From contig JAEUNL010000069.1 of NCBI GenBank assembly GCA_016791115.1, positions 1-64,000 on the forward strand: DNA of 64,000 nt, read 5' to 3'. The position numbers were made by a program, and so were the translations under genes. This DNA is from Rhodocyclaceae bacterium. Its GTDB lineage: Bacteria; Pseudomonadota; Gammaproteobacteria; Burkholderiales; Rhodocyclaceae. Below are positions 1 through 64,000 of the stretch, in pieces; the first letter of the stretch is position 1, and every line of letters begins with the position of its first letter. The notes beneath the pieces are model-generated. The model ran no database searches, had not been told where the DNA came from, and saw nothing but the letters and a program-made list of their open reading frames with translations.

Positions 1-70
1 CACTCACGCTCATGGTGTCCTTGGCGCCCTGGCGAGTACGCCACGGTTGCGATGCTGCGGCCTGACGAAT

Positions 71-151
71 GAAAGGGACTTCCCCGCCCCGAGGTTGTGG
101 CGGAATCCGCGGTCGGCAACGCGTGTCATGATGACGTTTCCACACCTCATC
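71..151. repeat. 81-bp imperfect direct repeat, copy A
   Basis: This copy aligns without gaps to 1029-1109, with about 10 mismatches in 81 positions counted by eye. Both copies contain a small conserved hairpin (GCGG, a three-base loop AAK, CCGC; here at 100-110) and end with the same CACACCTCATC. The copies bracket the HEPN gene. Copy B lies directly upstream of an IS110-type transposase start, so copy A may be the left end of a second, diverged element whose transposase is gone. That origin is inference; the repeat itself is read directly. Confidence 0.85.
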
Positions 152-197
152 CGTCTAGGTATGCCCGGATCCTTTTGCGTTCCCGTCCGCGGCAGGT

Positions 198-267
198 ATC
201 CAACGAAGTATTCGAGCCCCTTTGGTCATGTTGAATTTCCGGGGAGTCCACATACGAGGGGTTAGGC
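198..267 (-). other. attC-like recombination site (candidate)
   Basis: On the minus strand the stop codon of the HEPN gene is embedded in GCCTAAC, which fits the integron R-box RYYYAAC. Seventy bases on, GTTGGAT fits GTTRRRY. Between them CTAAC can pair with GTTGG, then GTAT with ATAC, then CCCC with GGGG, leaving unpaired bases and a 20-base loop, which is the outline of an attC hairpin. Stop codon overlap with the R box is typical of gene cassettes. The inner arms are weak and no integrase or second clear attC is visible, so this stays tentative. Confidence 0.3.
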
Positions 268-1005
268 GTCTCTGCTGTGGGCATGAAGGAAGGTCTTTAC
301 CTCGTGCACCAAACGCTCTTGGAGCGTGCCTCGGTTCGGGTTCGGGAACGGAGCGTCCAGCATGCGCTGAACTGAGTACCGGCTTGGCCGAAGAACTGGC
401 TTGCGGCCATTGAAGTAGAGCTCCCACAAGGTTTGGTGAAGGCGCCTGAGGAAGATTAGAAGCTGTTGTAGCTCGCGTATGTTTGTTCGGGCGAAGAGAT
501 CTGCGACCTCGTCTCGAGTCGCAACCCCGCGGTGTGCAAATACCTTGTGCCTAAGTGGGCGGTACTTGTCCTCGTAGATCTTGCGTCGCGTTGAGAGGTG
601 CTTCTTGAGTCTCCTGAAGTCCTCCTTCGTCGGCTCGTAGACGGTAGCAAGGTACTCAGGCAGCCCCTCATCGGCGTTTGCACTCTGAGCCCGCTTTCGG
701 TCCGAAAGTGCCTGCTTCGAGAACATCGCGAGATTTGCATGTGCCGTGGCTAGAAGCCGGGTAACGCTGTGATTGTTTGGGTCTGAATCAAACACTCGAC
801 CAAGTGCCACGAGCGTGGACGCTTGGAGAGCTCCAAGTGAGGTGTTCCAGAAAAGTGGCGCCTCGTTGAGTAGGCGGCGAACCTTTGGATCGGCCGCGGC
901 CACTGCGTGTGTTGCGTCCCAAGCGTAGAAGAACTGAATCGCGCTTTCCGCTTCCGTCCGGAAGATCTCCAGTTCTGCAGCGAAGTCGAGAGGAGAAGTG
1001 ACCAT
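262..1005 (-). CDS. HEPN-domain protein, AbiU2-like
   Basis: The 247-residue protein is mostly helical. It carries a HEPN-type R-x5-H motif (RHKVFAH) in its second half, inside a segment resembling the AbiU2 family of abortive-infection/toxin proteins. HEPN proteins of this class are usually metal-independent RNases, so a toxin or defence role is plausible but inferred. An upstream in-frame ATG at 1101 would run into repeat B; I prefer the ATG at 1005, which gives a normal N-terminus. No antitoxin (MNT nucleotidyltransferase or other partner) is adjacent. The gene is less GC-rich than the core genes and sits between direct repeats, consistent with mobility. Confidence 0.75.
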   Translation of the reverse strand: MVTSPLDFAAELEIFRTEAESAIQFFYAWDATHAVAAADPKVRRLLNEAPLFWNTSLGALQASTLVALGRVFDSDPNNHSVTRLLATAHANLAMFSKQALSDRKRAQSANADEGLPEYLATVYEPTKEDFRRLKKHLSTRRKIYEDKYRPLRHKVFAHRGVATRDEVADLFARTNIRELQQLLIFLRRLHQTLWELYFNGRKPVLRPSRYSVQRMLDAPFPNPNRGTLQERLVHEVKTFLHAHSRDA

Positions 1006-1028
1006 GCCTATTGAGACGCCAAACGATC

Positions 1029-1109
1029 GAAAGCGACTTCCCCTCCCCGAGCCTGCGGCGGAAGCCGCGGTCGGCAACGAGTGCCATGATGGAGTTTCCA
1101 CACCTCATC
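1029..1109. repeat. 81-bp imperfect direct repeat, copy B
   Basis: Partner of the repeat at 71-151. It contains a perfect GCGGC-GGAA-GCCGC hairpin at 1055-1068. Immediately downstream, between the repeat and the transposase start, is a second tetraloop hairpin CCAC-GAAA-GTGG at 1114-1125. Its position fits the non-coding left end of an IS110-family element, where bridge RNAs are encoded in that family. Whether this short stretch ever encoded one cannot be decided from sequence alone. Confidence 0.8.
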
Positions 1110-1131
1110 AGAACCACGAAAGTGGAAGTCC

Positions 1132-1426
1132 ATGCGCATAGTAACGGTAGGGATCGATCTGGCCAAGATCGTCTTTGCGGTTCACGGTGTCGATGAATGC
1201 GGCAATGCCATCTTGGTCAAGCCGAAGGCTTCCCGGGACCAAATACCGGCCCTGATCATCCAGTTGCCGCCGTGCCTGATCGGCATGGAAGCCTGCTCCG
1301 GTGCGCACCACTGGGCGCGGCAGTTCCGCCAGCACGGCCACACCGTCAAACTCATCGCCCCCAAGTTCGTCACGCCCTACCGCATGAGCGGCAAACGCGG
1401 CAAGAACGACGCGGCCGATGCCGCCA
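1132..1426 (+). pseudogene. IS110-family transposase, 5' fragment
   Basis: About 98 codons match the N-terminal DEDD (RuvC-like) domain of IS110-family transposases: it begins MRIVTVGIDLAK, has GMEACSGAHHWAR in the middle and stops matching just after KRGKNDAADAA. Intact family members exceed 300 residues and carry a C-terminal serine-containing domain that is absent here. After about 1426 the reading frame only shadows the methyltransferase gene. The element is therefore truncated and inactive. The breakpoint falls at the promoter of the next gene, so this is also the right edge of the accessory segment. Confidence 0.85.
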
Positions 1427-1453
1427 CGCCCCGATGCGTGCAGCGGGCGCGTG

Positions 1454-1459
1454 TACAAT
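1454..1459 (+). promoter_or_regulatory. candidate -10 box of the methyltransferase gene
   Basis: TACAAT ends six bases before the ATG at 1466, so a transcript started from it would be essentially leaderless. The matching -35 position (about 1431-1436) is poor and lies just inside the IS110 breakpoint, so the original upstream half may have been replaced. Confidence 0.4.
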
Positions 1460-1465
1460 TCGCGC

Positions 1466-2671
1466 ATGATCGCTTCCGCCCCGGCCACCCCGCCTGCCTC
1501 CGCGCCCGTCGCGGAACGCGACATCGCCCGCCTCGGCCAGGTGTTCACGCCGCCCGAGATCGTCGAGGCGATGCTGGGCCTGCGCCGCCGCTTCGGGCGC
1601 ACGCTCGATCCGGCCGCGGGCGACGGGGCATTCTCCTCGCGCATTCCGGATTGCACGGCGATCGAACTCGATGCGCATTTCGCGCCGCCGGGCGCGCGGG
1701 TGCAGGATTTCTTCGCCTACCCGGCCGAAGAAAAGTTCGACACCATCATCGGCAACCCGCCCTACGTGCGCTACCAGTACATCCGCAATGCCACGCGCGC
1801 GCTGTTCGCGCCGGGGCGGCTGGACGGGCGCGCCAACCTGTACCTGTTCTTCATCGACAAGTGCCTCGACCACCTTGCGCCGGGCGGCGAGCTGATCTTC
1901 ATCACGCCGCGGGATTTCCTCAAGGCCACGTCGAGCGCGCCGCTCAACGAGCGCCTGTATCGCGAGGGCACGATCACCGATTTCGTCGAGCTGGGCGACG
2001 CGCGGGTGTTCGACGGCGCGCTGCCCAACTGCGCCATCTGGCGCTTCGAGAAGGGCAACCACAGCCACCGCACGCTGGACGGCCGGCGCATGGTGCTCTC
2101 GGGCGGGCAGCTCGCGTTCTCGCGCGGCATCTACAGCGTGCCGCTGGCCGAGGTATTCGCCGTGAAGGTGGGCGCCGTCTCGGGCGCCGACGACATCTAC
2201 ACCCACGACGAACTCGGCAACATCGATTTCGTCTGCTCGACCACCGCGCGCACCGGGCAGACCCGCCGCATGATCTTCAACGAGGCGCTGGACTACCTCC
2301 AACCGTTCAAGCCGCGCCTGATCGCGCGCCGCGTGCGCCGCTTCGACGAGTCCAACTGGTGGCAGTGGGGCCGCCAGCACCATGTGAGCGAGCGCCCGCG
2401 CGTGTACGTGAACAACCGCACGCGCAACGCGCGGCCGTTCTTCCTGCATCCCTCGATCCACTATGACGGATCGATCCTCGCGCTGTTCCCGCACCAGCCC
2501 CATGCCGATCTCGCCGCGCTGTGCGCGCTGCTGAATGCGGTCGACTGGCACGAGCTGGGTTTCGTCTGCGACGGCCGCTTCCTGTTCGCGCAGCGCAGCC
2601 TGGAGCAGGCGATGCTGCCGGAGGATTTCGCGCCTTGGGCGGTGAGCCAGGGCGGGCTGCGCAGCGTCTAG
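1466..2671 (+). CDS. adenine-specific DNA methyltransferase (N6, NPPY class)
   Basis: The 401-residue protein shows amino-methyltransferase motifs in order: motif X (GQVFTPPEIVEAML), the SAM-binding motif I (LDPAAGDGAF) and catalytic motif IV (GNPPYVRYQY). It should methylate adenine N6 in DNA. The C-terminal half presumably carries target recognition. I choose the ATG at 1466 because the in-frame codons before it belong to the upstream promoter and IS fragment. No restriction endonuclease or specificity subunit is adjacent, so it looks like an orphan methylase or a remnant of a restriction-modification locus next to the IS scar. It converges on the kinase gene with 9 bp between stop codons. 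Confidence 0.85.
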   Translation: MIASAPATPPASAPVAERDIARLGQVFTPPEIVEAMLGLRRRFGRTLDPAAGDGAFSSRIPDCTAIELDAHFAPPGARVQDFFAYPAEEKFDTIIGNPPYVRYQYIRNATRALFAPGRLDGRANLYLFFIDKCLDHLAPGGELIFITPRDFLKATSSAPLNERLYREGTITDFVELGDARVFDGALPNCAIWRFEKGNHSHRTLDGRRMVLSGGQLAFSRGIYSVPLAEVFAVKVGAVSGADDIYTHDELGNIDFVCSTTARTGQTRRMIFNEALDYLQPFKPRLIARRVRRFDESNWWQWGRQHHVSERPRVYVNNRTRNARPFFLHPSIHYDGSILALFPHQPHADLAALCALLNAVDWHELGFVCDGRFLFAQRSLEQAMLPEDFAPWAVSQGGLRSV

Positions 2672-2693
2672 CCGGCGCGTTCAGCCCGCCGGC
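2671..2693. terminator. GC-rich hairpin between convergent genes
   Basis: GCCGGCG (2671-2677) and CGCCGGC (2687-2693) form a perfect 7-bp stem with a 9-base loop. The hairpin spans the facing stop codons of the methyltransferase and kinase genes. There is no T-run on either side, so it may only slow polymerase or stabilise mRNA 3' ends. Confidence 0.35.
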
Positions 2694-4816
2694 TGCGCCT
2701 GCAAGGTGAATTCGAAGATCGACCCGACGCCGGGCGTGGAGCGCGCACGCACTTCACCGCCATGCCGGTGCACGATGCGTTGCACGATCGACAGCCCGAT
2801 GCCGGTGCCGGGGAACTCGCGTTCGGTGTGCATGCGGCGGAACGGCTGGAACAGCGCCTGGGCGTGCGCCATGTCGAAGCCGGCGCCGTTGTCGGCCACG
2901 CGATACCAGGTGCGCCCGCTCTCGACGAAGCTGTCCACGCCCACCGCCGGCGCGCCGCTGCGGCCGGTGTACTTCCATGCGTTGCCGAGCAGGTTCTGCC
3001 ACACCTGCTGCACCAGCGCCGCATCGCCCTGCGCCGCAGGCAGCGCGGCCAGCGTGAAGGCGACGCGCCGTACCGGGTCCGAAGCGACCAGCTCCCAGCT
3101 TTCCCTTGCGGCGGCCTGCATGTCGATGCGTTCGCGTCGCAACTCGGCCTGCTCGGTCTGCGACAGGCGCGCCAGGCCGCCGATCAGCGCATCCATGCGG
3201 ATGGCCGCGCGGTCGATGCGCTCGACGTTGGCGAGCGCGCTGTCGAGCGCGCCGCGCGCGATGTCGTCGCGCAGGAATTCCGTGACGCCGCGGATGGTGC
3301 GCACCGGCGCCTTGAGGTCGTGCGCCACGGCGTCGGTATAGCGGGCGGTCTCGCGCCGGGCGGCTTCCGCGCCCTGTTGCGCGTGCGCCAGTGCCCGCGC
3401 CTGCTCGCGCGTCTGCAGCAGCAGCGTTTCGTACCCCTTGCGAAATGCCGCCTGCGCCTGTGTCTGTGCGCTGACGTCGCGCACGATGACGAACACGCAG
3501 CGGCGCGCTTCCAGTTCGAACGGATCGCATTGCACCACGCAGTCGCGCAGGGCGCCATCGCTGCGCCGCAGCCGTATCGGCGCCGCTTCGAGCCGGCCGG
3601 CTTCGCGCATCAGCTCGCGCAACGTTGCCAGCGTGTCCGGCGAATCGATCGCCGACAGGGTGGCGATGGTCTGTCCGGCGATGCGCTCGGGCGGCTGGCC
3701 GAGCAGCGAGCCGAGCGCCGGATTGCCCTCGACGATCAGACCGCTGTCGGCCTCGATGATGGCCATGCCGTCCGGGTGCATGCGGAAGCTCTGCTCGAAG
3801 CGCTGCTCGGCGACGTGCAGGGCGCGTTCGGCTTCCTCGCGTTTGGTACGTTCGGCACGCATTGCGGCGGTGCGCGCGCGCAGCCGCCGCCCCAGGCGGA
3901 CGAGTTGCACCAGCGCCAGCAGCGCCAGCGCGCTGCCGGCGACCCACTGCAGCACGATGCGGCCTTCGAGCCGCGCCTGCTCGCGTTCGGCGCGGTGGCT
4001 GCTGAGCCACTTGACGCGCAGCGCTTCGAGCCGGCCGCTGCTTTCCAGTTCCTCGAGCGCGCGGGTCAGGCGTCCGGCAAGTGCGTCGTTGCCCGGTGCA
4101 ATGGCGAAGGCGTAGTCCTGCAGGCGGACGTTGAAATTCGCGGCGGCGACGCCGGCGAGCGTGCCGCCTTCGACGAGCGGGTCGCCATAGGCGCGCAGCA
4201 TCAGCGCAAGGTCGGCACCGCCGTCGCGCACCGATTCCAGCGCGGCGCGCGGCGTGGCGTGCGGCATGAAGCGGAAGCGCCCGGCGCCGAAGAAATCCGA
4301 CACCGTCTCGCGCATCGGTTCGAAGTCGACGTAGGCGATGCGCCGCTGCTCCAGCTCCTGCAGCGATTCGGGCGCGCGTTCGCCATGACGGTGGTAGATG
4401 GCGAGCGCGGGCGTGGCGTGGTGCGGCAGGAAATGCGCCCACTCGCCGCGGCCGCGCGTGCGTGACATGGCAATCAGGTCGAGACCGCCGTCGCGGAACG
4501 TGTTTTCGATGGCCGGCCAGTCGTCGAGCCGGATCTCGATCTGCAGGCCGGCGTTGCGCGCCAGTTCGCGCAGCAGTTCGACCTGGAAGCCCTGTGGCTG
4601 ACCCTTGGCGTCGAGAAACTCGAACGGCGCGAAGGCGCGGTCGCCGCCATAGCGGATCGCGACGGCCGGCTCGTCTGCCCGCGCCGGCGTTCCGGCGAAA
4701 AGCAAGGCCAGCCAGGCGAGGCAAAGGAGGCACGGCAACCGGTGCAGCGTGGCGCGGCGGCGCGCTGGTAAAGGTGTGGCGGCCGTCGTGCGGGCGCCCT
4801 GTTGTTCTTGCGGCAC
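2681..4816 (-). CDS. sensor histidine kinase with periplasmic SBP_bac_3 domain and PAS
   Basis: Predicted 711 residues: signal peptide (about 1-47), a periplasmic solute-binding domain type 3 (about 50-270), one transmembrane helix (about 287-308), a PAS domain (about 335-450), a HisKA dimerisation domain with phosphoacceptor His499 in AVAHDLKAPVRTIRG, and an HATPase domain with N, G1 and G2 boxes (NLLGNAWKYTG, DNGAGFD, GTGIGLS). It should sense a small polar ligand outside the inner membrane and phosphorylate an unlinked regulator, since no response regulator is adjacent. No ATG fits the N-terminus; GTG at 4816 is my best start but lacks a clear ribosome-binding site. The open frame continues to 6202, but that part only mirrors the cyclase gene. 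Confidence 0.85.
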   Translation of the reverse strand: MPQEQQGARTTAATPLPARRRATLHRLPCLLCLAWLALLFAGTPARADEPAVAIRYGGDRAFAPFEFLDAKGQPQGFQVELLRELARNAGLQIEIRLDDWPAIENTFRDGGLDLIAMSRTRGRGEWAHFLPHHATPALAIYHRHGERAPESLQELEQRRIAYVDFEPMRETVSDFFGAGRFRFMPHATPRAALESVRDGGADLALMLRAYGDPLVEGGTLAGVAAANFNVRLQDYAFAIAPGNDALAGRLTRALEELESSGRLEALRVKWLSSHRAEREQARLEGRIVLQWVAGSALALLALVQLVRLGRRLRARTAAMRAERTKREEAERALHVAEQRFEQSFRMHPDGMAIIEADSGLIVEGNPALGSLLGQPPERIAGQTIATLSAIDSPDTLATLRELMREAGRLEAAPIRLRRSDGALRDCVVQCDPFELEARRCVFVIVRDVSAQTQAQAAFRKGYETLLLQTREQARALAHAQQGAEAARRETARYTDAVAHDLKAPVRTIRGVTEFLRDDIARGALDSALANVERIDRAAIRMDALIGGLARLSQTEQAELRRERIDMQAAARESWELVASDPVRRVAFTLAALPAAQGDAALVQQVWQNLLGNAWKYTGRSGAPAVGVDSFVESGRTWYRVADNGAGFDMAHAQALFQPFRRMHTEREFPGTGIGLSIVQRIVHRHGGEVRARSTPGVGSIFEFTLQAQPAG

Positions 4817-5194
4817 GGAAGCGTCGAAAGGCTGAATTTCCGCCAAATCTACATGGGATGGCGCGAAAAGCAAGCCGCGGGCGGCATGGCTGGAAGGCAG
4901 GCGGGACGGGCATTTCGAGGCATGCCGCGCCAGAACGACCGTTGCATGCGATTTTCCCGCCGGGCAGGGCGGAAAGCGCCTGTCCATGCGCCTTCCAGCG
5001 CTATTCGACGGGGCGTTCGTGCCATCCCGCGTGCCGGTGCTGCCCGGCGGAAGGGGTTGCCGGGCGATCCGGCCAGTCGATCTGCATGACATGCCGGGTT
5101 GCCCCTTCAGGACCGTCGCTCCGCGGCCGATACAATCGGGTACGCGAACCATGCCCGGCGCCGCCGGCCGTTCATCGGGCCTCATCCACGATTC
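4817..5194. other. divergent intergenic region, kinase / diguanylate cyclase
   Basis: These 378 bases hold the promoters of two divergent genes. A TACAAT at 5131-5136 is a candidate -10 for the cyclase, with a weak -35. The region also contains the palindromic repeat described at 4971-5002 and a copy of the motif CATGCCGGGTTGC near 5086-5098. I see no convincing small gene. Confidence 0.55.
4971..5002. repeat. dispersed palindromic repeat, copy 1
   Basis: The core AAGCGCCTGTCCATGCGCC, flanked by GGAA and TTCC, recurs with one base changed at 18688-18712, in another intergenic region. The arms GGAAAGCGC and GCGCCTTCC can pair. It resembles a small extragenic palindromic element rather than a gene part. 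Confidence 0.7.
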
Positions 5195-6286
5195 ATGTCC
5201 ACCCTCGAGCTGATCCTCGGCAACGAACCGCGCCAGCGCATGCGCTTGAAGCGCAGCCTGATGGCGGCGGGCGTCTATGGGCTGAGCCTGCTCGCGCAGT
5301 GGCGCATGGTGATGCTCGGCCAAGCCGACGCGGCCGCGGCCGGCTGGCTGGCGTTGCTGGTGGCGGTGGTGGTCGGCGCGTTCTACGTCGCGCTGCGCAG
5401 TGGCATCGCAATCGGCTTGCGCGATCCGGCGCTGACGATGCCGCAGATCCTGTTCGCGATCCTCGCCCTGGCGCTGGCTTACCTGATCAATCCGCCGGTG
5501 CGCGGCATGCTGCTGATGGTGGTGGCGCTGGTGCTGATGTTCGGCGCCTTCACGCTGTCGCCCAGGCATTGCCGCAATCTGGGCTGGATGGCGGTGGCGG
5601 TGTTCGGTTTCACCATGGCGCTCGGCGTGCGGCTCGATCCGCAACGCTTCCCGCTGCAGATCGAGGCAATGCACTTTGCATTTGCGGCGATGGTGCTGCC
5701 GACGCTCTCGGTCCTTGCCGGGCAGTTGAGCCAGCTGCGGCTGGACCAGCAGTGCCAGAAGCGCGAGCTGCGCGACGCGCTCTCGCGCCTGAAGGAGATC
5801 GCCAGCCACGACGACCTGACCGGCTTGCCCAACCGCCGCCACATGCAGGAGTGGATGCCTTATGAACTGTCGCGCGGCGATCGAACCGGCAAGCCGTTGT
5901 GCGTGGCGATGCTCGACCTGGACCATTTCAAGCGCATCAACGACACGCACGGCCATGCGGCCGGCGACGAGGTGCTCAGAATCTTTGCCCGCCAGGCATC
6001 GATCATGTTGCGCGGCGCCGACGTGCTGGCGCGCTGGGGCGGGGAAGAGTTCCTGCTGGTGATGCCGGAAACCTCGCTCGCCGAGGCGCGCATTGCACTG
6101 GAGCGTCTGGCGCGCCACCTCGCCGAGCCGGCGAGCTGGGGCGCTTGTGCGAACCATGCGGTGAGCTTTTCTGCCGGCCTGGTGCAACGCGAACCCGCGC
6201 AACCGCTTGACATGCTGGTGCAGCGCGCCGATGCCGCGCTCTACGAGGCGAAGCGCCGCGGCCGCGACCGCGTGGTGGTTGCCTGA
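5195..6286 (+). CDS. diguanylate cyclase, membrane-anchored GGDEF protein
   Basis: The 363-residue protein has an N-terminal membrane region with about six hydrophobic helices (residues 22-180), a short linker helix and a GGDEF domain (about 195-363). The active site is WGGEEF (residues 282-286, GGEEF) and a full inhibitory I-site RGAD sits at 273-276, exactly five residues upstream. It should make cyclic di-GMP from two GTP and be feedback-inhibited. I take the ATG at 5195; earlier in-frame codons lie in the promoter region. No EAL domain is present. It is transcribed divergently from the sensor kinase, so the two could share regulation, but I see no direct link. Confidence 0.92.
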   Translation: MSTLELILGNEPRQRMRLKRSLMAAGVYGLSLLAQWRMVMLGQADAAAAGWLALLVAVVVGAFYVALRSGIAIGLRDPALTMPQILFAILALALAYLINPPVRGMLLMVVALVLMFGAFTLSPRHCRNLGWMAVAVFGFTMALGVRLDPQRFPLQIEAMHFAFAAMVLPTLSVLAGQLSQLRLDQQCQKRELRDALSRLKEIASHDDLTGLPNRRHMQEWMPYELSRGDRTGKPLCVAMLDLDHFKRINDTHGHAAGDEVLRIFARQASIMLRGADVLARWGGEEFLLVMPETSLAEARIALERLARHLAEPASWGACANHAVSFSAGLVQREPAQPLDMLVQRADAALYEAKRRGRDRVVVA

Positions 6287-6332
6287 ATTTCGCGGCGGGG
6301 AATTCGCGGCGGCGTTTCAGCCGCTCCGCGTT

Positions 6333-8141
6333 TCAGCCGCCGAGCGCGCGGTCGAGGACGGGCAGGAACTCGCCGGCGTTCTGGAAGCCGACCACGCGCA
6401 GGCCGTCGATCTCGCGCCCGGACTTGTCGAAGAACACGATGCCGGGGGGACCGAACAGATTGAATTTCGCCAGCAGCGCCTTGTCATGGTCGCTGTTGGC
6501 GGTGACGTCGGCCTGCAGCAGCAGCATGTTGCGCAGCCGCGACTTTACCTGCGCCTCGTTGAAGGTGAAGCGCTCCATTTCCTTGCAGCTCACGCACCAG
6601 TCGGCATAGAAATCGAGCATCACCGGCTGCTTCGCTGATGCGATGCGCTGCTCCAGTTCCGCCACCGTGGCGACACGCTCGAAGCGCACGTGATCCGCCG
6701 CCGGCGCCGCCGCGCTGCGCAGGACGGCAAGCGGCTGCAGCGGATCGCGGCTGCCGGCCAGCGCGCCGACCAGCAGCGCGGCGCCGGTGAGCAGCGACAC
6801 CACGCCGACGCCCTTCCAGAAGCGCTGCCAGCCGTGCGCGTGCGCCGGCAGCGGGTCGAGGGCGTGCAGGTACATCGCCGAGAAGATCAGCAGCGCGGCC
6901 CAGGCGAGCATCGAGGCGACCGGCGGCACCACCGGCGAGACGATCCAGATCGCCATGCCGAGCATCAGCACGCCGAAGAATTTCTTCACCGACTCCATCC
7001 ACGCGCCGCTCTTCGGCAGCACGTGGTGCGCCGACAGCGCGAACACCATCAGCGGCGCGCCGGTGCCGACCCCCATTGCGAACAGCGCAAGGCCGCCGAG
7101 TCGCGCATCGCCGGTCTGCGCAATGTAGAGCAGCGCACCGGCCAGCGGGGCGGCCACGCAGGGGCCGACGATCAATGCCGAAAGCATGCCCATGGTGGCA
7201 ACGCCGAGCAACGAGCCGCCCTGCTGGTGGCTCGACACATCGGACAGCCGGCTTTGCAGCGCACTCGGCAACTGCAGCTCGTAGAACCCGAACATCGACA
7301 GCGACAGCACCACGAACAGCGCGCCGAAGGCGCCGAGCACCCAGGCGTTCTGCAGCGCGGCGGACAGCATGGTGCCCGACATGCCGGCGGCGACGCCGGC
7401 CGCCGCATAGGCGAAGGCCATCGCCAGCACATACACGCTGCACAGCACTGCGGCGCGCGCACGGCTGATCGCCTGTCCGCGACCGAGCACGATCGACGAA
7501 ACGATCGGGATCATCGGGAAGGTGCAGGGTGTGAAGGCCAGCAGCACGCCGAAGCCGAAGAAGGCGCCGATGATGGCGAGCCAGCTTCCGGTCTTGAGCA
7601 GCCTGGCGATGCGGCCGCTTTCGTCGAAGCTGCGGCCATCGGCTGCGGAGGCCTCCGCCCGCGATGATGCCCCGGCTGCGCTTTGGCCGGCCGCCGCGAT
7701 CTGCGGCAGCGCCGAGCCGCTGCCCCCGCCCGAGCCGAGGGCGACCTCCGCCGCCTGCGTCTGCGGCGGAAAGCAGATGCCGATGTCGGCGCAGCCCTGG
7801 GAGGTGACATTGAGTTTGAGGGATTTCACGCCTTCGGCCGCATCGACCGGCAGGCGCGCCACGACGCCGTCGTAATACACCTCGACGTTGCCGAAGGTTT
7901 CGTCCTTCTTCATTTTGCCGGTCGGCAGCGCCGGGGCGCCCAGCGCAGCGTCGCCGGTCTCGAAGCGGAGGCGCTCGCGGTACAGGTAGTAGCCGGGTTC
8001 GATATCGAAGCGCACCTCGACCGTCCTGCCGTCCGGCGAGGCGGTGGTAAAGCGGAAGGCCTTCTCGGGCGGCAGGACCTCCTGCGCGGCGATTGCGAGG
8101 ACGGGCAGCAGGGCGAGCAGCAGAAAGACGAATCGACGCAT
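6333..8141 (-). CDS. dsbD: thiol:disulfide interchange protein DsbD
   Basis: The 602-residue protein has a signal peptide, a periplasmic immunoglobulin-like alpha domain with its cysteine pair (CADIGICFPP), a central eight-helix membrane domain containing the redox cysteines (FTPCTFPM and GPCVAAPL) and a C-terminal thioredoxin-like domain with CVSC. It passes electrons from cytoplasmic thioredoxin to periplasmic DsbC and cytochrome c maturation proteins. The ATG at 8141 overlaps the cutA stop codon as TGATG, pointing to translational coupling; an ATG two codons upstream (8147) is also possible. It is the last gene of the minus-strand run that starts at the ferredoxin gene. Confidence 0.95.
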   Translation of the reverse strand: MRRFVFLLLALLPVLAIAAQEVLPPEKAFRFTTASPDGRTVEVRFDIEPGYYLYRERLRFETGDAALGAPALPTGKMKKDETFGNVEVYYDGVVARLPVDAAEGVKSLKLNVTSQGCADIGICFPPQTQAAEVALGSGGGSGSALPQIAAAGQSAAGASSRAEASAADGRSFDESGRIARLLKTGSWLAIIGAFFGFGVLLAFTPCTFPMIPIVSSIVLGRGQAISRARAAVLCSVYVLAMAFAYAAAGVAAGMSGTMLSAALQNAWVLGAFGALFVVLSLSMFGFYELQLPSALQSRLSDVSSHQQGGSLLGVATMGMLSALIVGPCVAAPLAGALLYIAQTGDARLGGLALFAMGVGTGAPLMVFALSAHHVLPKSGAWMESVKKFFGVLMLGMAIWIVSPVVPPVASMLAWAALLIFSAMYLHALDPLPAHAHGWQRFWKGVGVVSLLTGAALLVGALAGSRDPLQPLAVLRSAAAPAADHVRFERVATVAELEQRIASAKQPVMLDFYADWCVSCKEMERFTFNEAQVKSRLRNMLLLQADVTANSDHDKALLAKFNLFGPPGIVFFDKSGREIDGLRVVGFQNAGEFLPVLDRALGG

Positions 8142-8488
8142 CAGCATGACAGTTTGGTGTCGTGCGCGCATTCGGCGCCGACCCAGTCGAGATAGGCGGG
8201 CAGGCCCGCGGACAGCGGCAGCGCGATGATCTCCGGCACCTCGTAGGGGTGCCGGGCGCGGATCGCCGCTTCGAGTTCAGTGTACCGCGCCCGGGTCGTC
8301 TTGATCAGACAAGGTACTTCGTCGGCGTGCTCGACTGCGCCCTGCCAGCGATAGACCGAGCGGCACGGTGCCAGGATATTCACACAGGCGGCCAGCCCCT
8401 TGCCGACGATATCGGCGGCGAGCGCCTCCGCTGCCGCGCGGTCGGGCAGGTTGGAGACCACCAGCAGGATTTCTTCGGCACAGGTCAT
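8141..8488 (-). CDS. cutA: divalent cation tolerance protein CutA
   Basis: This 115-residue protein matches the CutA1 family: a small alpha/beta fold that forms trimers, with the conserved C-V-N-I sequence and a RWQG-type core (CVNILAPCRSVYRWQGAVE) followed by the EVPCLIKTT segment. The family binds divalent metals and is linked to copper tolerance, although the true role is unsettled. In proteobacteria cutA is often directly upstream of dsbD, as here, with overlapping stop and start codons. The start ATG at 8488 follows the exporter permease gene by about 30 bases. Confidence 0.9.
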   Translation of the reverse strand: MTCAEEILLVVSNLPDRAAAEALAADIVGKGLAACVNILAPCRSVYRWQGAVEHADEVPCLIKTTRARYTELEAAIRARHPYEVPEIIALPLSAGLPAYLDWVGAECAHDTKLSC

Positions 8489-8520
8489 CGCGGTTTGGAG
8501 CGGGTCGACGGCATGAAGTT

Positions 8521-9306
8521 TCACTTGATCATGCGCTTGCGGCACAACGCCAGGGCGACATGGTAGCCGACCAGCGCCACGCCCAGCAGCACGCCACAGT
8601 GCAGGACGACATGTTCCGGCGTGCGGCCGAGCAGCAGCGGCCGCACCAATTCCACCGCATGGTTGAGCGGCAGCACGGTGGCGACCGCCTGCACAGCTGC
8701 GGGCAACTGCTCGACCGGGAAGAATACGCCCGATAGCAGCATCATCGGGGTGATGAACAGGGTGAAGTAGTACATGAAGAAATCGTAGGACGGCGCCAGT
8801 GCGGTGACGCACAGCCCGAGCGCGGCAAAGGCCAGTCCGATGAGGAAGATGATCGGCAGCACCCACAGCGCGGTCCACGCGTTCGACAGGCCGAACAGCC
8901 AGATCACCAGCAGGATCGCGCTGCCCGACAGCACGCTCTTCGACGCCGCCCAGACCAGTTCGGCCAGCACGATGTCGTCGAGCGACATCGGCGCGTTGAG
9001 GATGGCCTCCCAGGTGCGCTGCGTGGACAGGCGCGAGAAGGCCGAGTAGAGCGCCTCGAAGGTGGCGCTGTTCATCGTCGATTGGCAGACGATGCCGGTG
9101 GCGAGGAAGGTGATGTAGGGTACGCCATTCACCTCCTTGACCAGCACGCCGATGCCGAAGCCGAGGCCGACCACGTAGAGCAGCGGATCGGCGAGGTTGC
9201 CGAGCAGCGAGGGAATCGCCAGCTTGCGCCAGACGAGGAAATTGCGCCGCCAGATTGCGAGGAAGCGCAGCGAGAACTCGGGCAGGCGCCAGGGGCTGGG
9301 GTTCAT
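8521..9306 (-). CDS. ABC-2 type transporter permease, NodJ family
   Basis: The 261-residue membrane protein has about six hydrophobic segments and the ABC-2 family pattern, with GVFFPVEQLPAAVQ before the last helices. It resembles NodJ and related polysaccharide/lipid exporter permeases, but NodIJ-type exporters occur widely in betaproteobacteria with no link to nodulation, so the substrate is unknown. It follows the ATPase gene by 14 bases and surely forms a transporter with it. Confidence 0.88.
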   Translation of the reverse strand: MNPSPWRLPEFSLRFLAIWRRNFLVWRKLAIPSLLGNLADPLLYVVGLGFGIGVLVKEVNGVPYITFLATGIVCQSTMNSATFEALYSAFSRLSTQRTWEAILNAPMSLDDIVLAELVWAASKSVLSGSAILLVIWLFGLSNAWTALWVLPIIFLIGLAFAALGLCVTALAPSYDFFMYYFTLFITPMMLLSGVFFPVEQLPAAVQAVATVLPLNHAVELVRPLLLGRTPEHVVLHCGVLLGVALVGYHVALALCRKRMIK

Positions 9307-9320
9307 ATTGTCGGGAATTC

Positions 9321-10253
9321 TCAGTCGCGCAGCTCGCGGCCGGTCAACTTGAGGAACACGTCTTCCAGGTTCGCCGGCCGGTGCAGGTAGCGCAGGTTGG
9401 CACGTCCCTGCAGCGACGCGAGCAGCTCTCGCGGATCATCGGCATAGCAGAAAGCGGTTTCGCCGCTGAGTTCGTGGCGCTGCGCGCTGCGCGCGCCTTC
9501 CGCCTCGAGCCAGGCCTTGACGTCGTCGCCATAGACCTCGACGACTTGCGGCTCGATGTTGGCTTCGATCACTTCGCGGGGCGAGCCCCGGGCGACGATG
9601 CGTCCGCCGTCCATGATCGCCAGCCGGTTTGCGAGGCGCTCGGCTTCGTCCATGAAATGGGTGGTGAGCAGCACGGTCTTGCCCAGCGCGACGAGCTGCT
9701 TGAGGCGGTCCCAGATCAGGTGGCGCGCCTGCGGGTCGAGCCCGGTGGTGGGTTCGTCCAGTATCAGCAGTTCCGGGTCATTCACCAGCGCGCGTGCGAG
9801 CGCCAGGCGGCGCTTCATGCCGCCGGAGAGCGCGGAGATGCGCTCGCCGGCCCGACCGGAGAGGCCGGCGAATTCGAGCAGCGACGGGATGCGCGCGCGC
9901 ACGGTGTCGGCCGTCATGCCGAAGTAGCGGCCGAAGACCAGCAGGTTCTCGGTGACCGTGAAATCCGGGTCGAGGTTATCACTCTGCGGGACCACGCCGA
10001 CGCGGCTGCGCGCCTCGCGAGCGTGGGCAGGCACCGGCAGGCCGCACAGGCGGATCTCGCCGGCATCCGGATTCGACAGGCCGAGCAGCAGCTTGAGCGT
10101 GGTGGTCTTCCCGGCGCCATTCGGGCCGAGCAGCGCGAAGCATTCGCCGCGCGCGAGCGAGAATGCGGTGCCGTCGACTGCCGCGATGCCGTTGAACGAC
10201 TTGCGCAGCCCGCGCACGTCGACCAGCGGCGGGGCGCCTGTCAGTGGCGCCAT
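9321..10253 (-). CDS. ABC transporter ATP-binding protein, NodI family
   Basis: The 310-residue protein contains Walker A (GPNGAGKT), the signature LSGGMKRR, Walker B ([13 protein letters not shown]) and the H-loop TTHFMDEAE, then a C-terminal extension of about 80 residues typical of DrrA/NodI export ATPases. It energises export through the adjacent permease. Its start overlaps the end of the hydrolase gene by 13 bases, which supports a single transcript. The substrate cannot be read from sequence. Confidence 0.92.
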
Positions 10254-10882
10254 GCGCGAACGATGATGTCGCGGATCAGGTTGAGCCGGCCGTGGAAGAA
10301 GTGGTCGGCGTCGGGCACCACGATGATCGGCAGGTGCTGCGGCCGCGCCCAGTCGAGCACGTTGGCGAGCGGCACGGTTTCGTCATGCTCGCCATGGATG
10401 ACGATGGTATCGGCCGGCACGCCCGGCGTGTCGTAGCGGCGCATGCCGGTCACGGTGCCGGCGGCGGTGCCGACCATCACCATGCGCTGCGGCGGACTGC
10501 CGGCAGCCTCAAGCCGTTGTGCGAGCCGCGCCTGGACGTTGGAACCGAAGGAAAAGCCGGCCAGCACGACAGGCAGCCTGCCCCAGCGCCCGCGCGCGTA
10601 ATCCAGCACCGCGTGCATGTCGTCGGTCTCGCCCTCGCCTTCGTCGTGCTCGCCTTCGGTGAGGCCGACACCGCGGAAGTTGGGCCGCAGCGCGACGTAA
10701 TGCAGGTCGCGGAAGGTGCGTGCCAGCGTGTGCACGATCTTGTTGTCCAGCGTGCCGCCGAACAGCGGGTGGGGGTGGCCGATCAGCGCGATGCCGCGCA
10801 CTTCGGCCGGCATGTCAATCGCCACCTCGATTGCGCCGGCCGGGCCGGGGATCGTGATGCGCTCGGCAGGCGGGCGCGTCAT
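10241..10882 (-). CDS. alpha/beta hydrolase
   Basis: This 213-residue protein has an alpha/beta-hydrolase fold with the nucleophile elbow GFSFGS, an early HPHP segment near the oxyanion hole, and a late HGEHDETVP with the acid and a final DADHFFHG histidine. It resembles the small COG2945 group of predicted hydrolases. The substrate is unknown. Its start overlaps the ferredoxin stop codon (ATGA), and it sits between a ferredoxin and a transporter without an obvious pathway. Confidence 0.85.
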
Positions 10883-11187
10883 ATGCGCAGACGCTCCACG
10901 ACGCGGCCGTGCATCAGGTGTTCGTCGACGATCTCGTCGATGTCGGACTTGTCAACGTAGGTGTACCAGACGCCTTCGGGATAGACGACCAGCACCGGCC
11001 CGTTGTCGCAGCGGTCGAGGCAGCCGGCGGAATTGATCCGCACTTTGCCCTCGCCGTTGAGCTTGAGTGCCTTGACGCGATCCTTGGCGTAGCCGCGGAT
11101 GTCGGTCGCGCCATGGTTGTTGCAGCAGGTTTCGCCCGCTTCGCGCTGATTGCAGCAGAAGAAGACGTGATACTTGAAATGGCTCAT
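10879..11187 (-). CDS. 2Fe-2S ferredoxin, thioredoxin-like fold
   Basis: The 102-residue protein belongs to the shethna-type / thioredoxin-like 2Fe-2S ferredoxins (COG3411): paired cysteines near the N-terminus (FFCCNQR, and TCCNNHG) and the later cluster ligands C-x3-C in SAGCLDRCDNGP. It should carry single electrons in the cytosol. It is the first gene of a six-gene run to dsbD, with a strong -10 box 45 bases upstream inside a palindrome. Confidence 0.88.
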   Translation of the reverse strand: MSHFKYHVFFCCNQREAGETCCNNHGATDIRGYAKDRVKALKLNGEGKVRINSAGCLDRCDNGPVLVVYPEGVWYTYVDKSDIDEIVDEHLMHGRVVERLRI

Positions 11188-11225
11188 GCGGGGATTCCGG
11201 TTGGCACGGACAGCAGTCCGTGGAA

Positions 11226-11245
11226 GCCGGGATTATATTCCCGGC
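11226..11245 (-). promoter_or_regulatory. palindromic -10 region of the ferredoxin operon
   Basis: GCCGGGA and TCCCGGC form a perfect 7-bp inverted repeat around a 6-base centre. On the minus strand the centre completes a consensus TATAAT (11232-11237). The -35 region is weak. The arrangement could be an operator over the -10 box or a chance hairpin in the leader. Confidence 0.5.
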
Positions 11246-11248
11246 TCC

Positions 11249-11274
11249 GGGGGCGGCCAGCCGGTCGCGCCCCC
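11249..11274 (-). terminator. GC hairpin downstream of metK
   Basis: GGGGGCG and CGCCCCC (11249-11255 and 11268-11274) form a 7-bp stem 13 bases past the metK stop codon. No T-run follows, so termination would be imperfect or Rho-assisted. Confidence 0.4.
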
Positions 11275-11286
11275 GTGTTCAAACGC

Positions 11287-12450
11287 TTACAGCCCGGCGT
11301 CGGCGCGCAGCGCGGATGCCTTGTCGGTATTCTCCCAGGTGAATTCCGGTTCGTCGCGGCCGAAGTGGCCGTAGGCGGCGGTCTTGGAGTAGATCGGTCG
11401 CAGCAGGTCGAGCGTCTGGATGATGCCCTTGGGACGCAGGTCGAAATGGCGGCCGATCAGCTCCACGATCTTCTCGTCGCTGACTTTGCCGGTGCCAAAG
11501 GTATTGACCATCAGCGACACCGGCTTGGCGACGCCGATCGCGTAGGCCACCTGCACCTCGCAGCGGTCGGCCAGTCCGGCGGCGACGATGTTCTTGGCCA
11601 CGTAGCGGCCGGCGTAGGCAGCCGAGCGGTCGACCTTTGACGGATCCTTGCCCGAGAACGCGCCGCCGCCGTGGTGGGCCGCGCCGCCGTAGCTGTCGAC
11701 GATGATCTTGCGCCCGGTCAGGCCGCAGTCGCCGTGCGGTCCTCCGACGACGAAGCGGCCGGTCGGGTTGATCAGGTAGCGCGTCTCGGCGGTGACCATG
11801 TCCTTCGGCAGCACCGGCTTGATGATTTCCTCGATCACGCCTTCGGTCACCTGCGCGTGCGAAACATCCGGCCCGTGCTGCGTAGAGACGACCACGGTGT
11901 CGATCGACACCGGCTTGCCGTCCACATACTTGACCGTGAGCTGGCTCTTGGCATCGGGGCGCAGCCAGGGCAGGCGCCCGTCGCGGCGCACTTCGGCCTG
12001 GCGCTGCATGATGCGGTGCGCGTAATAGATCGGGAACGGCATCAGCGTCGGCGTCTCGCGGCAGGCGTAGCCGAACATCAGGCCCTGGTCGCCTGCGCCC
12101 TGGTCGAGATCGAGGCCCTTGCCTTCGTCGACGCCCTGGGCGATGTCCGGCGACTGGCGGTTGATCGCCGTCAGCACGGCGCACGACTTGTAGTCGAAGC
12201 CGATGTCGGAATGGTCGTAGCCGATGCGGCGAACCGTGTCGCGCGCGATCTCCATGTAGTTGATGTGCGCGGTGGTCGTGATTTCGCCCGAGATCACGAC
12301 CAGCCCGGTCGATACCAGCGTTTCGCAGGCGACACGGCCCTTCGGATCCTGCGCCAGGATCGCGTCGAGAACGGCGTCGGAAATCTGGTCGGCAACCTTG
12401 TCGGGGTGGCCTTCCGAGACGGATTCGGAAGAAAAGAGGTATTCAGCCAT
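11287..12450 (-). CDS. metK: S-adenosylmethionine synthetase
   Basis: The 387-residue enzyme makes S-adenosylmethionine from ATP and methionine. Visible signatures are the N-terminal [20 protein letters not shown], the hexapeptide GAGDQG and the P-loop-like GGGAFSGKD. The length equals that of typical bacterial MetK. The true start is the ATG at 12450, preceded by CCAGGAGCAGAGCC with a good Shine-Dalgarno; the open frame continues upstream only through the leader. It is divergent from the acyltransferase pair and has a strong promoter of its own. Confidence 0.97.
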
Positions 12451-12580
12451 GGCTCTGCTCCTGGATATTCCCAAAATGACCGGCGTGACCGGCTCCGGGA
12501 ACTGAAGCAGGCGACGCTTTAGCAGTATTTGTGGTGCTGCCTGACCGCCCTGCAAGTTGTCCTGATTAACTCGGCGGTTG
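12451..12580 (-). other. 130-nt metK leader
   Basis: Transcription from the promoter at 12587-12615 would give a leader of about 130 nt before the metK ATG. It holds possible nested stems (CAGGC with GCCTG, and GCAG with CTGC) and a tandem CGGTCA-CGC-CGGTCA. I compared it with SAM-I, SAM-II and SAH riboswitch cores from memory and found no match. A control element is possible but unproven. Confidence 0.35.
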
Positions 12581-12586
12581 CGCCGC

Positions 12587-12615
12587 AGTATAAACTCCGG
12601 GCCCGGCAGGGTCAA
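12587..12615 (-). promoter_or_regulatory. sigma-70 promoter of metK
   Basis: On the minus strand TTGACC (12610-12615) and TATACT (12587-12592) are separated by 17 bases, a near-consensus sigma-70 promoter pointing to metK. The same region reads TATAAA on the plus strand, so the divergent acyltransferase promoter may overlap it. Confidence 0.75.
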
Positions 12616-12653
12616 AAACACATTTTTCACACTTTTCGCGACGAAGCGGCACC

Positions 12654-13550
12654 TTGGCAGGCTTTTTCTTCCCGATCGTCTATCGCATGCTCGGCTGGTT
12701 GCCGTTGCGCGTGCTGCACGCTCTGGGCGCGTTCGGCGGACTGATGCTGTACCGGAGGTCGGTCAAGTACCGGCGCCACATGCAGCGCAATCTCGGTCTT
12801 GCCTATCCCGATGGCGTGCCCGTCGGGCTGGAGGCCGAGGCTGCCAAAAGCGCGGGCCGCATGATGTTCGAGATCCCCTTCCTCTGGCAGCGGCCGCTGC
12901 CGCGGGTGCTCGAAACCATCCGCGAGGTCGTCGGCTGGGAACAGCTAGAGGCAACCTGGGCGAACGGAAACGGGGTGTTGATCATCACGCCCCACCTCGG
13001 CTGCTGGGAAGCCGTGCCGCTGTACTTCGGCACGCGGGCGCCGATGACCTTCATGTTCCGGCCGCCGCGCCAGCCGTGGCTGCACGAGATTGTCGAGCAG
13101 GGACGGATACGGCCGAATCTGTCTCCCGTGCCGGCCGACACCAGCGGCGTGCGCCTGCTGATGCGGGCGTTGAAGCGCGGCGAGACAGTCGGCATCCTGC
13201 CTGATCAGGTGCCCGGCGGCGGGCAGGGCACCTGGTCGCCGTTCTTCGGCCGCCCTGCTTATACGATGACGCTTGCCGCACGACTGTCGGAAATGAAAGG
13301 GGTGACGCCGTTCGTTGCCTATGGAGAGCGTCTGCCGCGCGGCCGCGGCTACCGCCTCCATTTCGTCGCGCCCGCGGTGCCGCTGGACGGCGACTTGCAG
13401 CAACGCGTGGATGCAATCAATGCATCGATCGAACAGGTGATCCGGCAGCATCCCGAGCAGTATCTCTGGGGCTACAAGCGCTACCGCGTGCCGGACGGCG
13501 TGGAGCGGCCTTCGCAGCAGGCAGCCGGTGCGGGGGGCGCACAGTCGTGA
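12654..13550 (+). CDS. lipid A biosynthesis acyltransferase (LpxL/HtrB family), first copy
   Basis: The 298-residue protein has one N-terminal membrane helix and the acyltransferase motif H-x4-E (HLGCWE) that transfers a secondary acyl chain from acyl-ACP to the lipid A precursor at the inner membrane. A later [12 protein letters not shown] segment also fits the family. The start is either TTG at 12654 or ATG at 12687; the longer form gives a better N-terminal helix, but the ribosome-binding site is weak for both. Its stop overlaps the start of a second acyltransferase gene, so the two are probably cotranscribed. Confidence 0.88.
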
Positions 13551-14419
13551 TGCATCTCGCGGCCGGCCTGCTATGGCTGATCCACTTCCTGCCGCTGCCG
13601 GTCATCGCGGCGATCGGGCGCGGGCTGGGCAATCTGCTGTGGCTGTTCGCGCGCGAGCGGCGCAACGTCGTGCGCACCAACCTGCGCCTGTGCTTTCCCG
13701 ACATGCCGGAGGCAGAGCGAGAAGCGCTAGGGCGCGAGCACGTTCGTCTGGTGACGCGCAGCTACGTCGAACGCTGCCTCGCCTGGTGGTCGAGCGAAGC
13801 GCGCATCCGTCGCCTGGTACGCATAGAAGGCCTGGAAAATTTCAAGGTACTCGCCGCGCAGCGCGCGACCATCCTGCTGGTGCCGCACTTCGTCGGCCTC
13901 GACATGTGCGCGACACGCCTGGCCCTCGAGATCAATGCGGTCAGCATCTACGCCAACCAGAAGCGCAATCCGCTGCTGAGCCGCCTGCTGCTGCGCGGGC
14001 GCAGCCGTTTCGGCGACCAGCTGCTGCTGTCGCGCCAAGAGGGCGTGCGCAGCACGGTCAAGGCGATGCGCGACGGGCGGCCCTTCTACTACCTGCCGGA
14101 CCTGGACTATGGCCGGCGCGATGCGATCTTCGTGCCTTTCTTCGGCGTGCCCGCGGCGACGATCACCGGGCTGCCACGACTGGCCCAGCTCGGCCGGGCG
14201 GCGGTCGTGCCCTGCGTCGCGTGCATGCTGCCGGGCGGCGCCGGCTACGTTCTGAAGCTGGGCGATCCCTGGGACGATTTCCCGTCGAATGACGTCGAAG
14301 CCGACACCCGACGCATGAACGAGGCGATCGAACAGGCCGTTCGGCAGATGCCGGCGCAGTATTACTGGGTGCACAAGCGCTTCAAGACACGCCCGCACGG
14401 CGAAGCGAAATTTTACTGA
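13550..14419 (+). CDS. lipid A biosynthesis acyltransferase (LpxL/HtrB family), second copy
   Basis: The 289-residue protein starts with a membrane helix and carries the catalytic H-x4-D motif (HFVGLD), then LPDLDYG and a terminal YYWVHKRFKTRP as in LpxL/LpxM enzymes. It adds another secondary acyl chain to lipid A. The ATG at 13550 shares bases with the previous stop (TGATG); a GTG one codon earlier is also in frame. The two tandem copies probably place the two secondary chains; which acts first cannot be told from sequence. Confidence 0.88.
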   Translation: MHLAAGLLWLIHFLPLPVIAAIGRGLGNLLWLFARERRNVVRTNLRLCFPDMPEAEREALGREHVRLVTRSYVERCLAWWSSEARIRRLVRIEGLENFKVLAAQRATILLVPHFVGLDMCATRLALEINAVSIYANQKRNPLLSRLLLRGRSRFGDQLLLSRQEGVRSTVKAMRDGRPFYYLPDLDYGRRDAIFVPFFGVPAATITGLPRLAQLGRAAVVPCVACMLPGGAGYVLKLGDPWDDFPSNDVEADTRRMNEAIEQAVRQMPAQYYWVHKRFKTRPHGEAKFY

Positions 14420-14476
14420 GCGAAGCGTGCAGATTGCCTTGTGACGGACCCACGCACCGGATTTAATCGCGACTCC

Positions 14477-14857
14477 ATGCCAATTCATCCGCAACATACC
14501 GTCCTGGTCGTCGATGACGACGAAATGTGGCGCATGCTGGCGCGCGTCGCGCTCGAGCGCGCCGGCTTTCGCTGCATCGAGTGCCACAATGTGCGCCATG
14601 CCCTGGAAGCGCTGACCCACGATAAGGTGTTCTGTGTCGTGACCGATTTGCGCATGCCCGATCTCGACGGGCTGGATCTGTGCCGCATCGTGCGTGCCGA
14701 CCCGAGGCTGGCCGATGTGCCCATCATCGTGATGACCAGCAGCACCGACGAAGCCGAACACCGCAAGGCGGTCGAGGCTGGCGCCAATACCACCCTGCGC
14801 AAGGATGTCGAGTTCAAGCAGGTGGTGTCTGCGGTGCGTTTCGCGCGCCAGCCCTGA
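14477..14857 (+). CDS. single-domain response regulator (CheY-like)
   Basis: The 126-residue protein is one receiver domain: acidic pair in VVDDDE, phosphoacceptor Asp in VVTDLRMPDLDG, and the conserved TSS switch segment (VMTSSTDE). A Lys in LRKDVE is near the usual end position. There is no DNA-binding output domain, so it acts through protein contacts. I prefer the ATG at 14477 to a GTG at 14441. No kinase lies next to it; the nearest orphan kinase is the one at 2681-4816, but a link is speculation. Confidence 0.88.
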   Translation: MPIHPQHTVLVVDDDEMWRMLARVALERAGFRCIECHNVRHALEALTHDKVFCVVTDLRMPDLDGLDLCRIVRADPRLADVPIIVMTSSTDEAEHRKAVEAGANTTLRKDVEFKQVVSAVRFARQP

Positions 14858-14911
14858 AATCACGGCCGCGCGCCCCGGAGCGGCGGCGCCGGTGACGTAC
14901 AATGCCGCCCC

Positions 14912-15340
14912 ATGCCTGCAGAATTCCGCAACCCCGATCCGGATTCCATTCGCGACCTGCTGCGCAAGGTGCGCACGATCGCGGTGGTCGGCCTGTCCCC
15001 CAACCCGCGTCGCCCGAGCCACGGCGTGGCCCGGGCCCTCAAGCAGTTCGGCTATCGCGTGATCCCGGTGCGGCCGGCGGTGGACGAAGTGCTGGGCGAG
15101 AAAGCCTATCCGACGCTCGGCGCCGTACCCGAGCCCTATGACCTGGTCGACGTGTTCCGCAATCCGGAGCATGTCGCCGAAGTGGTCGACGAGTGCATCG
15201 CGCTTGGCGTCAAGGCGATCTGGCTGCAGGATGGCGTGATCGACGAGGCCGCAGCGCGGCGCGCGGCCGATGCCGGCATCACGGTCGTGATGGATCGCTG
15301 CATCTATCGCGACTACATCGCTTTCTGCGACCAGACATGA
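14912..15340 (+). CDS. CoA-binding protein (YccU family)
   Basis: The 142-residue protein is a single Rossmann-like CoA_binding domain with the glycine-containing nucleotide segment [14 protein letters not shown] and the later [15 protein letters not shown] typical of YccU proteins. Its cellular role is unknown. A TACAAT box ends eight bases before the start codon, so the transcript may be almost leaderless. Its stop overlaps the dapF start, suggesting cotranscription. Confidence 0.88.
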
Positions 15341-16179
15341 AACTTCGCTTCACCAAGATGCATGGCTTGGGCAACGACTTCGTCGTGCTGGATGCCATCG
15401 GCCAGCAGATCGAACTGACGCCCGGCCAGGCGCGTTTCATCGGCGATCGGCATTTCGGCATCGGCTGCGACCAGATCCTGGTCGTCGAGCGTCCCGCGCA
15501 GGCTGGCGTCGATTTCCGCTACCGCATCTACAATGCCGACGGCGGTGAGGTGGAGCAGTGCGGCAACGGCGCGCGCTGCTTCGTGCGCTTCGTCCATGAC
15601 AAGGGCCTGACCGCGAAGCGCGAGATCCGCGTCGAGACGCGCTCGGGCATCATCGCGCCGCGCCTCGAGGGCGACGGCGAGGTGACGGTGGACATGGGTG
15701 TGCCCGAATTCTGCCCGGCGAACGTGCCGTTCGATTCCGACAGCGAAGCCGTGGTGCAGCCGCTCGAGGTCGGCGGCCGCACGATCGCGATCACCGCCGT
15801 GTCGATGGGCAATCCGCATGCGGTGCAGGTGGTTGCCGACGTCGACGCGGCACCCGTGCACGTCGAAGGCCCGATGATCGAATCGCACGCGCGCTTTCCG
15901 AAACGAGTCAATGCAGGTTACCTGCAGGTGGTCGATGCGCATCGGATACGTTTGCGCGTCTATGAACGCGGTGCCGGCGAAACCCTTGCCTGCGGCACCG
16001 GCGCCTGTGCCGCGGTCGTCGCTGGAATTCGCCGCAACCTGATCGAATCGCCGGTGCGCGTCGAAACGCGCGGTGGCGAGCTGACGATTGCCTGGGAAGG
16101 CGTCGGAAAGCCGGTCCTGATGACCGGACCGGCCGTTACGGTTTTCGAGGGCGAGATTGACCTGCCCGACACTGAATGA
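15337..16179 (+). CDS. dapF: diaminopimelate epimerase
   Basis: The 280-residue enzyme interconverts LL- and meso-diaminopimelate for lysine and peptidoglycan synthesis. Both catalytic cysteines are present: EQCGNGARC in the first half and ACGTGAC in the second. The N-terminal [11 protein letters not shown] is diagnostic. Its ATG overlaps the previous stop codon. In many proteobacteria dapF is followed by a DUF484 gene and xerC; here DUF484 follows but xerC does not. Confidence 0.97.
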
Positions 16180-16189
16180 AGGAAAGACG

Positions 16190-16840
16190 ATGATCCAGCC
16201 CGACGACGTCGCGCGTTACCTGCAGGACAACCCGAAGTTCTTCGAGGACTACGCCGAGCTGCTTGCCCACCTGTACATACCCCACCCGCACGGCGGTCGC
16301 ACCATTTCGATCACCGAACGCCAGATCCTGACCTTGCGCGAGAAATGCCGCGCACTCGAAGGCAAGCTGGGCGAGCTGATCCATTTCGGCGAGGACAATG
16401 ACGCCATCAGCGCCAAGGTGCACCGGCTGTCGGTGGCGCTGCTGGCGGCGCATGATTTCGAGCAGACCGCGCAGGCGCTCGATTTCCACTTGCGCGAGGA
16501 TTTCGCCGTGCCGCACGTGGCGGTGCGCCTGTGGGGCGTGCCGGCGCAGGACCGCATCGAATTCCGCGAAGTCAGCGAGCAGACGCGCATCTCCGCAGCC
16601 GGGCTGGCCTACCCGTTCTGCGGTCCGGCCGGCAGCCACGAGTCGGTCCAGTGGTTCGGCGACGACGCGCCGCACGTGCGATCCCTCGCCATCGTGGCGC
16701 TGCGCCGCGAGGCAGAAACCATCGGCATGCTGGCCCTGGGCAGCGAAGATCCCGAGCGCTTCTACCCGGACATGGGCACCATTTATCTGGTGCGCATCGG
16801 CGAGCTGGCTGCGGCGGCCTTCGTGCGCACGCTCGGCTGA
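16190..16840 (+). CDS. DUF484 family protein
   Basis: The 216-residue protein begins MIQPDDVARYLQDNPKFFED, the hallmark of DUF484, followed by a GAF-like segment ending GSEDPERFYPDMGT. DUF484 proteins are uncharacterised GAF-fold proteins usually encoded between dapF and xerC. The ATG at 16190 has AAGGAAAG just upstream. The expected xerC partner is missing; the next gene is rlmI. Confidence 0.9.
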   Translation: MIQPDDVARYLQDNPKFFEDYAELLAHLYIPHPHGGRTISITERQILTLREKCRALEGKLGELIHFGEDNDAISAKVHRLSVALLAAHDFEQTAQALDFHLREDFAVPHVAVRLWGVPAQDRIEFREVSEQTRISAAGLAYPFCGPAGSHESVQWFGDDAPHVRSLAIVALRREAETIGMLALGSEDPERFYPDMGTIYLVRIGELAAAAFVRTLG

Positions 16841-16898
16841 CTGCCTAGGCCGCGTGCCGATGGTGCGCGGCGCTGATTTTCCATTCCATCCGGTCCGC

Positions 16899-18089
16899 AT
16901 GGCGAAACTGATACTGCATCCCGGCAAGGAGCGCTCCGTGATGCGCCGCCACCCCTGGCTGTTCGAAGGGGCGGTTGCAAAGCTCGACGGCCGCGCGCGG
17001 TCGGGGGACACGGTCGAGGTGCTGGCGCACGATGGCCGTTCGCTGGCGCGGGCCGCATGGTCGCCGAAATCGCAGATCCGGGCGCGTGTCTGGTCGTTCG
17101 ACGCGACCGAGACCATCGATGATGCCTTCTTCAAACGCCGCGTGGCCGCTTGCGTGGCGCGCCGGACGGCCTTGCCTGAGCTGTCCGGCCAGGCAGGGTT
17201 GCGGCTGATCCACGGCGAGTCGGACGGCCTGCCCGGCGTCATCGCCGACCGCTACGGCGATACCGTGGTGTTAGCGCTCACCAGCGCCGGTGCGGAGAAA
17301 TGGCGGAGTGCGGTCGTCGCAGCCCTGGTCAAGGCGACGGGTTGCGCCCGCGTTTATGAACGGTCCGATTCCGATGTGCGCGGTCTCGAAGGCCTGGCGC
17401 CGGCCACCGGCGTGCTGCACGGCCCGGCACTCGACGGCGCATTGGTGTTCGAGGAATACGGCCTTAGGCTGGAAGTCGACGTCGAAGCCGGCCACAAGAC
17501 CGGCTTCTACCTCGACCAGCGCGAGAACCGCCGCCTGTGCGGCGAGCTGGCCGGCGGGCGCTCGGTGCTCAACTGCTTTTGCTACACCGGCGGCTTTTCG
17601 CTGCAGGCATTGGCCGGTGGTGCGTCCGACGTGCTGTCGATCGACTCGTCCGGCCCGGCCATCGCCGGGGCACAGCGCAATCTCGCACTCAACACGCGGC
17701 TCGATGCCAAACGGGCCGACTGGCTCGAGGCGGACGTGTTCTCGGCGCTGCGCGAACTGCGCGCAGCCGGGCGGCGCTTCGACCTGATCGTGCTCGATCC
17801 GCCCAAGTTCGCCCCCTCGGCGGCGCATGCCGACCGCGCCGCGCGCGCCTACAAGGACATCAACCTGCTCGGCTTCCGCCTGCTCAACCCGGGCGGGCTG
17901 CTCATGACCTATTCCTGCTCCGGCGGCGTGGGCCTGGAACTGTTCCAGAAGATCGTGGCGGGTGCGGCTTCCGATGCCGGGGCCGATGCGCGCATACTGA
18001 AGCGCCTTTCGGCAAGCGCCGACCATCCGGTCGGTCTGGCCTTTCCGGAGGGCGAGTACCTGAAGGGGCTGCTCTGCCAACTGGCATGA
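16899..18089 (+). CDS. rlmI: 23S rRNA (cytosine-5) methyltransferase, RlmI family
   Basis: The 396-residue protein has an N-terminal PUA domain (starting KLILHPGKERSVMRRHPWLF), a central EEI-type domain and a C-terminal SAM-dependent domain with LNCFCYTGGFSL, VLDPPKFAPS and the catalytic cysteine in TYSCSGG. The closest characterised relative methylates C1962 of 23S rRNA. An in-frame ATG at 16860 would add 13 residues; the ATG at 16899 matches the family N-terminus better. Confidence 0.9.
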   Translation: MAKLILHPGKERSVMRRHPWLFEGAVAKLDGRARSGDTVEVLAHDGRSLARAAWSPKSQIRARVWSFDATETIDDAFFKRRVAACVARRTALPELSGQAGLRLIHGESDGLPGVIADRYGDTVVLALTSAGAEKWRSAVVAALVKATGCARVYERSDSDVRGLEGLAPATGVLHGPALDGALVFEEYGLRLEVDVEAGHKTGFYLDQRENRRLCGELAGGRSVLNCFCYTGGFSLQALAGGASDVLSIDSSGPAIAGAQRNLALNTRLDAKRADWLEADVFSALRELRAAGRRFDLIVLDPPKFAPSAAHADRAARAYKDINLLGFRLLNPGGLLMTYSCSGGVGLELFQKIVAGAASDAGADARILKRLSASADHPVGLAFPEGEYLKGLLCQLA

Positions 18090-18207
18090 GCATTTCATTT
18101 GCGCAACCCTGTTGCATGGCGGGGCCGCTGGTGTTCTAATCCGCGCCTCATGGCTACCGGTCGCCGCCCGGCCGGGGATTGAAGCTCTAGCATCAAGGAA
18201 TCGAACG

Positions 18208-18633
18208 ATGGCGAAAACCAAGGGTCCGCTCACCGAAGCGGAACTGCTCAAGATGCCCGAGAAGGATTACATGAACGCAGCCCAGCTCGCGTTCTTCAAG
18301 GCGCGTCTCGAGGCGATGCGCGACGAAATCCTTGAAAAGGCGGCCGAAACCGTCGAACACATGCGCGAGATCGAAGCCGTGGCCGATCCGGCAGACCGGG
18401 CGACGGTCGAGGAGGAACACACCCTCGAGCTGCGCACCCGCGACCGCGAGCGCAAGCTGCTGCGCAAGATCGAGGAAGCCATCGCTCGCATCGACGACGC
18501 CAGCTACGGCTGGTGCGCCGAAACCGGCGAGCCGATCGGCGTACCGCGCCTGCTGGCCCGCCCGACCGCGACGCTGTCGATCGAGGCGCAGGAGCGCCGC
18601 GAGCGCCTGCAGAAGCAATACGGCGACGGCTGA
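18208..18633 (+). CDS. dksA: RNA polymerase-binding factor DksA, cysteine-poor type
   Basis: The 141-residue protein has the long coiled coil with the acidic tip (D60 and D63 in DPADRA) that enters the RNA polymerase secondary channel and works with ppGpp. Of the four zinc-finger cysteines of E. coli DksA only one remains (Cys103); the others are Thr106, Ser124 and Ala127. It should therefore fold without zinc. I start at the ATG at 18208, as the upstream in-frame codons are leader. The gene is followed by two hairpins and then a zinc-type GTPase gene. Confidence 0.93.
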   Translation: MAKTKGPLTEAELLKMPEKDYMNAAQLAFFKARLEAMRDEILEKAAETVEHMREIEAVADPADRATVEEEHTLELRTRDRERKLLRKIEEAIARIDDASYGWCAETGEPIGVPRLLARPTATLSIEAQERRERLQKQYGDG

Positions 18634-18680
18634 AAGCCCGCTGCCCGCAAAGCCGCACGGCACGGGCGTCTCCAGACATG

Positions 18681-18719
18681 CCGGCCCGGAAGCGCCTATC
18701 CATGCGCCTTCCGGGCCGG
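18681..18719. repeat. dispersed palindromic repeat, copy 2 (12-bp perfect arms)
   Basis: CCGGCCCGGAAG (18681-18692) pairs perfectly with CTTCCGGGCCGG (18708-18719). The central part, AAGCGCCTATCCATGCGCCTTCC, recurs almost unchanged at 4973-4996. It sits 48 bases after dksA and could also act as a transcript end. Confidence 0.75.
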
Positions 18720-18729
18720 TTGCATTTTC

Positions 18730-18749
18730 AGGGCGCGTTTTTACGCCCT
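18730..18749 (+). terminator. short hairpin between dksA and the COG0523 GTPase gene
   Basis: AGGGCG and CGCCCT form a 6-bp stem around a loop containing five T residues. The T-run is in the loop, not after the stem, so it is a weak terminator candidate. It lies nine bases before the next start codon. Confidence 0.3.
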
Positions 18750-18757
18750 GACCGACC

Positions 18758-19795
18758 ATGACCGTTCCGCTGACCGTCCTCACCGGTTTTCTCGGCGCCG
18801 GCAAGACCACGCTGCTCAACCACCTCGTGCGCCAGCCGCAGCTGGCCGGCTGCGCCGTGCTGATCAACGAATTCGGCGATGTCGGCGTCGACCACCATCT
18901 GGTCGAGAAACTCGACGACAACGTGGTGCTGATGGAATCGGGCTGCCTGTGCTGCACCGTGCGCGGCGACCTCACGCGCAGCCTGCGCGAGCTGTTCATG
19001 CGTGCCATGCGGCGCGAGATTCCGCCGGTCTCGAGAGTGATCGTGGAAACCACCGGCCTGGCCGATCCGGCGCCGGTGATCTACACGCTGATCCACGATT
19101 TCTTCGTCGCCGAGCGCTACCGGCTCGACGGCATCGTCACCGCAGTCGACGTGACGCACGCCGAGGGGACGCTCTCGCGCCAGTTCGAGGCGATCAAGCA
19201 GGTGGCCATGGCCGACCGCCTTCTGCTGACCAAGTGCGATCTCGCCGCCGACGACCAGATCGAACGCTGCGAGCGCCGGCTGGCGCGGCTCAACCCCGGC
19301 GCGCCGCGCGTGCGCGTGGCGGGGGGGGCGGTCGACCCCGCGGCGGTGCTCGACTGCGGGCTGTACAACCCGGCCGCCAAAACGGCCGATGTCGCGCGCT
19401 GGCTCGCCTTCGAGGCCAACGTGGCGGCCGAAAACCACGGCGGCCATGTCCACGACCCGAACCGCCACGGCGATGTCGAGAGCTTCGCGCTGCGCTTCGA
19501 CCGACCGGTGGCCTGGGGCGATTTCAGCACCGCACTCGACATGCTGCAGACCACCGCCGGCGACCGGCTGCTGCGCGTCAAGGGCATCGTGAATGTCGCC
19601 GGCGAAGCGGCACCGCGCGTGATCCAGTGCGTGCACCACGAGCGCTACCCGGATGCCGCCCTGCCCGCCTGGCCGGACGCCGACCGCTCGACGCGCCTGG
19701 TGTTCATCGTGCGCGGTCTGCCGCGCAGCCTGCTCGAGCACGCCTTCGCCAGCTTCTGCGGGCTGCGTGAAACCGGCACGTCCGGTGCCGTTTGA
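18758..19795 (+). CDS. COG0523 GTPase (CobW/ZigA-like metallochaperone)
   Basis: The 345-residue protein has Walker A GFLGAGKTTLLN, the metal-binding CxCC motif (GCLCCTVRGDL), Walker B-like ETTGLADPAP and the base-recognition TKCD, then a histidine-rich linker (NHGGHVHDPNRHGD) and the CobW C-terminal domain. These GTPases insert or deliver metals, often zinc under scarcity (ZigA, YeiR), sometimes cobalt. Zinc is favoured by the neighbouring small secreted protein and the TonB receptor. I do not see a Zur box upstream. Confidence 0.88.
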   Translation: MTVPLTVLTGFLGAGKTTLLNHLVRQPQLAGCAVLINEFGDVGVDHHLVEKLDDNVVLMESGCLCCTVRGDLTRSLRELFMRAMRREIPPVSRVIVETTGLADPAPVIYTLIHDFFVAERYRLDGIVTAVDVTHAEGTLSRQFEAIKQVAMADRLLLTKCDLAADDQIERCERRLARLNPGAPRVRVAGGAVDPAAVLDCGLYNPAAKTADVARWLAFEANVAAENHGGHVHDPNRHGDVESFALRFDRPVAWGDFSTALDMLQTTAGDRLLRVKGIVNVAGEAAPRVIQCVHHERYPDAALPAWPDADRSTRLVFIVRGLPRSLLEHAFASFCGLRETGTSGAV

Positions 19796-19872
19796 TCGCC
19801 GGCTGGCGGATGGCGACGGCTTGTCGTTAGAATTCCGCCTTGTTTCCGTTTCGCCCCGAGGCTGATCCACCG

Positions 19873-20214
19873 ATGCGCTTTCGCTCCGACATGGCTTGGC
19901 GCTGGCTTTCCGGCTGCCTGATCGCCGCGCTGCTGTTCGCGCAGCACGGTGCGCTCGGCCACGCCTTGGCGCACTTCGACGCGGAACGCAGTGTCGCCGC
20001 CGCCGCGCAGGCGGAAGGTGGCAGCGCAGCGCATGAACTCGCCTGCGCCAAGTGCCTCGCCTACGCCGTGCTCGACCACGCCGCGGCGGTCACCCACGCC
20101 GCGCCGGTCGCCGCCGGTAGCCGCGCCGCGCCGATGCCCGGCGAGCCGGTCGCAAGCCTTTCCTGCACTGTTCCCGCCGCCTGTTCGCGCGATCCACCCG
20201 TCGCGTTCTCCTGA
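19873..20214 (+). CDS. small secreted CxxC protein (DUF2946-like)
   Basis: The 113-residue protein has a signal peptide (about 1-32), then several histidines and a C-x2-C pair (LACAKCLAY), ending with two more cysteines. Small His/Cys proteins of this kind (DUF2946 and relatives) are often encoded next to metal TonB receptors. It probably binds metal in the periplasm. The ATG at 19873 is chosen over codons within the preceding gap. The receptor gene starts 82 bases downstream. Confidence 0.65.
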   Translation: MRFRSDMAWRWLSGCLIAALLFAQHGALGHALAHFDAERSVAAAAQAEGGSAAHELACAKCLAYAVLDHAAAVTHAAPVAAGSRAAPMPGEPVASLSCTVPAACSRDPPVAFS

Positions 20215-20296
20215 TCCGTCGCAGCTTGCCAGCGACCCGCCGCGCATCGCGCCGCGGGTGCCGGCGCCATTCGGTCCACCGAATCCGGAGAACACA

Positions 20297-22405
20297 ATGC
20301 ATTTCCGTACACGCATTGCAGAGAGCGTGGCCCTGGCCCTCTCCTGCGCAGTCGCGCCGCTGGCCCATGGTCAGGGCACGCCCCAGAATCCGCAGCAACT
20401 CGACGCGGTCGTGGTGACCGCCAACCCGCTCGGCTCAGACTTGTTCGACATGGTTCCGCCAGTGTCGGTGCTGAGCGGCCGCGAGCTTGACCTGCGCCGC
20501 GGCGCGACGCTCGGCGAAACGCTCGATGGCGTGCCCGGCGTCACCACCAGCTACTTCGGCCCCAACGTCGGCCGGCCGATCATCCGCGGCCTCGACGCCG
20601 ACCGCGTGCGCATCATGAGCGGCGGACTCGGTGTGCTCGATGCGTCGGGCCTGTCGCAGGATCACGGCGTGCCGGTCGACCCGCTGGTGGTCGAACGGCT
20701 CGAAGTCGTGCGCGGTGCCGCGGCACTTCTCTACGGCGGCAACGCGGTCGGCGGCGTCGTCAATGCCATTGACAACCGCATTCCGGTCGATCCCGTCACG
20801 GGCGTCGGGGGGCGCGCCGAAGCGCGCGCCGCTAGCGGCGACCAGGCGCGCAGCGCCGCCGGCATGCTGGAAGCCGGCAACGGCTTGCTCGCGATGCATG
20901 CCGATCTCTATTCGCGCGGATCGCGCGACCTGAAGATCCCGGGCTACGCCAGATCGGCACGCCTGCGCGCGCTCGACCCGCAGCAGGACGAGCCGCGCGG
21001 CCGTCTGCCCAACAGCTCGAACCACGGCGACGGCGGCGCACTCGGCGCCTCGCTGACATTGGGCGAGCGCGGTTATTTGGGCATGTCCTACGCGGGATAC
21101 AACCAGGATTACGGCACGGTGGCCGAGTCCGACGTGCGCATCGAGATGGAAAACGCGCGCTGGGATCTCGCCGGCGAGGCGCGCAATCTCGACGGCTTCA
21201 TCACCAGCGTGCGCTTCAAGGCAGGCTACAGCAAATACGAGCATGTGGAACTTGCCGGCGGGCAGCCGGCGACGCGGTTCATCAACACGGGGCGCGAGGC
21301 GCGGATCGAAGCGACCCACGGCAGGATCGGTGCCCTCACAGGGGCGTTCGGCGTGCAGATTGCGGACTTCGATTTCTCCGCCCTGGGCGACGAAGCCTTC
21401 GTGCCGAAGACGGACAACCGCTCCACGGCGCTGTTCCTGTTCGAGGAACTGCCGCTCGGTGCGCTCAAGCTGAGCTTCGGCGGGCGCATCGAGCGTGCGC
21501 GCGTCGAGTCCGGCGGCGGCCCGGCCGATCCGGCGGGCGGACTGCCGCGCTTCGGCGTCGCCGAAACGCGCCGCTTCACGCCGAAGAGCCTTGCGCTCGG
21601 CGGCCAGTACGCCCTGGCGCCAGGCCTTGCGCTGTCGGCCAATCTTTCGCATACCGAACGCGCGCCCAGCCATTACGAGCTGTATGCCAACGGCGCGCAT
21701 GCGGCGACAGGCCTGTACGAAGTGGGTGACCGGAACCTCGCGCCCGAAAAGGCGAACGGGATCGACCTGCAGCTGACAATGCGTTCGGCGGGTGCATCGG
21801 GCAGCGTCGGTGCGTTCTACAACCGGTTTCGCAACTACGTCGCGCTGTTCGACAGCGGCAATAGGCGCAGCGCAGGTGGCGACCTCAACCCGGTGGAAGA
21901 TCCGGCCAACGCCGGGCTGACGGTCGACGGCCAGGAAATCCTGCCCGAGGCGGTGGTGCGGCAGGTTTCGGCCGTGTTCTACGGCCTCGAGGCGGAGGGT
22001 CGGCTGCCGTTGCTGCAAGCTGCAGGCGGGCGGCTGGAAGGCACCCTGCGCGGCGACTACCTCCGTGCCAGGGACCGCGACACCGGCCGCCCGCTGCCAC
22101 GCATCACGCCGCTGCGACTGGGCGCCGGGCTGGTCTGGACGGCCGGTCTGCTCGACGCCCGACTCGATGTGACGCATGTCTTACGCCAGAAGCGCGTTGC
22201 CGAGAACGAGCTGCCCACAGACGGCCATACCCTCGTCGGACTGGCCTTGAGCTACCGCGTGCGGGCCGGCGCAGCGAACCTCGATACGTTCGTGAAGGTC
22301 ACCAACCTGTTCGATCAGGATGCCAGGCTGCACACTTCATTCCTCAAGGATATTGCGCCCCTGGGTGGTCGTGCAGTTGTGGCCGGGGTGAGGGCGAGCT
22401 TCTGA
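20297..22405 (+). CDS. TonB-dependent outer membrane receptor (ZnuD-like)
   Basis: The 702-residue protein has a signal peptide, a TonB-box region (QLDAVVVTANP), a plug domain (GVTTSYFGPNVGRPIIRGLD, then LEVVRGAAALLYGGNAVGG) and a 22-strand barrel ending in Phe (VVAGVRASF). The plug and the first loops, including the SNHGDGG and YNQDYGTVAES segments, resemble ZnuD zinc receptors, but the histidine-rich loop of neisserial ZnuD is not obvious. Zinc uptake is the best guess from context; another metal or chelate is possible. Confidence 0.9.
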   Translation: MHFRTRIAESVALALSCAVAPLAHGQGTPQNPQQLDAVVVTANPLGSDLFDMVPPVSVLSGRELDLRRGATLGETLDGVPGVTTSYFGPNVGRPIIRGLDADRVRIMSGGLGVLDASGLSQDHGVPVDPLVVERLEVVRGAAALLYGGNAVGGVVNAIDNRIPVDPVTGVGGRAEARAASGDQARSAAGMLEAGNGLLAMHADLYSRGSRDLKIPGYARSARLRALDPQQDEPRGRLPNSSNHGDGGALGASLTLGERGYLGMSYAGYNQDYGTVAESDVRIEMENARWDLAGEARNLDGFITSVRFKAGYSKYEHVELAGGQPATRFINTGREARIEATHGRIGALTGAFGVQIADFDFSALGDEAFVPKTDNRSTALFLFEELPLGALKLSFGGRIERARVESGGGPADPAGGLPRFGVAETRRFTPKSLALGGQYALAPGLALSANLSHTERAPSHYELYANGAHAATGLYEVGDRNLAPEKANGIDLQLTMRSAGASGSVGAFYNRFRNYVALFDSGNRRSAGGDLNPVEDPANAGLTVDGQEILPEAVVRQVSAVFYGLEAEGRLPLLQAAGGRLEGTLRGDYLRARDRDTGRPLPRITPLRLGAGLVWTAGLLDARLDVTHVLRQKRVAENELPTDGHTLVGLALSYRVRAGAANLDTFVKVTNLFDQDARLHTSFLKDIAPLGGRAVVAGVRASF

Positions 22406-22708
22406 CGGGACTGTTCTGGCGCCGCTTGCTCGAGGCGCGCCGCGCCGGCATCGCGCAATGCAAAAGCGCCGCAAATCCCCCGGCCACGCCTAAAGCCCGG
22501 CCCGGAATCGTCGCTATACTGACCTGTGCGAAACCTCACGGCGCCGGCAATGCCCGGAAGGGCTGTGCAGTCCGCCACAGTCCGACCCGCGGGGTACGGT
22601 GGTATGCTTTGCTTCCCGATGCAAGCCCGACGGCATCGGCATGAAGTGCCGATAGCCCTTGCGGCGGGATGTTGCGGAGTCTTCGGTCAGACACTCAGGA
22701 ATCAATCA
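22406..22708 (+). other. structured leader upstream of the STAS gene
   Basis: The region has a TATACT at 22515-22520, giving a leader of roughly 180 nt before the GTG at 22709. Inside it GGCATCGGCA (22632-22641) pairs with TGCCGAT-A-GCC (22647-22657) around a TGAAG loop, and GCAAG (22621-22625) can pair with CTTGC (22658-22662) outside. I recognise no known riboswitch class and no coding sequence. Confidence 0.5.
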
Positions 22709-23905
22709 GTGGCATTTCCGTTTTTTGGCAAGAAAGAGGTCAGGGTCGCCGCAAAGCCTCTCGTGCGCCCGAAGCCCGCCCAGCCGGCGAACGCGGCGCA
22801 GGATTCCGCTGCCGCCGAGCAGGCGCCGGCGCTGTCCGAACTGCCGGACGACTACGATCTCGAATCGCTCGATTTCACGACCAGCGACGATGGTGCGCTG
22901 GTGGTCAAGAACGCACATCTCCAGATTACCGAAACCAGCCAGGCGCTCGAAGCATCGGCCGAGCAGGCCGCCATGAGCTTTGCCAACGGCCAGGATGCGG
23001 AGGCGTTGAAGGCCCTCCAGGCCGCGGTGCGTGCGGACCCGAAATCCTCCGAACTGGTCTGGCGCATGCTGTTCGACGTCTGCCAGTTTCTCAACCAGCG
23101 CGACGTGTTCGAGGCACACGGTGTCGATTACGCGGTCGCGTTCGAGAAATCGCCGCCGTCGTGGAACATGGCCGACGGCGTGATCGGCGCGCAGACCAAT
23201 GCGCCACTGATTTCCCTGACTGGTGTGCTGAGCCAGGCAAGCGCGCCTTCGGTCGAGCAGTTGCGCCGGCTCTCAGAACGCGCCAAGGAAATGCGCATCG
23301 ACGTCAATCGCCTGAAGGACGTGGATGCCGCGGGCGGCATGCTGCTCAACGATGCCATCGCCGATTTCAAGCGCCGCAAGCTGCCCTTCTACCTCGTCAA
23401 TGCGCCCGTGCTGGCTGCGCTGCTCGAGAAGAAGATCCAGCCTGGCCAAGCGGTCAACGAGTCGCTGTGGCTGCTGCTGCTCGAAACCTACCAGCAGCTC
23501 GGCCGCCACGATCCGTTCGAGGATCTGGCGCTGAATTACGCCGTCACGTTCGAGAAATCCCCGCCGCAGTGGGAGCAGAAGGCCGTCGTGACGCGCGAAG
23601 TCGCGCCGCCCGCCTCGACGCGCCCGCCGGCCAACGTGTTGTGCGGCGATGTGCTTGGCGCAAGTTCCGACGCCTTCGCCGCCATTGCTGCCATGGCGGA
23701 AGACAGCGACACCATCGAGATCCAGTGCGCCGATCTGCGGCGGATGGATTTCGTCAGCGCGGGTGCGTTGCTCAACCTGATTGCGAAGCTGCAACTGGCG
23801 GGCAAGGTGGTGCGCCTGTTCGACGTCAATGCCCTGGTCGAAGGGCTGTTCATCATTCTCGGCATCGACCGGCTCGCCCGGATCGAGCGGTCGAAGAAGG
23901 TCTGA
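22709..23905 (+). CDS. tandem STAS-domain protein
   Basis: The 398-residue protein is built of two similar units: a helical segment ending in YAVxFEKSPPxW (residues 141-152 and 277-288), followed by a STAS-like domain (about 165-240 and 308-395). The second STAS domain is the better conserved (IEIQCADLRRMDFVSAGALL). The first 45 residues are Ala/Pro-rich and disordered. STAS domains act as anti-anti-sigma or regulatory partners. No anti-sigma kinase is near. The GTG start has AGGA eight bases upstream. hslV follows 90 bases later. The exact function is unknown. Confidence 0.8.
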   Translation: MAFPFFGKKEVRVAAKPLVRPKPAQPANAAQDSAAAEQAPALSELPDDYDLESLDFTTSDDGALVVKNAHLQITETSQALEASAEQAAMSFANGQDAEALKALQAAVRADPKSSELVWRMLFDVCQFLNQRDVFEAHGVDYAVAFEKSPPSWNMADGVIGAQTNAPLISLTGVLSQASAPSVEQLRRLSERAKEMRIDVNRLKDVDAAGGMLLNDAIADFKRRKLPFYLVNAPVLAALLEKKIQPGQAVNESLWLLLLETYQQLGRHDPFEDLALNYAVTFEKSPPQWEQKAVVTREVAPPASTRPPANVLCGDVLGASSDAFAAIAAMAEDSDTIEIQCADLRRMDFVSAGALLNLIAKLQLAGKVVRLFDVNALVEGLFIILGIDRLARIERSKKV

Positions 23906-23995
23906 GTTTTCTCGCGCCCGTCCGATGCCGGCTGGCGACTTGAAATCGCCGTCGCCTGCCCCAAGCTGGGGCTGACGTCTTTCCGCGGAGCCCCC

Positions 23996-24532
23996 ATGGA
24001 GCAGTATCACGGTACCACCATTCTTTCGGTACGCCGCGGCACATCGGTCGCCCTTGGCGGCGACGGTCAGGTCACGCTCGGCAACATCGTCGTCAAGGCC
24101 AGCGCGCGCAAGGTGCGGCGCCTTTATCAGGACAAGATCCTCGCCGGCTTCGCCGGCGGCACGGCGGATGCCTTCACGCTGTTCGAGCGCTTCGAATCCA
24201 AGCTGGAAAAACACCAGGGCAACCTGCTGCGCAGCGCGGTCGAGCTTGCCAAGGACTGGCGCACCGACCGCATGTTGCGCCGGCTCGAAGCCATGCTGGC
24301 AGTAGCCGACCGCACCAGCTCGCTGATCATCACCGGTAACGGCGATGTGCTGGAGCCCGAGCAGGGCATCGTCGCCATCGGCAGCGGTGGCGCGTATGCG
24401 CAGTCCGCGGCGCGTGCGCTGCTGGAAAACACCGAGCTGACGCCGGCCGAGATCGTGAAGAAGTCGCTCGGCATCGCCGGTGACCTGTGCATCTATACCA
24501 ACCAGTCGCACGTCATCGAAACCCTCGATTGA
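23996..24532 (+). CDS. hslV: ATP-dependent protease subunit HslV
   Basis: The 178-residue proteasome-like peptidase of the HslUV complex. The sequence MEQYHG precedes TTILSVRRG, so six residues are removed to expose the catalytic threonine. The segments [16 protein letters not shown] and [15 protein letters not shown] are family signatures. It forms a double hexamer capped by HslU, encoded 79 bases downstream. Confidence 0.97.
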
Positions 24533-24611
24533 CCCGCGAAGGTCGCAGGCGTGCGGCGCCGGCAGGTGGCGTCGCACGCTGTCGCGCGACATCCGTTACG
24601 GAAACTCCGCC

Positions 24612-25943
24612 ATGACCCAGATGACCCCGCAGGAAATCGTCTCCGAACTCGACAAGCACATCGTCGGGCAGGCGCGCGCCAAGCGCGCCGTGGCAATCGC
24701 GCTGCGCAACCGCTGGCGCCGCGCGCAGGTGGCCGAACCGCTGCGCACCGAGATCACGCCCAAGAACATCCTGATGATCGGGCCGACCGGCGTCGGCAAG
24801 ACCGAGATCGCGCGCCGCCTCGCACGGCTTGCCAACGCACCCTTCGTCAAGGTCGAGGCGACCAAGTTCACCGAGGTCGGCTACGTCGGTCGTGATGTCG
24901 ACACCATCATTCGCGATCTCGTCGAGACGGCGATCAAGGACGGACGCGAGGCGGCGATGCGCAGCGTGAACAGCCGCGCCATGGATGCCGCCGAGGACCG
25001 CGTGCTCGATGCGCTGCTGCCGCCGGCGCGCGCGGTCGGCTTCAGCGACGCGCCCGCCACGGAGGATAACGCCACTCGCCAGAAATTCCGCAAGAAGCTG
25101 CGCGAGGGCGAACTCGACGACAAGGAAATCGAGATCGAGGTGGCGCAGTCCGCGCCGCACGTCGAGATGTTCGCGCCGCCCGGCATGGAGGAGCTGACCT
25201 CGCAGATCCAGGGCATGTTCCAGAACCTCGGCGGCGGCCGCAAGAAGCTCCGCAAGCTGGCGATCAAGGACGCGCTGCGCCTGCTGGCCGAGGAAGAAGC
25301 CGCGCGCCTGATCAACGACGAGGAGGTGAAGAGCGACGCGGTGAAGAACGTCGAGCAGAACGGCATCGTGTTTCTCGACGAGATCGACAAGATCGCGACG
25401 CGTTCCGATACGCACGGTGCCGACGTCTCGCGCCAGGGCGTGCAGCGCGACCTGCTGCCGCTGGTCGAGGGCACCACGGTGTCCACCAAGTACGGCATGA
25501 TCAAGACCGACCACATCCTGTTCATCGCCAGCGGGGCGTTTCACCTCTCGAAGCCGTCGGACCTGATCCCCGAACTGCAGGGCCGCTTCCCGATCCGCGT
25601 CGAGCTCGATTCGCTGTCGGTAGACGATTTCGAACGCATCCTCACCAGCACCGACGCCTGCCTGACGGTGCAGTACCAGGCGCTGCTCGGCACCGACGAG
25701 GTGAGGCTCGACTTCCGCGCCGACGGCATCCGCCGCATGGCCGAAATCGCGTTCGCGGTGAACGAAAAAACCGAGAACATCGGCGCGCGCCGCCTCTATA
25801 CGGTGATCGAAAAGCTGCTCGAGGACGTGTCCTTCGAGGCCGGCAACGGCGCCGCCAGGCAGGTGGAGGTCGATGCGGCCTACGTCGACATGCGTCTCGG
25901 CGAGCTGGCGCAGAGCGAGGATCTCGCGCGCTACGTGCTGTAG
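24612..25943 (+). CDS. hslU: ATP-dependent protease ATPase subunit HslU
   Basis: The 443-residue AAA+ unfoldase has Walker [14 protein letters not shown], an intermediate domain inserted between it and Walker B ([14 protein letters not shown]), and the sensor segments. The C-terminus ends RYVL; this tail inserts into HslV and activates it. It unfolds substrates for HslV in the cytoplasm. The ATG at 24612 follows an intergenic gap of 79 bases; the open frame upstream is only leader. Confidence 0.97.
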
Positions 25944-26148
25944 CCGATGGCCGGACGGGCGCATGGGCTGGTCGTTTACGGCCTGCATCCCTTGCGTGCG
26001 GCACCCGGATTGGGCTGCAGGCCATGCCGGCTGGAAATCAAGCATCCATGAGCCTCTCAGGCCGGTGCCTGGAGGAATTCCAGGCCATGCCGCCGCGACG
26101 GCGGCGGCGGTGCGCTATGCTGCGCGCTGCCCCGTACGCCGCCTTGCC

Positions 26149-27024
26149 ATGACCCTGCGCATTCTTTCCATCGTCTTTCCGGTGTTCGCCATCGCGGCCA
26201 TCGGCTATCTCTACGGCCGGCACAAGCAGCCCGAGCTCACGGTGGCAAACCAGATGAACATGGACGTGTTCATCCCCGCTCTGGTGTTTGGCGCATTGGC
26301 GAGCAAATCGTTCCACCCCGAACAGTACGAGCTGCTGGCGGTGGCCGGTGTCATCACCGTGATCGGTTCCGGGCTGCTCGGCTGGGGGGCGGCCCGCCTG
26401 ATCGGCGTGGCGCCCAAGACTTTCGCCCCGCCGATCATGTTCAACAACTGCGGCAACCTCGGCCTGCCGCTCGCGGTGCTCGCGTTCGGCGATGCGGCGC
26501 TGGCGCCGGCGGTGGTGCTGTTCGTCATCTCGAACACGCTGCACTTCTCGGTCGGCAGCTATGTGCTCGACCATCATGCGAAGCTCTCCACGCTGTGGCG
26601 CATGCCGGTCATGCTCGCCACCATCGGCGGTCTTGCGGTGAGCCTTTCCGGCTTCGAGATCTGGCCGCCGCTGATGGTCGGCATCCGCATGCTCGGCGAC
26701 GTCTCGGTGCCGCTGCTGCTGTTCGCGCTCGGCGTGCGCCTTTCGGATTCGTCGCTCCACGCATGGCGCATCGGCGTGCTGGGTGCGATCGCACGGCCGC
26801 TGATCGGTTTCCCGCTGACGCTGGCGCTGGCCTGGGCGCTCGGCCTCGAGGGGCAGCAACGCGCCCTGCTGCTGGTGTTCGGCGCGCTGCCGCCGGCGGT
26901 GCTGAACTATGTGTTCGCCGAGCGCTACCGCTGCGAACCGGACAAGGTGGCCTCGATCGTGATGATCGGCAATCTCTTTTCGCTGCTGTTCATTCCGCTC
27001 GCGCTCGGTTACGTGCTCGACTGA
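26149..27024 (+). CDS. AEC family transporter (auxin efflux carrier type)
   Basis: The 291-residue membrane protein has about ten hydrophobic segments. A conserved MFNNCGNLGLPLAV segment lies near the middle and a related one before the C-terminus, as in AEC (auxin efflux carrier, 2.A.69) transporters, which export small carboxylates. The substrate is unknown. The gap before it (25944-26148) contains an imperfect palindromic stretch (CCATGCCGGCTGG, CCAGGCCATGCCG) but no gene. Confidence 0.88.
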   Translation: MTLRILSIVFPVFAIAAIGYLYGRHKQPELTVANQMNMDVFIPALVFGALASKSFHPEQYELLAVAGVITVIGSGLLGWGAARLIGVAPKTFAPPIMFNNCGNLGLPLAVLAFGDAALAPAVVLFVISNTLHFSVGSYVLDHHAKLSTLWRMPVMLATIGGLAVSLSGFEIWPPLMVGIRMLGDVSVPLLLFALGVRLSDSSLHAWRIGVLGAIARPLIGFPLTLALAWALGLEGQQRALLLVFGALPPAVLNYVFAERYRCEPDKVASIVMIGNLFSLLFIPLALGYVLD

Positions 27025-27043
27025 CGCGCGTGCCCCGCACGCC

Positions 27044-27049
27044 TATACT
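27044..27049 (+). promoter_or_regulatory. candidate -10 box of the PilZ gene
   Basis: TATACT lies 66 bases before the PilZ start codon, in the gap after the AEC transporter gene. The -35 region is not obvious. Confidence 0.4.
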
Positions 27050-27115
27050 GCAGCGAGCGTCAGGCTCCCGGGCCGCGCGCGACAACAGGGCACGTTGCAA
27101 CGCGGAGGACTGTCG

Positions 27116-27544
27116 ATGCGTCAATTCATGCGCCATCCGGCCGACATCCCGATCGAGGTCGGCGCCGGCGACGACGCGTTGCACGGCGCACATCACACCA
27201 GCAACCTCGGTGTCGGCGGCTTGGCGTTTCATTGCGAACGCGAGATCGATCCGGGCCGTGTGATCTCGGTGCGCATTCCGCTGGTGCGGCCGGTGTTTTC
27301 GACCCATGCGCGCGTGGTCTGGTGCCGCTCGAGCGCCGAGGGGTTCGACCTCGGCGTCGAGTTCCTCGATCCGGACGACGCATTCCGTGCGCGCATGGTC
27401 GAGCAGGTGTGCCACATCGAGGAATATCGGCTTGCCGTGCAGCGCGAGGCGGGGCGCACGATCAGTGCCGAGCAGGCGGCAGCGGAATGGATTGCCAAGC
27501 ACGCTGCGCAGTTTCCGTCTGCCGGACCGGATGGGTTTCACTGA
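27116..27544 (+). CDS. PilZ domain protein
   Basis: The 142-residue protein has a single PilZ domain: an arginine-rich start (RQFMRHP) in the position of the RxxxR motif and TSNLGVGGLAFHC in place of the D/NxSxxG motif, then a beta-barrel with GFDLGVEFLD. It may bind cyclic di-GMP or be a non-binding variant, because the second motif reads SNLGVGG. It could respond to the diguanylate cyclase encoded at 5195-6286. A good ribosome-binding site (CGGAGGA) precedes the ATG. Confidence 0.85.
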   Translation: MRQFMRHPADIPIEVGAGDDALHGAHHTSNLGVGGLAFHCEREIDPGRVISVRIPLVRPVFSTHARVVWCRSSAEGFDLGVEFLDPDDAFRARMVEQVCHIEEYRLAVQREAGRTISAEQAAAEWIAKHAAQFPSAGPDGFH

Positions 27545-27602
27545 GCTTCTCGGTCGGACGACGAATCGCTGCTGGCCGTCCCCGACCGCTGACGCGAAAA
27601 GG

Positions 27603-29321
27603 TTACAGCTTTTCGAGCTGTTCGCGCAGACGCTCAGGTTCGTCGAAGCGCAGGGCGCGCGCAACCTTGGCGGACAGTTCGGCCGCGTCGGCGCGCAACA
27701 CTTCCTGCTTCACTTCGAGAATCTGTGCCGGGTGCATCGAGAACTGGCGCAGCCCCATGCCGATCAGCAGCCGCGTCAGATCCGGGTTGCCGGCCATTTC
27801 GCCGCACACCGCGACCGACAGGCCGGCGCGGGTGCCCGTCTGGATCGTCTGTTGGATCAGCCGCAGCACGGCCGGATGCGTCGGGTCGTAGAGATGCGCG
27901 ACCGCTTCGTCGGTGCGGTCGATCGCCAGCGTGTACTGGATCAGGTCGTTGGTGCCGATCGACAGGAAGTCGAGCCGCTTGACGAACACGCCGAGCGAGA
28001 GCGCCGCTGCGGGAATCTCGATCATGCCGCCGATCTCGATGGCATTGTCGTAACGATGGCGCGAATCCCGCAACTGGCCCTTGGCCATCTCGATCATCGC
28101 CAGCGTCTGTTCGATTTCATGCGCGTGGGCCAGCATCGGTATCAGCAGCCTCACGTCGCCATAGTGCGAGGCGCGCAGGATGGCGCGCAACTGGGTGAGG
28201 AACAGCTTCGGTTCGGACAGGCAGTAGCGGATCGCGCGCAGGCCCAGCGCCGGGTTGGCCTCGATGCGCTCGACGCCGCGCAGCGCCTTGTCTGCGCCGA
28301 CGTCGAGCGTGCGGATGGTGACCGGACGGCCGCGCATCGACTGCACCACACTGCGGTAGGCTTCGAACTGCTCGTCTTCGTCCGGCAGCTCGTCGCGGCC
28401 GAGGAACAGGAATTCGGTGCGATACAGGCCGACGCCCGCGGCGTCGACATCGCGCGCCTGCGCGACGTCGCCCGGCTGCTCGATGTTTGCCTGCAGCGAT
28501 ATGGTTTCGCCGTCCAGCGTTTCGGAGCGGGCGGTCTTGAGGCGCTTGAGCTTGCTGCGCTCGAGTTCCAGCTCGGTCTTGCGCAGCCGGTATTCGGCGA
28601 GCACCTCCTTGTCCGGGTCGACGATCACCACGCCGCGCGTGCCGTCGATGATCACCAGGTCGTCGTCCTGCACCAGCTGGCGCACATGGTGCATGCCGAC
28701 CACAGCCGGTATCGACATGCCGCGCGCCACGATCGCGGTGTGCGAGGTGGCGCCACCCAGGTCGGTGGCAAAGCCGGCAATCTGCAATTGCTTGAAGTCG
28801 ATCGTGTCGGCCGGCGACAGGTCGTGCGCCACGACGATCGCTGCCTCGTCGCCGCTGCGCCGCGCCGCGAGCCGGCCCGGTTTGCCGAGCAGTGCCTTCA
28901 CCACGCGTTCGACCACTTGCACGATGTCGTGCTTGCGCTCGCGCAGGTAGGCATCTTCGATCATGTCGAACTGCGCGACCAGTTCGTCCATCTCCTGCAC
29001 CAGCGCCCATTCGGCATTGCAGCGCCGCTCGGCGATGATCTTACGCGGCACGTCGCACAGCATCGGGTCGGACAGGATCATCATGTGCAGGTCGACGAAG
29101 GCGCCCACCTCGGAAGGTGCGCCGACCTGCGTGCCCGCCTTGAGGTCCGCCAGTTCGCGGCGCACGGTGGCGATGGCGTCGTCGAAGCGCGCGACTTCGG
29201 CTTCGACCTGCTTGGCCGGCACCGTGTAGTGCGAGACCTCGAGCGTGGCGTGCGAGACGAGCTGCACCCGCCCGATCGCGATGCCGGGCGAGACGGCCAG
29301 TCCGAACAGGGCGAAGCTCAC
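27603..29321 (-). CDS. ptsI: PTS Enzyme I (phosphoenolpyruvate-protein phosphotransferase)
   Basis: The 572-residue enzyme transfers phosphate from PEP to HPr. Visible parts: N-terminal HPr-binding domain, phosphohistidine site GGATSHTAIVARG, PEP-binding segments including GVGLYRTEFLF, and the C-terminal VAVCGEMAGNP. The GTG at 29321 starts four bases after the ptsH stop codon and gives SFALFGLAVSPGIAIG, close to family N-termini; a TTG at 29354 would overlap ptsH. It is the last gene of the EIIA-HPr-EI run. No PTS permease is nearby. Confidence 0.93.
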   Translation of the reverse strand: MSFALFGLAVSPGIAIGRVQLVSHATLEVSHYTVPAKQVEAEVARFDDAIATVRRELADLKAGTQVGAPSEVGAFVDLHMMILSDPMLCDVPRKIIAERRCNAEWALVQEMDELVAQFDMIEDAYLRERKHDIVQVVERVVKALLGKPGRLAARRSGDEAAIVVAHDLSPADTIDFKQLQIAGFATDLGGATSHTAIVARGMSIPAVVGMHHVRQLVQDDDLVIIDGTRGVVIVDPDKEVLAEYRLRKTELELERSKLKRLKTARSETLDGETISLQANIEQPGDVAQARDVDAAGVGLYRTEFLFLGRDELPDEDEQFEAYRSVVQSMRGRPVTIRTLDVGADKALRGVERIEANPALGLRAIRYCLSEPKLFLTQLRAILRASHYGDVRLLIPMLAHAHEIEQTLAMIEMAKGQLRDSRHRYDNAIEIGGMIEIPAAALSLGVFVKRLDFLSIGTNDLIQYTLAIDRTDEAVAHLYDPTHPAVLRLIQQTIQTGTRAGLSVAVCGEMAGNPDLTRLLIGMGLRQFSMHPAQILEVKQEVLRADAAELSAKVARALRFDEPERLREQLEKL

Positions 29322-29325
29322 CGGC

Positions 29326-29595
29326 CTACTCGCCTTCGCCGAACTTGTCGGCAATCAGGGCAGCGATGGCATCCAGTGCCGCCTGCTCGTCCGGGCCATC
29401 GGTCTCGATCGTGATGGTGGCGCCCCGGGCCGCCGCCAGCATCATCACACCCATGATGCTTTTGGCATTGATGCGACGGCCGCTGCGCTCCAGCCATACC
29501 TCGCAGGCATGGCTCGATGCGATCTGTGTCAGTTTGGCCGATGCACGCGCGTGCAGGCCCAGCTTATTGACGATTTCGACGTCGCGTTTCAGCAC
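29326..29595 (-). CDS. ptsH: phosphocarrier protein HPr
   Basis: The 89-residue HPr carries the phosphohistidine His15 in LGLHARAS and also Ser46 in INAKSIMGVMML, the site phosphorylated by HPr kinase. An HPr kinase gene (hprK) is present at 43860-44792, so both modes of control look possible. The GTG start lies two bases after the EIIA stop codon, and ptsI follows after four bases, so the three are translated from one mRNA. Confidence 0.93.
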   Translation of the reverse strand: MLKRDVEIVNKLGLHARASAKLTQIASSHACEVWLERSGRRINAKSIMGVMMLAAARGATITIETDGPDEQAALDAIAALIADKFGEGE

Positions 29596-29597
29596 GG

Positions 29598-29987
29598 TCA
29601 GATCGGCTCCATGTGGATCACACCGTCGCGTCCGCCGCTGACGGCCTTGGTGACCAGGGTTTCCATGTCCTTGTTGCGATAGGTCAGCGCGCGCAGCAGC
29701 ATCGGCAGGCTGACGCCCGCGACGCCCTCGACGCGGCCCGGCAGCAGCAGCTTGACCGCCACGTTCGATGGCGTGGCGCCCCAGACGTCGGTGAGCACGA
29801 GCACGCCGTCGCCGGAGTCCACCTGCCTGAGGATATTTTGCGCCATCGGCAGCAGGTCGAGCGGGTCTTCCTGGGAAGCCACGCCGAGCTGGGCGAGTTG
29901 CGGCGGCCGCTTGTTGAGCACGTGCACCACGTCGTGGACCAGCGCTTCGCCCAGCGTGCCGTGCGCAATGATGAGAATGCCGATCAT
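29598..29987 (-). CDS. PTS EIIA component, mannose/fructose family
   Basis: The 129-residue protein is an EIIA-Man-type domain with the phosphohistidine His9 in ILIIAHGTLGEAL, and continues with LTDVWGATPSN. With HPr and EI but no IIB, IIC or IID genes it is probably regulatory rather than transporting. A strong ribosome-binding site (GGGAGG) precedes the ATG at 29987. The apbE gene ends 131 bases upstream. Confidence 0.9.
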   Translation of the reverse strand: MIGILIIAHGTLGEALVHDVVHVLNKRPPQLAQLGVASQEDPLDLLPMAQNILRQVDSGDGVLVLTDVWGATPSNVAVKLLLPGRVEGVAGVSLPMLLRALTYRNKDMETLVTKAVSGGRDGVIHMEPI

Positions 29988-30118
29988 GGCCCAACCCTCC
30001 CTCGCTGGCGCCACGCCGTGATGACCCTGTCGCGATCGTCATCGGCGGTGCTGCCATCCGAAGCGGCGATTGTACCGTAGCGACCCGACATGCCGTCTGG
30101 CAGCAGCAGTCCCATCGG

Positions 30119-31177
30119 CTATTCGAGCAGGTGGTCGATGCGCACACCCGGCGCAAGCTCGAGGCGCTCGACGAGGCCGCGTGTCGCAGTGATGCCGCCC
30201 TCGCCATCGACGCGCAGCACATGCTGGATGCCGAGGCGCGCAGCGAGCCGCTGCCATTCGCCGTCTGCCGCAAGGAACAGCGGCTTGCTTGCCGCATCCG
30301 ACAGCGCGCCGGCATGTTCGCGCGGCGGTACCAGCACGGTGACCGCCTGCACCCCCTCGGCCGGGCGGCCGGTGCGCGGATCGAGCAGGTGGCAGTAACG
30401 CTTGCCGTCGAGCTCGAAGTAGCGCTGGTAATCGCCGGAAGTGCCCACCGCTTCGCCGTCGTGCAGGGGCATGCTGGCCAGCGTGCCCGAGGAGCGCGGA
30501 TGCTGGATGCCGACGCGCCAGGGCTGGCCGCCCTTGCTGCCCAGCGCCATGACGTTGCCGCCGATGTTGATCAGCGCATTGGCGATCCCGCGAGCCCTGA
30601 GGATGGCAGCCGCGCGGTCGAGCGCATAGCCCTTCGCATAGCCACCCACATCGAGTGCAACCTGCGGATTGCGGCTCGTCACCCGTGCGCCTTCGATAGT
30701 CAGGTCGCGCATGTCCGGCGCGGCGCGCTGCAGCGCGTCGATCGCACCCTGCTGCGGAACCTGCGGCTTGAAGTCGTCCGAATGGAAGCCCCATAGCGCG
30801 ATCAGCTTTCCGATTGCGGGATTGAACAGCTGGTCGCCCTTGGCCGCCACCGATTGCGCGTCCCGCAGCAGGTCGGCGAGTTCGACCGACACCGTGGCGG
30901 CCTCCCCGCGCGCGATGGCGCCGTTGAGCGCGGTGAGTTCGGATGGCTGCCATGCATGCAGCATCCGGTGCAGGCGGTCGAACTCGCGCAGCACGGCCGC
31001 CGCAGCGGAGCGCGCATTGACCTCGCGCTCGCCGTAGACGAGTACCTCGACGCGGGTGCCGAAGACGTACGACTCCTGATGGTGTACCTGGGCGGGCCGG
31101 GAACAGGAAGCGGTGAAGGCGAGGACGAAAACGGCAACGAACAGGCGCAGTGCGGCGGCGGGCAGGGCGCGTCTCAC
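30119..31177 (-). CDS. apbE: FAD:protein FMN transferase (ApbE), lipoprotein
   Basis: The 352-residue protein has a lipoprotein signal peptide with the lipobox cysteine in FTASC, and the ApbE domain with DVGGYAKGYALDRAA, INIGGNVMALG and the later HLLDPRTGRPA. It covalently attaches FMN to flavoproteins such as NqrB/C, RnfD/G or NosR in the periplasm. GTG at 31177 is preferred to TTG at 31183. It follows gshB by 15 bases; its position between glutathione and PTS genes is unusual. Confidence 0.9.
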   Translation of the reverse strand: MRRALPAAALRLFVAVFVLAFTASCSRPAQVHHQESYVFGTRVEVLVYGEREVNARSAAAAVLREFDRLHRMLHAWQPSELTALNGAIARGEAATVSVELADLLRDAQSVAAKGDQLFNPAIGKLIALWGFHSDDFKPQVPQQGAIDALQRAAPDMRDLTIEGARVTSRNPQVALDVGGYAKGYALDRAAAILRARGIANALINIGGNVMALGSKGGQPWRVGIQHPRSSGTLASMPLHDGEAVGTSGDYQRYFELDGKRYCHLLDPRTGRPAEGVQAVTVLVPPREHAGALSDAASKPLFLAADGEWQRLAARLGIQHVLRVDGEGGITATRGLVERLELAPGVRIDHLLE

Positions 31178-31192
31178 TGGCAAACCGTCGCG

Positions 31193-32128
31193 CTAGCGCC
31201 GCTCGAGCGCGTCGACCAGCTTCGCCGCGACGTTGAAGCCGGTCTGCTGCGCGACCTCGACGAAGCAGGTGGGGCTGGTGACGTTGATCTCGGTCAGGTA
31301 GTCGCCGATGATGTCCAGCCCCACGATCATCAGCCCGCGCGCGAACAGGATCGGCGCGAGGGTCTCTGCGATCTCGCGGTCGCGCGGCGAAATCGGCTGC
31401 GCCACGCCGCGACCGCCGGCGGCCAGGTTGCCCCGCGTCTCGCCGGCCTTGGGGATGCGGGCCAGGCAGTAGGGGATGACTTCGCCGCCCACGATCAGCA
31501 CGCGCTTGTCGCCGGCAGCGATCTCGGGGATGTAACGCTGCGCCATCACGCTGCGCGTGCCATCGTGCGTCAGCGTCTCGAGGATCACGTTGCGATTCGG
31601 GTCGTCGCGCCGCACGCGGAAGATCTGGCTGCCGCCCATGCCGTCGAGCGGCTTGAGGATCACGTCGCCGAGTTCATCGACGAAGGCGTCCAGGTCGCGC
31701 GGCTCGCGCGCCACCAGCGTGGTGGCGATGAATTGCGGGAACTCCGCGATGGCCACCTTTTCGCTGTGGTCGCGAATGGCTCGTGGATCGTTCCAGATGC
31801 GCGCGCCGGTGCGCTGCGCGCGCTCGAGCAGCCAGGTGGCGGCCACGTACTCGAAATCGAACGGCGGATCCTGTCGCATCAGGACGGCATCGAATGCGGT
31901 CAGGGCCGCGACGGATTCTTCCTCGACGCGGAACCAGTTGTGGTCGTCGGCAGTCAGCGCCAGTCGCTGTGCGCGTGCGCACGCGCGATCGTCGCGCCAG
32001 GTCAGGGATGGCCGCTGGATCGCGTGGACCCCATGCCCGCGAGCCTGCGCCTCGCGCATCATGGCGATGCTGGAATCCTTGTAGGCCTTGAGTCCGTCGA
32101 GCGGGTCGACGATGAACGCGAACTGCAT
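31193..32128 (-). CDS. gshB: glutathione synthetase
   Basis: The 311-residue ATP-grasp enzyme joins glycine to gamma-glutamylcysteine. Family segments are FIVDPLDGLKAYKDSS at the start, DVILKPLDGMGGSQIFR in the ATP-grasp core and GLDIIGDYLTEINVTSPT near the end. It starts five bases after the gshA stop codon and is surely cotranscribed with it. Confidence 0.96.
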   Translation of the reverse strand: MQFAFIVDPLDGLKAYKDSSIAMMREAQARGHGVHAIQRPSLTWRDDRACARAQRLALTADDHNWFRVEEESVAALTAFDAVLMRQDPPFDFEYVAATWLLERAQRTGARIWNDPRAIRDHSEKVAIAEFPQFIATTLVAREPRDLDAFVDELGDVILKPLDGMGGSQIFRVRRDDPNRNVILETLTHDGTRSVMAQRYIPEIAAGDKRVLIVGGEVIPYCLARIPKAGETRGNLAAGGRGVAQPISPRDREIAETLAPILFARGLMIVGLDIIGDYLTEINVTSPTCFVEVAQQTGFNVAAKLVDALERR

Positions 32129-32133
32129 GGCGC

Positions 32134-33438
32134 TCACGCGATCTCCTCGACGGGCGCGGTGCGCTCCAGTTCGAGCGATGCGGCGAGCAAGGTGAGGCGG
32201 GCGATCACGCCGTAGGCGTAGAAGCGGTTGGGTGGCGCATCGGGTTCGCACGAGCAGTCGGGCAGCGAGCACGGCATTTCGAAGGCCAGCGGCTGGAAGG
32301 TCATGCCCGGGGCGTTGAGGTTCTCGTCGCGCCCGCGTGCCGCGTTGACGCGATAGAAGCCGCCGACTACGTAGCGGTCGATCATGTAGACGACCGGCTC
32401 GGCAACGCCCTCGTTGACCGTCTCGACGGTCGGCACGCCCTCCTGGATGATCACCTCGGTGACCTGCTGGCCTTCCTTGATGACCGACATCTTGTTGCGC
32501 TGCTTGCGGTTGAGGCCGATCACTTCGGACGCGTCACGCACCGTCATGATGCCCATGCCGTAGGTGCCGGCATCGGCCTTGACGATCACGAATGGCTGAT
32601 CTGCGATACCGTACTCGCGATACTTTGCCCCGATGCGCTTGAGCAGGCTGTCGATGTTGGCGGCGAGGCATTCCTCACCCTTGCGTTCGTGAAAATCGAT
32701 TTCCCCGCACACCCCGAAATACGGATTTATCAGCCACGGATCGATACCGATCGCCTCGGCGAAGGACGTCGCGACTTCCTCATAGGCCGCGAAGTGGTTC
32801 GACTTGCGGCGGACGTGCCAGCCGGCATGCAGCGGCGGGATCAGGTACTGCTCGTGCAGCTCCTGCAGCAGCGGCGGTACGCCCCCCGAGAGGTCGTTGT
32901 TGAGCAGCACCGCGCACGGGTCGAACCCGGGATCGTTCTTTAGCGTCAGGCGCCGGCCGTTGGCCGATCGCGCGAGCGGTTCCAGCAGCAGCGAGCCGCC
33001 ATTGGGCAGTTCGACCGGCGTCGGACCGGCTATTTCCGGCAGCAGGCTGCCGACACGCACGTTGAGCCCGGCATGGCGCAGAATCAGTGCCAGTTGCGCG
33101 ACGTTCTGCAGATAGAAAAGGTTGCGCGTGTGGTTTTCCGGCACCAGCAGCAGGTTCCGCGCGTCGGCGCAGAGCTTCTCGATCGCCGACATGGTCGCCT
33201 GCACGCACAGCGGCAGGAACGCCGGGTTCAGGTTGTTGAAGCCGCCGGGGAACAGGTTGGTGTCGACGGGCGCGAGCTTGAAGCCGCTGTTGCGCAGGTC
33301 GCACGACGCGTAGAACGGCGGCGTATGCTCCGTCCACTGGGTGCGAAGCCACTGTTCGATCAGCGTCTGGCTGTCGAGGAAGCGGCGTTCGAGTTCCAGC
33401 AGCGGGCCGGTGAGGGCGGTGGTCAGGTGGGGAACCAT
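32134..33438 (-). CDS. gshA: glutamate-cysteine ligase (proteobacterial GshA, TIGR02049 type)
   Basis: The 434-residue enzyme makes gamma-glutamylcysteine, the first step of glutathione synthesis. It belongs to the separate GshA family of beta- and some gammaproteobacteria (TIGR02049 type), seen in the NSGFKLAPVDTNLFPGGFNN segment and the VKADAGTYGMGIMTVRD ATP-binding core, not the E. coli type. It begins the gsh operon; a perfect 9-bp hairpin lies 20-50 nt upstream of the ATG. Confidence 0.93.
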   Translation of the reverse strand: MVPHLTTALTGPLLELERRFLDSQTLIEQWLRTQWTEHTPPFYASCDLRNSGFKLAPVDTNLFPGGFNNLNPAFLPLCVQATMSAIEKLCADARNLLLVPENHTRNLFYLQNVAQLALILRHAGLNVRVGSLLPEIAGPTPVELPNGGSLLLEPLARSANGRRLTLKNDPGFDPCAVLLNNDLSGGVPPLLQELHEQYLIPPLHAGWHVRRKSNHFAAYEEVATSFAEAIGIDPWLINPYFGVCGEIDFHERKGEECLAANIDSLLKRIGAKYREYGIADQPFVIVKADAGTYGMGIMTVRDASEVIGLNRKQRNKMSVIKEGQQVTEVIIQEGVPTVETVNEGVAEPVVYMIDRYVVGGFYRVNAARGRDENLNAPGMTFQPLAFEMPCSLPDCSCEPDAPPNRFYAYGVIARLTLLAASLELERTAPVEEIA

Positions 33439-33457
33439 GGGCTTCCTTCTAGCGCAA

Positions 33458-33490
33458 ACGCCGCAGTCGAATCGATCGAGGCTGCGGCGT
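33458..33490 (-). promoter_or_regulatory. hairpin in the gshA leader
   Basis: ACGCCGCAG (33458-33466) and CTGCGGCGT (33482-33490) are perfect 9-bp arms with a 15-base loop. It sits 20 bases before the gshA start codon on the minus strand, close to the ribosome-binding site, so it could modulate translation. No T-run follows. Confidence 0.45.
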
Positions 33491-33676
33491 CACTCGGCTT
33501 CATTGTTTTCTGGAAATCTTACACCACTATATTGGGGTGACAAGCCGCGATTCAAGTGCCGGCATGGTCCCGCCAACGCACGGGCCAGACTTCCCGTCGC
33601 GAGGCGGGTGACTCGGCGCGCTGCCCGAAATCGCCTACAATGCCGCCTGCCCCGCTGTTTTCCTCTCGAAACCATC

Positions 33677-34288
33677 ATGTTTTCCGGAATCGTTGCCGCG
33701 ATCGGCCGCATCACGCAGCTCGCACCGCTCGACAAAGGCTTTCGCCTTGACGTGGACGCCTCCGCGCTCGGTACGGCGGACATTGCCATCGGCGACAGTG
33801 TCGCCTGCAGCGGCGTTTGCCTCACTGTCGTGCACGTCGACGGCGGCATGTTGCAGTTCGACGTTTCCGGCGAAACGCTGTCGTGTACCGTCGGTCTGGA
33901 CGCGGCCGGCGAGATCAACCTCGAAAAGGCGCTGCGGCTGGCGGACCGGCTCGGCGGCCACCTGGTGACCGGGCACGTCGACGGTGTCGGTGAGGTCGTC
34001 AGCTTCAGGCAGGATGGCGAAAGCTGGACGCTCGTCGTCCGGGCGCCGCGCGAGCTGGCGAAGTACATCGCGCGCAAGGGTTCGATCACCGTCGACGGCG
34101 TGAGCCTCACCGTCAATCGGGTGGACGCCGCGGATTTCTGGATCAACCTGATTCCCCATACGGTGGAAGTCACCACGCTCAAGCGCCTTTCACCCGGCGC
34201 ACGCGTCAACCTGGAAGTCGACCTCATCGCGCGCTATGTCGAGCGCATAATGCACGGCGACGAACAGATCGCAACCCATTTCCGCTGA
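33677..34288 (+). CDS. ribE: riboflavin synthase, alpha subunit
   Basis: The 203-residue enzyme converts two lumazines to riboflavin and a pyrimidinedione. It is a tandem duplication of the lumazine-binding domain: FSGIVAAIGRI and IGDSVACSGVCLTV in the first half, GHLVTGHVDG and ITVDGVSLTVN in the second. It begins the riboflavin run. A TACAAT box at about 33639-33644 is a candidate -10. I see no FMN riboswitch in the leader. Confidence 0.95.
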   Translation: MFSGIVAAIGRITQLAPLDKGFRLDVDASALGTADIAIGDSVACSGVCLTVVHVDGGMLQFDVSGETLSCTVGLDAAGEINLEKALRLADRLGGHLVTGHVDGVGEVVSFRQDGESWTLVVRAPRELAKYIARKGSITVDGVSLTVNRVDAADFWINLIPHTVEVTTLKRLSPGARVNLEVDLIARYVERIMHGDEQIATHFR

Positions 34289-34340
34289 CCATGAGCCGAA
34301 CCTTGCACACACGGTGTTCGCGCGACCGGGCGCCACTGAC

Positions 34341-35465
34341 ATGACGGACCGCGGCAACAGCGCGCTGGCGCCGATCCAGGACATCGTCGCCGAAATGCGG
34401 GCCGGGAGGATGGTGATCCTGGTCGACGAGGAAGACCGCGAGAACGAAGGCGACCTGGTGCTTGCCGCCGAGTTCGTCACGCCGGAGGCGATCAATTTCA
34501 TGGCCAAGCACGGCCGCGGCCTGATCTGCCTCACGCTGACCGAGGCGCGCTGCCGCCAGCTCAACCTGCCGCTGATGGTACGCGACAACCGCACGCCCCA
34601 CGGCACCGCCTTCACCGTCTCGATCGAGGCTGCAGAGGGTGTCACGACGGGCATCTCCGCCCATGATCGCGCGCGTACCGTGCAGGCGGCCGTGGCGCGC
34701 AATGCGAGGCCCGCCGACATCGTGCAGCCCGGCCACATCTTCCCGCTGATGGCGCAGAACGGTGGCGTGCTGGTACGTGCCGGGCATACGGAGGCCGGCT
34801 GCGACCTGGCGCAGCTTGCCGGGGCCGAGCCGGCGGCCGTGATTTGCGAGATCCTCAAGGACGACGGCACCATGGCGCGCCTGCCGGATCTCATCGAGTT
34901 CGCCCGCGCGCATGGGCTCAAGATCGGTGCGATCACCGACCTGATCCATTACCGTGCCGGTGCCGAGCAGCTGGTGGAGTGCGTTGCCAGCAAACCGGTC
35001 GTCACCGCGCACGGCGAGTTCATGCTGCATGCCTTCGAGGACAAGACGACCGGCGGTGTGCACCTTGCGCTGGTCAAGGGCGATATTGCCGCGGACCAGG
35101 AAACGCTGGTGCGCGTGCATGAACCCATCCTCGTGCTCGATTTTCTCGACACCACCGGCACGCGCCATTCTTTCGGCATCGAGCGGGCGATGCGCGTGAT
35201 CGCGCGCGAGGGCAAGGGCGTCATCGTCATGCTGCGCCGGCCTGCGAGCAGCGAGGACGTACTGGCTGCCTTGTCCGGCGAGACCTCGACGGGTGCGACA
35301 GCCGCGAAGTGGGATCCGCGCACTTACGGCCTTGGCGCGCAGATCCTGCGCGCCGTCGGCGTCGGCAAGATGCGCCTGCTGTCGAGTCCGCGGCGCATGC
35401 CATCGATGGCCGGCTGGGGCCTGGAGATCACCGGTTATCTGTCACGCGAAGAGGCAAAGGTCTGA
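34341..35465 (+). CDS. ribB: 3,4-dihydroxy-2-butanone-4-phosphate synthase with degenerate GTP cyclohydrolase II domain (RibBX type)
   Basis: The 374-residue protein has an intact RibB domain ([18 protein letters not shown], then [16 protein letters not shown]) that makes the four-carbon precursor. The C-terminal half follows the RibA fold ([13 protein letters not shown]) but lacks the three zinc-binding cysteines: the CxTGDxFGSxRCDCG region is replaced by [19 protein letters not shown]. It should have no GTP cyclohydrolase II activity, so a separate ribA must exist elsewhere. Such fusions are known as RibBX. The ATG at 34341 begins the real protein. Confidence 0.9.
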
Positions 35466-35466
35466 C

Positions 35467-35949
35467 ATGGCCCGTTACGACGAAATCGAAGAACTCGAAC
35501 CCGGCCTCGACGGCGCGGGCCTGCGCATCGGCATCGCGATGAGTCGCTTCAACATCGATGTCGGCGAGGGGCTGCTGTCCGGCGCGGTCGATGAACTCAA
35601 GCGCCTTGGCGTGTGCGACGACGATGTGCTGATCACCTCGGTGCCCGGCGCGCTAGAGCTCCCGCTGACCCTGCAGGTCATGGCGCAAGGCGGGCAGTTC
35701 GATGCGCTGCTCGCGCTCGGCTGCGTCATCCGCGGCGAGACTTACCATTTCGAGATCGTGTCGAACGAATCGGCGCGCGGCATCACCGAAGTGCAGTTGC
35801 ACACCGGCGTGCCGATCGCGAACGGCGTGCTCACCACCGAGGACGACGATCAGGCGCTTTCGCGCATGCACATAAAGGGGCGCGATGCGGCGCAGGCAGC
35901 GGTCGAGATGGCCAACCTGCTGCGGCAACTGCGCGCACGGCGGACATGA
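35467..35949 (+). CDS. ribH: 6,7-dimethyl-8-ribityllumazine synthase
   Basis: The 160-residue enzyme condenses the RibB and RibA/RibD products into lumazine. Typical segments are [18 protein letters not shown] and [14 protein letters not shown]. It assembles into large icosahedral or decameric shells. Its ATG is two bases after ribBX and its stop overlaps the nusB start (ATGA), fitting the common ribH-nusB coupling. Confidence 0.96.
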
Positions 35950-36896
35950 GCAAGTCGGCGCGGCGACGCGCGCGCGAATTCGCGCTCCAGGGCATCTACC
36001 AGTGGCTGCTGTCGGGCAATGACGTCTCGGTGATCGAACAGCACATGTCGCAGGTTGCCGCTTTCGACAAGGCCGACGGCGAGCTGTTCCGCGCCCTGCT
36101 GCGCGGTGCGATCGGCGATGCCGAGTCGCTGCGCGAGGCGCTGCGGCCGCATCTGGCGCGCGCGCTCGACGACGTGTCGCCGGTCGAGCATGCGCTGCTG
36201 CTGCTCGCCGCGCACGAGCTCAAGTCGCATCCCGAGACGCCCTATCGCGTCGTCATCAACGAGGCGATCGAACTGGCCAAAGAATACGGCGGAACCGAAG
36301 GGCACAAGTTCGTCAATGGCGTGATCGACAAACTGGCCACGTCATTTCGGTCCGTTGAGACTGGGCGATCGCATCCAAATGATGAGACTGGCCAAACCGT
36401 TCGTGCCGCGAAGGCATCGGATCCTCTAACAGTCGTGGTCCCAGACAGAATCGAACGATTGGTTTCCGAGGCGGTTGGAAATGACTTCGTCGTTTATCAC
36501 AATCCCGACACGATGGGGCGCGAGTTCGGGGACGAGGAAGGATGCGTAGATGATCCGGAGAATGGCTTCTATACAGACAAGCAGGCTGAGTATGCCAAGG
36601 GAGCGCGCGTATGGATGGTCACAGGCACGGGCCACCCAAGAGAGTACTTTCTTTGCGGCTGCTTCAGGCTAGAGCGGATTGAGGACGGTGCTGAGGAAGG
36701 GTTCCAAAGTCTTTTGAGTGGATATGGAGTAACACTTCCGAGTCATCTGCGGCCCTCTCTCAATCATGAGGCATGGTTCCCTGATTTTCTAAATCGAGTT
36801 GGTCATTTTGGACTCGGCTTCCAGCGAATTTCGGACGAACATGTAGCGGCGGCTTTTGTTGAGTTGGTGCGACAGAAGATTGCTTCTTGGCGATAG
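35946..36896 (+). CDS. nusB: NusB fused to a foreign C-terminal domain
   Basis: Residues 1-130 are a full NusB antitermination factor ([19 protein letters not shown] start, [15 protein letters not shown] and [13 protein letters not shown] end). A normal NusB stops about here, but the frame runs on for about 186 residues with no stop. From about 36336 the DNA is visibly poorer in GC and uses AGA, CTA and GGA codons rare in the neighbours. The added part contains [28 protein letters not shown] and [10 protein letters not shown], which I recall only from uncharacterised proteins. The fusion may be natural or the insert may be translated separately from an internal start such as GTG near 36435. 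Confidence 0.85.
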
Positions 36897-36928
36897 TGTG
36901 TTTTTCAGCGTCCTGCATGTGAATTGAA

Positions 36929-37894
36929 TTGCCATCCGAATTCGATCTGATCAAGCGCCACTTCCAGCGCCCGACCCGGCATACCGAACTCGGTGTCGGC
37001 GACGACGCGGCGCTGATCCGCGCCACGCCCGGTTCGGAACTGGTGGTGTCGACCGACATGCTGGTCGCCGGCACCCACTTTCTGCCCGACGATGATCCCG
37101 AGTCGCTCGGCTGGAAGGCGCTGGCGGTCAATGTGTCCGACCTGGCGGCGATGGGCGCGGTGCCCAAATGGGCGTTGCTGGCGATTGCGCTGCCGCATCC
37201 GCGCGAAGGCTTCGTCGCGGCCTTTGCCGCCGGCCTGTTTGCCTGTGCGGAGCGCTTCGGCATCGACCTCGTCGGCGGCGACACGACACGCGGTCCGCTG
37301 AGTTTCACCGTCACCATCATCGGCGAGGTGCCGCAGGGCGGCGCCTTGCGGCGTGACGGCGCCTGGCCCGAGGAGGACGTCTGGGTTTCCGGCCAGCCGG
37401 GGCTTGCCGCGCTTGGTCTCGCCAGCCTGCAGGGCCTGGTTGACCTCGACGCCGCCGGCCGGCATGCCTGTCTCGCAGCGCTGCGGCGCCCGCAGCCGCG
37501 TACCGCGCTCGGCCTTGCACTGCGCGGGGTGGCGAGCAGCGCCATCGACGTGTCCGACGGCCTGCTTGCCGACCTCGGCCACATCCTGGAGCGCTCCGGC
37601 GTCGGCGCCGTGGTCGATGTCGCGATGCTGCCGCGCGCCGCGCTCGACGCTGTTTGCGGCGATGGCGAGCGCGTGCGTGAAAGCCTGCTCGCCGGCGGCG
37701 ACGATTACGAGCTGATCTTCACTGCCGCCGCCGAGCGCCGTGCCGAGATCGATGCGCTCGCCCATCGGCTCGGCCTGCCGCTGACGCGAATCGGCACGAT
37801 CACCGATCAGCCGGCCGGCACGCTGCATCTGCGCGAGGCAGACGGCGCGCTGAGCGTGCCCGCGCGGCGCGGCTACGACCATTTTGTGCCCTGA
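36929..37894 (+). CDS. thiL: thiamine-monophosphate kinase
   Basis: The 321-residue enzyme phosphorylates thiamine monophosphate to the active diphosphate. Signatures: GVGDDAALIR, STDMLVAGTHF, KALAVNVSDLAAMGA, GGDTTRGP and AIDVSDGLLADLGH. The only plausible start is TTG at 36929, immediately after the foreign insert; relatives begin ATG-CCA-TCC, so the insertion probably replaced the first base of the codon. Confidence 0.93.
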   Translation: MPSEFDLIKRHFQRPTRHTELGVGDDAALIRATPGSELVVSTDMLVAGTHFLPDDDPESLGWKALAVNVSDLAAMGAVPKWALLAIALPHPREGFVAAFAAGLFACAERFGIDLVGGDTTRGPLSFTVTIIGEVPQGGALRRDGAWPEEDVWVSGQPGLAALGLASLQGLVDLDAAGRHACLAALRRPQPRTALGLALRGVASSAIDVSDGLLADLGHILERSGVGAVVDVAMLPRAALDAVCGDGERVRESLLAGGDDYELIFTAAAERRAEIDALAHRLGLPLTRIGTITDQPAGTLHLREADGALSVPARRGYDHFVP

Positions 37895-37932
37895 AGCCGG
37901 GCATCGGCTGGCGACGCAGAAACGATTCCAAG

Positions 37933-38412
37933 ATGCAGGCCAATCTCCGCTTCCTGTTCGCGCACCCGGCGCACTTCATCGCCTGCGGCTTCGGCAGCGG
38001 ACTCTCGCCCTGGGCGCCGGGCACCATCGGCACACTCGCGGCCTGGGTGCTCTATCCGCTGATCCGGCCGCACTTTTCCGATCTCGGCTTCGCGCTGTTC
38101 CTGCTGGCGGCGTTCGTCGTCGGTGTGTTCGCCGCGGCGCGTACCGGGCGCATGCTGGGCGTGGTCGATCATGGCGCCATCGTGTGGGACGAGATCGTGC
38201 CCTTCTGGCTGGTGCTGTTCCTCGCGCCCGAGGGCTGGCTGTGGCAGACGGCCGCATTCTTCCTGTTCCGCTTATTCGACATCGTCAAGCCGCAACCCGC
38301 GCGCTGGATCGACACCCACGTGAAAACCGGCCTGGGCGTGATGTCCGACGACGTGATCGCCGCCGGCTATACGGTCCTGGTGCTCGCCATTGCGGCGCGG
38401 CTTGTCGGCTGA
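37933..38412 (+). CDS. pgpA: phosphatidylglycerophosphatase A
   Basis: The 159-residue membrane enzyme dephosphorylates phosphatidylglycerophosphate. It shows the PgpA pattern GFGSGLSPWAPGTIGTLAAW, then IVWDEIVPFW, FRLFDIVKPQPARWID and MSDDVIAAGY, with hydrophobic helices between. It lies 38 bases after thiL, and its stop overlaps the next start (TGATG). Confidence 0.95.
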   Translation: MQANLRFLFAHPAHFIACGFGSGLSPWAPGTIGTLAAWVLYPLIRPHFSDLGFALFLLAAFVVGVFAAARTGRMLGVVDHGAIVWDEIVPFWLVLFLAPEGWLWQTAAFFLFRLFDIVKPQPARWIDTHVKTGLGVMSDDVIAAGYTVLVLAIAARLVG

Positions 38413-38915
38413 TGGACGCGGAACTCGAACAACTCTCTGCGCGGGTTGGCGCCTGGCTGAAGGGCCGCGGCTTGCGTCTGGCAACCGCCGAATCCTGCAC
38501 CGGCGGCTGGGTGGCGCAGGTGGTCACGGCAACGGCCGGCAGCAGCGATTGGTTCGAGCGCGGTGTCGTCACCTATTCGAACGACGCCAAGCGCGAACTG
38601 CTCGGGGTGAGCGAACGCACGCTGGAGGAGCAGGGCGCCGTGAGCGAACAGACGGCCGGCGAAATGGCGCTGGGCGCAATTGCCGTCAGCCATGCCGACG
38701 TGGCGCTGGCCATCACCGGCGTCGCCGGCCCGGGTGGTGGCTCGGCCGGCAAGCCGGTCGGCACCGTGTGTTTTGCCTGGGTGGTGCGTGGCGCGCAGCC
38801 AGTTACGGCGTGCGAGCAGTTCGCTGGCGACCGCGAGGCGGTGCGCCGGGCTGCGGTAATTCATGCCCTGACGCGATTGATCGCACTCGCCACGTTGCCG
38901 GCGCTCAACCAGTAG
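38412..38915 (+). CDS. pncC: nicotinamide-nucleotide amidase (CinA C-terminal domain)
   Basis: The 167-residue protein is the stand-alone CinA C-terminal domain: TAESCTGGWVA, the GVVTYSNDAKRELLGV segment and AITGVAGPGGGSAGKPVGTV. It deamidates nicotinamide mononucleotide to nicotinate mononucleotide in NAD recycling. The thiL-pgpA-pncC-recA order is common in proteobacteria. Confidence 0.93.
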   Translation: MDAELEQLSARVGAWLKGRGLRLATAESCTGGWVAQVVTATAGSSDWFERGVVTYSNDAKRELLGVSERTLEEQGAVSEQTAGEMALGAIAVSHADVALAITGVAGPGGGSAGKPVGTVCFAWVVRGAQPVTACEQFAGDREAVRRAAVIHALTRLIALATLPALNQ

Positions 38916-39169
38916 GAAGTCGAGCCGAACGGCACATGCGTATCCGGGTGCCCGGATGGTGCATGGATGAACAATCTGCAGCATGCCTTCGCCAGCGGGC
39001 AGATTCCATGGGCCTGCTGGCGGTGCCCTGTCTGTGAGCGACTGTTCATGCGGGTTGCAGGCCGGCCCGGTTGGCCGTGGCGTGCCATCGTCCACCGAGC
39101 GGGCAGTTCGGCTTTCGCGTGCAACTACTGTGCCATAATCGGGAAACGCTGTTTCGGAAGGAAACCCAC
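38916..39169. other. pncC-recA intergenic region
   Basis: The 254 bases hold several short palindromic motifs (GGGTGCCCGGATGGTGCATGG, TTCATGCGGGTTGCAGG at 39045-39061, the latter shared with 60456-60472) and the recA promoter, with CATAAT near 39133-39138. I searched for CTGT-N8-ACAG (LexA box) and did not find one. No gene is visible. Confidence 0.55.
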
Positions 39170-40195
39170 ATGGATGACAACAAGAGCAAGGCATTGGCCG
39201 CAGCGCTGGCGCAGATCGAGAAACAGTTCGGCAAGGGTTCGATCATGCGCCTGGGCGATGGCGAGATCGAACAGGACATTCAGGCGGTCTCGACGGGTTC
39301 GCTCGGGCTGGACATCGCTCTCGGCATCGGCGGCCTGCCGCGCGGGCGCGTGGTCGAGATCTATGGCCCGGAATCGTCCGGCAAGACGACCCTGACCTTG
39401 CAGGTGATCGCCGAGATGCAGAAGCTCGGTGGCACTGCGGCGTTCATTGACGCCGAGCATGCACTGGACACCTCATACGCACAGAAACTCGGCGTCAACG
39501 TTGGTGACCTGCTGATTTCGCAACCGGATACCGGCGAACAGGCGCTCGAGATCGCCGACATGCTGGTACGCTCCGGCGGCATCGACATCGTGGTCATCGA
39601 CTCGGTCGCCGCGCTGACGCCGAAGGCCGAAATCGAGGGTGAGATGGGTGACCAGTTGCCCGGCCTGCAGGCACGCCTGATGAGTCAGGCGCTGCGCAAG
39701 CTCACCGCCAACATCAAGCGCACCAACACGCTGGTGATCTTCATCAACCAGATCCGCATGAAGATCGGGGTGATGTTCGGCAATCCGGAAACCACTACCG
39801 GCGGCAACGCGCTGAAGTTCTACGCCTCGGTGCGCCTCGACATCCGCCGCACCGGCGCGATCAAGAAGGGCGACGAAGTGGTTGGCTCCGAAACCAAGGT
39901 CAAGGTGGTCAAGAACAAGGTGGCACCGCCGTTCCGTCAGGCCGAGTTCGACATCCTCTACGGCGAGGGCATTTCGCGCGAAGGCGAAATTGTCGACATG
40001 GGCGTGAACCACAAGATGGTCGAGAAGTCCGGCGCGTGGTATTCGTACAACGGTGAGCGCATCGGCCAGGGCAAGGACAACGCGCGCGAGTTTCTGCGCG
40101 AGCATCCCGAGATCGCGCGCGAGATCGAGAACAAGATCCGCGTGGCGGTCAGCCTGCCGGAATTGCCGCCGGTTCAGGCACAGGTGGCCGCGTAA
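39170..40195 (+). CDS. recA: recombinase A
   Basis: The 341-residue DNA recombinase and SOS co-protease. Walker A is GPESSGKTT, Walker B VIDSVAAL, and loop L2 contains [21 protein letters not shown]. The C-terminus is short and acidic-poor compared with E. coli. The ATG at 39170 has GGAAGG upstream. The classic SOS operator is not visible upstream. Confidence 0.98.
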
Positions 40196-40205
40196 CGGGA
40201 CGACC

Positions 40206-40645
40206 ATGGAGCCCACGCTGCGCGAGCGCGCCTTGCGCCTGCTTGCGCGCCGCGATCACTCGCGCGCCGAACTGGCGCGCAAGCTCGCAGCGTACGGCAC
40301 CGGTGAAGAAATCGATTCCTTGACCAGTCAATTGGAACAATCCGGTTTGTTGAGCGACGCGCGCTTTGCCGAGAGTTTCGTCGCGGCACGCGGCGCGCGG
40401 CTTGGCGGCCTCAAACTGCGCCATGAGCTGAAAAGCCGCGGCATCGCCGCCGAACTGATCGACGCGCACGTGGCAGACGACGCGCAGGCAGAGTTCGAAC
40501 GCGCGCGCGAAATCTGGTTGCGAAAGTTCGGTCGCGCGCCAGCCGATGCGCGCGAGTACGCCAGGCAGGCGCGCTTTCTCGCCAGCCGCGGGTTCGTCGG
40601 CAGTGTCGTGCATCGCGTGTTGAAGGACGTGCCGGAGGATGCGTC

Positions 40646-40649
<4 letters not shown>
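40206..40649 (+). CDS. recX: recombination regulator RecX
   Basis: The 147-residue protein is a helical three-repeat RecX, with [35 protein letters not shown] and [18 protein letters not shown]. It caps and restrains RecA filaments. It follows recA by ten bases and overlaps lptB by four (ATGA), which links SOS repair and lipopolysaccharide genes in one transcript. Confidence 0.93.
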
Positions 40650-41368
<719 letters not shown>

Positions 41369-41490
41369 CGGGCCGGTGTGAACATCATGTTTCCGACCGA
41401 TTTTCAGCCCGCGTTGTCCAGTCGGCATTGCCGCAGGCGTTCAGCGCGCCGCAACCCACGTGACCTGACGTTCGTGCGGTGCGTCACTCC

Positions 41491-42939
41491 ATGAAGCAGA
41501 CCCTTCAACTCAAGCTTTCTCAGCATCTCGCGCTGACGCCGCAGCTCCAGCAGTCGATTCGTCTCCTGCAGTTGTCGACACTCGAACTCAACCAGGAGAT
41601 CGAGAAATTCCTTTCGGACAACCCGTTGATGGAGCGCGACGAACTGGAGCCCGAGGCGAGTCCCTATGTGCCCGGCCAGGAAGGCGCGATGGCGTCCGCA
41701 CCGGCCGAACCGGCACGCGAGACGCCGGCCGAATCGCAGGAATCCGGCAGCGGCGAAGACGGCGCGATGGACTGGTTTTCCGAGGGCGGCGGCGGATCCA
41801 GCGGTCCGCGCAGCGACGACGACGACAACGACTATCAGGACATCCAGGCCGCCAGCACGACGCTGCGCGATCATCTCTCGGGACAGCTTGCGCTGACCCA
41901 GCTTTCCGATCGCGACCGCAGCCTGGTGCGGTTCGTGATCGAGGCGATCGACGATGACGGCTACCTGACGCAGACGCTCGAGGATCTGTTTCCGCTGCTT
42001 CCGGAAGACATCGGGTTCGAACTGGACGATCTGCAGATTGCTTTGCGTCATGTGCAGAGCATGGATCCGCCGGGTGTCGGGGCGCGCAGCGCGTCCGAAT
42101 GCCTCGCGCTGCAACTGATCAACATGGATTCGTCGCCCGATCGCGACCTCGCGCTCAGCATCGTGCGCCACCATCTCGAGCTGCTCGCCGGTCGCGACTA
42201 CGTCAAGCTCAAGAAGGCGCTCTCGTGCAGCGACGATGAGTTGCGCGGCGCGCATCAGCTCATCTGCTCGCTCAATCCGCGGCCCGGCGCCCAGTTCTCG
42301 TCGATCGACACGCGTTTCATCGTTCCAGATGTAATCGTCAAGAAATCGCGCATGCAGTGGCTTGCATCACTCAATCCCGACGCGATGCCTAAGCTGCGCA
42401 TCAACCGTCTCTATGCCGATATCCTGCAACAGCAGCGCAGCAGCGGCGCCGGCGCCTCCGGACTGTCGTCGCAGTTGCAGGAGGCGAAGTGGTTCATCAA
42501 AAATGTGCAGCAGCGCTTCGACACGATCCTGCGCGTCTCGCAGGCGATCGTGAATCGCCAGCGCCAGTTCTTCGACTATGGCGAGGTGGCGATGCGTCCG
42601 CTGACGCTGCGCGAGATCGCCGAAGAGCTGGGCCTGCACGAATCGACGATATCGCGGGTGACGACGCAGAAATTCATGGCCACGCCGCGCGGGATCTTCG
42701 AACTCAAGTATTTCTTCGGCAGTCACGTTTCCACGGTGGCTGGTGGCGAGTGCTCGGCAACCGCGATTCGCGCGCTGATCCGTCAGCTCGTGAGCGCGGA
42801 GGACACCAAGCGCCCGTTGTCGGACGCCAGGATTGCCGAAATCCTCGGCCAGCAGGGCATTGTCGTCGCGCGTCGTACGATCGCGAAATACCGCGAGGCG
42901 CTCAATATCCCGCCGGTCAATCTGCGCAAGTCCATCTAG
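41491..42939 (+). CDS. rpoN: RNA polymerase sigma-54 factor
   Basis: The 482-residue factor has the glutamine-rich N-terminal activator region (KQTLQLKLSQHLALTPQLQQSIRLLQ), an acidic middle and the C-terminal RpoN box ARRTIAKYREAL that reads the -24 element. It directs nitrogen, flagellar and other enhancer-dependent promoters. The ATG at 41491 is preferred. The 122-base gap before it probably has its own promoter. Confidence 0.97.
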   Translation: MKQTLQLKLSQHLALTPQLQQSIRLLQLSTLELNQEIEKFLSDNPLMERDELEPEASPYVPGQEGAMASAPAEPARETPAESQESGSGEDGAMDWFSEGGGGSSGPRSDDDDNDYQDIQAASTTLRDHLSGQLALTQLSDRDRSLVRFVIEAIDDDGYLTQTLEDLFPLLPEDIGFELDDLQIALRHVQSMDPPGVGARSASECLALQLINMDSSPDRDLALSIVRHHLELLAGRDYVKLKKALSCSDDELRGAHQLICSLNPRPGAQFSSIDTRFIVPDVIVKKSRMQWLASLNPDAMPKLRINRLYADILQQQRSSGAGASGLSSQLQEAKWFIKNVQQRFDTILRVSQAIVNRQRQFFDYGEVAMRPLTLREIAEELGLHESTISRVTTQKFMATPRGIFELKYFFGSHVSTVAGGECSATAIRALIRQLVSAEDTKRPLSDARIAEILGQQGIVVARRTIAKYREALNIPPVNLRKSI

Positions 42940-42961
42940 TACCTTCCGGAGAGGAGCCAAA

Positions 42962-43285
42962 ATGAACCTGACCATCACCGGGCATCACATCGAAGTCACG
43001 CCGGCCATTCGCGAGTTCGTGACGACCAAGCTGGACCGCGTGATCCGGCATTTCGACCACGTAACCAGTGTCAATGTGATCCTCTCGGTGGAGAAATTGC
43101 GGCAGAAGGCGGAAGTCACGCTGCATGTCCGCGGCAAGGACATCTTCTCGGAAGCCGAAGATCAGGACATGTATGCCGCGATCGATGCCCTGGTGGACAA
43201 GCTCGACCGTCAGGTCGTGAAGCACAAGCAGAAAACCCAGGATCATGGCCACAACGCGATGAAGAAACAACCGGTAACCGAGTAA
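42962..43285 (+). CDS. hpf: ribosome hibernation promoting factor
   Basis: The 107-residue protein is short-form HPF/YhbH: NLTITGHHIEVTPAIREFV, then VNVILSVEKLRQKAEVTLH and the DMYAAIDALVDKLDRQVVKHK helix. It binds the ribosomal decoding region and helps inactive 100S particles form. It lies 22 bases after rpoN, with GGAGAGGAG before the ATG. Confidence 0.95.
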   Translation: MNLTITGHHIEVTPAIREFVTTKLDRVIRHFDHVTSVNVILSVEKLRQKAEVTLHVRGKDIFSEAEDQDMYAAIDALVDKLDRQVVKHKQKTQDHGHNAMKKQPVTE

Positions 43286-43309
43286 TCTGGTCGTTCGGCC
43301 TACAAGGCG

Positions 43310-43315
43310 TATAAT
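43310..43315 (+). promoter_or_regulatory. candidate -10 box of ptsN-hprK
   Basis: A consensus TATAAT sits 90 bases before the ptsN start codon, in the 120-base gap after hpf. The -35 is poor. It suggests that ptsN and hprK can be transcribed apart from rpoN-hpf. Confidence 0.5.
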
Positions 43316-43405
43316 CCGTCGCGTTTGCATCTCGACCGAGATACATCACCAATTCTTCCGTGTGATTGAGCCGCGCGCAGGTGGCGCGGCTCGCAACACC
43401 TCCAG

Positions 43406-43891
43406 ATGAACCTCATCGCTAAACTGCTGCCCAGGACGAATATCGCCATCGACCTGGAGGCGAGCAGCAAGAAGCGCGTTTTCGAACAGGCAGGCCTGAT
43501 GTTCGAGAACAATCAAGGCATCGCGCGCAGTCTGGTGTTCGACAGTCTGTTCGCGCGCGAGCGTCTCGGCTCAACCGGTCTCGGCCAGGGCATCGCGATT
43601 CCGCATGGCCGGATCAAGGGCCTGAAGGACGCGGTTGGCGGGTTTTTCCGGCTTTCCCAACCCGTGCAATTCGACGCGCCGGACGCCAAGCCGGTCAATC
43701 TCCTGTTCGTGCTGCTCGTGCCCGAACAGGCGAACGAACATCACCTCCAGATTCTCTCCGAGCTTGCCCAGATGTTCAGCGACAAGTCATTGCGCGAACA
43801 GCTCAGCAATGCTGCAACCGCAGACGAAATCCATACGCTGTTCTCGACCTGGGACCCCAATGCGGCAAACTACCGTCGGACGGCTGTTTGA
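43406..43891 (+). CDS. ptsN: nitrogen regulatory PTS protein EIIA-Ntr
   Basis: The 161-residue protein is a PTS_EIIA type 2 domain with phosphohistidine His67 in GIAIPHGR and the LLFVLLVPEQANEHHLQIL core. It is a regulatory phosphate acceptor for nitrogen, potassium and stress control, fed by HPr or NPr. In this genome the only visible phosphocarrier is the HPr encoded at 29326-29595. Its 3' end overlaps hprK by 32 bases. Confidence 0.95.
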   Translation: MNLIAKLLPRTNIAIDLEASSKKRVFEQAGLMFENNQGIARSLVFDSLFARERLGSTGLGQGIAIPHGRIKGLKDAVGGFFRLSQPVQFDAPDAKPVNLLFVLLVPEQANEHHLQILSELAQMFSDKSLREQLSNAATADEIHTLFSTWDPNAANYRRTAV

Positions 43892-44792
43892 GGACAATCG
43901 CGACAAGCTCCGGCTGACGCACGTCAGCGGCAACCTTGATGCCCCCATCAAGGTCACCGACGAGTCGGTATGGCCTGCAGATCTTGTCGGCCACATGAAC
44001 CAGATGCATCTCAACCGCCTGCAGGTGGTTGGTGCGGCAGAGATCGCCTGGGCGGCGCGCCAGCCGCCGGAGCGCATGCGCAACCGCATGGACGAGATCG
44101 CGCAGGTCCGTCCGCCTGCGATCATCATGGCTGACGGCTGCGAGGTATCGAGCGCCACTGCCCACATGTCGGCTGAAACCGGTGTCGCGATATTCACGAC
44201 GCCCTTGCCGTCTGCATCCGTCATCGACCTGCTTCGAATCTACCTGTCGCGCGAACTTGCCGAACGCACCACGCTGCACGGCGTATTCATGGACGTGCTG
44301 GGACTCGGTGTGCTCATCACGGGTGAGTCGGGGGCAGGAAAGAGCGAGCTTGCGCTCGAACTCATCACGCGCGGCCACGGTCTGGTTGCCGACGACATCG
44401 TCGAAGTGTTCCGCATCGGACCGGACACGCTTGAGGGGCGCTGTCCCGAGTTGCTGATGGATTTTCTCGAGGTCCGCGGGCTTGGGCTGATCAATATCCG
44501 GACCATCTTCGGCGAAACCGCACGAAGGCGCAAAATGCGCCTGCGCCTGGTTGTCCATCTGCAGAAGCCTTCGCCCGGCGTGCCCGAGGCGACGCGACTT
44601 CCGCTCGATGACCAGACGCAGATCGTGATAGGTGTTCCGGTTCGCCGCGTGGTGCTTCCGGTTGCTGCCGGTCGTAACCTCGCCGTCCTGCTCGAAGCGG
44701 CCGTTCGGACCACGATATTGATGCTGCGCGGCATCGATGCCAACAAGGAGTTCATCGAGCGCCAGCGACGCGCCATCGAAGGCGAAGGCTGA
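43860..44792 (+). CDS. hprK: HPr kinase/phosphorylase
   Basis: The 310-residue enzyme phosphorylates and dephosphorylates Ser46 of HPr. Walker A is GESGAGKS (residues 155-162), followed by LVADDIVEV and the signature LEVRGLGLINIRTIFG. Its substrate, an HPr with Ser46, is encoded in the same window. The ATG at 43860 lies inside ptsN, so translation is coupled. rapZ, which usually follows hprK, is 12 kb away. Confidence 0.95.
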   Translation: MRQTTVGRLFEDNRDKLRLTHVSGNLDAPIKVTDESVWPADLVGHMNQMHLNRLQVVGAAEIAWAARQPPERMRNRMDEIAQVRPPAIIMADGCEVSSATAHMSAETGVAIFTTPLPSASVIDLLRIYLSRELAERTTLHGVFMDVLGLGVLITGESGAGKSELALELITRGHGLVADDIVEVFRIGPDTLEGRCPELLMDFLEVRGLGLINIRTIFGETARRRKMRLRLVVHLQKPSPGVPEATRLPLDDQTQIVIGVPVRRVVLPVAAGRNLAVLLEAAVRTTILMLRGIDANKEFIERQRRAIEGEG

Positions 44793-44881
44793 TGCCATTG
44801 GGTTGGGCGGCGTCAACCGCAGCCCATGCCATGCGTTCATAGATCTGGACCAAACCGGTGTCCAATGACGAGGAGATGAGA

Positions 44882-45202
44882 ATGAAGGCAAAATTGATGG
44901 TCGGTGCGGCGGTTTCCCTGTTCGTTGCAACCCTGGCATCTGCGCCGGTGGCTTACGCAACGCCGCAACAGGAGAAAATGAAGGCGTGCAATGCCGAGGC
45001 AAAGACCAAGAGTCTTGCTGGCGACGAGCGCAAGACCTTCATGAAGGGCTGCTTGTCTGCCAAGGCCGGTGCTGCCGAGTCCGACGGCAAGGCACTCTCG
45101 CCGCAGCAGCAGAAGATGAAGGACTGCAACGCGCAGGCGAAAACCAAGAGTCTTGCCGGCGCCGAGCGGAAGAAGTTCATGAGTGGCTGCCTGAAAGGGT
45201 GA
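44882..45202 (+). CDS. PsiF repeat family protein
   Basis: The 106-residue secreted protein has a signal peptide (about 1-27, ending AYA) and two copies of the PsiF repeat, each with CNAEAKTKSLAG / CNAQAKTKSLAG, an acidic-ER spacer and a closing cysteine (KGC, SGC). PsiF is phosphate-starvation-inducible in E. coli; the function is unknown. The start ATG at 44882 has GAGGAG six bases upstream. A terminator follows. Confidence 0.88.
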   Translation: MKAKLMVGAAVSLFVATLASAPVAYATPQQEKMKACNAEAKTKSLAGDERKTFMKGCLSAKAGAAESDGKALSPQQQKMKDCNAQAKTKSLAGAERKKFMSGCLKG

Positions 45203-45223
45203 TTTTCCCCGGCAGGAATCGAG

Positions 45224-45248
45224 CGGCAGTCTGAGGACTGCCGTTTTT
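45224..45248 (+). terminator. Rho-independent terminator after the PsiF gene
   Basis: CGGCAGTC and GACTGCCG form a perfect 8-bp stem with a TGAG loop, followed directly by TTTTT. It is one of the clearest intrinsic terminators in the window. Confidence 0.9.
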
Positions 45249-45348
45249 CGTGTGCCGTGCGTCACGGATGAGTCGAATGGCCGATGGCGTTCGTGAAAAT
45301 GCTGCGGGTAGAATCTGCTCGCCAAACCTGTTTTACGCGAGGATTCCC

Positions 45349-46218
45349 ATGAACGCAGTTATTCGTTTCGGCACCTTGGCTGCTTCGCTCGTCCTGGCCG
45401 GTTGCCTTTCTTCACCGGTGCAGATGGGCTCGCAGGAGGCGAAAACCACCGCAACCGGCGCCGCCGGCGGCGCCACGTCCAGTGGCGCCAATTCGCAGCT
45501 GGAACGCTGCGACAGACCGCTTGGAACCCTGGCGCTGCTGGAAGACCAGAATTCCGACTGGTATCGAATCCTCACCGGCGAGTACAGGTTGACATCGACC
45601 GTCCCGCTTTTGCGCCTGCTCGTTCAGCAAAGCAACTGTTTTGTCGTCGTGGAGCGGGGCCGCGGATTCCAGCAGATGACAACAGAGCGCGCACTCGAGC
45701 AATCGGGTGAGTTGCGCAAGAACTCGAACTTTGGCAAGGGCCAGATGGTATCGGCCGACTACGGATTGACGCCGACCGTCATCTTCAGCGCGCGCGACAC
45801 GGGCGGTATGGGGGGGGCGCTGGGCGGCGTCAGTCATCGCCTGGGCGTGATCGGTGCGATCGGCGCCGGCGTCAAGCAGCGCGAGGCAAGCACCATGCTG
45901 ACGCTGGTGGACAACCGCTCCGGCGTGCAGGTCTCTGCGTCGGAAGGTAGCGCGTCGAAAACCGACTTCTCGATTCTCGGTGGCCTGATCGGCACCCATG
46001 CAGGCGGTGGTATGGGCGGCTACTCGAACACGCCCGAGGGCAAAGTGATCGCTGCGGCATTCACCGACGCCTACAACCAGATGGTGAAAGTGTTGCGCAA
46101 CTACAAGCCGCAGGAGGCCACGGGACCGCGCGGCTTGGGAACGGGCGGCTCCCTCGGCGTGGCGGGTGACAACCCGCCCGGCGCGCCGGCAGCGGCGCCG
46201 ACCAAGAAGAAGCGCTGA
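45349..46218 (+). CDS. CsgG/HfaB-like outer membrane lipoprotein
   Basis: The 289-residue lipoprotein has a signal peptide with lipobox LAGC (residues 16-19) and a CsgG-type fold: a segment ending LLVQQSNCFVVVERGRGFQQMTTER as in CsgG, then GYSNTPEGKVIAAAFTDAYNQMV. The C-terminal tail is Pro/Gly/Lys rich. CsgG family members form export pores or periplasmic assembly factors. No curli genes (csgA, B, E, F) are near, so this is an orphan of unknown substrate. A terminator follows. Confidence 0.82.
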   Translation: MNAVIRFGTLAASLVLAGCLSSPVQMGSQEAKTTATGAAGGATSSGANSQLERCDRPLGTLALLEDQNSDWYRILTGEYRLTSTVPLLRLLVQQSNCFVVVERGRGFQQMTTERALEQSGELRKNSNFGKGQMVSADYGLTPTVIFSARDTGGMGGALGGVSHRLGVIGAIGAGVKQREASTMLTLVDNRSGVQVSASEGSASKTDFSILGGLIGTHAGGGMGGYSNTPEGKVIAAAFTDAYNQMVKVLRNYKPQEATGPRGLGTGGSLGVAGDNPPGAPAAAPTKKKR

Positions 46219-46241
46219 TTTTCCGTTGATTGAATGGGAAA

Positions 46242-46266
46242 GGGGCCGCATTGCGGCCCCTTTTTT
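46242..46266 (+). terminator. Rho-independent terminator after the CsgG-like gene
   Basis: GGGGCCGCA and TGCGGCCCC form a 9-bp stem with no more than a base or two in the loop, followed by TTTTTT. It ends the plus-strand transcript 24 bases after the stop codon. Confidence 0.88.
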
Positions 46267-46280
46267 CTGCGCCGGCCAAC

Positions 46281-46466
46281 TCAGTCGGTGTGCCTCGGTG
46301 AAGGTTGGGCGCCAGTGCCTGCCTTGGGCTTCCTGCACGCGATCAATGCAGCTGCGCAGTAATCGGGGTGCTCTGCCGAGGGCAACAGTGCTTGCACTGG
46401 CTTACCTGTGCGAGGGGCGAGCCCGAAGGCGACGCTCGATGCGGCGAAGAATTTTTCCCAGTCCAT
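46281..46466 (-). CDS. hypothetical small protein
   Basis: A 61-residue reading frame starts at the ATG at 46466, with AAAGGAG seven bases upstream. It begins MDWEKFFAASSVAFGLAPRT, has two cysteines (YCAAALIAC) and no domain I recognise. Good start signals and its placement in an otherwise empty gap support it; lack of known relatives does not. Confidence 0.4.
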   Translation of the reverse strand: MDWEKFFAASSVAFGLAPRTGKPVQALLPSAEHPDYCAAALIACRKPKAGTGAQPSPRHTD

Positions 46467-46634
46467 GCGGCGGCTCCTTTCCTGAATTTCATCGTGGCCC
46501 AAGGGCAACGCAGGCTGCATGCCAGGAAATTCGCCTTGAATATCAGCCGGTTGGGGGGCGTGCTGCGAAGGTGGTGTCCACCAATGGTGACGCGGCAGGC
46601 TTGTGGGAAAGAAAATTCTTGATATTCAGTAGGA

Positions 46635-46660
46635 TAGGCGTCGCTGAGCGGCGACGCCTA
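46635..46660 (-). terminator. hairpin at the end of the cyclase-FHA gene
   Basis: TAGGCGTCGC and GCGACGCCTA form a perfect 10-bp stem with a six-base loop, 28 bases past the stop codon of the minus-strand cyclase gene. On the minus strand the bases after it are ATCCTACTGAATAT, not a clear T-run, so it may work with Rho. Confidence 0.5.
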
Positions 46661-46687
46661 CGGGGGCTGCAACGAACCCGGCCTGAT

Positions 46688-47707
46688 CTACTCGATCAAC
46701 TCGAACTCGACGGTTTCGGCGTCTTCCGCATAGGATCGGCCGAAACAGATTCGGCCGCGGCCTCGCAGCACGATTTCTTCCCGCTTCAATGCAACTTCCA
46801 GTTCGCCGTCGAAGGTCACGTAGGTTCCATTGCTGCTGACATCGACGAGCACGAACTTGTCACGACGCCGGTCGATGCGTGCATGAGTACGCGAAGAGCG
46901 TCGATCGGCGATCACGATGTCGTTACCCAATTCGCGACCCAGTGTGAGTTGTGAGCGCTGGTTGTCGATCAGGATGCTGACATTCTGGTGTCGAACCTTG
47001 AGACGCGTGTGCGGCAGCGGCCGGACTACCGGACTTGGGCCGAGCATGGTCATGTCGGCCGAGCCCTGCCACATCACTTCGAATACGCGCGTATCGCTTT
47101 CCTTGCCCTTTACCGAAACCTGCGCCAGTTCGCGCACCGAGCCGCGCAACGGCGCTGAAAGAGCCTCGATGGTTTCGTGGCTCGTGATGATCTGTCCCGC
47201 CTTGGCCAAGTCCGTCAGCCGGGACGCGACATTGACGCTGTCGCCGAAGACGTCGTTGTTCTCTTCGATGACCGGTCCGCGATGGAAACCGACACGGATC
47301 GCGAGTTTGATTCCGGATGCGGGCGGAAGGTCGTCGACGCGCTGCTGCATCTCGCAGGCCGCCTGGAATGCCGAATCGGCAAGCCCGAAGACGGTCAGGA
47401 TCTCGTCACCTATCGTCTTGATGACGCGGCCTCCGTAGCCTTCTGCCACGCGGACCATGCGCTTGAGGCAGCGGTCAACCGCATGCAGCGCCTCCGCATC
47501 GCCCAGGCGTTCGTAAAGGCGGGTGCTTCCGGCCACGTCGGCAAAAAGCACGCATACCGTCCGCAGGCTGCCGATGTCCGCCTCGTCGCCCGGCTCGACC
47601 ATGGTTCTTGCCGCCCAGGCAGTGTCTGCGTGCGTACGGCCCAAGGCGACGGCGCTGTCGCTCTTGTTGTCTGCGGTTTCGTCCGATGCACTGGCAAGGG
47701 GGTTCAT
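46688..47707 (-). CDS. class III adenylate/guanylate cyclase with C-terminal FHA domain
   Basis: The 339-residue soluble protein has a class III cyclase domain (about 47-205): metal-binding Asp in LFADVAGSTRLYE, IKTIGDEILTVFG with the second metal Asp, and FGDSVNVASRL with Asn and Arg. The FHA domain (about 250-325) has LGRELGNDIVI, SSRTHARI and SSNGTYV, binding phosphothreonine. It would couple Ser/Thr phosphorylation to cAMP or cGMP output. No Ser/Thr kinase is nearby. A terminator-like hairpin follows. Confidence 0.9.
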   Translation of the reverse strand: MNPLASASDETADNKSDSAVALGRTHADTAWAARTMVEPGDEADIGSLRTVCVLFADVAGSTRLYERLGDAEALHAVDRCLKRMVRVAEGYGGRVIKTIGDEILTVFGLADSAFQAACEMQQRVDDLPPASGIKLAIRVGFHRGPVIEENNDVFGDSVNVASRLTDLAKAGQIITSHETIEALSAPLRGSVRELAQVSVKGKESDTRVFEVMWQGSADMTMLGPSPVVRPLPHTRLKVRHQNVSILIDNQRSQLTLGRELGNDIVIADRRSSRTHARIDRRRDKFVLVDVSSNGTYVTFDGELEVALKREEIVLRGRGRICFGRSYAEDAETVEFELIE

Positions 47708-47901
47708 TTTTCGAGTCTAGCTACGGATTGGCCGAGTGCAAACCGAAAGGCAGTCGGACGTTCCAAGGGAACGACCACATTAGCCGCGCCTTTGCCCAGC
47801 GCAAAGCAATTTTGCATCAATTCGGTTCGGCGGTAGCAAATGTGTCGATTTTCGCACATTGACGTGTCACTTGAGGTGCGGCGTTCAGGCTAGGCAAAAA
47901 G

Positions 47902-48657
47902 TCAGAGGTGTGCACTTCGACCCCCGTCGACTGCCAGGATCTGTCCCGTCACATAAGGCGCTCCGGCGAGCAGGAACAACACACTACGAGCAATGTCGGC
48001 GGAACAGCCCGTCCTCTTTAGCAGCGTGTGGTTGATGATCTCCTGCCGCGTCTGCGTGTCGAACGTCCCATCCTCGGGCCACTCGACCGGCCCGGGAGCG
48101 ACTGCATTCACCCTTACCTCGGGCGCAAGTTCAATGGCGAGTGCTTTCGTCAGGCCGTCCAGCCCCGCCTTGGCAGCGCAATAAACGGCAAACCCGGCGA
48201 GCGGACGGCTGCCGTGGATGTCGGAAACATTGACCACCGCACCGCGTGTCACTTTCAGGTAAGGCGCCGCCGCCTGGGCAAGAAAAAGTGGTGCCTTGAA
48301 GTTCGACCCCACGAGGGCATCCCAATCGCGCCCCGAGATGCGTCCCATGGCCGTGGCGAAGAATGTCGAAGCATTGTTGACCAGTCCGTCGAGGCGCCCG
48401 AATCGTTGGACAAGATCTTCCACCATCGGCGCAAGCGCATCGACATCGTCCAGATCGGCATGGAGAACGTGTGCCGAATCACGTCGTTGGCCATTGAGCA
48501 ATTTGGCCAACGTTACAGCATCACGCTGGCTTCGCCGATAGTGAATACCCACATTTGCGCCGGCGGCATGAAGCGTTCTGACAATTTCTGCGCCCACGCG
48601 CCGGGCGCCGCCCGTGACCAGAATGGCCTTTCCCTGCAAAGATTCGCTGATTCCCAT
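47902..48657 (-). CDS. short-chain dehydrogenase, pteridine-reductase type
   Basis: The 251-residue SDR has TGGARRVGAEIVRTL (TGxxxRxG, pteridine-reductase-like), a YCAAKAGLDG active site (Tyr-x3-Lys) and VNAVAPGPVEWPEDG. The family includes FolM, which reduces dihydromonapterin or dihydrofolate with NADPH. The ATG at 48657 is preferred to one at 48696. It is divergent from the MidA-like gene with only 50 bases between the starts. Confidence 0.85.
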   Translation of the reverse strand: MGISESLQGKAILVTGGARRVGAEIVRTLHAAGANVGIHYRRSQRDAVTLAKLLNGQRRDSAHVLHADLDDVDALAPMVEDLVQRFGRLDGLVNNASTFFATAMGRISGRDWDALVGSNFKAPLFLAQAAAPYLKVTRGAVVNVSDIHGSRPLAGFAVYCAAKAGLDGLTKALAIELAPEVRVNAVAPGPVEWPEDGTFDTQTRQEIINHTLLKRTGCSADIARSVLFLLAGAPYVTGQILAVDGGRSAHL

Positions 48658-48707
48658 GACTCGGTAGTTTGCCAATTGACGGGTCTTGTCCGACACTGCG
48701 CGGCGCC

Positions 48708-49868
48708 ATGACGACTACACAACTGCCAGATCCCGATCCGGAAGGCGCGGCGAGCAGCGCCGCACTCGCTTCCATCATTTGCAACGAAATCCGGTCCGAA
48801 GATTCAAACTGGATCTCCTTCGCGCGGTTCATGGAACTCGCGCTGTATGCACCGATGCTCGGTTACTACTGCGGTGGATCCCGAAAGTTCGGCCATGCAG
48901 GCGATTTTGTCACCGCGCCGGAACTTAGCCGATTGTTCGGCGCCACGCTGGCACCGTTTGCGAAGGCTACCATGGCCGCTAGCCAGTCGCAGATACTCGA
49001 ATTCGGCGCAGGCAGCGGATTGCTTGCGGCGCAATTGCTGGCCGAACTGGAAAGGATCGACGCATTGCCGGCACGCTACGCGATCCTGGATTTGTCCGGC
49101 GAGCTTCGCGCACGGCAAAAGGAAACCTTGGAATCCCGTGTTCCAGCGCTTGCGGAGAGAGTCGAGTGGCTCGACGCGCTCCCGCAGGAATTCAGCGGCC
49201 TGATCCTCGCGAACGAGGTTCTCGATGCGATGCCGGTCCATCTTGTACGCTGGTCCGGTGCAGAGATCCTGGAGCGGGGCGTTACCTGCGCAGCCGATGG
49301 CAGCTTCCAATGGGCCGACCGGTTGGCGCATGGCACGGTCCTCGACGTCGCGCAGCACCTGCCGGTGCACCCGCCCTACCTTTCCGAGGTTGCCCCGAGC
49401 GCCTCGGCCTGGGTGGCAGAATGCGGGCGCTTGCTATCGTCCGGGGCGTTGTTGCTGCTTGATTACGGTTTCCCGCGCTCGGAGTACTACCATCCTCAGA
49501 GAAACGCTGGGACGTTGATGTGCCACTACCGGCATCACGCTCATTCCGACCCCTTATGGTGGCCGGGACTGAACGACATCACTGTGCATGTCGACTTCAC
49601 TGCCGTTGCCGAGGCCGGCGTCTCATCGGGCCTGGACCTCGTCGGCTACACGTCACAGGCCGCATTCCTGATGGAATGCGGCATTCTGGAGCGACTGCAG
49701 GCGACCGGCCCGTCTGATTCCGTCGGCTACCTGCGCGAGGCCTCGTCTGTCCAAAAGCTGCTCAGTCCATCGGAAATGGGCGAGCTGTTCAAGGTGATTG
49801 CGTTCTCGAAAGGGATCGGAGAGCTTCTGCCGGGTTTCGGTCGTGCCGACCGGACGCACACGCTCTAG
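48708..49868 (+). CDS. SAM-dependent methyltransferase, MidA/NDUFAF7 family
   Basis: The 386-residue protein belongs to the DUF185 family: ISFARFMELALYAPMLGYYCGG at the start, SAM-binding EFGAGSGLLAAQLL, and LANEVLDAMPVHLV. The mitochondrial relative methylates an arginine in complex I subunit NDUFS2. Here the target is unknown. The ATG at 48708 follows the divergent SDR promoter. Confidence 0.9.
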   Translation: MTTTQLPDPDPEGAASSAALASIICNEIRSEDSNWISFARFMELALYAPMLGYYCGGSRKFGHAGDFVTAPELSRLFGATLAPFAKATMAASQSQILEFGAGSGLLAAQLLAELERIDALPARYAILDLSGELRARQKETLESRVPALAERVEWLDALPQEFSGLILANEVLDAMPVHLVRWSGAEILERGVTCAADGSFQWADRLAHGTVLDVAQHLPVHPPYLSEVAPSASAWVAECGRLLSSGALLLLDYGFPRSEYYHPQRNAGTLMCHYRHHAHSDPLWWPGLNDITVHVDFTAVAEAGVSSGLDLVGYTSQAAFLMECGILERLQATGPSDSVGYLREASSVQKLLSPSEMGELFKVIAFSKGIGELLPGFGRADRTHTL

Positions 49869-49922
49869 CTGTACTGGCGCGTACGGGGCAACTGCGGCAG
49901 CTTTCGCGTCTGCCTTGACCTG

Positions 49923-50384
49923 CTATGCGACCGTGTTCGTGAGACGCTGAAGCCCGTTGCGAATCGATGCCGGAATCGGCGTCGGTTTGTTGGTCGAACG
50001 ATCCACGATTACCACGGTAAAGTGGCCGCTGGCTGCAGCCCTGTCTTCACCTTCGCGGAACAAGCCCAGCTCGAACCTGACCGACGATGTACCCAGATGT
50101 CCGATTCGCAGACCGGCATCGACGGTTTCCGGGTATGACAGGGATCGATGGTACCGACAAGCGGATTCGACGACATAAAGCGCGACCGCGTGCGGAGACT
50201 GGATATCCAGACCGCATTCGCGGATCAGGAACTCGGTGATGACGGAGTCGAACCAGGCGAAATAGACGACGTTATTGACATGCCCGTACATGTCATTATC
50301 CATCCAGCGGGTCTGGACCTGCCGGAAATACGGGTAGGCGCTTCGCGAATGCGGAGGGAGTGCGGTCGGTTCCGGGTCGGGCAT
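49923..50384 (-). CDS. acyl-CoA thioesterase (YbgC / 4-hydroxybenzoyl-CoA type)
   Basis: The 153-residue hot-dog-fold protein has the thioesterase motif TRWMDNDMYGHVNNVVY with the catalytic Asp, then SACRYHRSLSYPETVDAGLRIG. Family members hydrolyse short acyl-CoA or aromatic CoA thioesters. The ATG at 50384 (MPDPEP) is chosen; an ATG at 50423 is possible. A small gene lies 12-50 bases upstream on the same strand. Confidence 0.88.
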   Translation of the reverse strand: MPDPEPTALPPHSRSAYPYFRQVQTRWMDNDMYGHVNNVVYFAWFDSVITEFLIRECGLDIQSPHAVALYVVESACRYHRSLSYPETVDAGLRIGHLGTSSVRFELGLFREGEDRAAASGHFTVVIVDRSTNKPTPIPASIRNGLQRLTNTVA

Positions 50385-50435
50385 GCACGCAGTTCGGCGG
50401 ACAGTAGGCCTGCCGCCGATCATATCAGCCGCGCC

Positions 50436-50639
50436 TCACTCCTGCAGGCGATAGATGTTGCGCAGGAATTCTTCCGGGTCCACTGTGCGTCGCGGCTTGC
50501 GGCCAAGCATCTCGGTATGCACGGCTTCCCTCAATTGCAGGTCAGGATGGGGCATCCATCCTGCGTTGAGAACCTCCTCGTCATACTCGGTGGTTCCTGC
50601 CATCCGGATTCCGGTTTGCGTATCCATTACGATCACCAT
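50436..50639 (-). CDS. hypothetical small protein
   Basis: The 67-residue protein is acidic and helical, beginning MVIVMDTQTGIRMAGTTEYD, and no known domain is visible. GGAGGT lies seven bases before the ATG, a strong ribosome-binding site, and the reading frame fills the gap before the thioesterase gene on the same strand. It looks real and probably lineage-specific. Confidence 0.65.
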   Translation of the reverse strand: MVIVMDTQTGIRMAGTTEYDEEVLNAGWMPHPDLQLREAVHTEMLGRKPRRTVDPEEFLRNIYRLQE

Positions 50640-50828
50640 TTCAACCTCCGTTGCGCACGTCGCAGGAGCGGGGCTACAAGTTCTTAACGGCGTGCCCCCC
50701 GAATTGGTTGAGTCCTTGCACGATCCTGCTTCCTGCCAGCTCCGCTCCGATTCGGGCGCCGGGCGAACCGGAGCGGCGTATCATCGCCGGCAAACAACCC
50801 ACTGCTTCTGACCCCCTGCCCCACACGC

Positions 50829-51500
50829 ATGAATCGCCATCCACTTGCGGCCGTCTTGCTCTGGGTGGCTGCTCTCCCCAGTGCATCGGCGGACGATGCA
50901 AACAACGACGCGCTGGTTGCGCGGGCACAGCAGCGGTGGGAGCAAAGTCCGCACGGGGCGTGGCTGGCGCGTATCCTGCCGCCCTCTACGACACCGGCCC
51001 GGTTGCCCGAAGCAGGCTCGCGTGGTGCACAACTGCTCGTCCGCTACTGCGTTCAGTGTCACCATCTGCCCAGCCCTGCCATGCATAACGCCGAACGATG
51101 GACGAAGGTCGTCGACCGCATGAAGCTACGCATGGAAGGCCGCGGCAATATGGGATCACTGATGAAGAACATGATGGACACCGTCGAGGCGCCGAGCGAG
51201 GAAGAAACGCACGCTTTGCTTGCCTACCTTCGCCGCCATTCCCAGAAACCGATCGAAACGCGTCGCTACCCTGATCTTGCCACCGCCGGCTGGACGTTTC
51301 GCGAGGCTTGCTCCCAGTGCCACGCGTTGCCGGAGCCGGCGTCGCGCCAGCCCGGGCAATGGCGCAGCATCGTCGAGCGCATGGAGCGAAACATGGCGTG
51401 GATGAATCGTGTCGTCGGATCGAAAAGGGACGCACGCGAACCGCAATTCGAAATCGAGGGCATCGTGGCCTACCTCGAGCGCAATGCCAGGCGCAACTAA
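50829..51500 (+). CDS. periplasmic di-haem cytochrome c
   Basis: The 223-residue protein has a signal peptide (about 1-21) and two haem-binding CxxCH motifs (CVQCH and CSQCH) about 95 residues apart. Methionines such as MxxxMxxxM after each motif could be axial ligands. It would carry electrons in the periplasm. No redox partner gene is adjacent. The gap from 50640 to 50828 is a divergent promoter region. Confidence 0.88.
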   Translation: MNRHPLAAVLLWVAALPSASADDANNDALVARAQQRWEQSPHGAWLARILPPSTTPARLPEAGSRGAQLLVRYCVQCHHLPSPAMHNAERWTKVVDRMKLRMEGRGNMGSLMKNMMDTVEAPSEEETHALLAYLRRHSQKPIETRRYPDLATAGWTFREACSQCHALPEPASRQPGQWRSIVERMERNMAWMNRVVGSKRDAREPQFEIEGIVAYLERNARRN

Positions 51501-51596
51501 ACGCCGCGACATGGCATCCTGATCCGGGGCTTCGGGTAGGATATCCGGCTGACGGTCTTCCGTGCCGCGCGCTCCGAGCGCGGCGATGTGGCGACA

Positions 51597-52199
51597 ATGA
51601 CAACTTCGCTCGATTTCTACTTCGATTTCTCCTCCCCTTACGGTTATCTGGCCTCGGAGTGGATCGATGTGCTGGCCGAAAAGTACGGGCGCGCCGTGGT
51701 TTGGCGCCCGGTACTTCTGGGGATCCTATTCAAGTCCACCGGCAGCGCCCCGCTGGCCCAGATCCCGCTCAAGGGTGCCTATTCGCTGCATGATTTCGCC
51801 CGTTCCGCGCGTTATCTCGGCGTCGACTACCGTCAGCCGACCGATTTTCCGATCGCGACGCACCACGCCGCACGCGCGTTCTACTGGCTGGCGGATCGAG
51901 ATACGTCCCTGGCCCGAAAGTTCGCGCGCGCCTGTTATCGCGCCTACTTCGTCGAGGATCGGAACATTTCGACCCCGCAAGTCCTGCATGATCTGGCCGA
52001 TGCGCTGGCGGTCGATCCGGCGCAACTGTCCGATGCCGTGAACGCGCCGGCGTACCGGGAACGGCTCAAGAGCGAAACCGACTTGGCAATGCAGCGCGGC
52101 GTATTCGGTTCTCCCTATTTCATCGTCGATGGCGAACCCTTCTGGGGCGTCGATCGGCTTCCCCAACTGGAAAAGTGGCTATCGGAAGGCGGATTTTGA
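51597..52199 (+). CDS. 2-hydroxychromene-2-carboxylate isomerase family (DsbA/GST-kappa fold)
   Basis: The 200-residue protein has FYFDFSSPYGYLASEWID at the start, with the catalytic Ser of the HCCA isomerase family replacing the DsbA cysteine, and GVFGSPYFIVDGEPFWGVDRL at the end. Some family members bind glutathione. Real substrate unknown; no naphthalene genes are near. ATG at 51597 preferred to GTG at 51588. It opens a run of plus-strand genes to 56245. Confidence 0.88.
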   Translation: MTTSLDFYFDFSSPYGYLASEWIDVLAEKYGRAVVWRPVLLGILFKSTGSAPLAQIPLKGAYSLHDFARSARYLGVDYRQPTDFPIATHHAARAFYWLADRDTSLARKFARACYRAYFVEDRNISTPQVLHDLADALAVDPAQLSDAVNAPAYRERLKSETDLAMQRGVFGSPYFIVDGEPFWGVDRLPQLEKWLSEGGF

Positions 52200-52792
52200 G
52201 CGCGCGACGCCTGAATCGAATATGCGTCTTCTGCGGGTCCCAGGTCGGCGCCCGACAGGAATACACGTCGGCGGCCGTTGCGCTGGGAACGCTGCTGGCG
52301 CAAAGCGGCATCGGCCTCGTCTATGGCGGCGGCAAGATCGGTCTGATGGGCGTGGTGGCGGATGCGGCACTTGCTGCTGGCGGCGCGGTGATCGGCGTGA
52401 TACCGGAGCGCCTGATGAACCGCGAACTCGGGCATGGCGGCGTCACCGATCTCAGGGTGGTCGGCTCGATGCACGAACGCAAGGCGCTGATGAGCGAACT
52501 GTCCGACGCGTTCGTGGCACTGCCCGGCGGCTACGGCACCTTCGAGGAGTTGTTCGAGGTCGTTACCTGGTCCCAGCTCGGCATCCAGGACAAGCCTTGC
52601 GGCTTACTCAATGTGGATGGTTATTACGATACCCTGCTCGCGCTGCTGGACCATGCCGCGCAGGAGGCATTCATCCGGCCGCAGCATCGCGGGCTGGTGC
52701 TGGTGGATACCGATCCGGCTGGCCTCCTGCGGCAATTCGAGGCTTTCCGGGCGCCGCTGGTAGAGAAATGGCTCGAGCGCGATCAGACATGA
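52196..52792 (+). CDS. LOG family protein (nucleoside 5'-monophosphate phosphoribohydrolase)
   Basis: The 198-residue protein has the LOG/TIGR00730 signatures GIGLVYGGGKIGLMG and ALPGGYGTFEELFEVVTWSQLG. Plant and bacterial LOG proteins release the base from cytokinin or purine/pyrimidine monophosphates. The TTG at 52196 overlaps the previous stop codon (TTGA) and has AAGGCGG just upstream; GTG at 52175 is an alternative. Confidence 0.88.
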   Translation: MSARRLNRICVFCGSQVGARQEYTSAAVALGTLLAQSGIGLVYGGGKIGLMGVVADAALAAGGAVIGVIPERLMNRELGHGGVTDLRVVGSMHERKALMSELSDAFVALPGGYGTFEELFEVVTWSQLGIQDKPCGLLNVDGYYDTLLALLDHAAQEAFIRPQHRGLVLVDTDPAGLLRQFEAFRAPLVEKWLERDQT

Positions 52793-52808
52793 AGGCAAGG
52801 GGGAGAGC

Positions 52809-53600
52809 ATGAGCGAATCGGTGGTCATCGAAGTGGACAACGGCGTGGGCATCGTCACGCTCAACCGACCGGAGCAGCACAACGCGTTCGATGATGTACT
52901 CGTCGGCGAGCTGACCGTTGCGCTGCAGGGCATGGAGGCCGATCCGGGCGTGCGGGTGATCGTCCTGTCGAGCACGGGCGAGAGCTTCTGCGCTGGCGCC
53001 GACCTGAAATGGATGCGCCGTGCCGCGGCCTATTCCGAGCAGGAGAACGTGCGCGACGCCAAGACCATGGGCAACCTGTTCCGCACGCTCAACGAACTGC
53101 CCAAGCCGACGATCGCCCGGGTGCAGGGCCCGGCCTATGGCGGCGGCGTCGGCATGGTCGCGTGCTGCGACATCGCGATCGCCACCTTCGATGCGCAATT
53201 CGCCTTCTCCGAAGTCCGCATGGGCATCATCCCGGGCGTCATCTCGCCCTACGTCATCAACGCCATCGGCGAGCGCCGCGCGCGCCGCTACATGCTGACC
53301 GGCGAGCGCTTCTCGGCGTCCGAGGCTTACCGCATCGGGCTGCTGCACGAAATCGTGCCGACCGACGAGGAGCTCGACAACGCGATCGGCGAAGTGATCG
53401 ACGACGTGCTCGCGGGCAGCCCGCAGGCGCACGACCAGTGCAAGAGCCTCATTCGAGCGGTGACCGGCAAACCGGTCACCGACCAGTTGATCGAGGAAAC
53501 CTCGCGCCGCATCGCGCGCGCGCGCGCCGGCGAGGAGGGACGCGAAGGCATCGCTGCGTTCCTCGAAAACCGCCGTCCGTGGTGGGTTACCGCGGGCTAA
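52809..53600 (+). CDS. enoyl-CoA hydratase/isomerase, methylglutaconyl-CoA hydratase-like
   Basis: The 263-residue crotonase-fold enzyme has the first oxyanion segment FCAGADLKWM, the second VQGPAYGGGVGMVA, and SEVRMGIIPGVISPYV with the catalytic Glu. The overall pattern is closest to LiuC/AtuE-type hydratases for methylglutaconyl-CoA in leucine or acyclic terpene degradation. HMG-CoA lyase is encoded two genes downstream, supporting this. The other liu genes are not in the window. Confidence 0.85.
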   Translation: MSESVVIEVDNGVGIVTLNRPEQHNAFDDVLVGELTVALQGMEADPGVRVIVLSSTGESFCAGADLKWMRRAAAYSEQENVRDAKTMGNLFRTLNELPKPTIARVQGPAYGGGVGMVACCDIAIATFDAQFAFSEVRMGIIPGVISPYVINAIGERRARRYMLTGERFSASEAYRIGLLHEIVPTDEELDNAIGEVIDDVLAGSPQAHDQCKSLIRAVTGKPVTDQLIEETSRRIARARAGEEGREGIAAFLENRRPWWVTAG

Positions 53601-53626
53601 GCCAGACAACGGAACCGAAGCAAGCC

Positions 53627-54370
53627 ATGGAGAAAATTTCGACTTCGCCGCGCGCCGGTGCGGCCGCCCTTGCCTTTGCAGTCCTGCTGGGCCTGTCGTC
53701 GCCCCTGGCCGCGCAGCTCGACCGGCGTCCGCTGATGGCTGACGCGATCCTCGGCTCGCAGCATGCCGGACTGCTGCTCGACGAGAAACGCATTACCGAA
53801 GCCGTCATCGACGCGCGGGCGCGCGTCCTGTTCCGGCAGCTCCGGCCCGACCCGCAGTGGAATCCCGGGCATTCGGCGTGGAAGGCGAACTTTGCCCAGT
53901 TCAAGCGCGAAGTCCAGCAACTCATCCCTGCCGACGAGGCGCAGCTCAAGGCGTCGATGCGGGCCGCGCTGCTGCGCGACTTCGACGAAATCGAGTTGGC
54001 CGAGATCGATGCCGCGATGGCCGATCCCGGCTTCGGCGAGTCGATCAAGGCGGTTGCCGACGCCGGCCTCGAACCGGGCTTCGCGTTCCGCATCACTTCG
54101 ATGGGGCGCCAGCCGGAGCTTTATGCGGCAGAAGAAGTCGATGAAGTTCGCCGCACCGTGGATCGCCTGCAGAAAAAAGAGAAGGACCTCATGGCGTCCG
54201 AACGAACCCGCAACGCGGTTGCGCGACTGGATTCACCGGCATTCCGCAAGTACCAGCAATCGATGATCGCGGTGATCGAGGATCGTGCCACCGGCAACAC
54301 TGCTGCCGCGGGCAACAGGGCCGCGATCGAGGAACTGCTCGCGCGCTGGCGGCCGAAGGTCGGGAGCTGA
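53627..54370 (+). CDS. secreted protein, DUF2059-like
   Basis: The 247-residue protein has a signal peptide (about 1-29) and a helical body with two similar halves (FKREVQQLIPADEAQLKA and VARLDSPAFRKYQQSM). It looks like a DUF2059-type periplasmic protein, but the match is from memory and weak. It lies between the crotonase and HMG-CoA lyase genes without a clear metabolic role. Confidence 0.65.
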   Translation: MEKISTSPRAGAAALAFAVLLGLSSPLAAQLDRRPLMADAILGSQHAGLLLDEKRITEAVIDARARVLFRQLRPDPQWNPGHSAWKANFAQFKREVQQLIPADEAQLKASMRAALLRDFDEIELAEIDAAMADPGFGESIKAVADAGLEPGFAFRITSMGRQPELYAAEEVDEVRRTVDRLQKKEKDLMASERTRNAVARLDSPAFRKYQQSMIAVIEDRATGNTAAAGNRAAIEELLARWRPKVGS

Positions 54371-54386
54371 GCCGGTGGCCCGCCCG

Positions 54387-55316
54387 ATGTCCGTTTCCTC
54401 TCCCGCACGTGTCAGGCTGGTCGACGTTGGTCCGCGCGACGGCCTGCAGAACGAGCCGGGCAGCATCGACATTGCAACCAAGGTTGCGCTGATCGAACGC
54501 CTCGGCGATGCCGGCCTTTCCGCCATCGAGGCGGCCTCGTTCGTGTCGCCCAGATGGGTGCCGCAAATGGCCGGCAGCGGCGAGGTGATGCGCGCGCTCC
54601 GTCGCCGGCCGGGCGTCAGCTATGGCGCGCTCACGCCCAACATGCAGGGCTTCGAAGCCGCACGGGCGGCTGGCGTCGACGAGGTCGCGGTGTTTGCCGC
54701 GGCGACCGAGACGTTCTCGCGCAAGAACATCAACTGCTCGATTGCCGAAAGCCTCGAGCGTTTCCGCCCGGTGGTCGAAGCGGCGCGCGAGCACGGGCTG
54801 CGCTGTCGCGGCTACATCTCGTGCGTGCTCGGCTGTCCCTACGAAGGCGCGGTCGATCCGCGAGCCGTCGCCGCGCTTGCCGCGACGCTGTATGAAATGG
54901 GCTGCTACGAGATATGCCTTGGGGATACGGTCGGCGTCGGCACGCCGGCCGCCACCCTGCGCGTGTTCGAGGCTTGTGCGCAGAAGGTGCCAGTCGACCG
55001 CCTCGCCGGACATTTCCATGACACCTGGGGTATGGCGATTGCCAACATCCATGCGGCACTCGGGTTCGGTATCGCAACATTCGACGCCTCCGTGGCCGGG
55101 CTCGGTGGTTGTCCGTATTCGCCCGGCGCCTCGGGCAACGTCGCCACGGAGGATGTCGTCTATCTGCTCGACGGACTCGGCGTCGAAACCGGCGTCGACC
55201 TCGATGCCCTGGTCGATTGCGCGGCCTGGATCAGCGGCGTGCTCGGCCGCGCGCCACAATCCAGGGTCGCGCGTGCCAGGCTCGCGCAGCGCTCGCGCGA
55301 GGAACAAAGGACATGA
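54387..55316 (+). CDS. mvaB: hydroxymethylglutaryl-CoA lyase
   Basis: The 309-residue TIM-barrel enzyme splits HMG-CoA into acetyl-CoA and acetoacetate. It has VDVGPRDGLQNEPG, the metal ligand region GHFHDTWGMA, and the catalytic-cysteine loop GLGGCPYSPGASGN. It ends leucine degradation. ATG at 54387 is chosen over GTG at 54375. The stop codon overlaps the next start. Confidence 0.93.
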   Translation: MSVSSPARVRLVDVGPRDGLQNEPGSIDIATKVALIERLGDAGLSAIEAASFVSPRWVPQMAGSGEVMRALRRRPGVSYGALTPNMQGFEAARAAGVDEVAVFAAATETFSRKNINCSIAESLERFRPVVEAAREHGLRCRGYISCVLGCPYEGAVDPRAVAALAATLYEMGCYEICLGDTVGVGTPAATLRVFEACAQKVPVDRLAGHFHDTWGMAIANIHAALGFGIATFDASVAGLGGCPYSPGASGNVATEDVVYLLDGLGVETGVDLDALVDCAAWISGVLGRAPQSRVARARLAQRSREEQRT

Positions 55317-55732
55317 AACCCGGATTGACCGCCGGGCTTGAACACGAGCTCAAGTTCACCGTCACGCATCGCAAGACGGTCCCTGCGCTCTATCCGGAGT
55401 CGCCGGCCTTCCTCGACATGCCCGACGTGTTCGCCACCGGCTACATGGTCGGCCTGCTCGAATGGTGCTGCCTCGAACTCGTCAAGCCCTACCTCGACTG
55501 GCCACGCGAGCAGACCGTCGGCACGCATGTCGACTTCTCGCACACCGCGGCGACGCCGCCGGGTTTCACCGTCACGGTGCGGGCACGGCTGGAGGAAGTC
55601 GACGGGCGTCGGCTGGTGTTCAGCGTCAGTGCGCACGACGGCGTCGACACCATCTCCACCGGGCGGCACGAGCGTTTCGTCATCGACAAGGCGAAGTTCG
55701 ACGCGCGACTGGCGCAGAAGGCGGCACCATGA
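55313..55732 (+). CDS. thioesterase, FlK-like
   Basis: The 139-residue hot-dog protein has LDMPDVFATGYMVGLLEWCCLE and GTHVDFSHTAATPPGFTVTV, as in fluoroacetyl-CoA thioesterase FlK and similar proteins. It probably clears an acyl-CoA related to the neighbouring leucine pathway. Starts and ends overlap both neighbours by four bases. Confidence 0.85.
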   Translation: MKPGLTAGLEHELKFTVTHRKTVPALYPESPAFLDMPDVFATGYMVGLLEWCCLELVKPYLDWPREQTVGTHVDFSHTAATPPGFTVTVRARLEEVDGRRLVFSVSAHDGVDTISTGRHERFVIDKAKFDARLAQKAAP

Positions 55733-55941
55733 ACCCATTGCCGCAGAAGGCAGTGGCGTCGCCCTGCATCGGCGTGTGCCGCATGAGCGCCGCCAGCGGC
55801 CTGTGCGAAGGGTGCCAGCGCACCCTCGACGAGATTGCCGCATGGGGGCAATCGAGCGACGTACAGAAGCTCGCCATCCTGGCGCGCGTCGCCGAGCGCC
55901 GCGCTGGCGCGGCTGCAACTGCGTGCGGTAGCCGCGACTGA
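55729..55941 (+). CDS. DUF1289 family protein
   Basis: The 70-residue protein shows the DUF1289 pattern SPCIGVCRMSAASGLCEGCQRTL with four conserved cysteines and then a W residue. The family is thought to bind a metal or Fe-S cluster; function unknown. It overlaps the previous gene by four bases. Confidence 0.85.
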   Translation: MNPLPQKAVASPCIGVCRMSAASGLCEGCQRTLDEIAAWGQSSDVQKLAILARVAERRAGAAATACGSRD

Positions 55942-55942
55942 C

Positions 55943-56245
55943 GTGGATTTCGCCGCCGCGCTCCCCGAGCCGTTGCGCGCGCTGCTGTCGTTCGCCGCGG
56001 TGCTGCTGATCATCGTCCCGCTGTGCATCGCGTTCGGCGGGTTGCTCGGTGCGCTGCTTGCGCGCCACCGGCGTTACGAACGCGCCGTCGCCTTCGGCGG
56101 CACGCTGGCAGCCACCGCGATCGCGCCCTTCGTGCTGCTCGGGGCGACACACCTGCCTGCGGCGTTCGTGCCGCTGCTGCTGGCAGGACTCGGCCTGCCC
56201 GGGCTTGCGTACTGGTGGCTCGACCGCTGGGCTTCGCGACGTTGA
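55943..56245 (+). CDS. small membrane protein, unknown
   Basis: The 100-residue protein starts at the GTG at 55943, one base after the DUF1289 stop codon, and has two to three hydrophobic helices (LLSFAAVLLIIVPLCIAFGG, then AATAIAPFVLLGA). I recognise no family. It ends the run begun at 51597. Confidence 0.6.
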   Translation: MDFAAALPEPLRALLSFAAVLLIIVPLCIAFGGLLGALLARHRRYERAVAFGGTLAATAIAPFVLLGATHLPAAFVPLLLAGLGLPGLAYWWLDRWASRR

Positions 56246-56544
56246 ACTGCCTGCCACCCCGGATGCGCGTGGCGATCTCAGGGTGATCTCGACTGTCTGC
56301 GGCGGGTGCCGTTGCCTTGCGCGGTAAGCAGGTACTCGTCGCCGCGCGCGCTGCGTGCGGGCCGAAACGACGGCAGGCGGAAGGAAGGACAGGGGATCAA
56401 GCGGAGCGCGACCGCCGCAGCAGGTGGAGCACGGGAGGAGGAGTGGCCCGGCGGTGCGCCCGCAAGCGAACCGTAACCCGGTTCGCGCCGCGCGTGTCCG
56501 CGATTTGGTAAGCAAATGTAAGCCTTGTCGATACAATAGCCGGC
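56246..56544. other. intergenic region before rapZ
   Basis: These 299 bases hold no convincing gene. TACAAT at 56532-56537 ends seven bases before the rapZ ATG. CGAACCGTAACCCGGTTCG (56467-56485) is a hairpin. A candidate for a small RNA cannot be excluded but nothing recognisable, such as GlmY/GlmZ, is seen. Confidence 0.45.
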
Positions 56545-57384
56545 ATGCAGCTCGTATTGATCAGTGGATTGTCAGGTTCCGGCAAGTCGATCGCACTCAA
56601 CGTGCTCGAGGATGCCGGCTACTACTGCGTCGACAACCTCCCGGCCACCCTGCTGCCGCGCTTGATGCGCCAGTTGCGCAACGAGGGCTACGAGAAGGTC
56701 GCGGTCGCCGTCGACGTGCGCTCGGGCATGTCGATCGCGGCCCTGCCGCAGCAGGTCACCGACCTGTCCCTGCTCGACATCGACGTACGCTTCATTTTCC
56801 TCGACGCGCGCGACGAAACCCTGATTGCGCGATTCTCCGAAACGCGGCGGCGCCATCCGCTTGCCGACGAGCGTGCCACCCTCGCAGAGGCCATCGCCAA
56901 GGAGCGTGAAGCGCTCGAGCGCGTCGCCGAACTCGGCCACCGCGTCGATACCAGCGACCTGCAGGCCAACGCCCTGCGCGCCTGGGTAAAAGACTTCATC
57001 CGTCTCGACGCTGCCGAGGGACTCACGCTGCTATTTGAATCCTTCGGCTTCAAGCATGGCATTCCGCTCGATGCCGATCTGGTGTTCGACGTGCGCTGCC
57101 TGCCCAACCCGCACTACGATCCGCAACTGCGCCCCCATACCGGCAAGGACGCGCCGGTGATCGAATTCCTCGAGCGTCAACCCGACGTGGCGCGCATGGC
57201 CGAAGACGTGCGCAAGTTCGTCGACGACTGGCTGCCTTGCTTCATTCGCGACAACCGCAGCTACCTCACGGTGGCGATCGGCTGCACCGGTGGCCAGCAC
57301 CGCTCGGTCTATCTCGCGGAATGGCTCGCCCGGCAATTCGAGGGCAAGGTGCGTGTCCTGGTGCGGCATCGCTCGCTGCGCTGA
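56545..57384 (+). CDS. rapZ: RNase adapter RapZ
   Basis: The 279-residue protein has Walker [11 protein letters not shown], a second nucleotide region (VDVRSG), and the C-terminal [17 protein letters not shown]. In enterobacteria it guides RNase E to GlmZ and senses glucosamine-6-phosphate; in betaproteobacteria its target is not settled. It usually follows hprK, but here stands alone after a 299-base gap. Confidence 0.94.
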
Positions 57385-57421
57385 GCCGCCGCGCGCCGCC
57401 CGGAGCGATCGGTTCGTCATC

Positions 57422-57805
57422 ATGGCCTTCGCAGAATGGCGCCATTTGATGCGGCCTGGCGACTGGCTGGCGCTGCTGCTCGCCGCGCTGTTCGCCGCCG
57501 CACTGTTTCCGCTCGCGTGGCGTGGCGGTGCCGCCGAGAAGGCAGTGGTGCGGGCCAACGGCGAGATCGTCGCGGAAGTCCGGCTTACCGAATCGCGCAA
57601 TGTCGAAGTCGAAGGCCCGCTCGGCGTGACGCGCATCGAAATCGCACCGGGGCGCGCGCGAGTCGCCGCCGATCCCGGCCCGCGCCAGTATTGCGTGCGC
57701 CAGGGCTGGCTGACCCAGGCCAACAGCATCGCCATCTGCGCGCCCAACCGCGTGAGCCTCGCGCTGGTCGGCCGCAATCGCGCCTATGACTCGCTCAACT
57801 ACTGA
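57422..57805 (+). CDS. NusG domain II protein
   Basis: The 127-residue protein has one N-terminal membrane helix (about residues 14-33) and a NusG-II beta-barrel beginning AVVRANGEIVAEVRL, ending CRQGW-like QYCVRQGWLTQANSIAICAPNRV. It is not NusG. These proteins are often paired with a Gx membrane protein, as here, and with FMN-dependent enzymes. Its stop overlaps the Gx gene by 20 bases. Confidence 0.83.
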   Translation: MAFAEWRHLMRPGDWLALLLAALFAAALFPLAWRGGAAEKAVVRANGEIVAEVRLTESRNVEVEGPLGVTRIEIAPGRARVAADPGPRQYCVRQGWLTQANSIAICAPNRVSLALVGRNRAYDSLNY

Positions 57806-58355
57806 GATCGTGCTCACGCCCGATGCGGACGATCACCGCATCGCGCGCTACAGCGCCGTGGCAATCGCGCTGTCGGTCGCCGAGGCCGCAATACCGCTGC
57901 CGTTGCCCGGCGTGAAACCGGGACTGGGCAACATCGTTACCCTGGTCGTCCTCGTCAACCACGGCTGGCGCGATGCCGCCTGGGTATCGCTGCTGCGCGT
58001 GTTCGGTGCCAGCCTGCTGCTCGGGTCGTTTCTCGCGCCCGGCTTCTTCCTCAGCCTGACCGGAGCCCTCGCCAGCCTTGCCGCGCTGGCGCTCGCATCG
58101 CGCCTGCCGCGGCGCTGGTTCGGCCCGGTCACGCTGTCGCTCGCGGCATCGTTCGCCCACATCGGCGGCCAGCTTGTGCTGGCGCGCCTGTGGCTGGTGC
58201 CGCATGACGGCGTGTTCCTGCTCTCCCCGGTGTTCGCTGCCGCTGCCCTCGTGTTCGGCCTCGCCAACGGGCTTGCGGCGGCCCGCTGGTTGGCCGATGA
58301 TGCAAAAAAGGACGACATCGCCGAGCCGCCGGCGCCCCCAGCCCCGCAATCATGA
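57786..58355 (+). CDS. Gx transporter family membrane protein
   Basis: The 189-residue protein has about five hydrophobic helices and the Gx family pattern AIPLPLPGVKPGLGNIVTLV. It is often called heptaprenyl diphosphate synthase component I, but that name is doubtful; a substrate-binding ECF-like role is suspected. It overlaps the NusG-II gene and ubiX. Confidence 0.82.
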   Translation: MTRSTTEIVLTPDADDHRIARYSAVAIALSVAEAAIPLPLPGVKPGLGNIVTLVVLVNHGWRDAAWVSLLRVFGASLLLGSFLAPGFFLSLTGALASLAALALASRLPRRWFGPVTLSLAASFAHIGGQLVLARLWLVPHDGVFLLSPVFAAAALVFGLANGLAAARWLADDAKKDDIAEPPAPPAPQS

Positions 58356-58966
58356 CCCGACCGAAAACCATTGCCGTCGCGCTCACCGGCGCATCGGGCA
58401 TGCCTTACGGCGTGCGCCTCGTCGAATGCCTGATCGGCGCCGGCGTGCGCGTGCAGTTCCTCTACTCGCAAGTGGCGCAGGTCGTCGCGAAGCAGGAAAT
58501 GGATCTCGCGCTGCCGGCCCGCGCAGCGGAACTGCAGGCTGACTTCACGCAGCGCTTCGGCGCCCAGCCCGGCCAGCTCCAAGTTTATGGGCGCGAAGAG
58601 TGGTTCGCGCCGCTGGCTTCCGGCTCCAGCCCGCCCGATGCCATGGTCATCTGCCCGTGCAGCATGGGCACGCTGGCGTCGATCGCTGCCGGCCTGGCAC
58701 AGAACCTCATCGAACGCGCGGCCGATGTCGTCCTCAAGGAGGGCCGCAAGCTCGTGCTGGTGCCGCGCGAGACCCCGTTCTCGGTGATCCACCTCGAGAA
58801 CATGCTCAGGCTGGCGCGGGCTGGCGCGGTGATCCTGCCGCCCAATCCGGGCTTCTACAACCACCCGCAGTCGGTGCAGGATCTGGTCGATTTCGTCGTC
58901 GCGCGCGTGCTCGACCAGATCGGCGTCGAGCACGCCCTGACGCGGCGCTGGGGAGACGCGCCGTGA
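58352..58966 (+). CDS. ubiX: flavin prenyltransferase UbiX
   Basis: The 204-residue protein makes prenylated FMN for UbiD-type decarboxylases. It has VALTGASGMPYGVRLVECL, the MVICPCSMGTLASIAAGLAQNLIERAADVVLKEGRK region and LVPRETPFSVIHLENM. UbiX starts by overlapping the Gx gene (ATGA) and overlaps the LON-domain gene (GTGA). The UbiD partner is not in the window. Confidence 0.95.
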   Translation: MTRPKTIAVALTGASGMPYGVRLVECLIGAGVRVQFLYSQVAQVVAKQEMDLALPARAAELQADFTQRFGAQPGQLQVYGREEWFAPLASGSSPPDAMVICPCSMGTLASIAAGLAQNLIERAADVVLKEGRKLVLVPRETPFSVIHLENMLRLARAGAVILPPNPGFYNHPQSVQDLVDFVVARVLDQIGVEHALTRRWGDAP

Positions 58967-59556
58967 GCGCGCTCTACGAACTGCCGATCTTTCCGCTCAA
59001 CACCGTGCTGTTTCCCGGCGGCGTGCTGCCGCTCAAGATCTTCGAGCAGCGCTACATGGGCATGGCCTCGGAATGCATGCGCGAAGGCAAGCCCTTCGGC
59101 GTCTGCCTCATCGAGAAGGGCCAGGAGGTCGGCGCGCCGGCGCAGCCGCATGCGGTGGGCGTCGAGGCGCGCATCGTCGAATGGGACATGCAGCAGCTCG
59201 GCGTGCTGCAGGTGACGACGCGCGGCGGCAGCCGCTTTCGCATCGTCGACAGCGCGGTCGATCACGAAGGCCTGCGGCGTGCGCGGGTGGCGCCGATCGC
59301 AGACGAGCGTCCGTGCGTCGTGCCGGCGGCACAGCAGAACCTGCTCGCGCTGCTGCGCGAGATCGTCGCCGAGGTCGGCAACGACCGCATTCCAGAGCCG
59401 CACGACTACGAGAATGCGGTGTGGGCCGGCTACCGCTACTGCGAGGTGCTGCCGATCCCGCTTGCCGCGCGCCAGAAGCTGCTCGAACTCGACGACACCG
59501 TGTCGCGGCTCGAGATCATCCAGCAGTTCCTGCAGCAGCGCGGACTGGCCCAGTAG
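58963..59556 (+). CDS. LON substrate-binding domain protein
   Basis: The 197-residue protein is the N-terminal LON domain alone, with ELPIFPLNTVLFPGGVLPLKIFEQRY at the start and the mostly helical C-terminal part. It lacks ATPase and protease domains. Stand-alone LON proteins are common in proteobacteria; function unknown. The GTG start overlaps ubiX. Confidence 0.88.
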   Translation: MSALYELPIFPLNTVLFPGGVLPLKIFEQRYMGMASECMREGKPFGVCLIEKGQEVGAPAQPHAVGVEARIVEWDMQQLGVLQVTTRGGSRFRIVDSAVDHEGLRRARVAPIADERPCVVPAAQQNLLALLREIVAEVGNDRIPEPHDYENAVWAGYRYCEVLPIPLAARQKLLELDDTVSRLEIIQQFLQQRGLAQ

Positions 59557-59598
59557 GGTTTCGTCACCGGCCGAACCCCGGCGCGACCATTCGATGCC

Positions 59599-60366
59599 AT
59601 GACGAACACCCGTCCCCGTGGCAGCGCCCAGCCCGCTGCGAGCGCACCCCACCCGGTGCTGCCGCGCTATTACGCGCGTGCCGATGCCAAGCGCAGCTTC
59701 CTGAAGCACATCTTCGACGACACCGCGGCCGACTACGACCGCGTCGACCGCCTGCTCGCCTTCGGCACCGGCTCGTGGTATCGGCGCCAGGCGCTGCTGC
59801 GCGCCGGCCTCGCACCCGGCATGAAGGTGCTCGACGTCGCGATCGGCACCGGGCTGGTGTCGCGCCAGATCGTGCGCATCCTCGGCGCGCGCGGCGAGGT
59901 GATCGGCATCGATCCGAGCGCCGGCATGCTGGCCTCGGCAGCACGCGGATTGGGCATCGGGCTGATGCGCGGGCGCGCCGAGGCACTGCCGTTCGCGGAT
60001 GCCAGCTTCGATTTCCTCGCCTTCGGCTTCGCACTGCGCCATGTCGAGGACATGCAGGCCGCATTCGGCGAATTCCGCCGCGTGCTGCGGCCCGGCGGAC
60101 GCCTGCTGGCGCTCGAGATCACGCGCCCGGAAGGGCGCATCGCGCAGCGCCTGTTGCGCGCCTACATGCACGGTGTCGTGCCCCTGCTCTCGCGCCTCGT
60201 TGCGCGCCACCGCGACACGCCGCACCTCTACCGCTACTACTGGGAAACCATCGAGTCCTGCGTCGCGCCCGCCTCCGTGCTGGCTGCGCTCGAGTCCAGC
60301 GGATTTCGCCGCGCCGGCCGCCACGTTGAACTCGGTATCTTCTCCGAGTACTGCGCGACGGCCTGA
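59599..60366 (+). CDS. class I SAM-dependent methyltransferase, UbiE-like
   Basis: The 255-residue protein has SAM motif I VLDVAIGTGLVSRQIV, motif II region RGRAEALPFADASFDFLAFGFALRHV and GGRLLALEITRPEGR. It resembles UbiE/MenG quinone C-methyltransferases but diverges at the ends, so the substrate is unsure. It follows the LON gene by 42 bases. Confidence 0.85.
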   Translation: MTNTRPRGSAQPAASAPHPVLPRYYARADAKRSFLKHIFDDTAADYDRVDRLLAFGTGSWYRRQALLRAGLAPGMKVLDVAIGTGLVSRQIVRILGARGEVIGIDPSAGMLASAARGLGIGLMRGRAEALPFADASFDFLAFGFALRHVEDMQAAFGEFRRVLRPGGRLLALEITRPEGRIAQRLLRAYMHGVVPLLSRLVARHRDTPHLYRYYWETIESCVAPASVLAALESSGFRRAGRHVELGIFSEYCATA

Positions 60367-60478
60367 AAGGCGCACTCGCATTGGCGTTCGAGCCGGGCAT
60401 GCCTGCGGGGCGCGCGGCATGGCGCTCCCGGCCATGCATGGCTCAAGGCCCTTCATCCATACGGGTTGCAGGGCAGTG
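60367..60478. repeat. palindromic-repeat region between convergent genes
   Basis: The gap between the UbiE-like gene and mutY contains GCATGCCTGCGGGGCGCGCGGCATGGCGC, GGCCATGCATGGC and TCCATACGGGTTGCAGG (60456-60472). The last recurs with two changes at 39045-39061. No T-run terminator is present. Confidence 0.6.
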
Positions 60479-61537
60479 CTATGTCGTCGACGAACCTGCC
60501 GCCAGCAGCAGGCGACGCACCGGCGAAGGCAGCGCAGCCCCTTCGAGGTCGCCCTCGGCCAGCCACTGGATGCCCGGCTGCGCTGCGTGCGCATCGAGCG
60601 CGATCACGCGGCATTCGAGCGGCTGCAGGGTGAGGGTGAAGTGCGTGAAGCCGTGCGTCAGCGGCGGCCGTTCGGCGACATGGTCGACACGGCAGCCGTA
60701 GCGCGCGTGCGCGATGGCTTCCACGTCGTCGCCCGCCGCGAGTTCCGGCAAGCACAGCAGTCCGCCCCAGATGCCGCTGGGCGGCCGTTGTTCGAACAGC
60801 ACGCGGTCCGCGTGACGAAGGATCAGGTAGCGCGCGCTGCGCTTCGGCACCGTTTTGCGCGGGCGCGGCGTCGGCAGTTCGGCGATGCGGTCCTGCGCGA
60901 GCGCGACGCAGGCGTCGTTCATCGGACAGCGCGCGCAGCCAGGTTTGCCGCGCGTGCAGACCGTGGCGCCGAGGTCCATCAGCGCCTGCGTATAGGTCTC
61001 GATGCCGCGCGCGGGAAGCAGCGATTCGGCCAGCTCCCACAGCCGGTTCTCGACCTTCTTTTCGCCGGGGAAACCGTCGATGCCGAAGCTGCGCGCCAGC
61101 ACGCGCTTGACGTTGCCGTCGAGGATTGCGCCGCGCGCGCCAAAGGCGAAAGCCGCGATCGCCGCCGCCGTCGAGCGGCCGATGCCGGGCAGTTCGGCAA
61201 TCGCAATGGCATCGCGCGGGAATTCACCGCCATGCCGCCCGACCACTGCGCGTGCACAGGCGTGCAGGTTGCGTGCACGGGCGTAGTAGCCGAGACCGCT
61301 CCACAGCGCCATCACGTCCTCGACCGGCGCGGCGGCGAGCGCGCGGATGTCGGGAAAACGGTCGAGGAAGCGCGCGTAGTACGGCATGACCGTCGTCACC
61401 TGGGTCTGCTGCAGCATGATTTCCGACAGCCAGATGCGATACGCATCGCGCGTGTTCTGCCACGGCAGGTCGTGGCGGCCGTGGCGCGCGTGCCAGGCAA
61501 TCAGCCGCCCGGCGAAGTCAGGGGCGAGATCGGCCAA
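60479..61537 (-). CDS. mutY: adenine DNA glycosylase
   Basis: The 352-residue enzyme removes adenine opposite 8-oxoguanine. It has LSEIMLQQTQVTTV, helix-hairpin-helix ELPGIGRSTAAAIAAFAFG, the iron-sulfur loop CTRGKPGCARCPMNDAC (C-x6-C-x2-C-x5-C) and a C-terminal NUDIX-like domain. TTG at 61537 starts four bases after the purT stop; an ATG at 61615 would overlap purT. Confidence 0.93.
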   Translation of the reverse strand: MADLAPDFAGRLIAWHARHGRHDLPWQNTRDAYRIWLSEIMLQQTQVTTVMPYYARFLDRFPDIRALAAAPVEDVMALWSGLGYYARARNLHACARAVVGRHGGEFPRDAIAIAELPGIGRSTAAAIAAFAFGARGAILDGNVKRVLARSFGIDGFPGEKKVENRLWELAESLLPARGIETYTQALMDLGATVCTRGKPGCARCPMNDACVALAQDRIAELPTPRPRKTVPKRSARYLILRHADRVLFEQRPPSGIWGGLLCLPELAAGDDVEAIAHARYGCRVDHVAERPPLTHGFTHFTLTLQPLECRVIALDAHAAQPGIQWLAEGDLEGAALPSPVRRLLLAAGSSTT

Positions 61538-61541
61538 TCGT

Positions 61542-62738
61542 TCAGGGCTTGACGGGTTTGACGCGGCTCGCGGCGAGCTTGGCGCGGCGGCGCGCCTCGT
61601 CGGTGTCGGCGCCATTGGCCACCGCCACGCCCATGCGCCGCTTGACGAAGGATTCCGGCTTGCCGAAAAGGCGGATGTCGCTCGTCGGCACCGCCAGCGC
61701 GTCGGCCACGCCGTCGAAGGCGATGCCCTTCTCTTCCATGCCGCCGTAGATCACCGCCGAGGCGCCCGGCGCACGTGGCGACACGTCGACCGGCAGCCCG
61801 AGGATGGCGCGCGCATGCAGTTCGAATTCCGACAGGCGCTGCGAGGCGAGCGTGACCAGCCCGGTGTCGTGCGGGCGCGGCGAGACTTCCGAGAACCACA
61901 CGTCGTCGCCCTTGATGAACAGTTCGACGCCGAAGATGCCGCGTCCGCCGAGGTTGCCGGTGACCTTGCGCGCGATCTCGCGCGAGCGTTCCAGCGCCAG
62001 CGGGCTCATCGCCTGCGGCTGCCAGGATTCGACGTAGTCGCCATTCACCTGCAGATGGCCGATCGGGTCGCAGAAATAGGTCTGGACCTCGCCGCTCTCG
62101 TCGCGCGCACGCACGGTAAGCAGCGTGATCTCGTAGTCGAAGTCGATGAAGCCCTCGACGATGACGCGGCCCTGATTGACGCGCCCGCCGGCCGCCGCGT
62201 AGTCCCAGGCCTTGTCGATGTCTTCCGGGGTCCTGATGGTCGACTGCCCTTTGCCCGACGACGACATCACCGGCTTGACGATGCACGGGCAGCCGATCTT
62301 CGCCACGGCAGCGCGCAGTTCATCGAGCGAATCGGCGAACTTGTAGGGCGAGGTCGGCAGGCCGAGTTCCTCGGCGGCCAGACGCCGGATGCCCTCGCGG
62401 TTCATCGTCAGTTTCGCGGCGCGCGCGGTCGGGATCACCTCGGCCAGGCCTTCGCGCTCGATCTCCACCAGCATGTCGGTCGCGATCGCCTCGATCTCGG
62501 GCACGATCAGGTGCGGCCGTTCGGCTTCGACCAGCTTGCGCAGGGCCGCACCGTCGGTCATCGAGACCACGTGCGCGCGATGCGCCACCTGGTGGCCGGG
62601 CGCGTCCGCGTAGCGGTCCACGGCGATCACCTCGACACCCAGTCGCTGCAAGGCGATAATTACCTCCTTGCCGAGTTCGCCGCTGCCCAGCAGCATGACG
62701 CGGGTGGCAGACGGGGACAGGGGTGTGCCGATTCTCAT
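61542..62738 (-). CDS. purT: phosphoribosylglycinamide formyltransferase 2
   Basis: The 398-residue ATP-grasp enzyme formylates GAR with formate and ATP. It has [32 protein letters not shown] and [14 protein letters not shown]. It is an alternative to folate-dependent PurN. mutY follows on the same strand. A TATAAT (minus strand, 62790-62795) is a likely -10. Confidence 0.96.
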
Positions 62739-62789
62739 GGGGAAAGCTCCGAAGGATCGCGAAACGCGCAGGGCGCTGGAAAGCCCGAA

Positions 62790-62795
62790 ATTATA
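62790..62795 (-). promoter_or_regulatory. candidate -10 box of purT
   Basis: TATAAT on the minus strand lies about 52 bases before the purT start codon. The -35 is weak. No PurR operator was recognised. Confidence 0.5.
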
Positions 62796-62868
62796 AACCG
62801 CGCCTCCGTCCAGACCGTCCGCGTGCCGGCCGCGCGGCGCCGACAGCCGGCCTCACCGAACCTCTTTC

Positions 62869-63375
62869 ATGATCCCACCCCTCGAACCCGCGCGCGGTGC
62901 CACGTTCGATACCCGCGAATACCGCCACGCGCTCGGCCGCTTCGCCACCGGCATCACCATCGTCACGGCGCGCGATGCCGCCGGCAGGCCGATCGGCCTC
63001 ACGGTCAACTCGTTCAACTCGGTGTCGCTCGATCCGCCGCTGATCGTCTGGAGCCTGGCGCAACATTCGCCGACGCGCGCCACCTTCGAGCAGTGCTCGC
63101 ACTTCGCGGTGAACGTGCTGGCGCACGACCAGGAATGGCTGTCGCGCCAGTTCGCGGCAAAGATCGCAGACCGGTTCGCGGGCGTGGATTGCGTCGACGG
63201 CGCGGGTGGCGCGCCGCTGATCCAGGGCTGCTGCGCGTGGTTCGAATGCCACAACCAGGCGCAGTACCCGGGTGGCGACCATGTGGTGTTCCTCGGCCGC
63301 GTCGAACGCTACGCGCGCCGCGACGCGCCGCCGCTGGTCTACCACGGCGGCCGCTACCATCACCTGATGGATTGA
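62869..63375 (+). CDS. flavin reductase family protein (FMN-binding)
   Basis: The 168-residue protein has the flavin reductase-like FMN-binding pattern: RHALGRFATGITIVTARDA, GLTVNSFNSVSLDPPLIVWSLA and the late FLGRVERYARR, HGGRYHHL. It supplies reduced flavin to a monooxygenase, or acts on another substrate. It is divergent from purT, and converges on the TerB-like gene with one base between stop codons. Confidence 0.88.
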   Translation: MIPPLEPARGATFDTREYRHALGRFATGITIVTARDAAGRPIGLTVNSFNSVSLDPPLIVWSLAQHSPTRATFEQCSHFAVNVLAHDQEWLSRQFAAKIADRFAGVDCVDGAGGAPLIQGCCAWFECHNQAQYPGGDHVVFLGRVERYARRDAPPLVYHGGRYHHLMD

Positions 63376-63376
63376 A

Positions 63377-63778
63377 TCAGCCGCCCGAAACCTGGTCCAG
63401 CGTGAGTTGCCAGGTCTCCATGAGATGGCGCAGCAGCGCCTGCTCGGGCCGCGAGATCTCGCCATCCGCCTTCGACAGCACGACGATCGCGCGACACGCG
63501 AGCAGCCGCTTTGCGGGATCGTCCACCAGCGCCAGCATCGGCGCGAGGCGCGCCGGCTCCATCAGGCGCACGCGCCCGGCCTCGCCCTGCTCGAGCAGTT
63601 CGCGGCAATGGTCGATGATGAGCTGGATGAACGCATCGCGGCTCAGCCCCGCAATCGCGGGAATGCCGTGGCGATCCAGCGCATCCAGCTCGGCATTGGC
63701 GAGCCGGCCATCCGCCAGCACGGCCAGCGCGATGATGCGGCCGATGGCTTCCGCGCTGTTCTTCTCGATCTGCTTCAT
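63377..63778 (-). CDS. TerB-like protein (COG4103)
   Basis: The 133-residue helical protein has ALAVLADGRLANAELDAL and VVLSKADGEISRPEQALLRHL, the TerB-type acidic metal-binding repeats. TerB family members are associated with tellurite resistance and membrane stress but have no set function. It converges on the flavin reductase gene. Confidence 0.8.
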   Translation of the reverse strand: MKQIEKNSAEAIGRIIALAVLADGRLANAELDALDRHGIPAIAGLSRDAFIQLIIDHCRELLEQGEAGRVRLMEPARLAPMLALVDDPAKRLLACRAIVVLSKADGEISRPEQALLRHLMETWQLTLDQVSGG

Positions 63779-63911
63779 GGTCTTTTCCGGGTTGCGATCA
63801 GGATAGCGTCAGACCGCGTCCGTGCGATCCGGTTCGCTGCGCCCGCGGCCCTTGTTCCATCCCGTGGCAATCTGCCTGTGCCGTGACAGTTTTCGCCTGC
63901 CTCGCGTGGCG

Positions 63912-63932
63912 ATATCGAAAAACCATCGATAT
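63912..63932. promoter_or_regulatory. inverted repeat, possible operator
   Basis: ATATCGA and TCGATAT are perfect 7-bp arms separated by AAAACCA, an AT-rich palindrome in a GC-rich region. It lies 134 bases upstream of the TerB-like gene and could be a regulator site for that gene or for one beyond the window. The rest of 63779-64000 shows no gene. Confidence 0.45.
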
Positions 63933-64000
63933 AACAATCCGCTGCATGACGCGTCGCGCTGCCCGGTCGGTGCCAGATATGCGGCACTGAGCATAAATGG

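Follow-up and report, generated by a model that had tools for sequence, protein, structure and literature searches.

The window, a stretch of 64,000 nucleotides from a Rhodocyclaceae bacterium, contains an open frame on the forward strand that starts with an ATG at 35946, ends with a TAG at 36894-36896 and encodes 316 amino acid residues. The frame begins as nusB and continues through a linker into a second domain. Its neighbours, assigned with Pfam, are riboflavin synthase, ribBA and ribH on the upstream side and thiL, pgpA, cinA and recA on the downstream side. Between the stop codon of the fused frame and the TTG start of thiL at 36929 there are 32 bp. This distance had been given correctly in the first-pass annotation, where the feature was extended to 36928, the base before the TTG. 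The features of the region are:

35467..35949, forward strand: ribH, the upstream operon gene (PF00885); its stop codon overlaps the nusB start (ATGA)
35946..36359, forward strand: NusB core, residues 1-138, with the PF01029 match and the conserved columns kept
36360..36479, forward strand: linker, residues 139-178, without a protein homologue and partly predicted to be disordered
36435..36437, forward strand: in-frame GTG at residue 164, which scored best among the three internal starts in frame between 36327 and 36520
36480..36893, forward strand: putatively acquired PUA-superfamily (EVE/YTH-like) domain, residues 179-316, assigned from homologues, alignment and predicted fold
36894..36896, forward strand: TAG stop codon of the fused frame
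36929..37894, forward strand: thiL, the downstream operon gene, with a TTG start (AIRS domains PF00586 and PF02769)

NusB is the only Pfam family found in the 316-residue protein. The PF01029 match extends from residue 7 to 131 with an E-value of 1.8e-28 and covers positions 1 to 132 of the 133 in the profile. The core keeps 51 of the 53 columns that are identical in at least 26 of the 29 relatives read, and it resembles ordinary NusB in this conserved part as well as in its operon position in ribH-nusB-thiL. It had been noted that NusB ends at about residue 130. This agrees with the end of the PF01029 match, but the homology to the NusB proteins of the 29 relatives extends to about residue 138. 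The NusB part of the chimera is probably still functional.

A NusB match was present in 58 of 60 related genomes. All 58 matches stopped before the added domain, and the furthest ended at query residue 166. In 28 of the 29 relatives read, the NusB frame ended 139 to 173 residues from the start of the match, whereas the window protein has 178 further residues, which make up the linker and a folded domain. A long NusB of uniform composition, which would have marked an old lineage trait, was not found in the relatives examined. An alignment with relatives to reveal an empty site had also been proposed. The relatives examined are without the added domain, but an exact empty site was not obtained, as the source is the sole genome of its genus in the searched collection and thiL follows nusB in only 20 of the 29 relatives; in the other nine, the sequence read beyond nusB contained no recognised thiL. 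In the relative L011 (1501-2370), the NusB frame runs to 289 residues and overlaps thiL. By eye the extension is unlike the window tail; a frameshift introduced by sequencing would explain it, or else L011 has an extended NusB as well.

The 316-residue chimera is the only NusB detected in the source genome, a single draft of 73 contigs with an estimated completeness of 92.48%. A second NusB-like match was observed on contig C51 (E 4e-4). It has a NusB-like N-terminus followed by a methyltransferase, reads by eye as RsmB, and was rejected as a second copy of NusB. RsmB/Sun is an rRNA m5C methyltransferase that carries a fused NusB-like domain. Like the chimera, it is a NusB-fold protein joined to a module related to RNA modification, and one is seemingly present in the same genome by the above assignment. 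It differs from the window NusB in that it is a writer with a NusB-like N-terminus and not an antitermination factor. A literature search for NusB joined to a PUA or EVE domain showed nothing relevant in the titles and the starts of the abstracts of the papers listed. The term NusB is absent from the main text of the EVE census (PMC7641849), and the single mention in the covered part of PMC12707154 concerns BrxA of the BREX system, a proposed relationship which that paper disfavours.

The base composition was analysed next to the homology. The tail (codons 179-316) has a GC content of 0.524, which is below all 1317 overlapping 138-codon segments of the other long ORFs (minimum 0.556), a reference picked mechanically from the 64 kb in which some ORFs are probably spurious. 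The GC3 of the tail is 0.52, which is low but not unique, with 61 of the 1317 segments as low or lower. For the linker, values of 0.558 (GC) and 0.45 (GC3) were obtained, and codons 100-138, still homologous to NusB, are already at a GC of 0.547. Since the end of NusB is itself GC-poor, composition alone cannot place the junction, and it is the homology that puts it at about residue 138. The composition shift described earlier therefore holds for the tail, which has the lowest GC, but it is neither sharp at residue 130 nor unique in GC3. The central claim, a foreign and AT-richer domain fused in frame to NusB, was borne out by the 316-residue frame, by the GC of its tail, by its place inside the rib-nusB-thiL operon and by its absence from the relatives. 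As a sequence feature, the fusion is well supported.

At this composition, 178 open codons are expected by chance with a p of about 2e-4. The 40 codons of the linker alone are open by chance 19% of the time, and the fusion may therefore be accidental. Compared with the openness of the frame, the protein homologues are the stronger argument that the tail is coding.

The tail domain had no match in Pfam (E up to 10), PHROGs, NCBIfam or PADLOC. Seven homologues were collected, six of them stand-alone proteins of about 129-144 residues and one fused to an HNH nuclease. One is encoded on a Polaromonas plasmid (32%, E 8e-15). Five loci were found among 84,980 species genomes, in Acidobacteriales, Actinomycetota, Gemmatimonadetes, Pigmentiphaga and Methylobacter, with E-values from 7e-17 to 6e-24 against the candidate stretches. 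When only the window tail was used to scan these species genomes, a pattern-limited scan, there was no match, and the alignment-based scan that found the five loci rests on two short peptide patterns; therefore, further relatives may exist. Within the taxonomic family, the domain was present in 2 of 395 genomes, its own and that of the homologue L041. In overlapping samples of the order (1 of 399), the phylum (1 of 398) and the class (1 of 369), it was found in its own genome only. Neither the window tail nor the Polaromonas homologue had a match in phages, a pattern-limited search of viral contigs gave no match to the tail domain, and plasmids yielded no record beyond the Polaromonas one. When the solved structures were searched by sequence, only chance matches appeared.

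Eighteen columns do not vary among the seven homologues, and the window tail keeps 14 of them (13 of 17 if the start methionine is left aside), including Y7, H8, W46 and W100 in domain numbering. When each homologue was tested in a like manner against the remaining six, the stand-alone members kept 18 of 18 or 18 of 19 columns, compared with 18 of 27 for L041, which is divergent. The four changed positions in the window tail, compared with none or one in the stand-alone members, could be a sign of decay. In five homologues (L036 to L040), with the starts as set in this analysis, the conserved D-[FY]-VVYH motif comes immediately after the initial methionine; the start codon is GTG in L036 and the second of two adjacent ATGs in L038. 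The annotated start of the Polaromonas record lies a few codons before the domain motif. In the window protein, the position of this methionine is occupied by a glycine and the frame continues upstream. For six of the seven homologues, the gene is richer in AT than the locus around it.

The homologue L041 (1498-2274, 258 residues), which belongs to the same taxonomic family as the source genome, has the tail-like domain followed by a C-terminal HNH nuclease. The HNH half was recognised by PF01844 (3e-7) and by the PADLOC model mREase_IV (3e-8), and no library match was obtained beyond this half. The gene lies near an antitoxin and a PIN-domain protein, a toxin-antitoxin neighbourhood. L041 is likely a modification-dependent restriction enzyme. 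After L038 come GmrSD_N, NaeI, a C5 methylase and Vsr, and in L036, DarT and a macro-domain protein start about 3.6 kb away. The Polaromonas gene is near RES, DUF4145, Tn3 and type I restriction genes. L039 adjoins a PRiA4_ORF3 plasmid-type protein and ORFs that by eye are transposase-like. L037 is located between ORFs that look like housekeeping genes by eye, with a mutL-like one upstream, and so a defence context is not universal. The added domain had been suspected to be a defence or regulatory cargo. This is supported only in part. Several homologues have neighbours typical of defence or mobile elements, and L041 carries an HNH nuclease, so that a defence role can reasonably be supposed for the donor gene, but the setting of L037 does not conform to it.

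L041 itself matched 205 plasmid and 8 phage records and, among the matches listed, mainly the HNH half was covered. In L085 of a Vibrio phage (2099-2923), L084 (2548-3444) and L086 (2135-2935), the HNH half resembles that of L041 and the N-termini differ by eye, as if sensors had been swapped on one nuclease. L084 gave no BLASTP match to the reader half of L041 (E 0.65), and L085 has a weak NCBIfam match (4.9e-4) to PRK00809, which is presumably an EVE protein.

Modelling of the added domain had been proposed, and an AlphaFold model computed from the window domain and five homologues (pLDDT 83.9, pTM 0.81) gave a confident PUA-superfamily fold. When the model was compared with the PDB by Foldseek, the recognised leading rows were PUA-superfamily proteins, with weak E-values (best 5.3e-3). 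Against viral models nothing below 9.5e-3 was found; an EVE protein and ASCH proteins were among the rows. With VIA-align, the Z-scores were 10.7 for PH1033 (rmsd 3.0, 116 aligned), 10.6 for a Leishmania protein, 10.6 for the Mmi1 YTH domain, 9.6 for VcaM4I (6yex; rmsd 3.4, 118 aligned), 9.4 for PSPTO5229 and 8.9 for THYN1 with 5mC DNA; models that lack a clear match often reach a best Z of 7-8, but here the scores are higher and the recognised rows agree in superfamily. These rows are EVE, YTH and ASCH proteins. The predicted fold of the tail is thus like the EVE/YTH domains of PH1033, PSPTO5229, THYN1, YTHDF2 and Mmi1 (Z about 8 to 10.7 among the listed rows). The strand order of the model is compatible with the sixth EVE strand lying downstream of the core and next to strand 1, a statement about order and not about pairing. 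The two invariant tryptophans, W46 and W100, would be candidates for an aromatic cage such as the one for m6A in YTH domains.

In sequence, the tail could not be linked to the EVE family. No match to Pfam EVE (PF01878) was obtained at E up to 10, and hhalign of the tail domain against a 16-sequence EVE alignment, which represents 16 of 30 EVE loci, gave a probability of 0.1, with both alignments shallow. Because there is a PUA-type fold without a sequence-profile link, we call the tail a PUA-superfamily domain that is EVE/YTH-like by fold and not a member of EVE. That it is a reader-like domain of this superfamily is well supported by the predicted fold together with the HNH-fused homologue.

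The tail can also be compared with VcaM4I, one of the modification-dependent restriction enzymes of the EVE-HNH type (PMC7897488). The reader half of VcaM4I has a fold like that of the tail, and the layout of these enzymes is matched by the reader-like and HNH parts of L041. The EVE domain of VcaM4I is reported to flip the modified base into a pocket formed by P24, W82 and Y130 (PMC7897488). Unlike VcaM4I, the window protein has NusB as the partner, and no nuclease domain was found in its 316 residues with Pfam, which speaks against a modification-dependent (type IV) restriction enzyme. The EVE census distinguishes a fast-evolving class, which typically occurs in defence contexts, from a second class (PMC7641849). 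The source genome also encodes an ordinary EVE protein, L065 (G000:C10:49749-50189; PF01878, 9.4e-52), and EVE proteins were detected in 30 of the 41 genomes searched, its own and those of relatives. Since an ordinary EVE protein occurs in the own genome and in most relatives, the NusB-linked domain would add to EVE-type reading and not be the source of it.

From a full-length alignment, AlphaFold gave a pLDDT below 50 for residues 130-164, which are predicted to be disordered, and a helix at residues 160-174. The NusB part appeared as helices at low confidence, with no NusB relatives supplied, and the reader domain was again well formed.

The origin of the insert was analysed at the DNA level. 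The insert matches nowhere else in its own genome, where the linker patterns also found only the site itself, and repeat or IS patterns of the linker gave nothing on plasmids, in E. coli genomes or in viral contigs. A family-wide DNA search with the linker hit 56 of 277 genomes, the source genome among them, at E up to 0.1, where tens are expected by chance, and the non-self matches were 17-39 bp long. Eight of the matched loci were read by eye: three are sdhB-like (L076, L077 and L083), two are response regulators (L075 and L079) and three were unrecognised. An IS end or a REP-like repeat was rejected as the origin of the linker. One segment of the linker, 36388-36410, shares a 23-bp identity with a gene of a relative that by eye encodes a response regulator, in another frame and with an E of 8.7e-5 in that one genome; this is perhaps chance. 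The TTG start of thiL was considered as a scar of the junction and rejected because the relative L005 also has a TTG. The searches for traces of the insertion event revealed neither a repeat or IS nor a convincing target duplication.

The reader might also, or only, be made as a separate protein, from an internal start such as the GTG at 36435, from its own transcript or by cleavage of the linker, and then act independently of NusB. Such a product would fit the stand-alone state of six of the seven homologues, five of which have a start codon at the beginning of the domain, and the predicted disorder of the linker. A separate transcript would be suited by a promoter-like match in the linker region at 36355-36383, which is a consensus match only (9 of 12 consensus bases; one found, shuffles mean 0.3). 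At 36853-36878 there is a terminator-like match, which is no more than expected by chance (one found, shuffles mean 0.8). However, a good ribosome-binding site is missing at all three in-frame starts examined. The anti-Shine-Dalgarno duplex at the GTG was -3.3, compared with a background mean of -2.4 and a 5% point of -6.4. This counts for little, since the test is weak: the operon's own starts score no better (nusB -1.7, thiL 0.4, pgpA 0.2). As no stop lies between the two parts and the homologues' start has been lost to a glycine, one long product is likelier than two, and we regard the separate protein as very unlikely.

We favour, with a probability of about one half, the reading that the insert between nusB and thiL is an acquired mobile gene, which encoded an EVE/YTH-like reader of the PUA superfamily and became joined to nusB in one frame, that NusB works and that the tethered reader keeps some binding of modified bases. 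A small, defence-type gene for a nucleic-acid reader would have landed between the two genes and been joined to nusB through a linker that is predicted to be disordered over about 35 residues. The NusB part would still bind boxA RNA together with S10, which is NusE, for rRNA antitermination, and the tethered reader might provide the antitermination complex with a second contact to RNA or DNA. The association of NusB and NusE with boxA RNA in rRNA antitermination has been described (PMC4807359).

Nearly as likely as this working tethered reader is a neutral passenger, in which the same gene was acquired and the accidental fusion is tolerated by NusB, the reader is unused and will decay or be lost. 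An open linker is then unsurprising at 19%, the fusion was seen in one genome only, four of the 18 invariant positions are changed and the tail has kept a composition distinct from that of the window. The passenger has to account for a whole domain of 138 codons that has stayed open and for the 14 invariant positions kept, including Y7, H8, W46 and W100. An assembly or consensus artefact, with an insertion or a missing stop that is absent from the real genome, is most improbable. The 73 contigs of the draft, probably a metagenome bin, would allow for it, but both flanks are the expected operon, the insert of about 540 bp lies inside a contig of 100,687 bp and its DNA has no match elsewhere in the genome.

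A more far-reaching version of the tethered reader is a transcription-coupled sensor. The NusB-fused reader, placed on the antitermination complex, would detect base modifications on nascent RNA or phage DNA, or m5C in rRNA, and alter whether the RNA polymerase continues. We consider this quite unlikely; if true, it would be a restriction-type sensor wired to transcription and not to a nuclease.

These results add a small PUA-superfamily domain family that is unrecognised by any Pfam model searched. In one member, the partner is a core transcription factor and not a nuclease, and none of the examined relatives has this combination. If both halves work, the reading of modified bases would be physically coupled to antitermination. 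Even if the fusion is an accident, it shows how a mobile defence-type gene can join a core protein.

Elsewhere in the window, the region 1132-2671 was read by eye. It contains an apparent start of an IS110-type transposase ('MRIVTVGIDLAK...') that continues as one open frame into the following DNA, and another frame looks like an N6-adenine DNA methyltransferase with an NPPY motif. The region is probably a truncated IS beside a methyltransferase gene.
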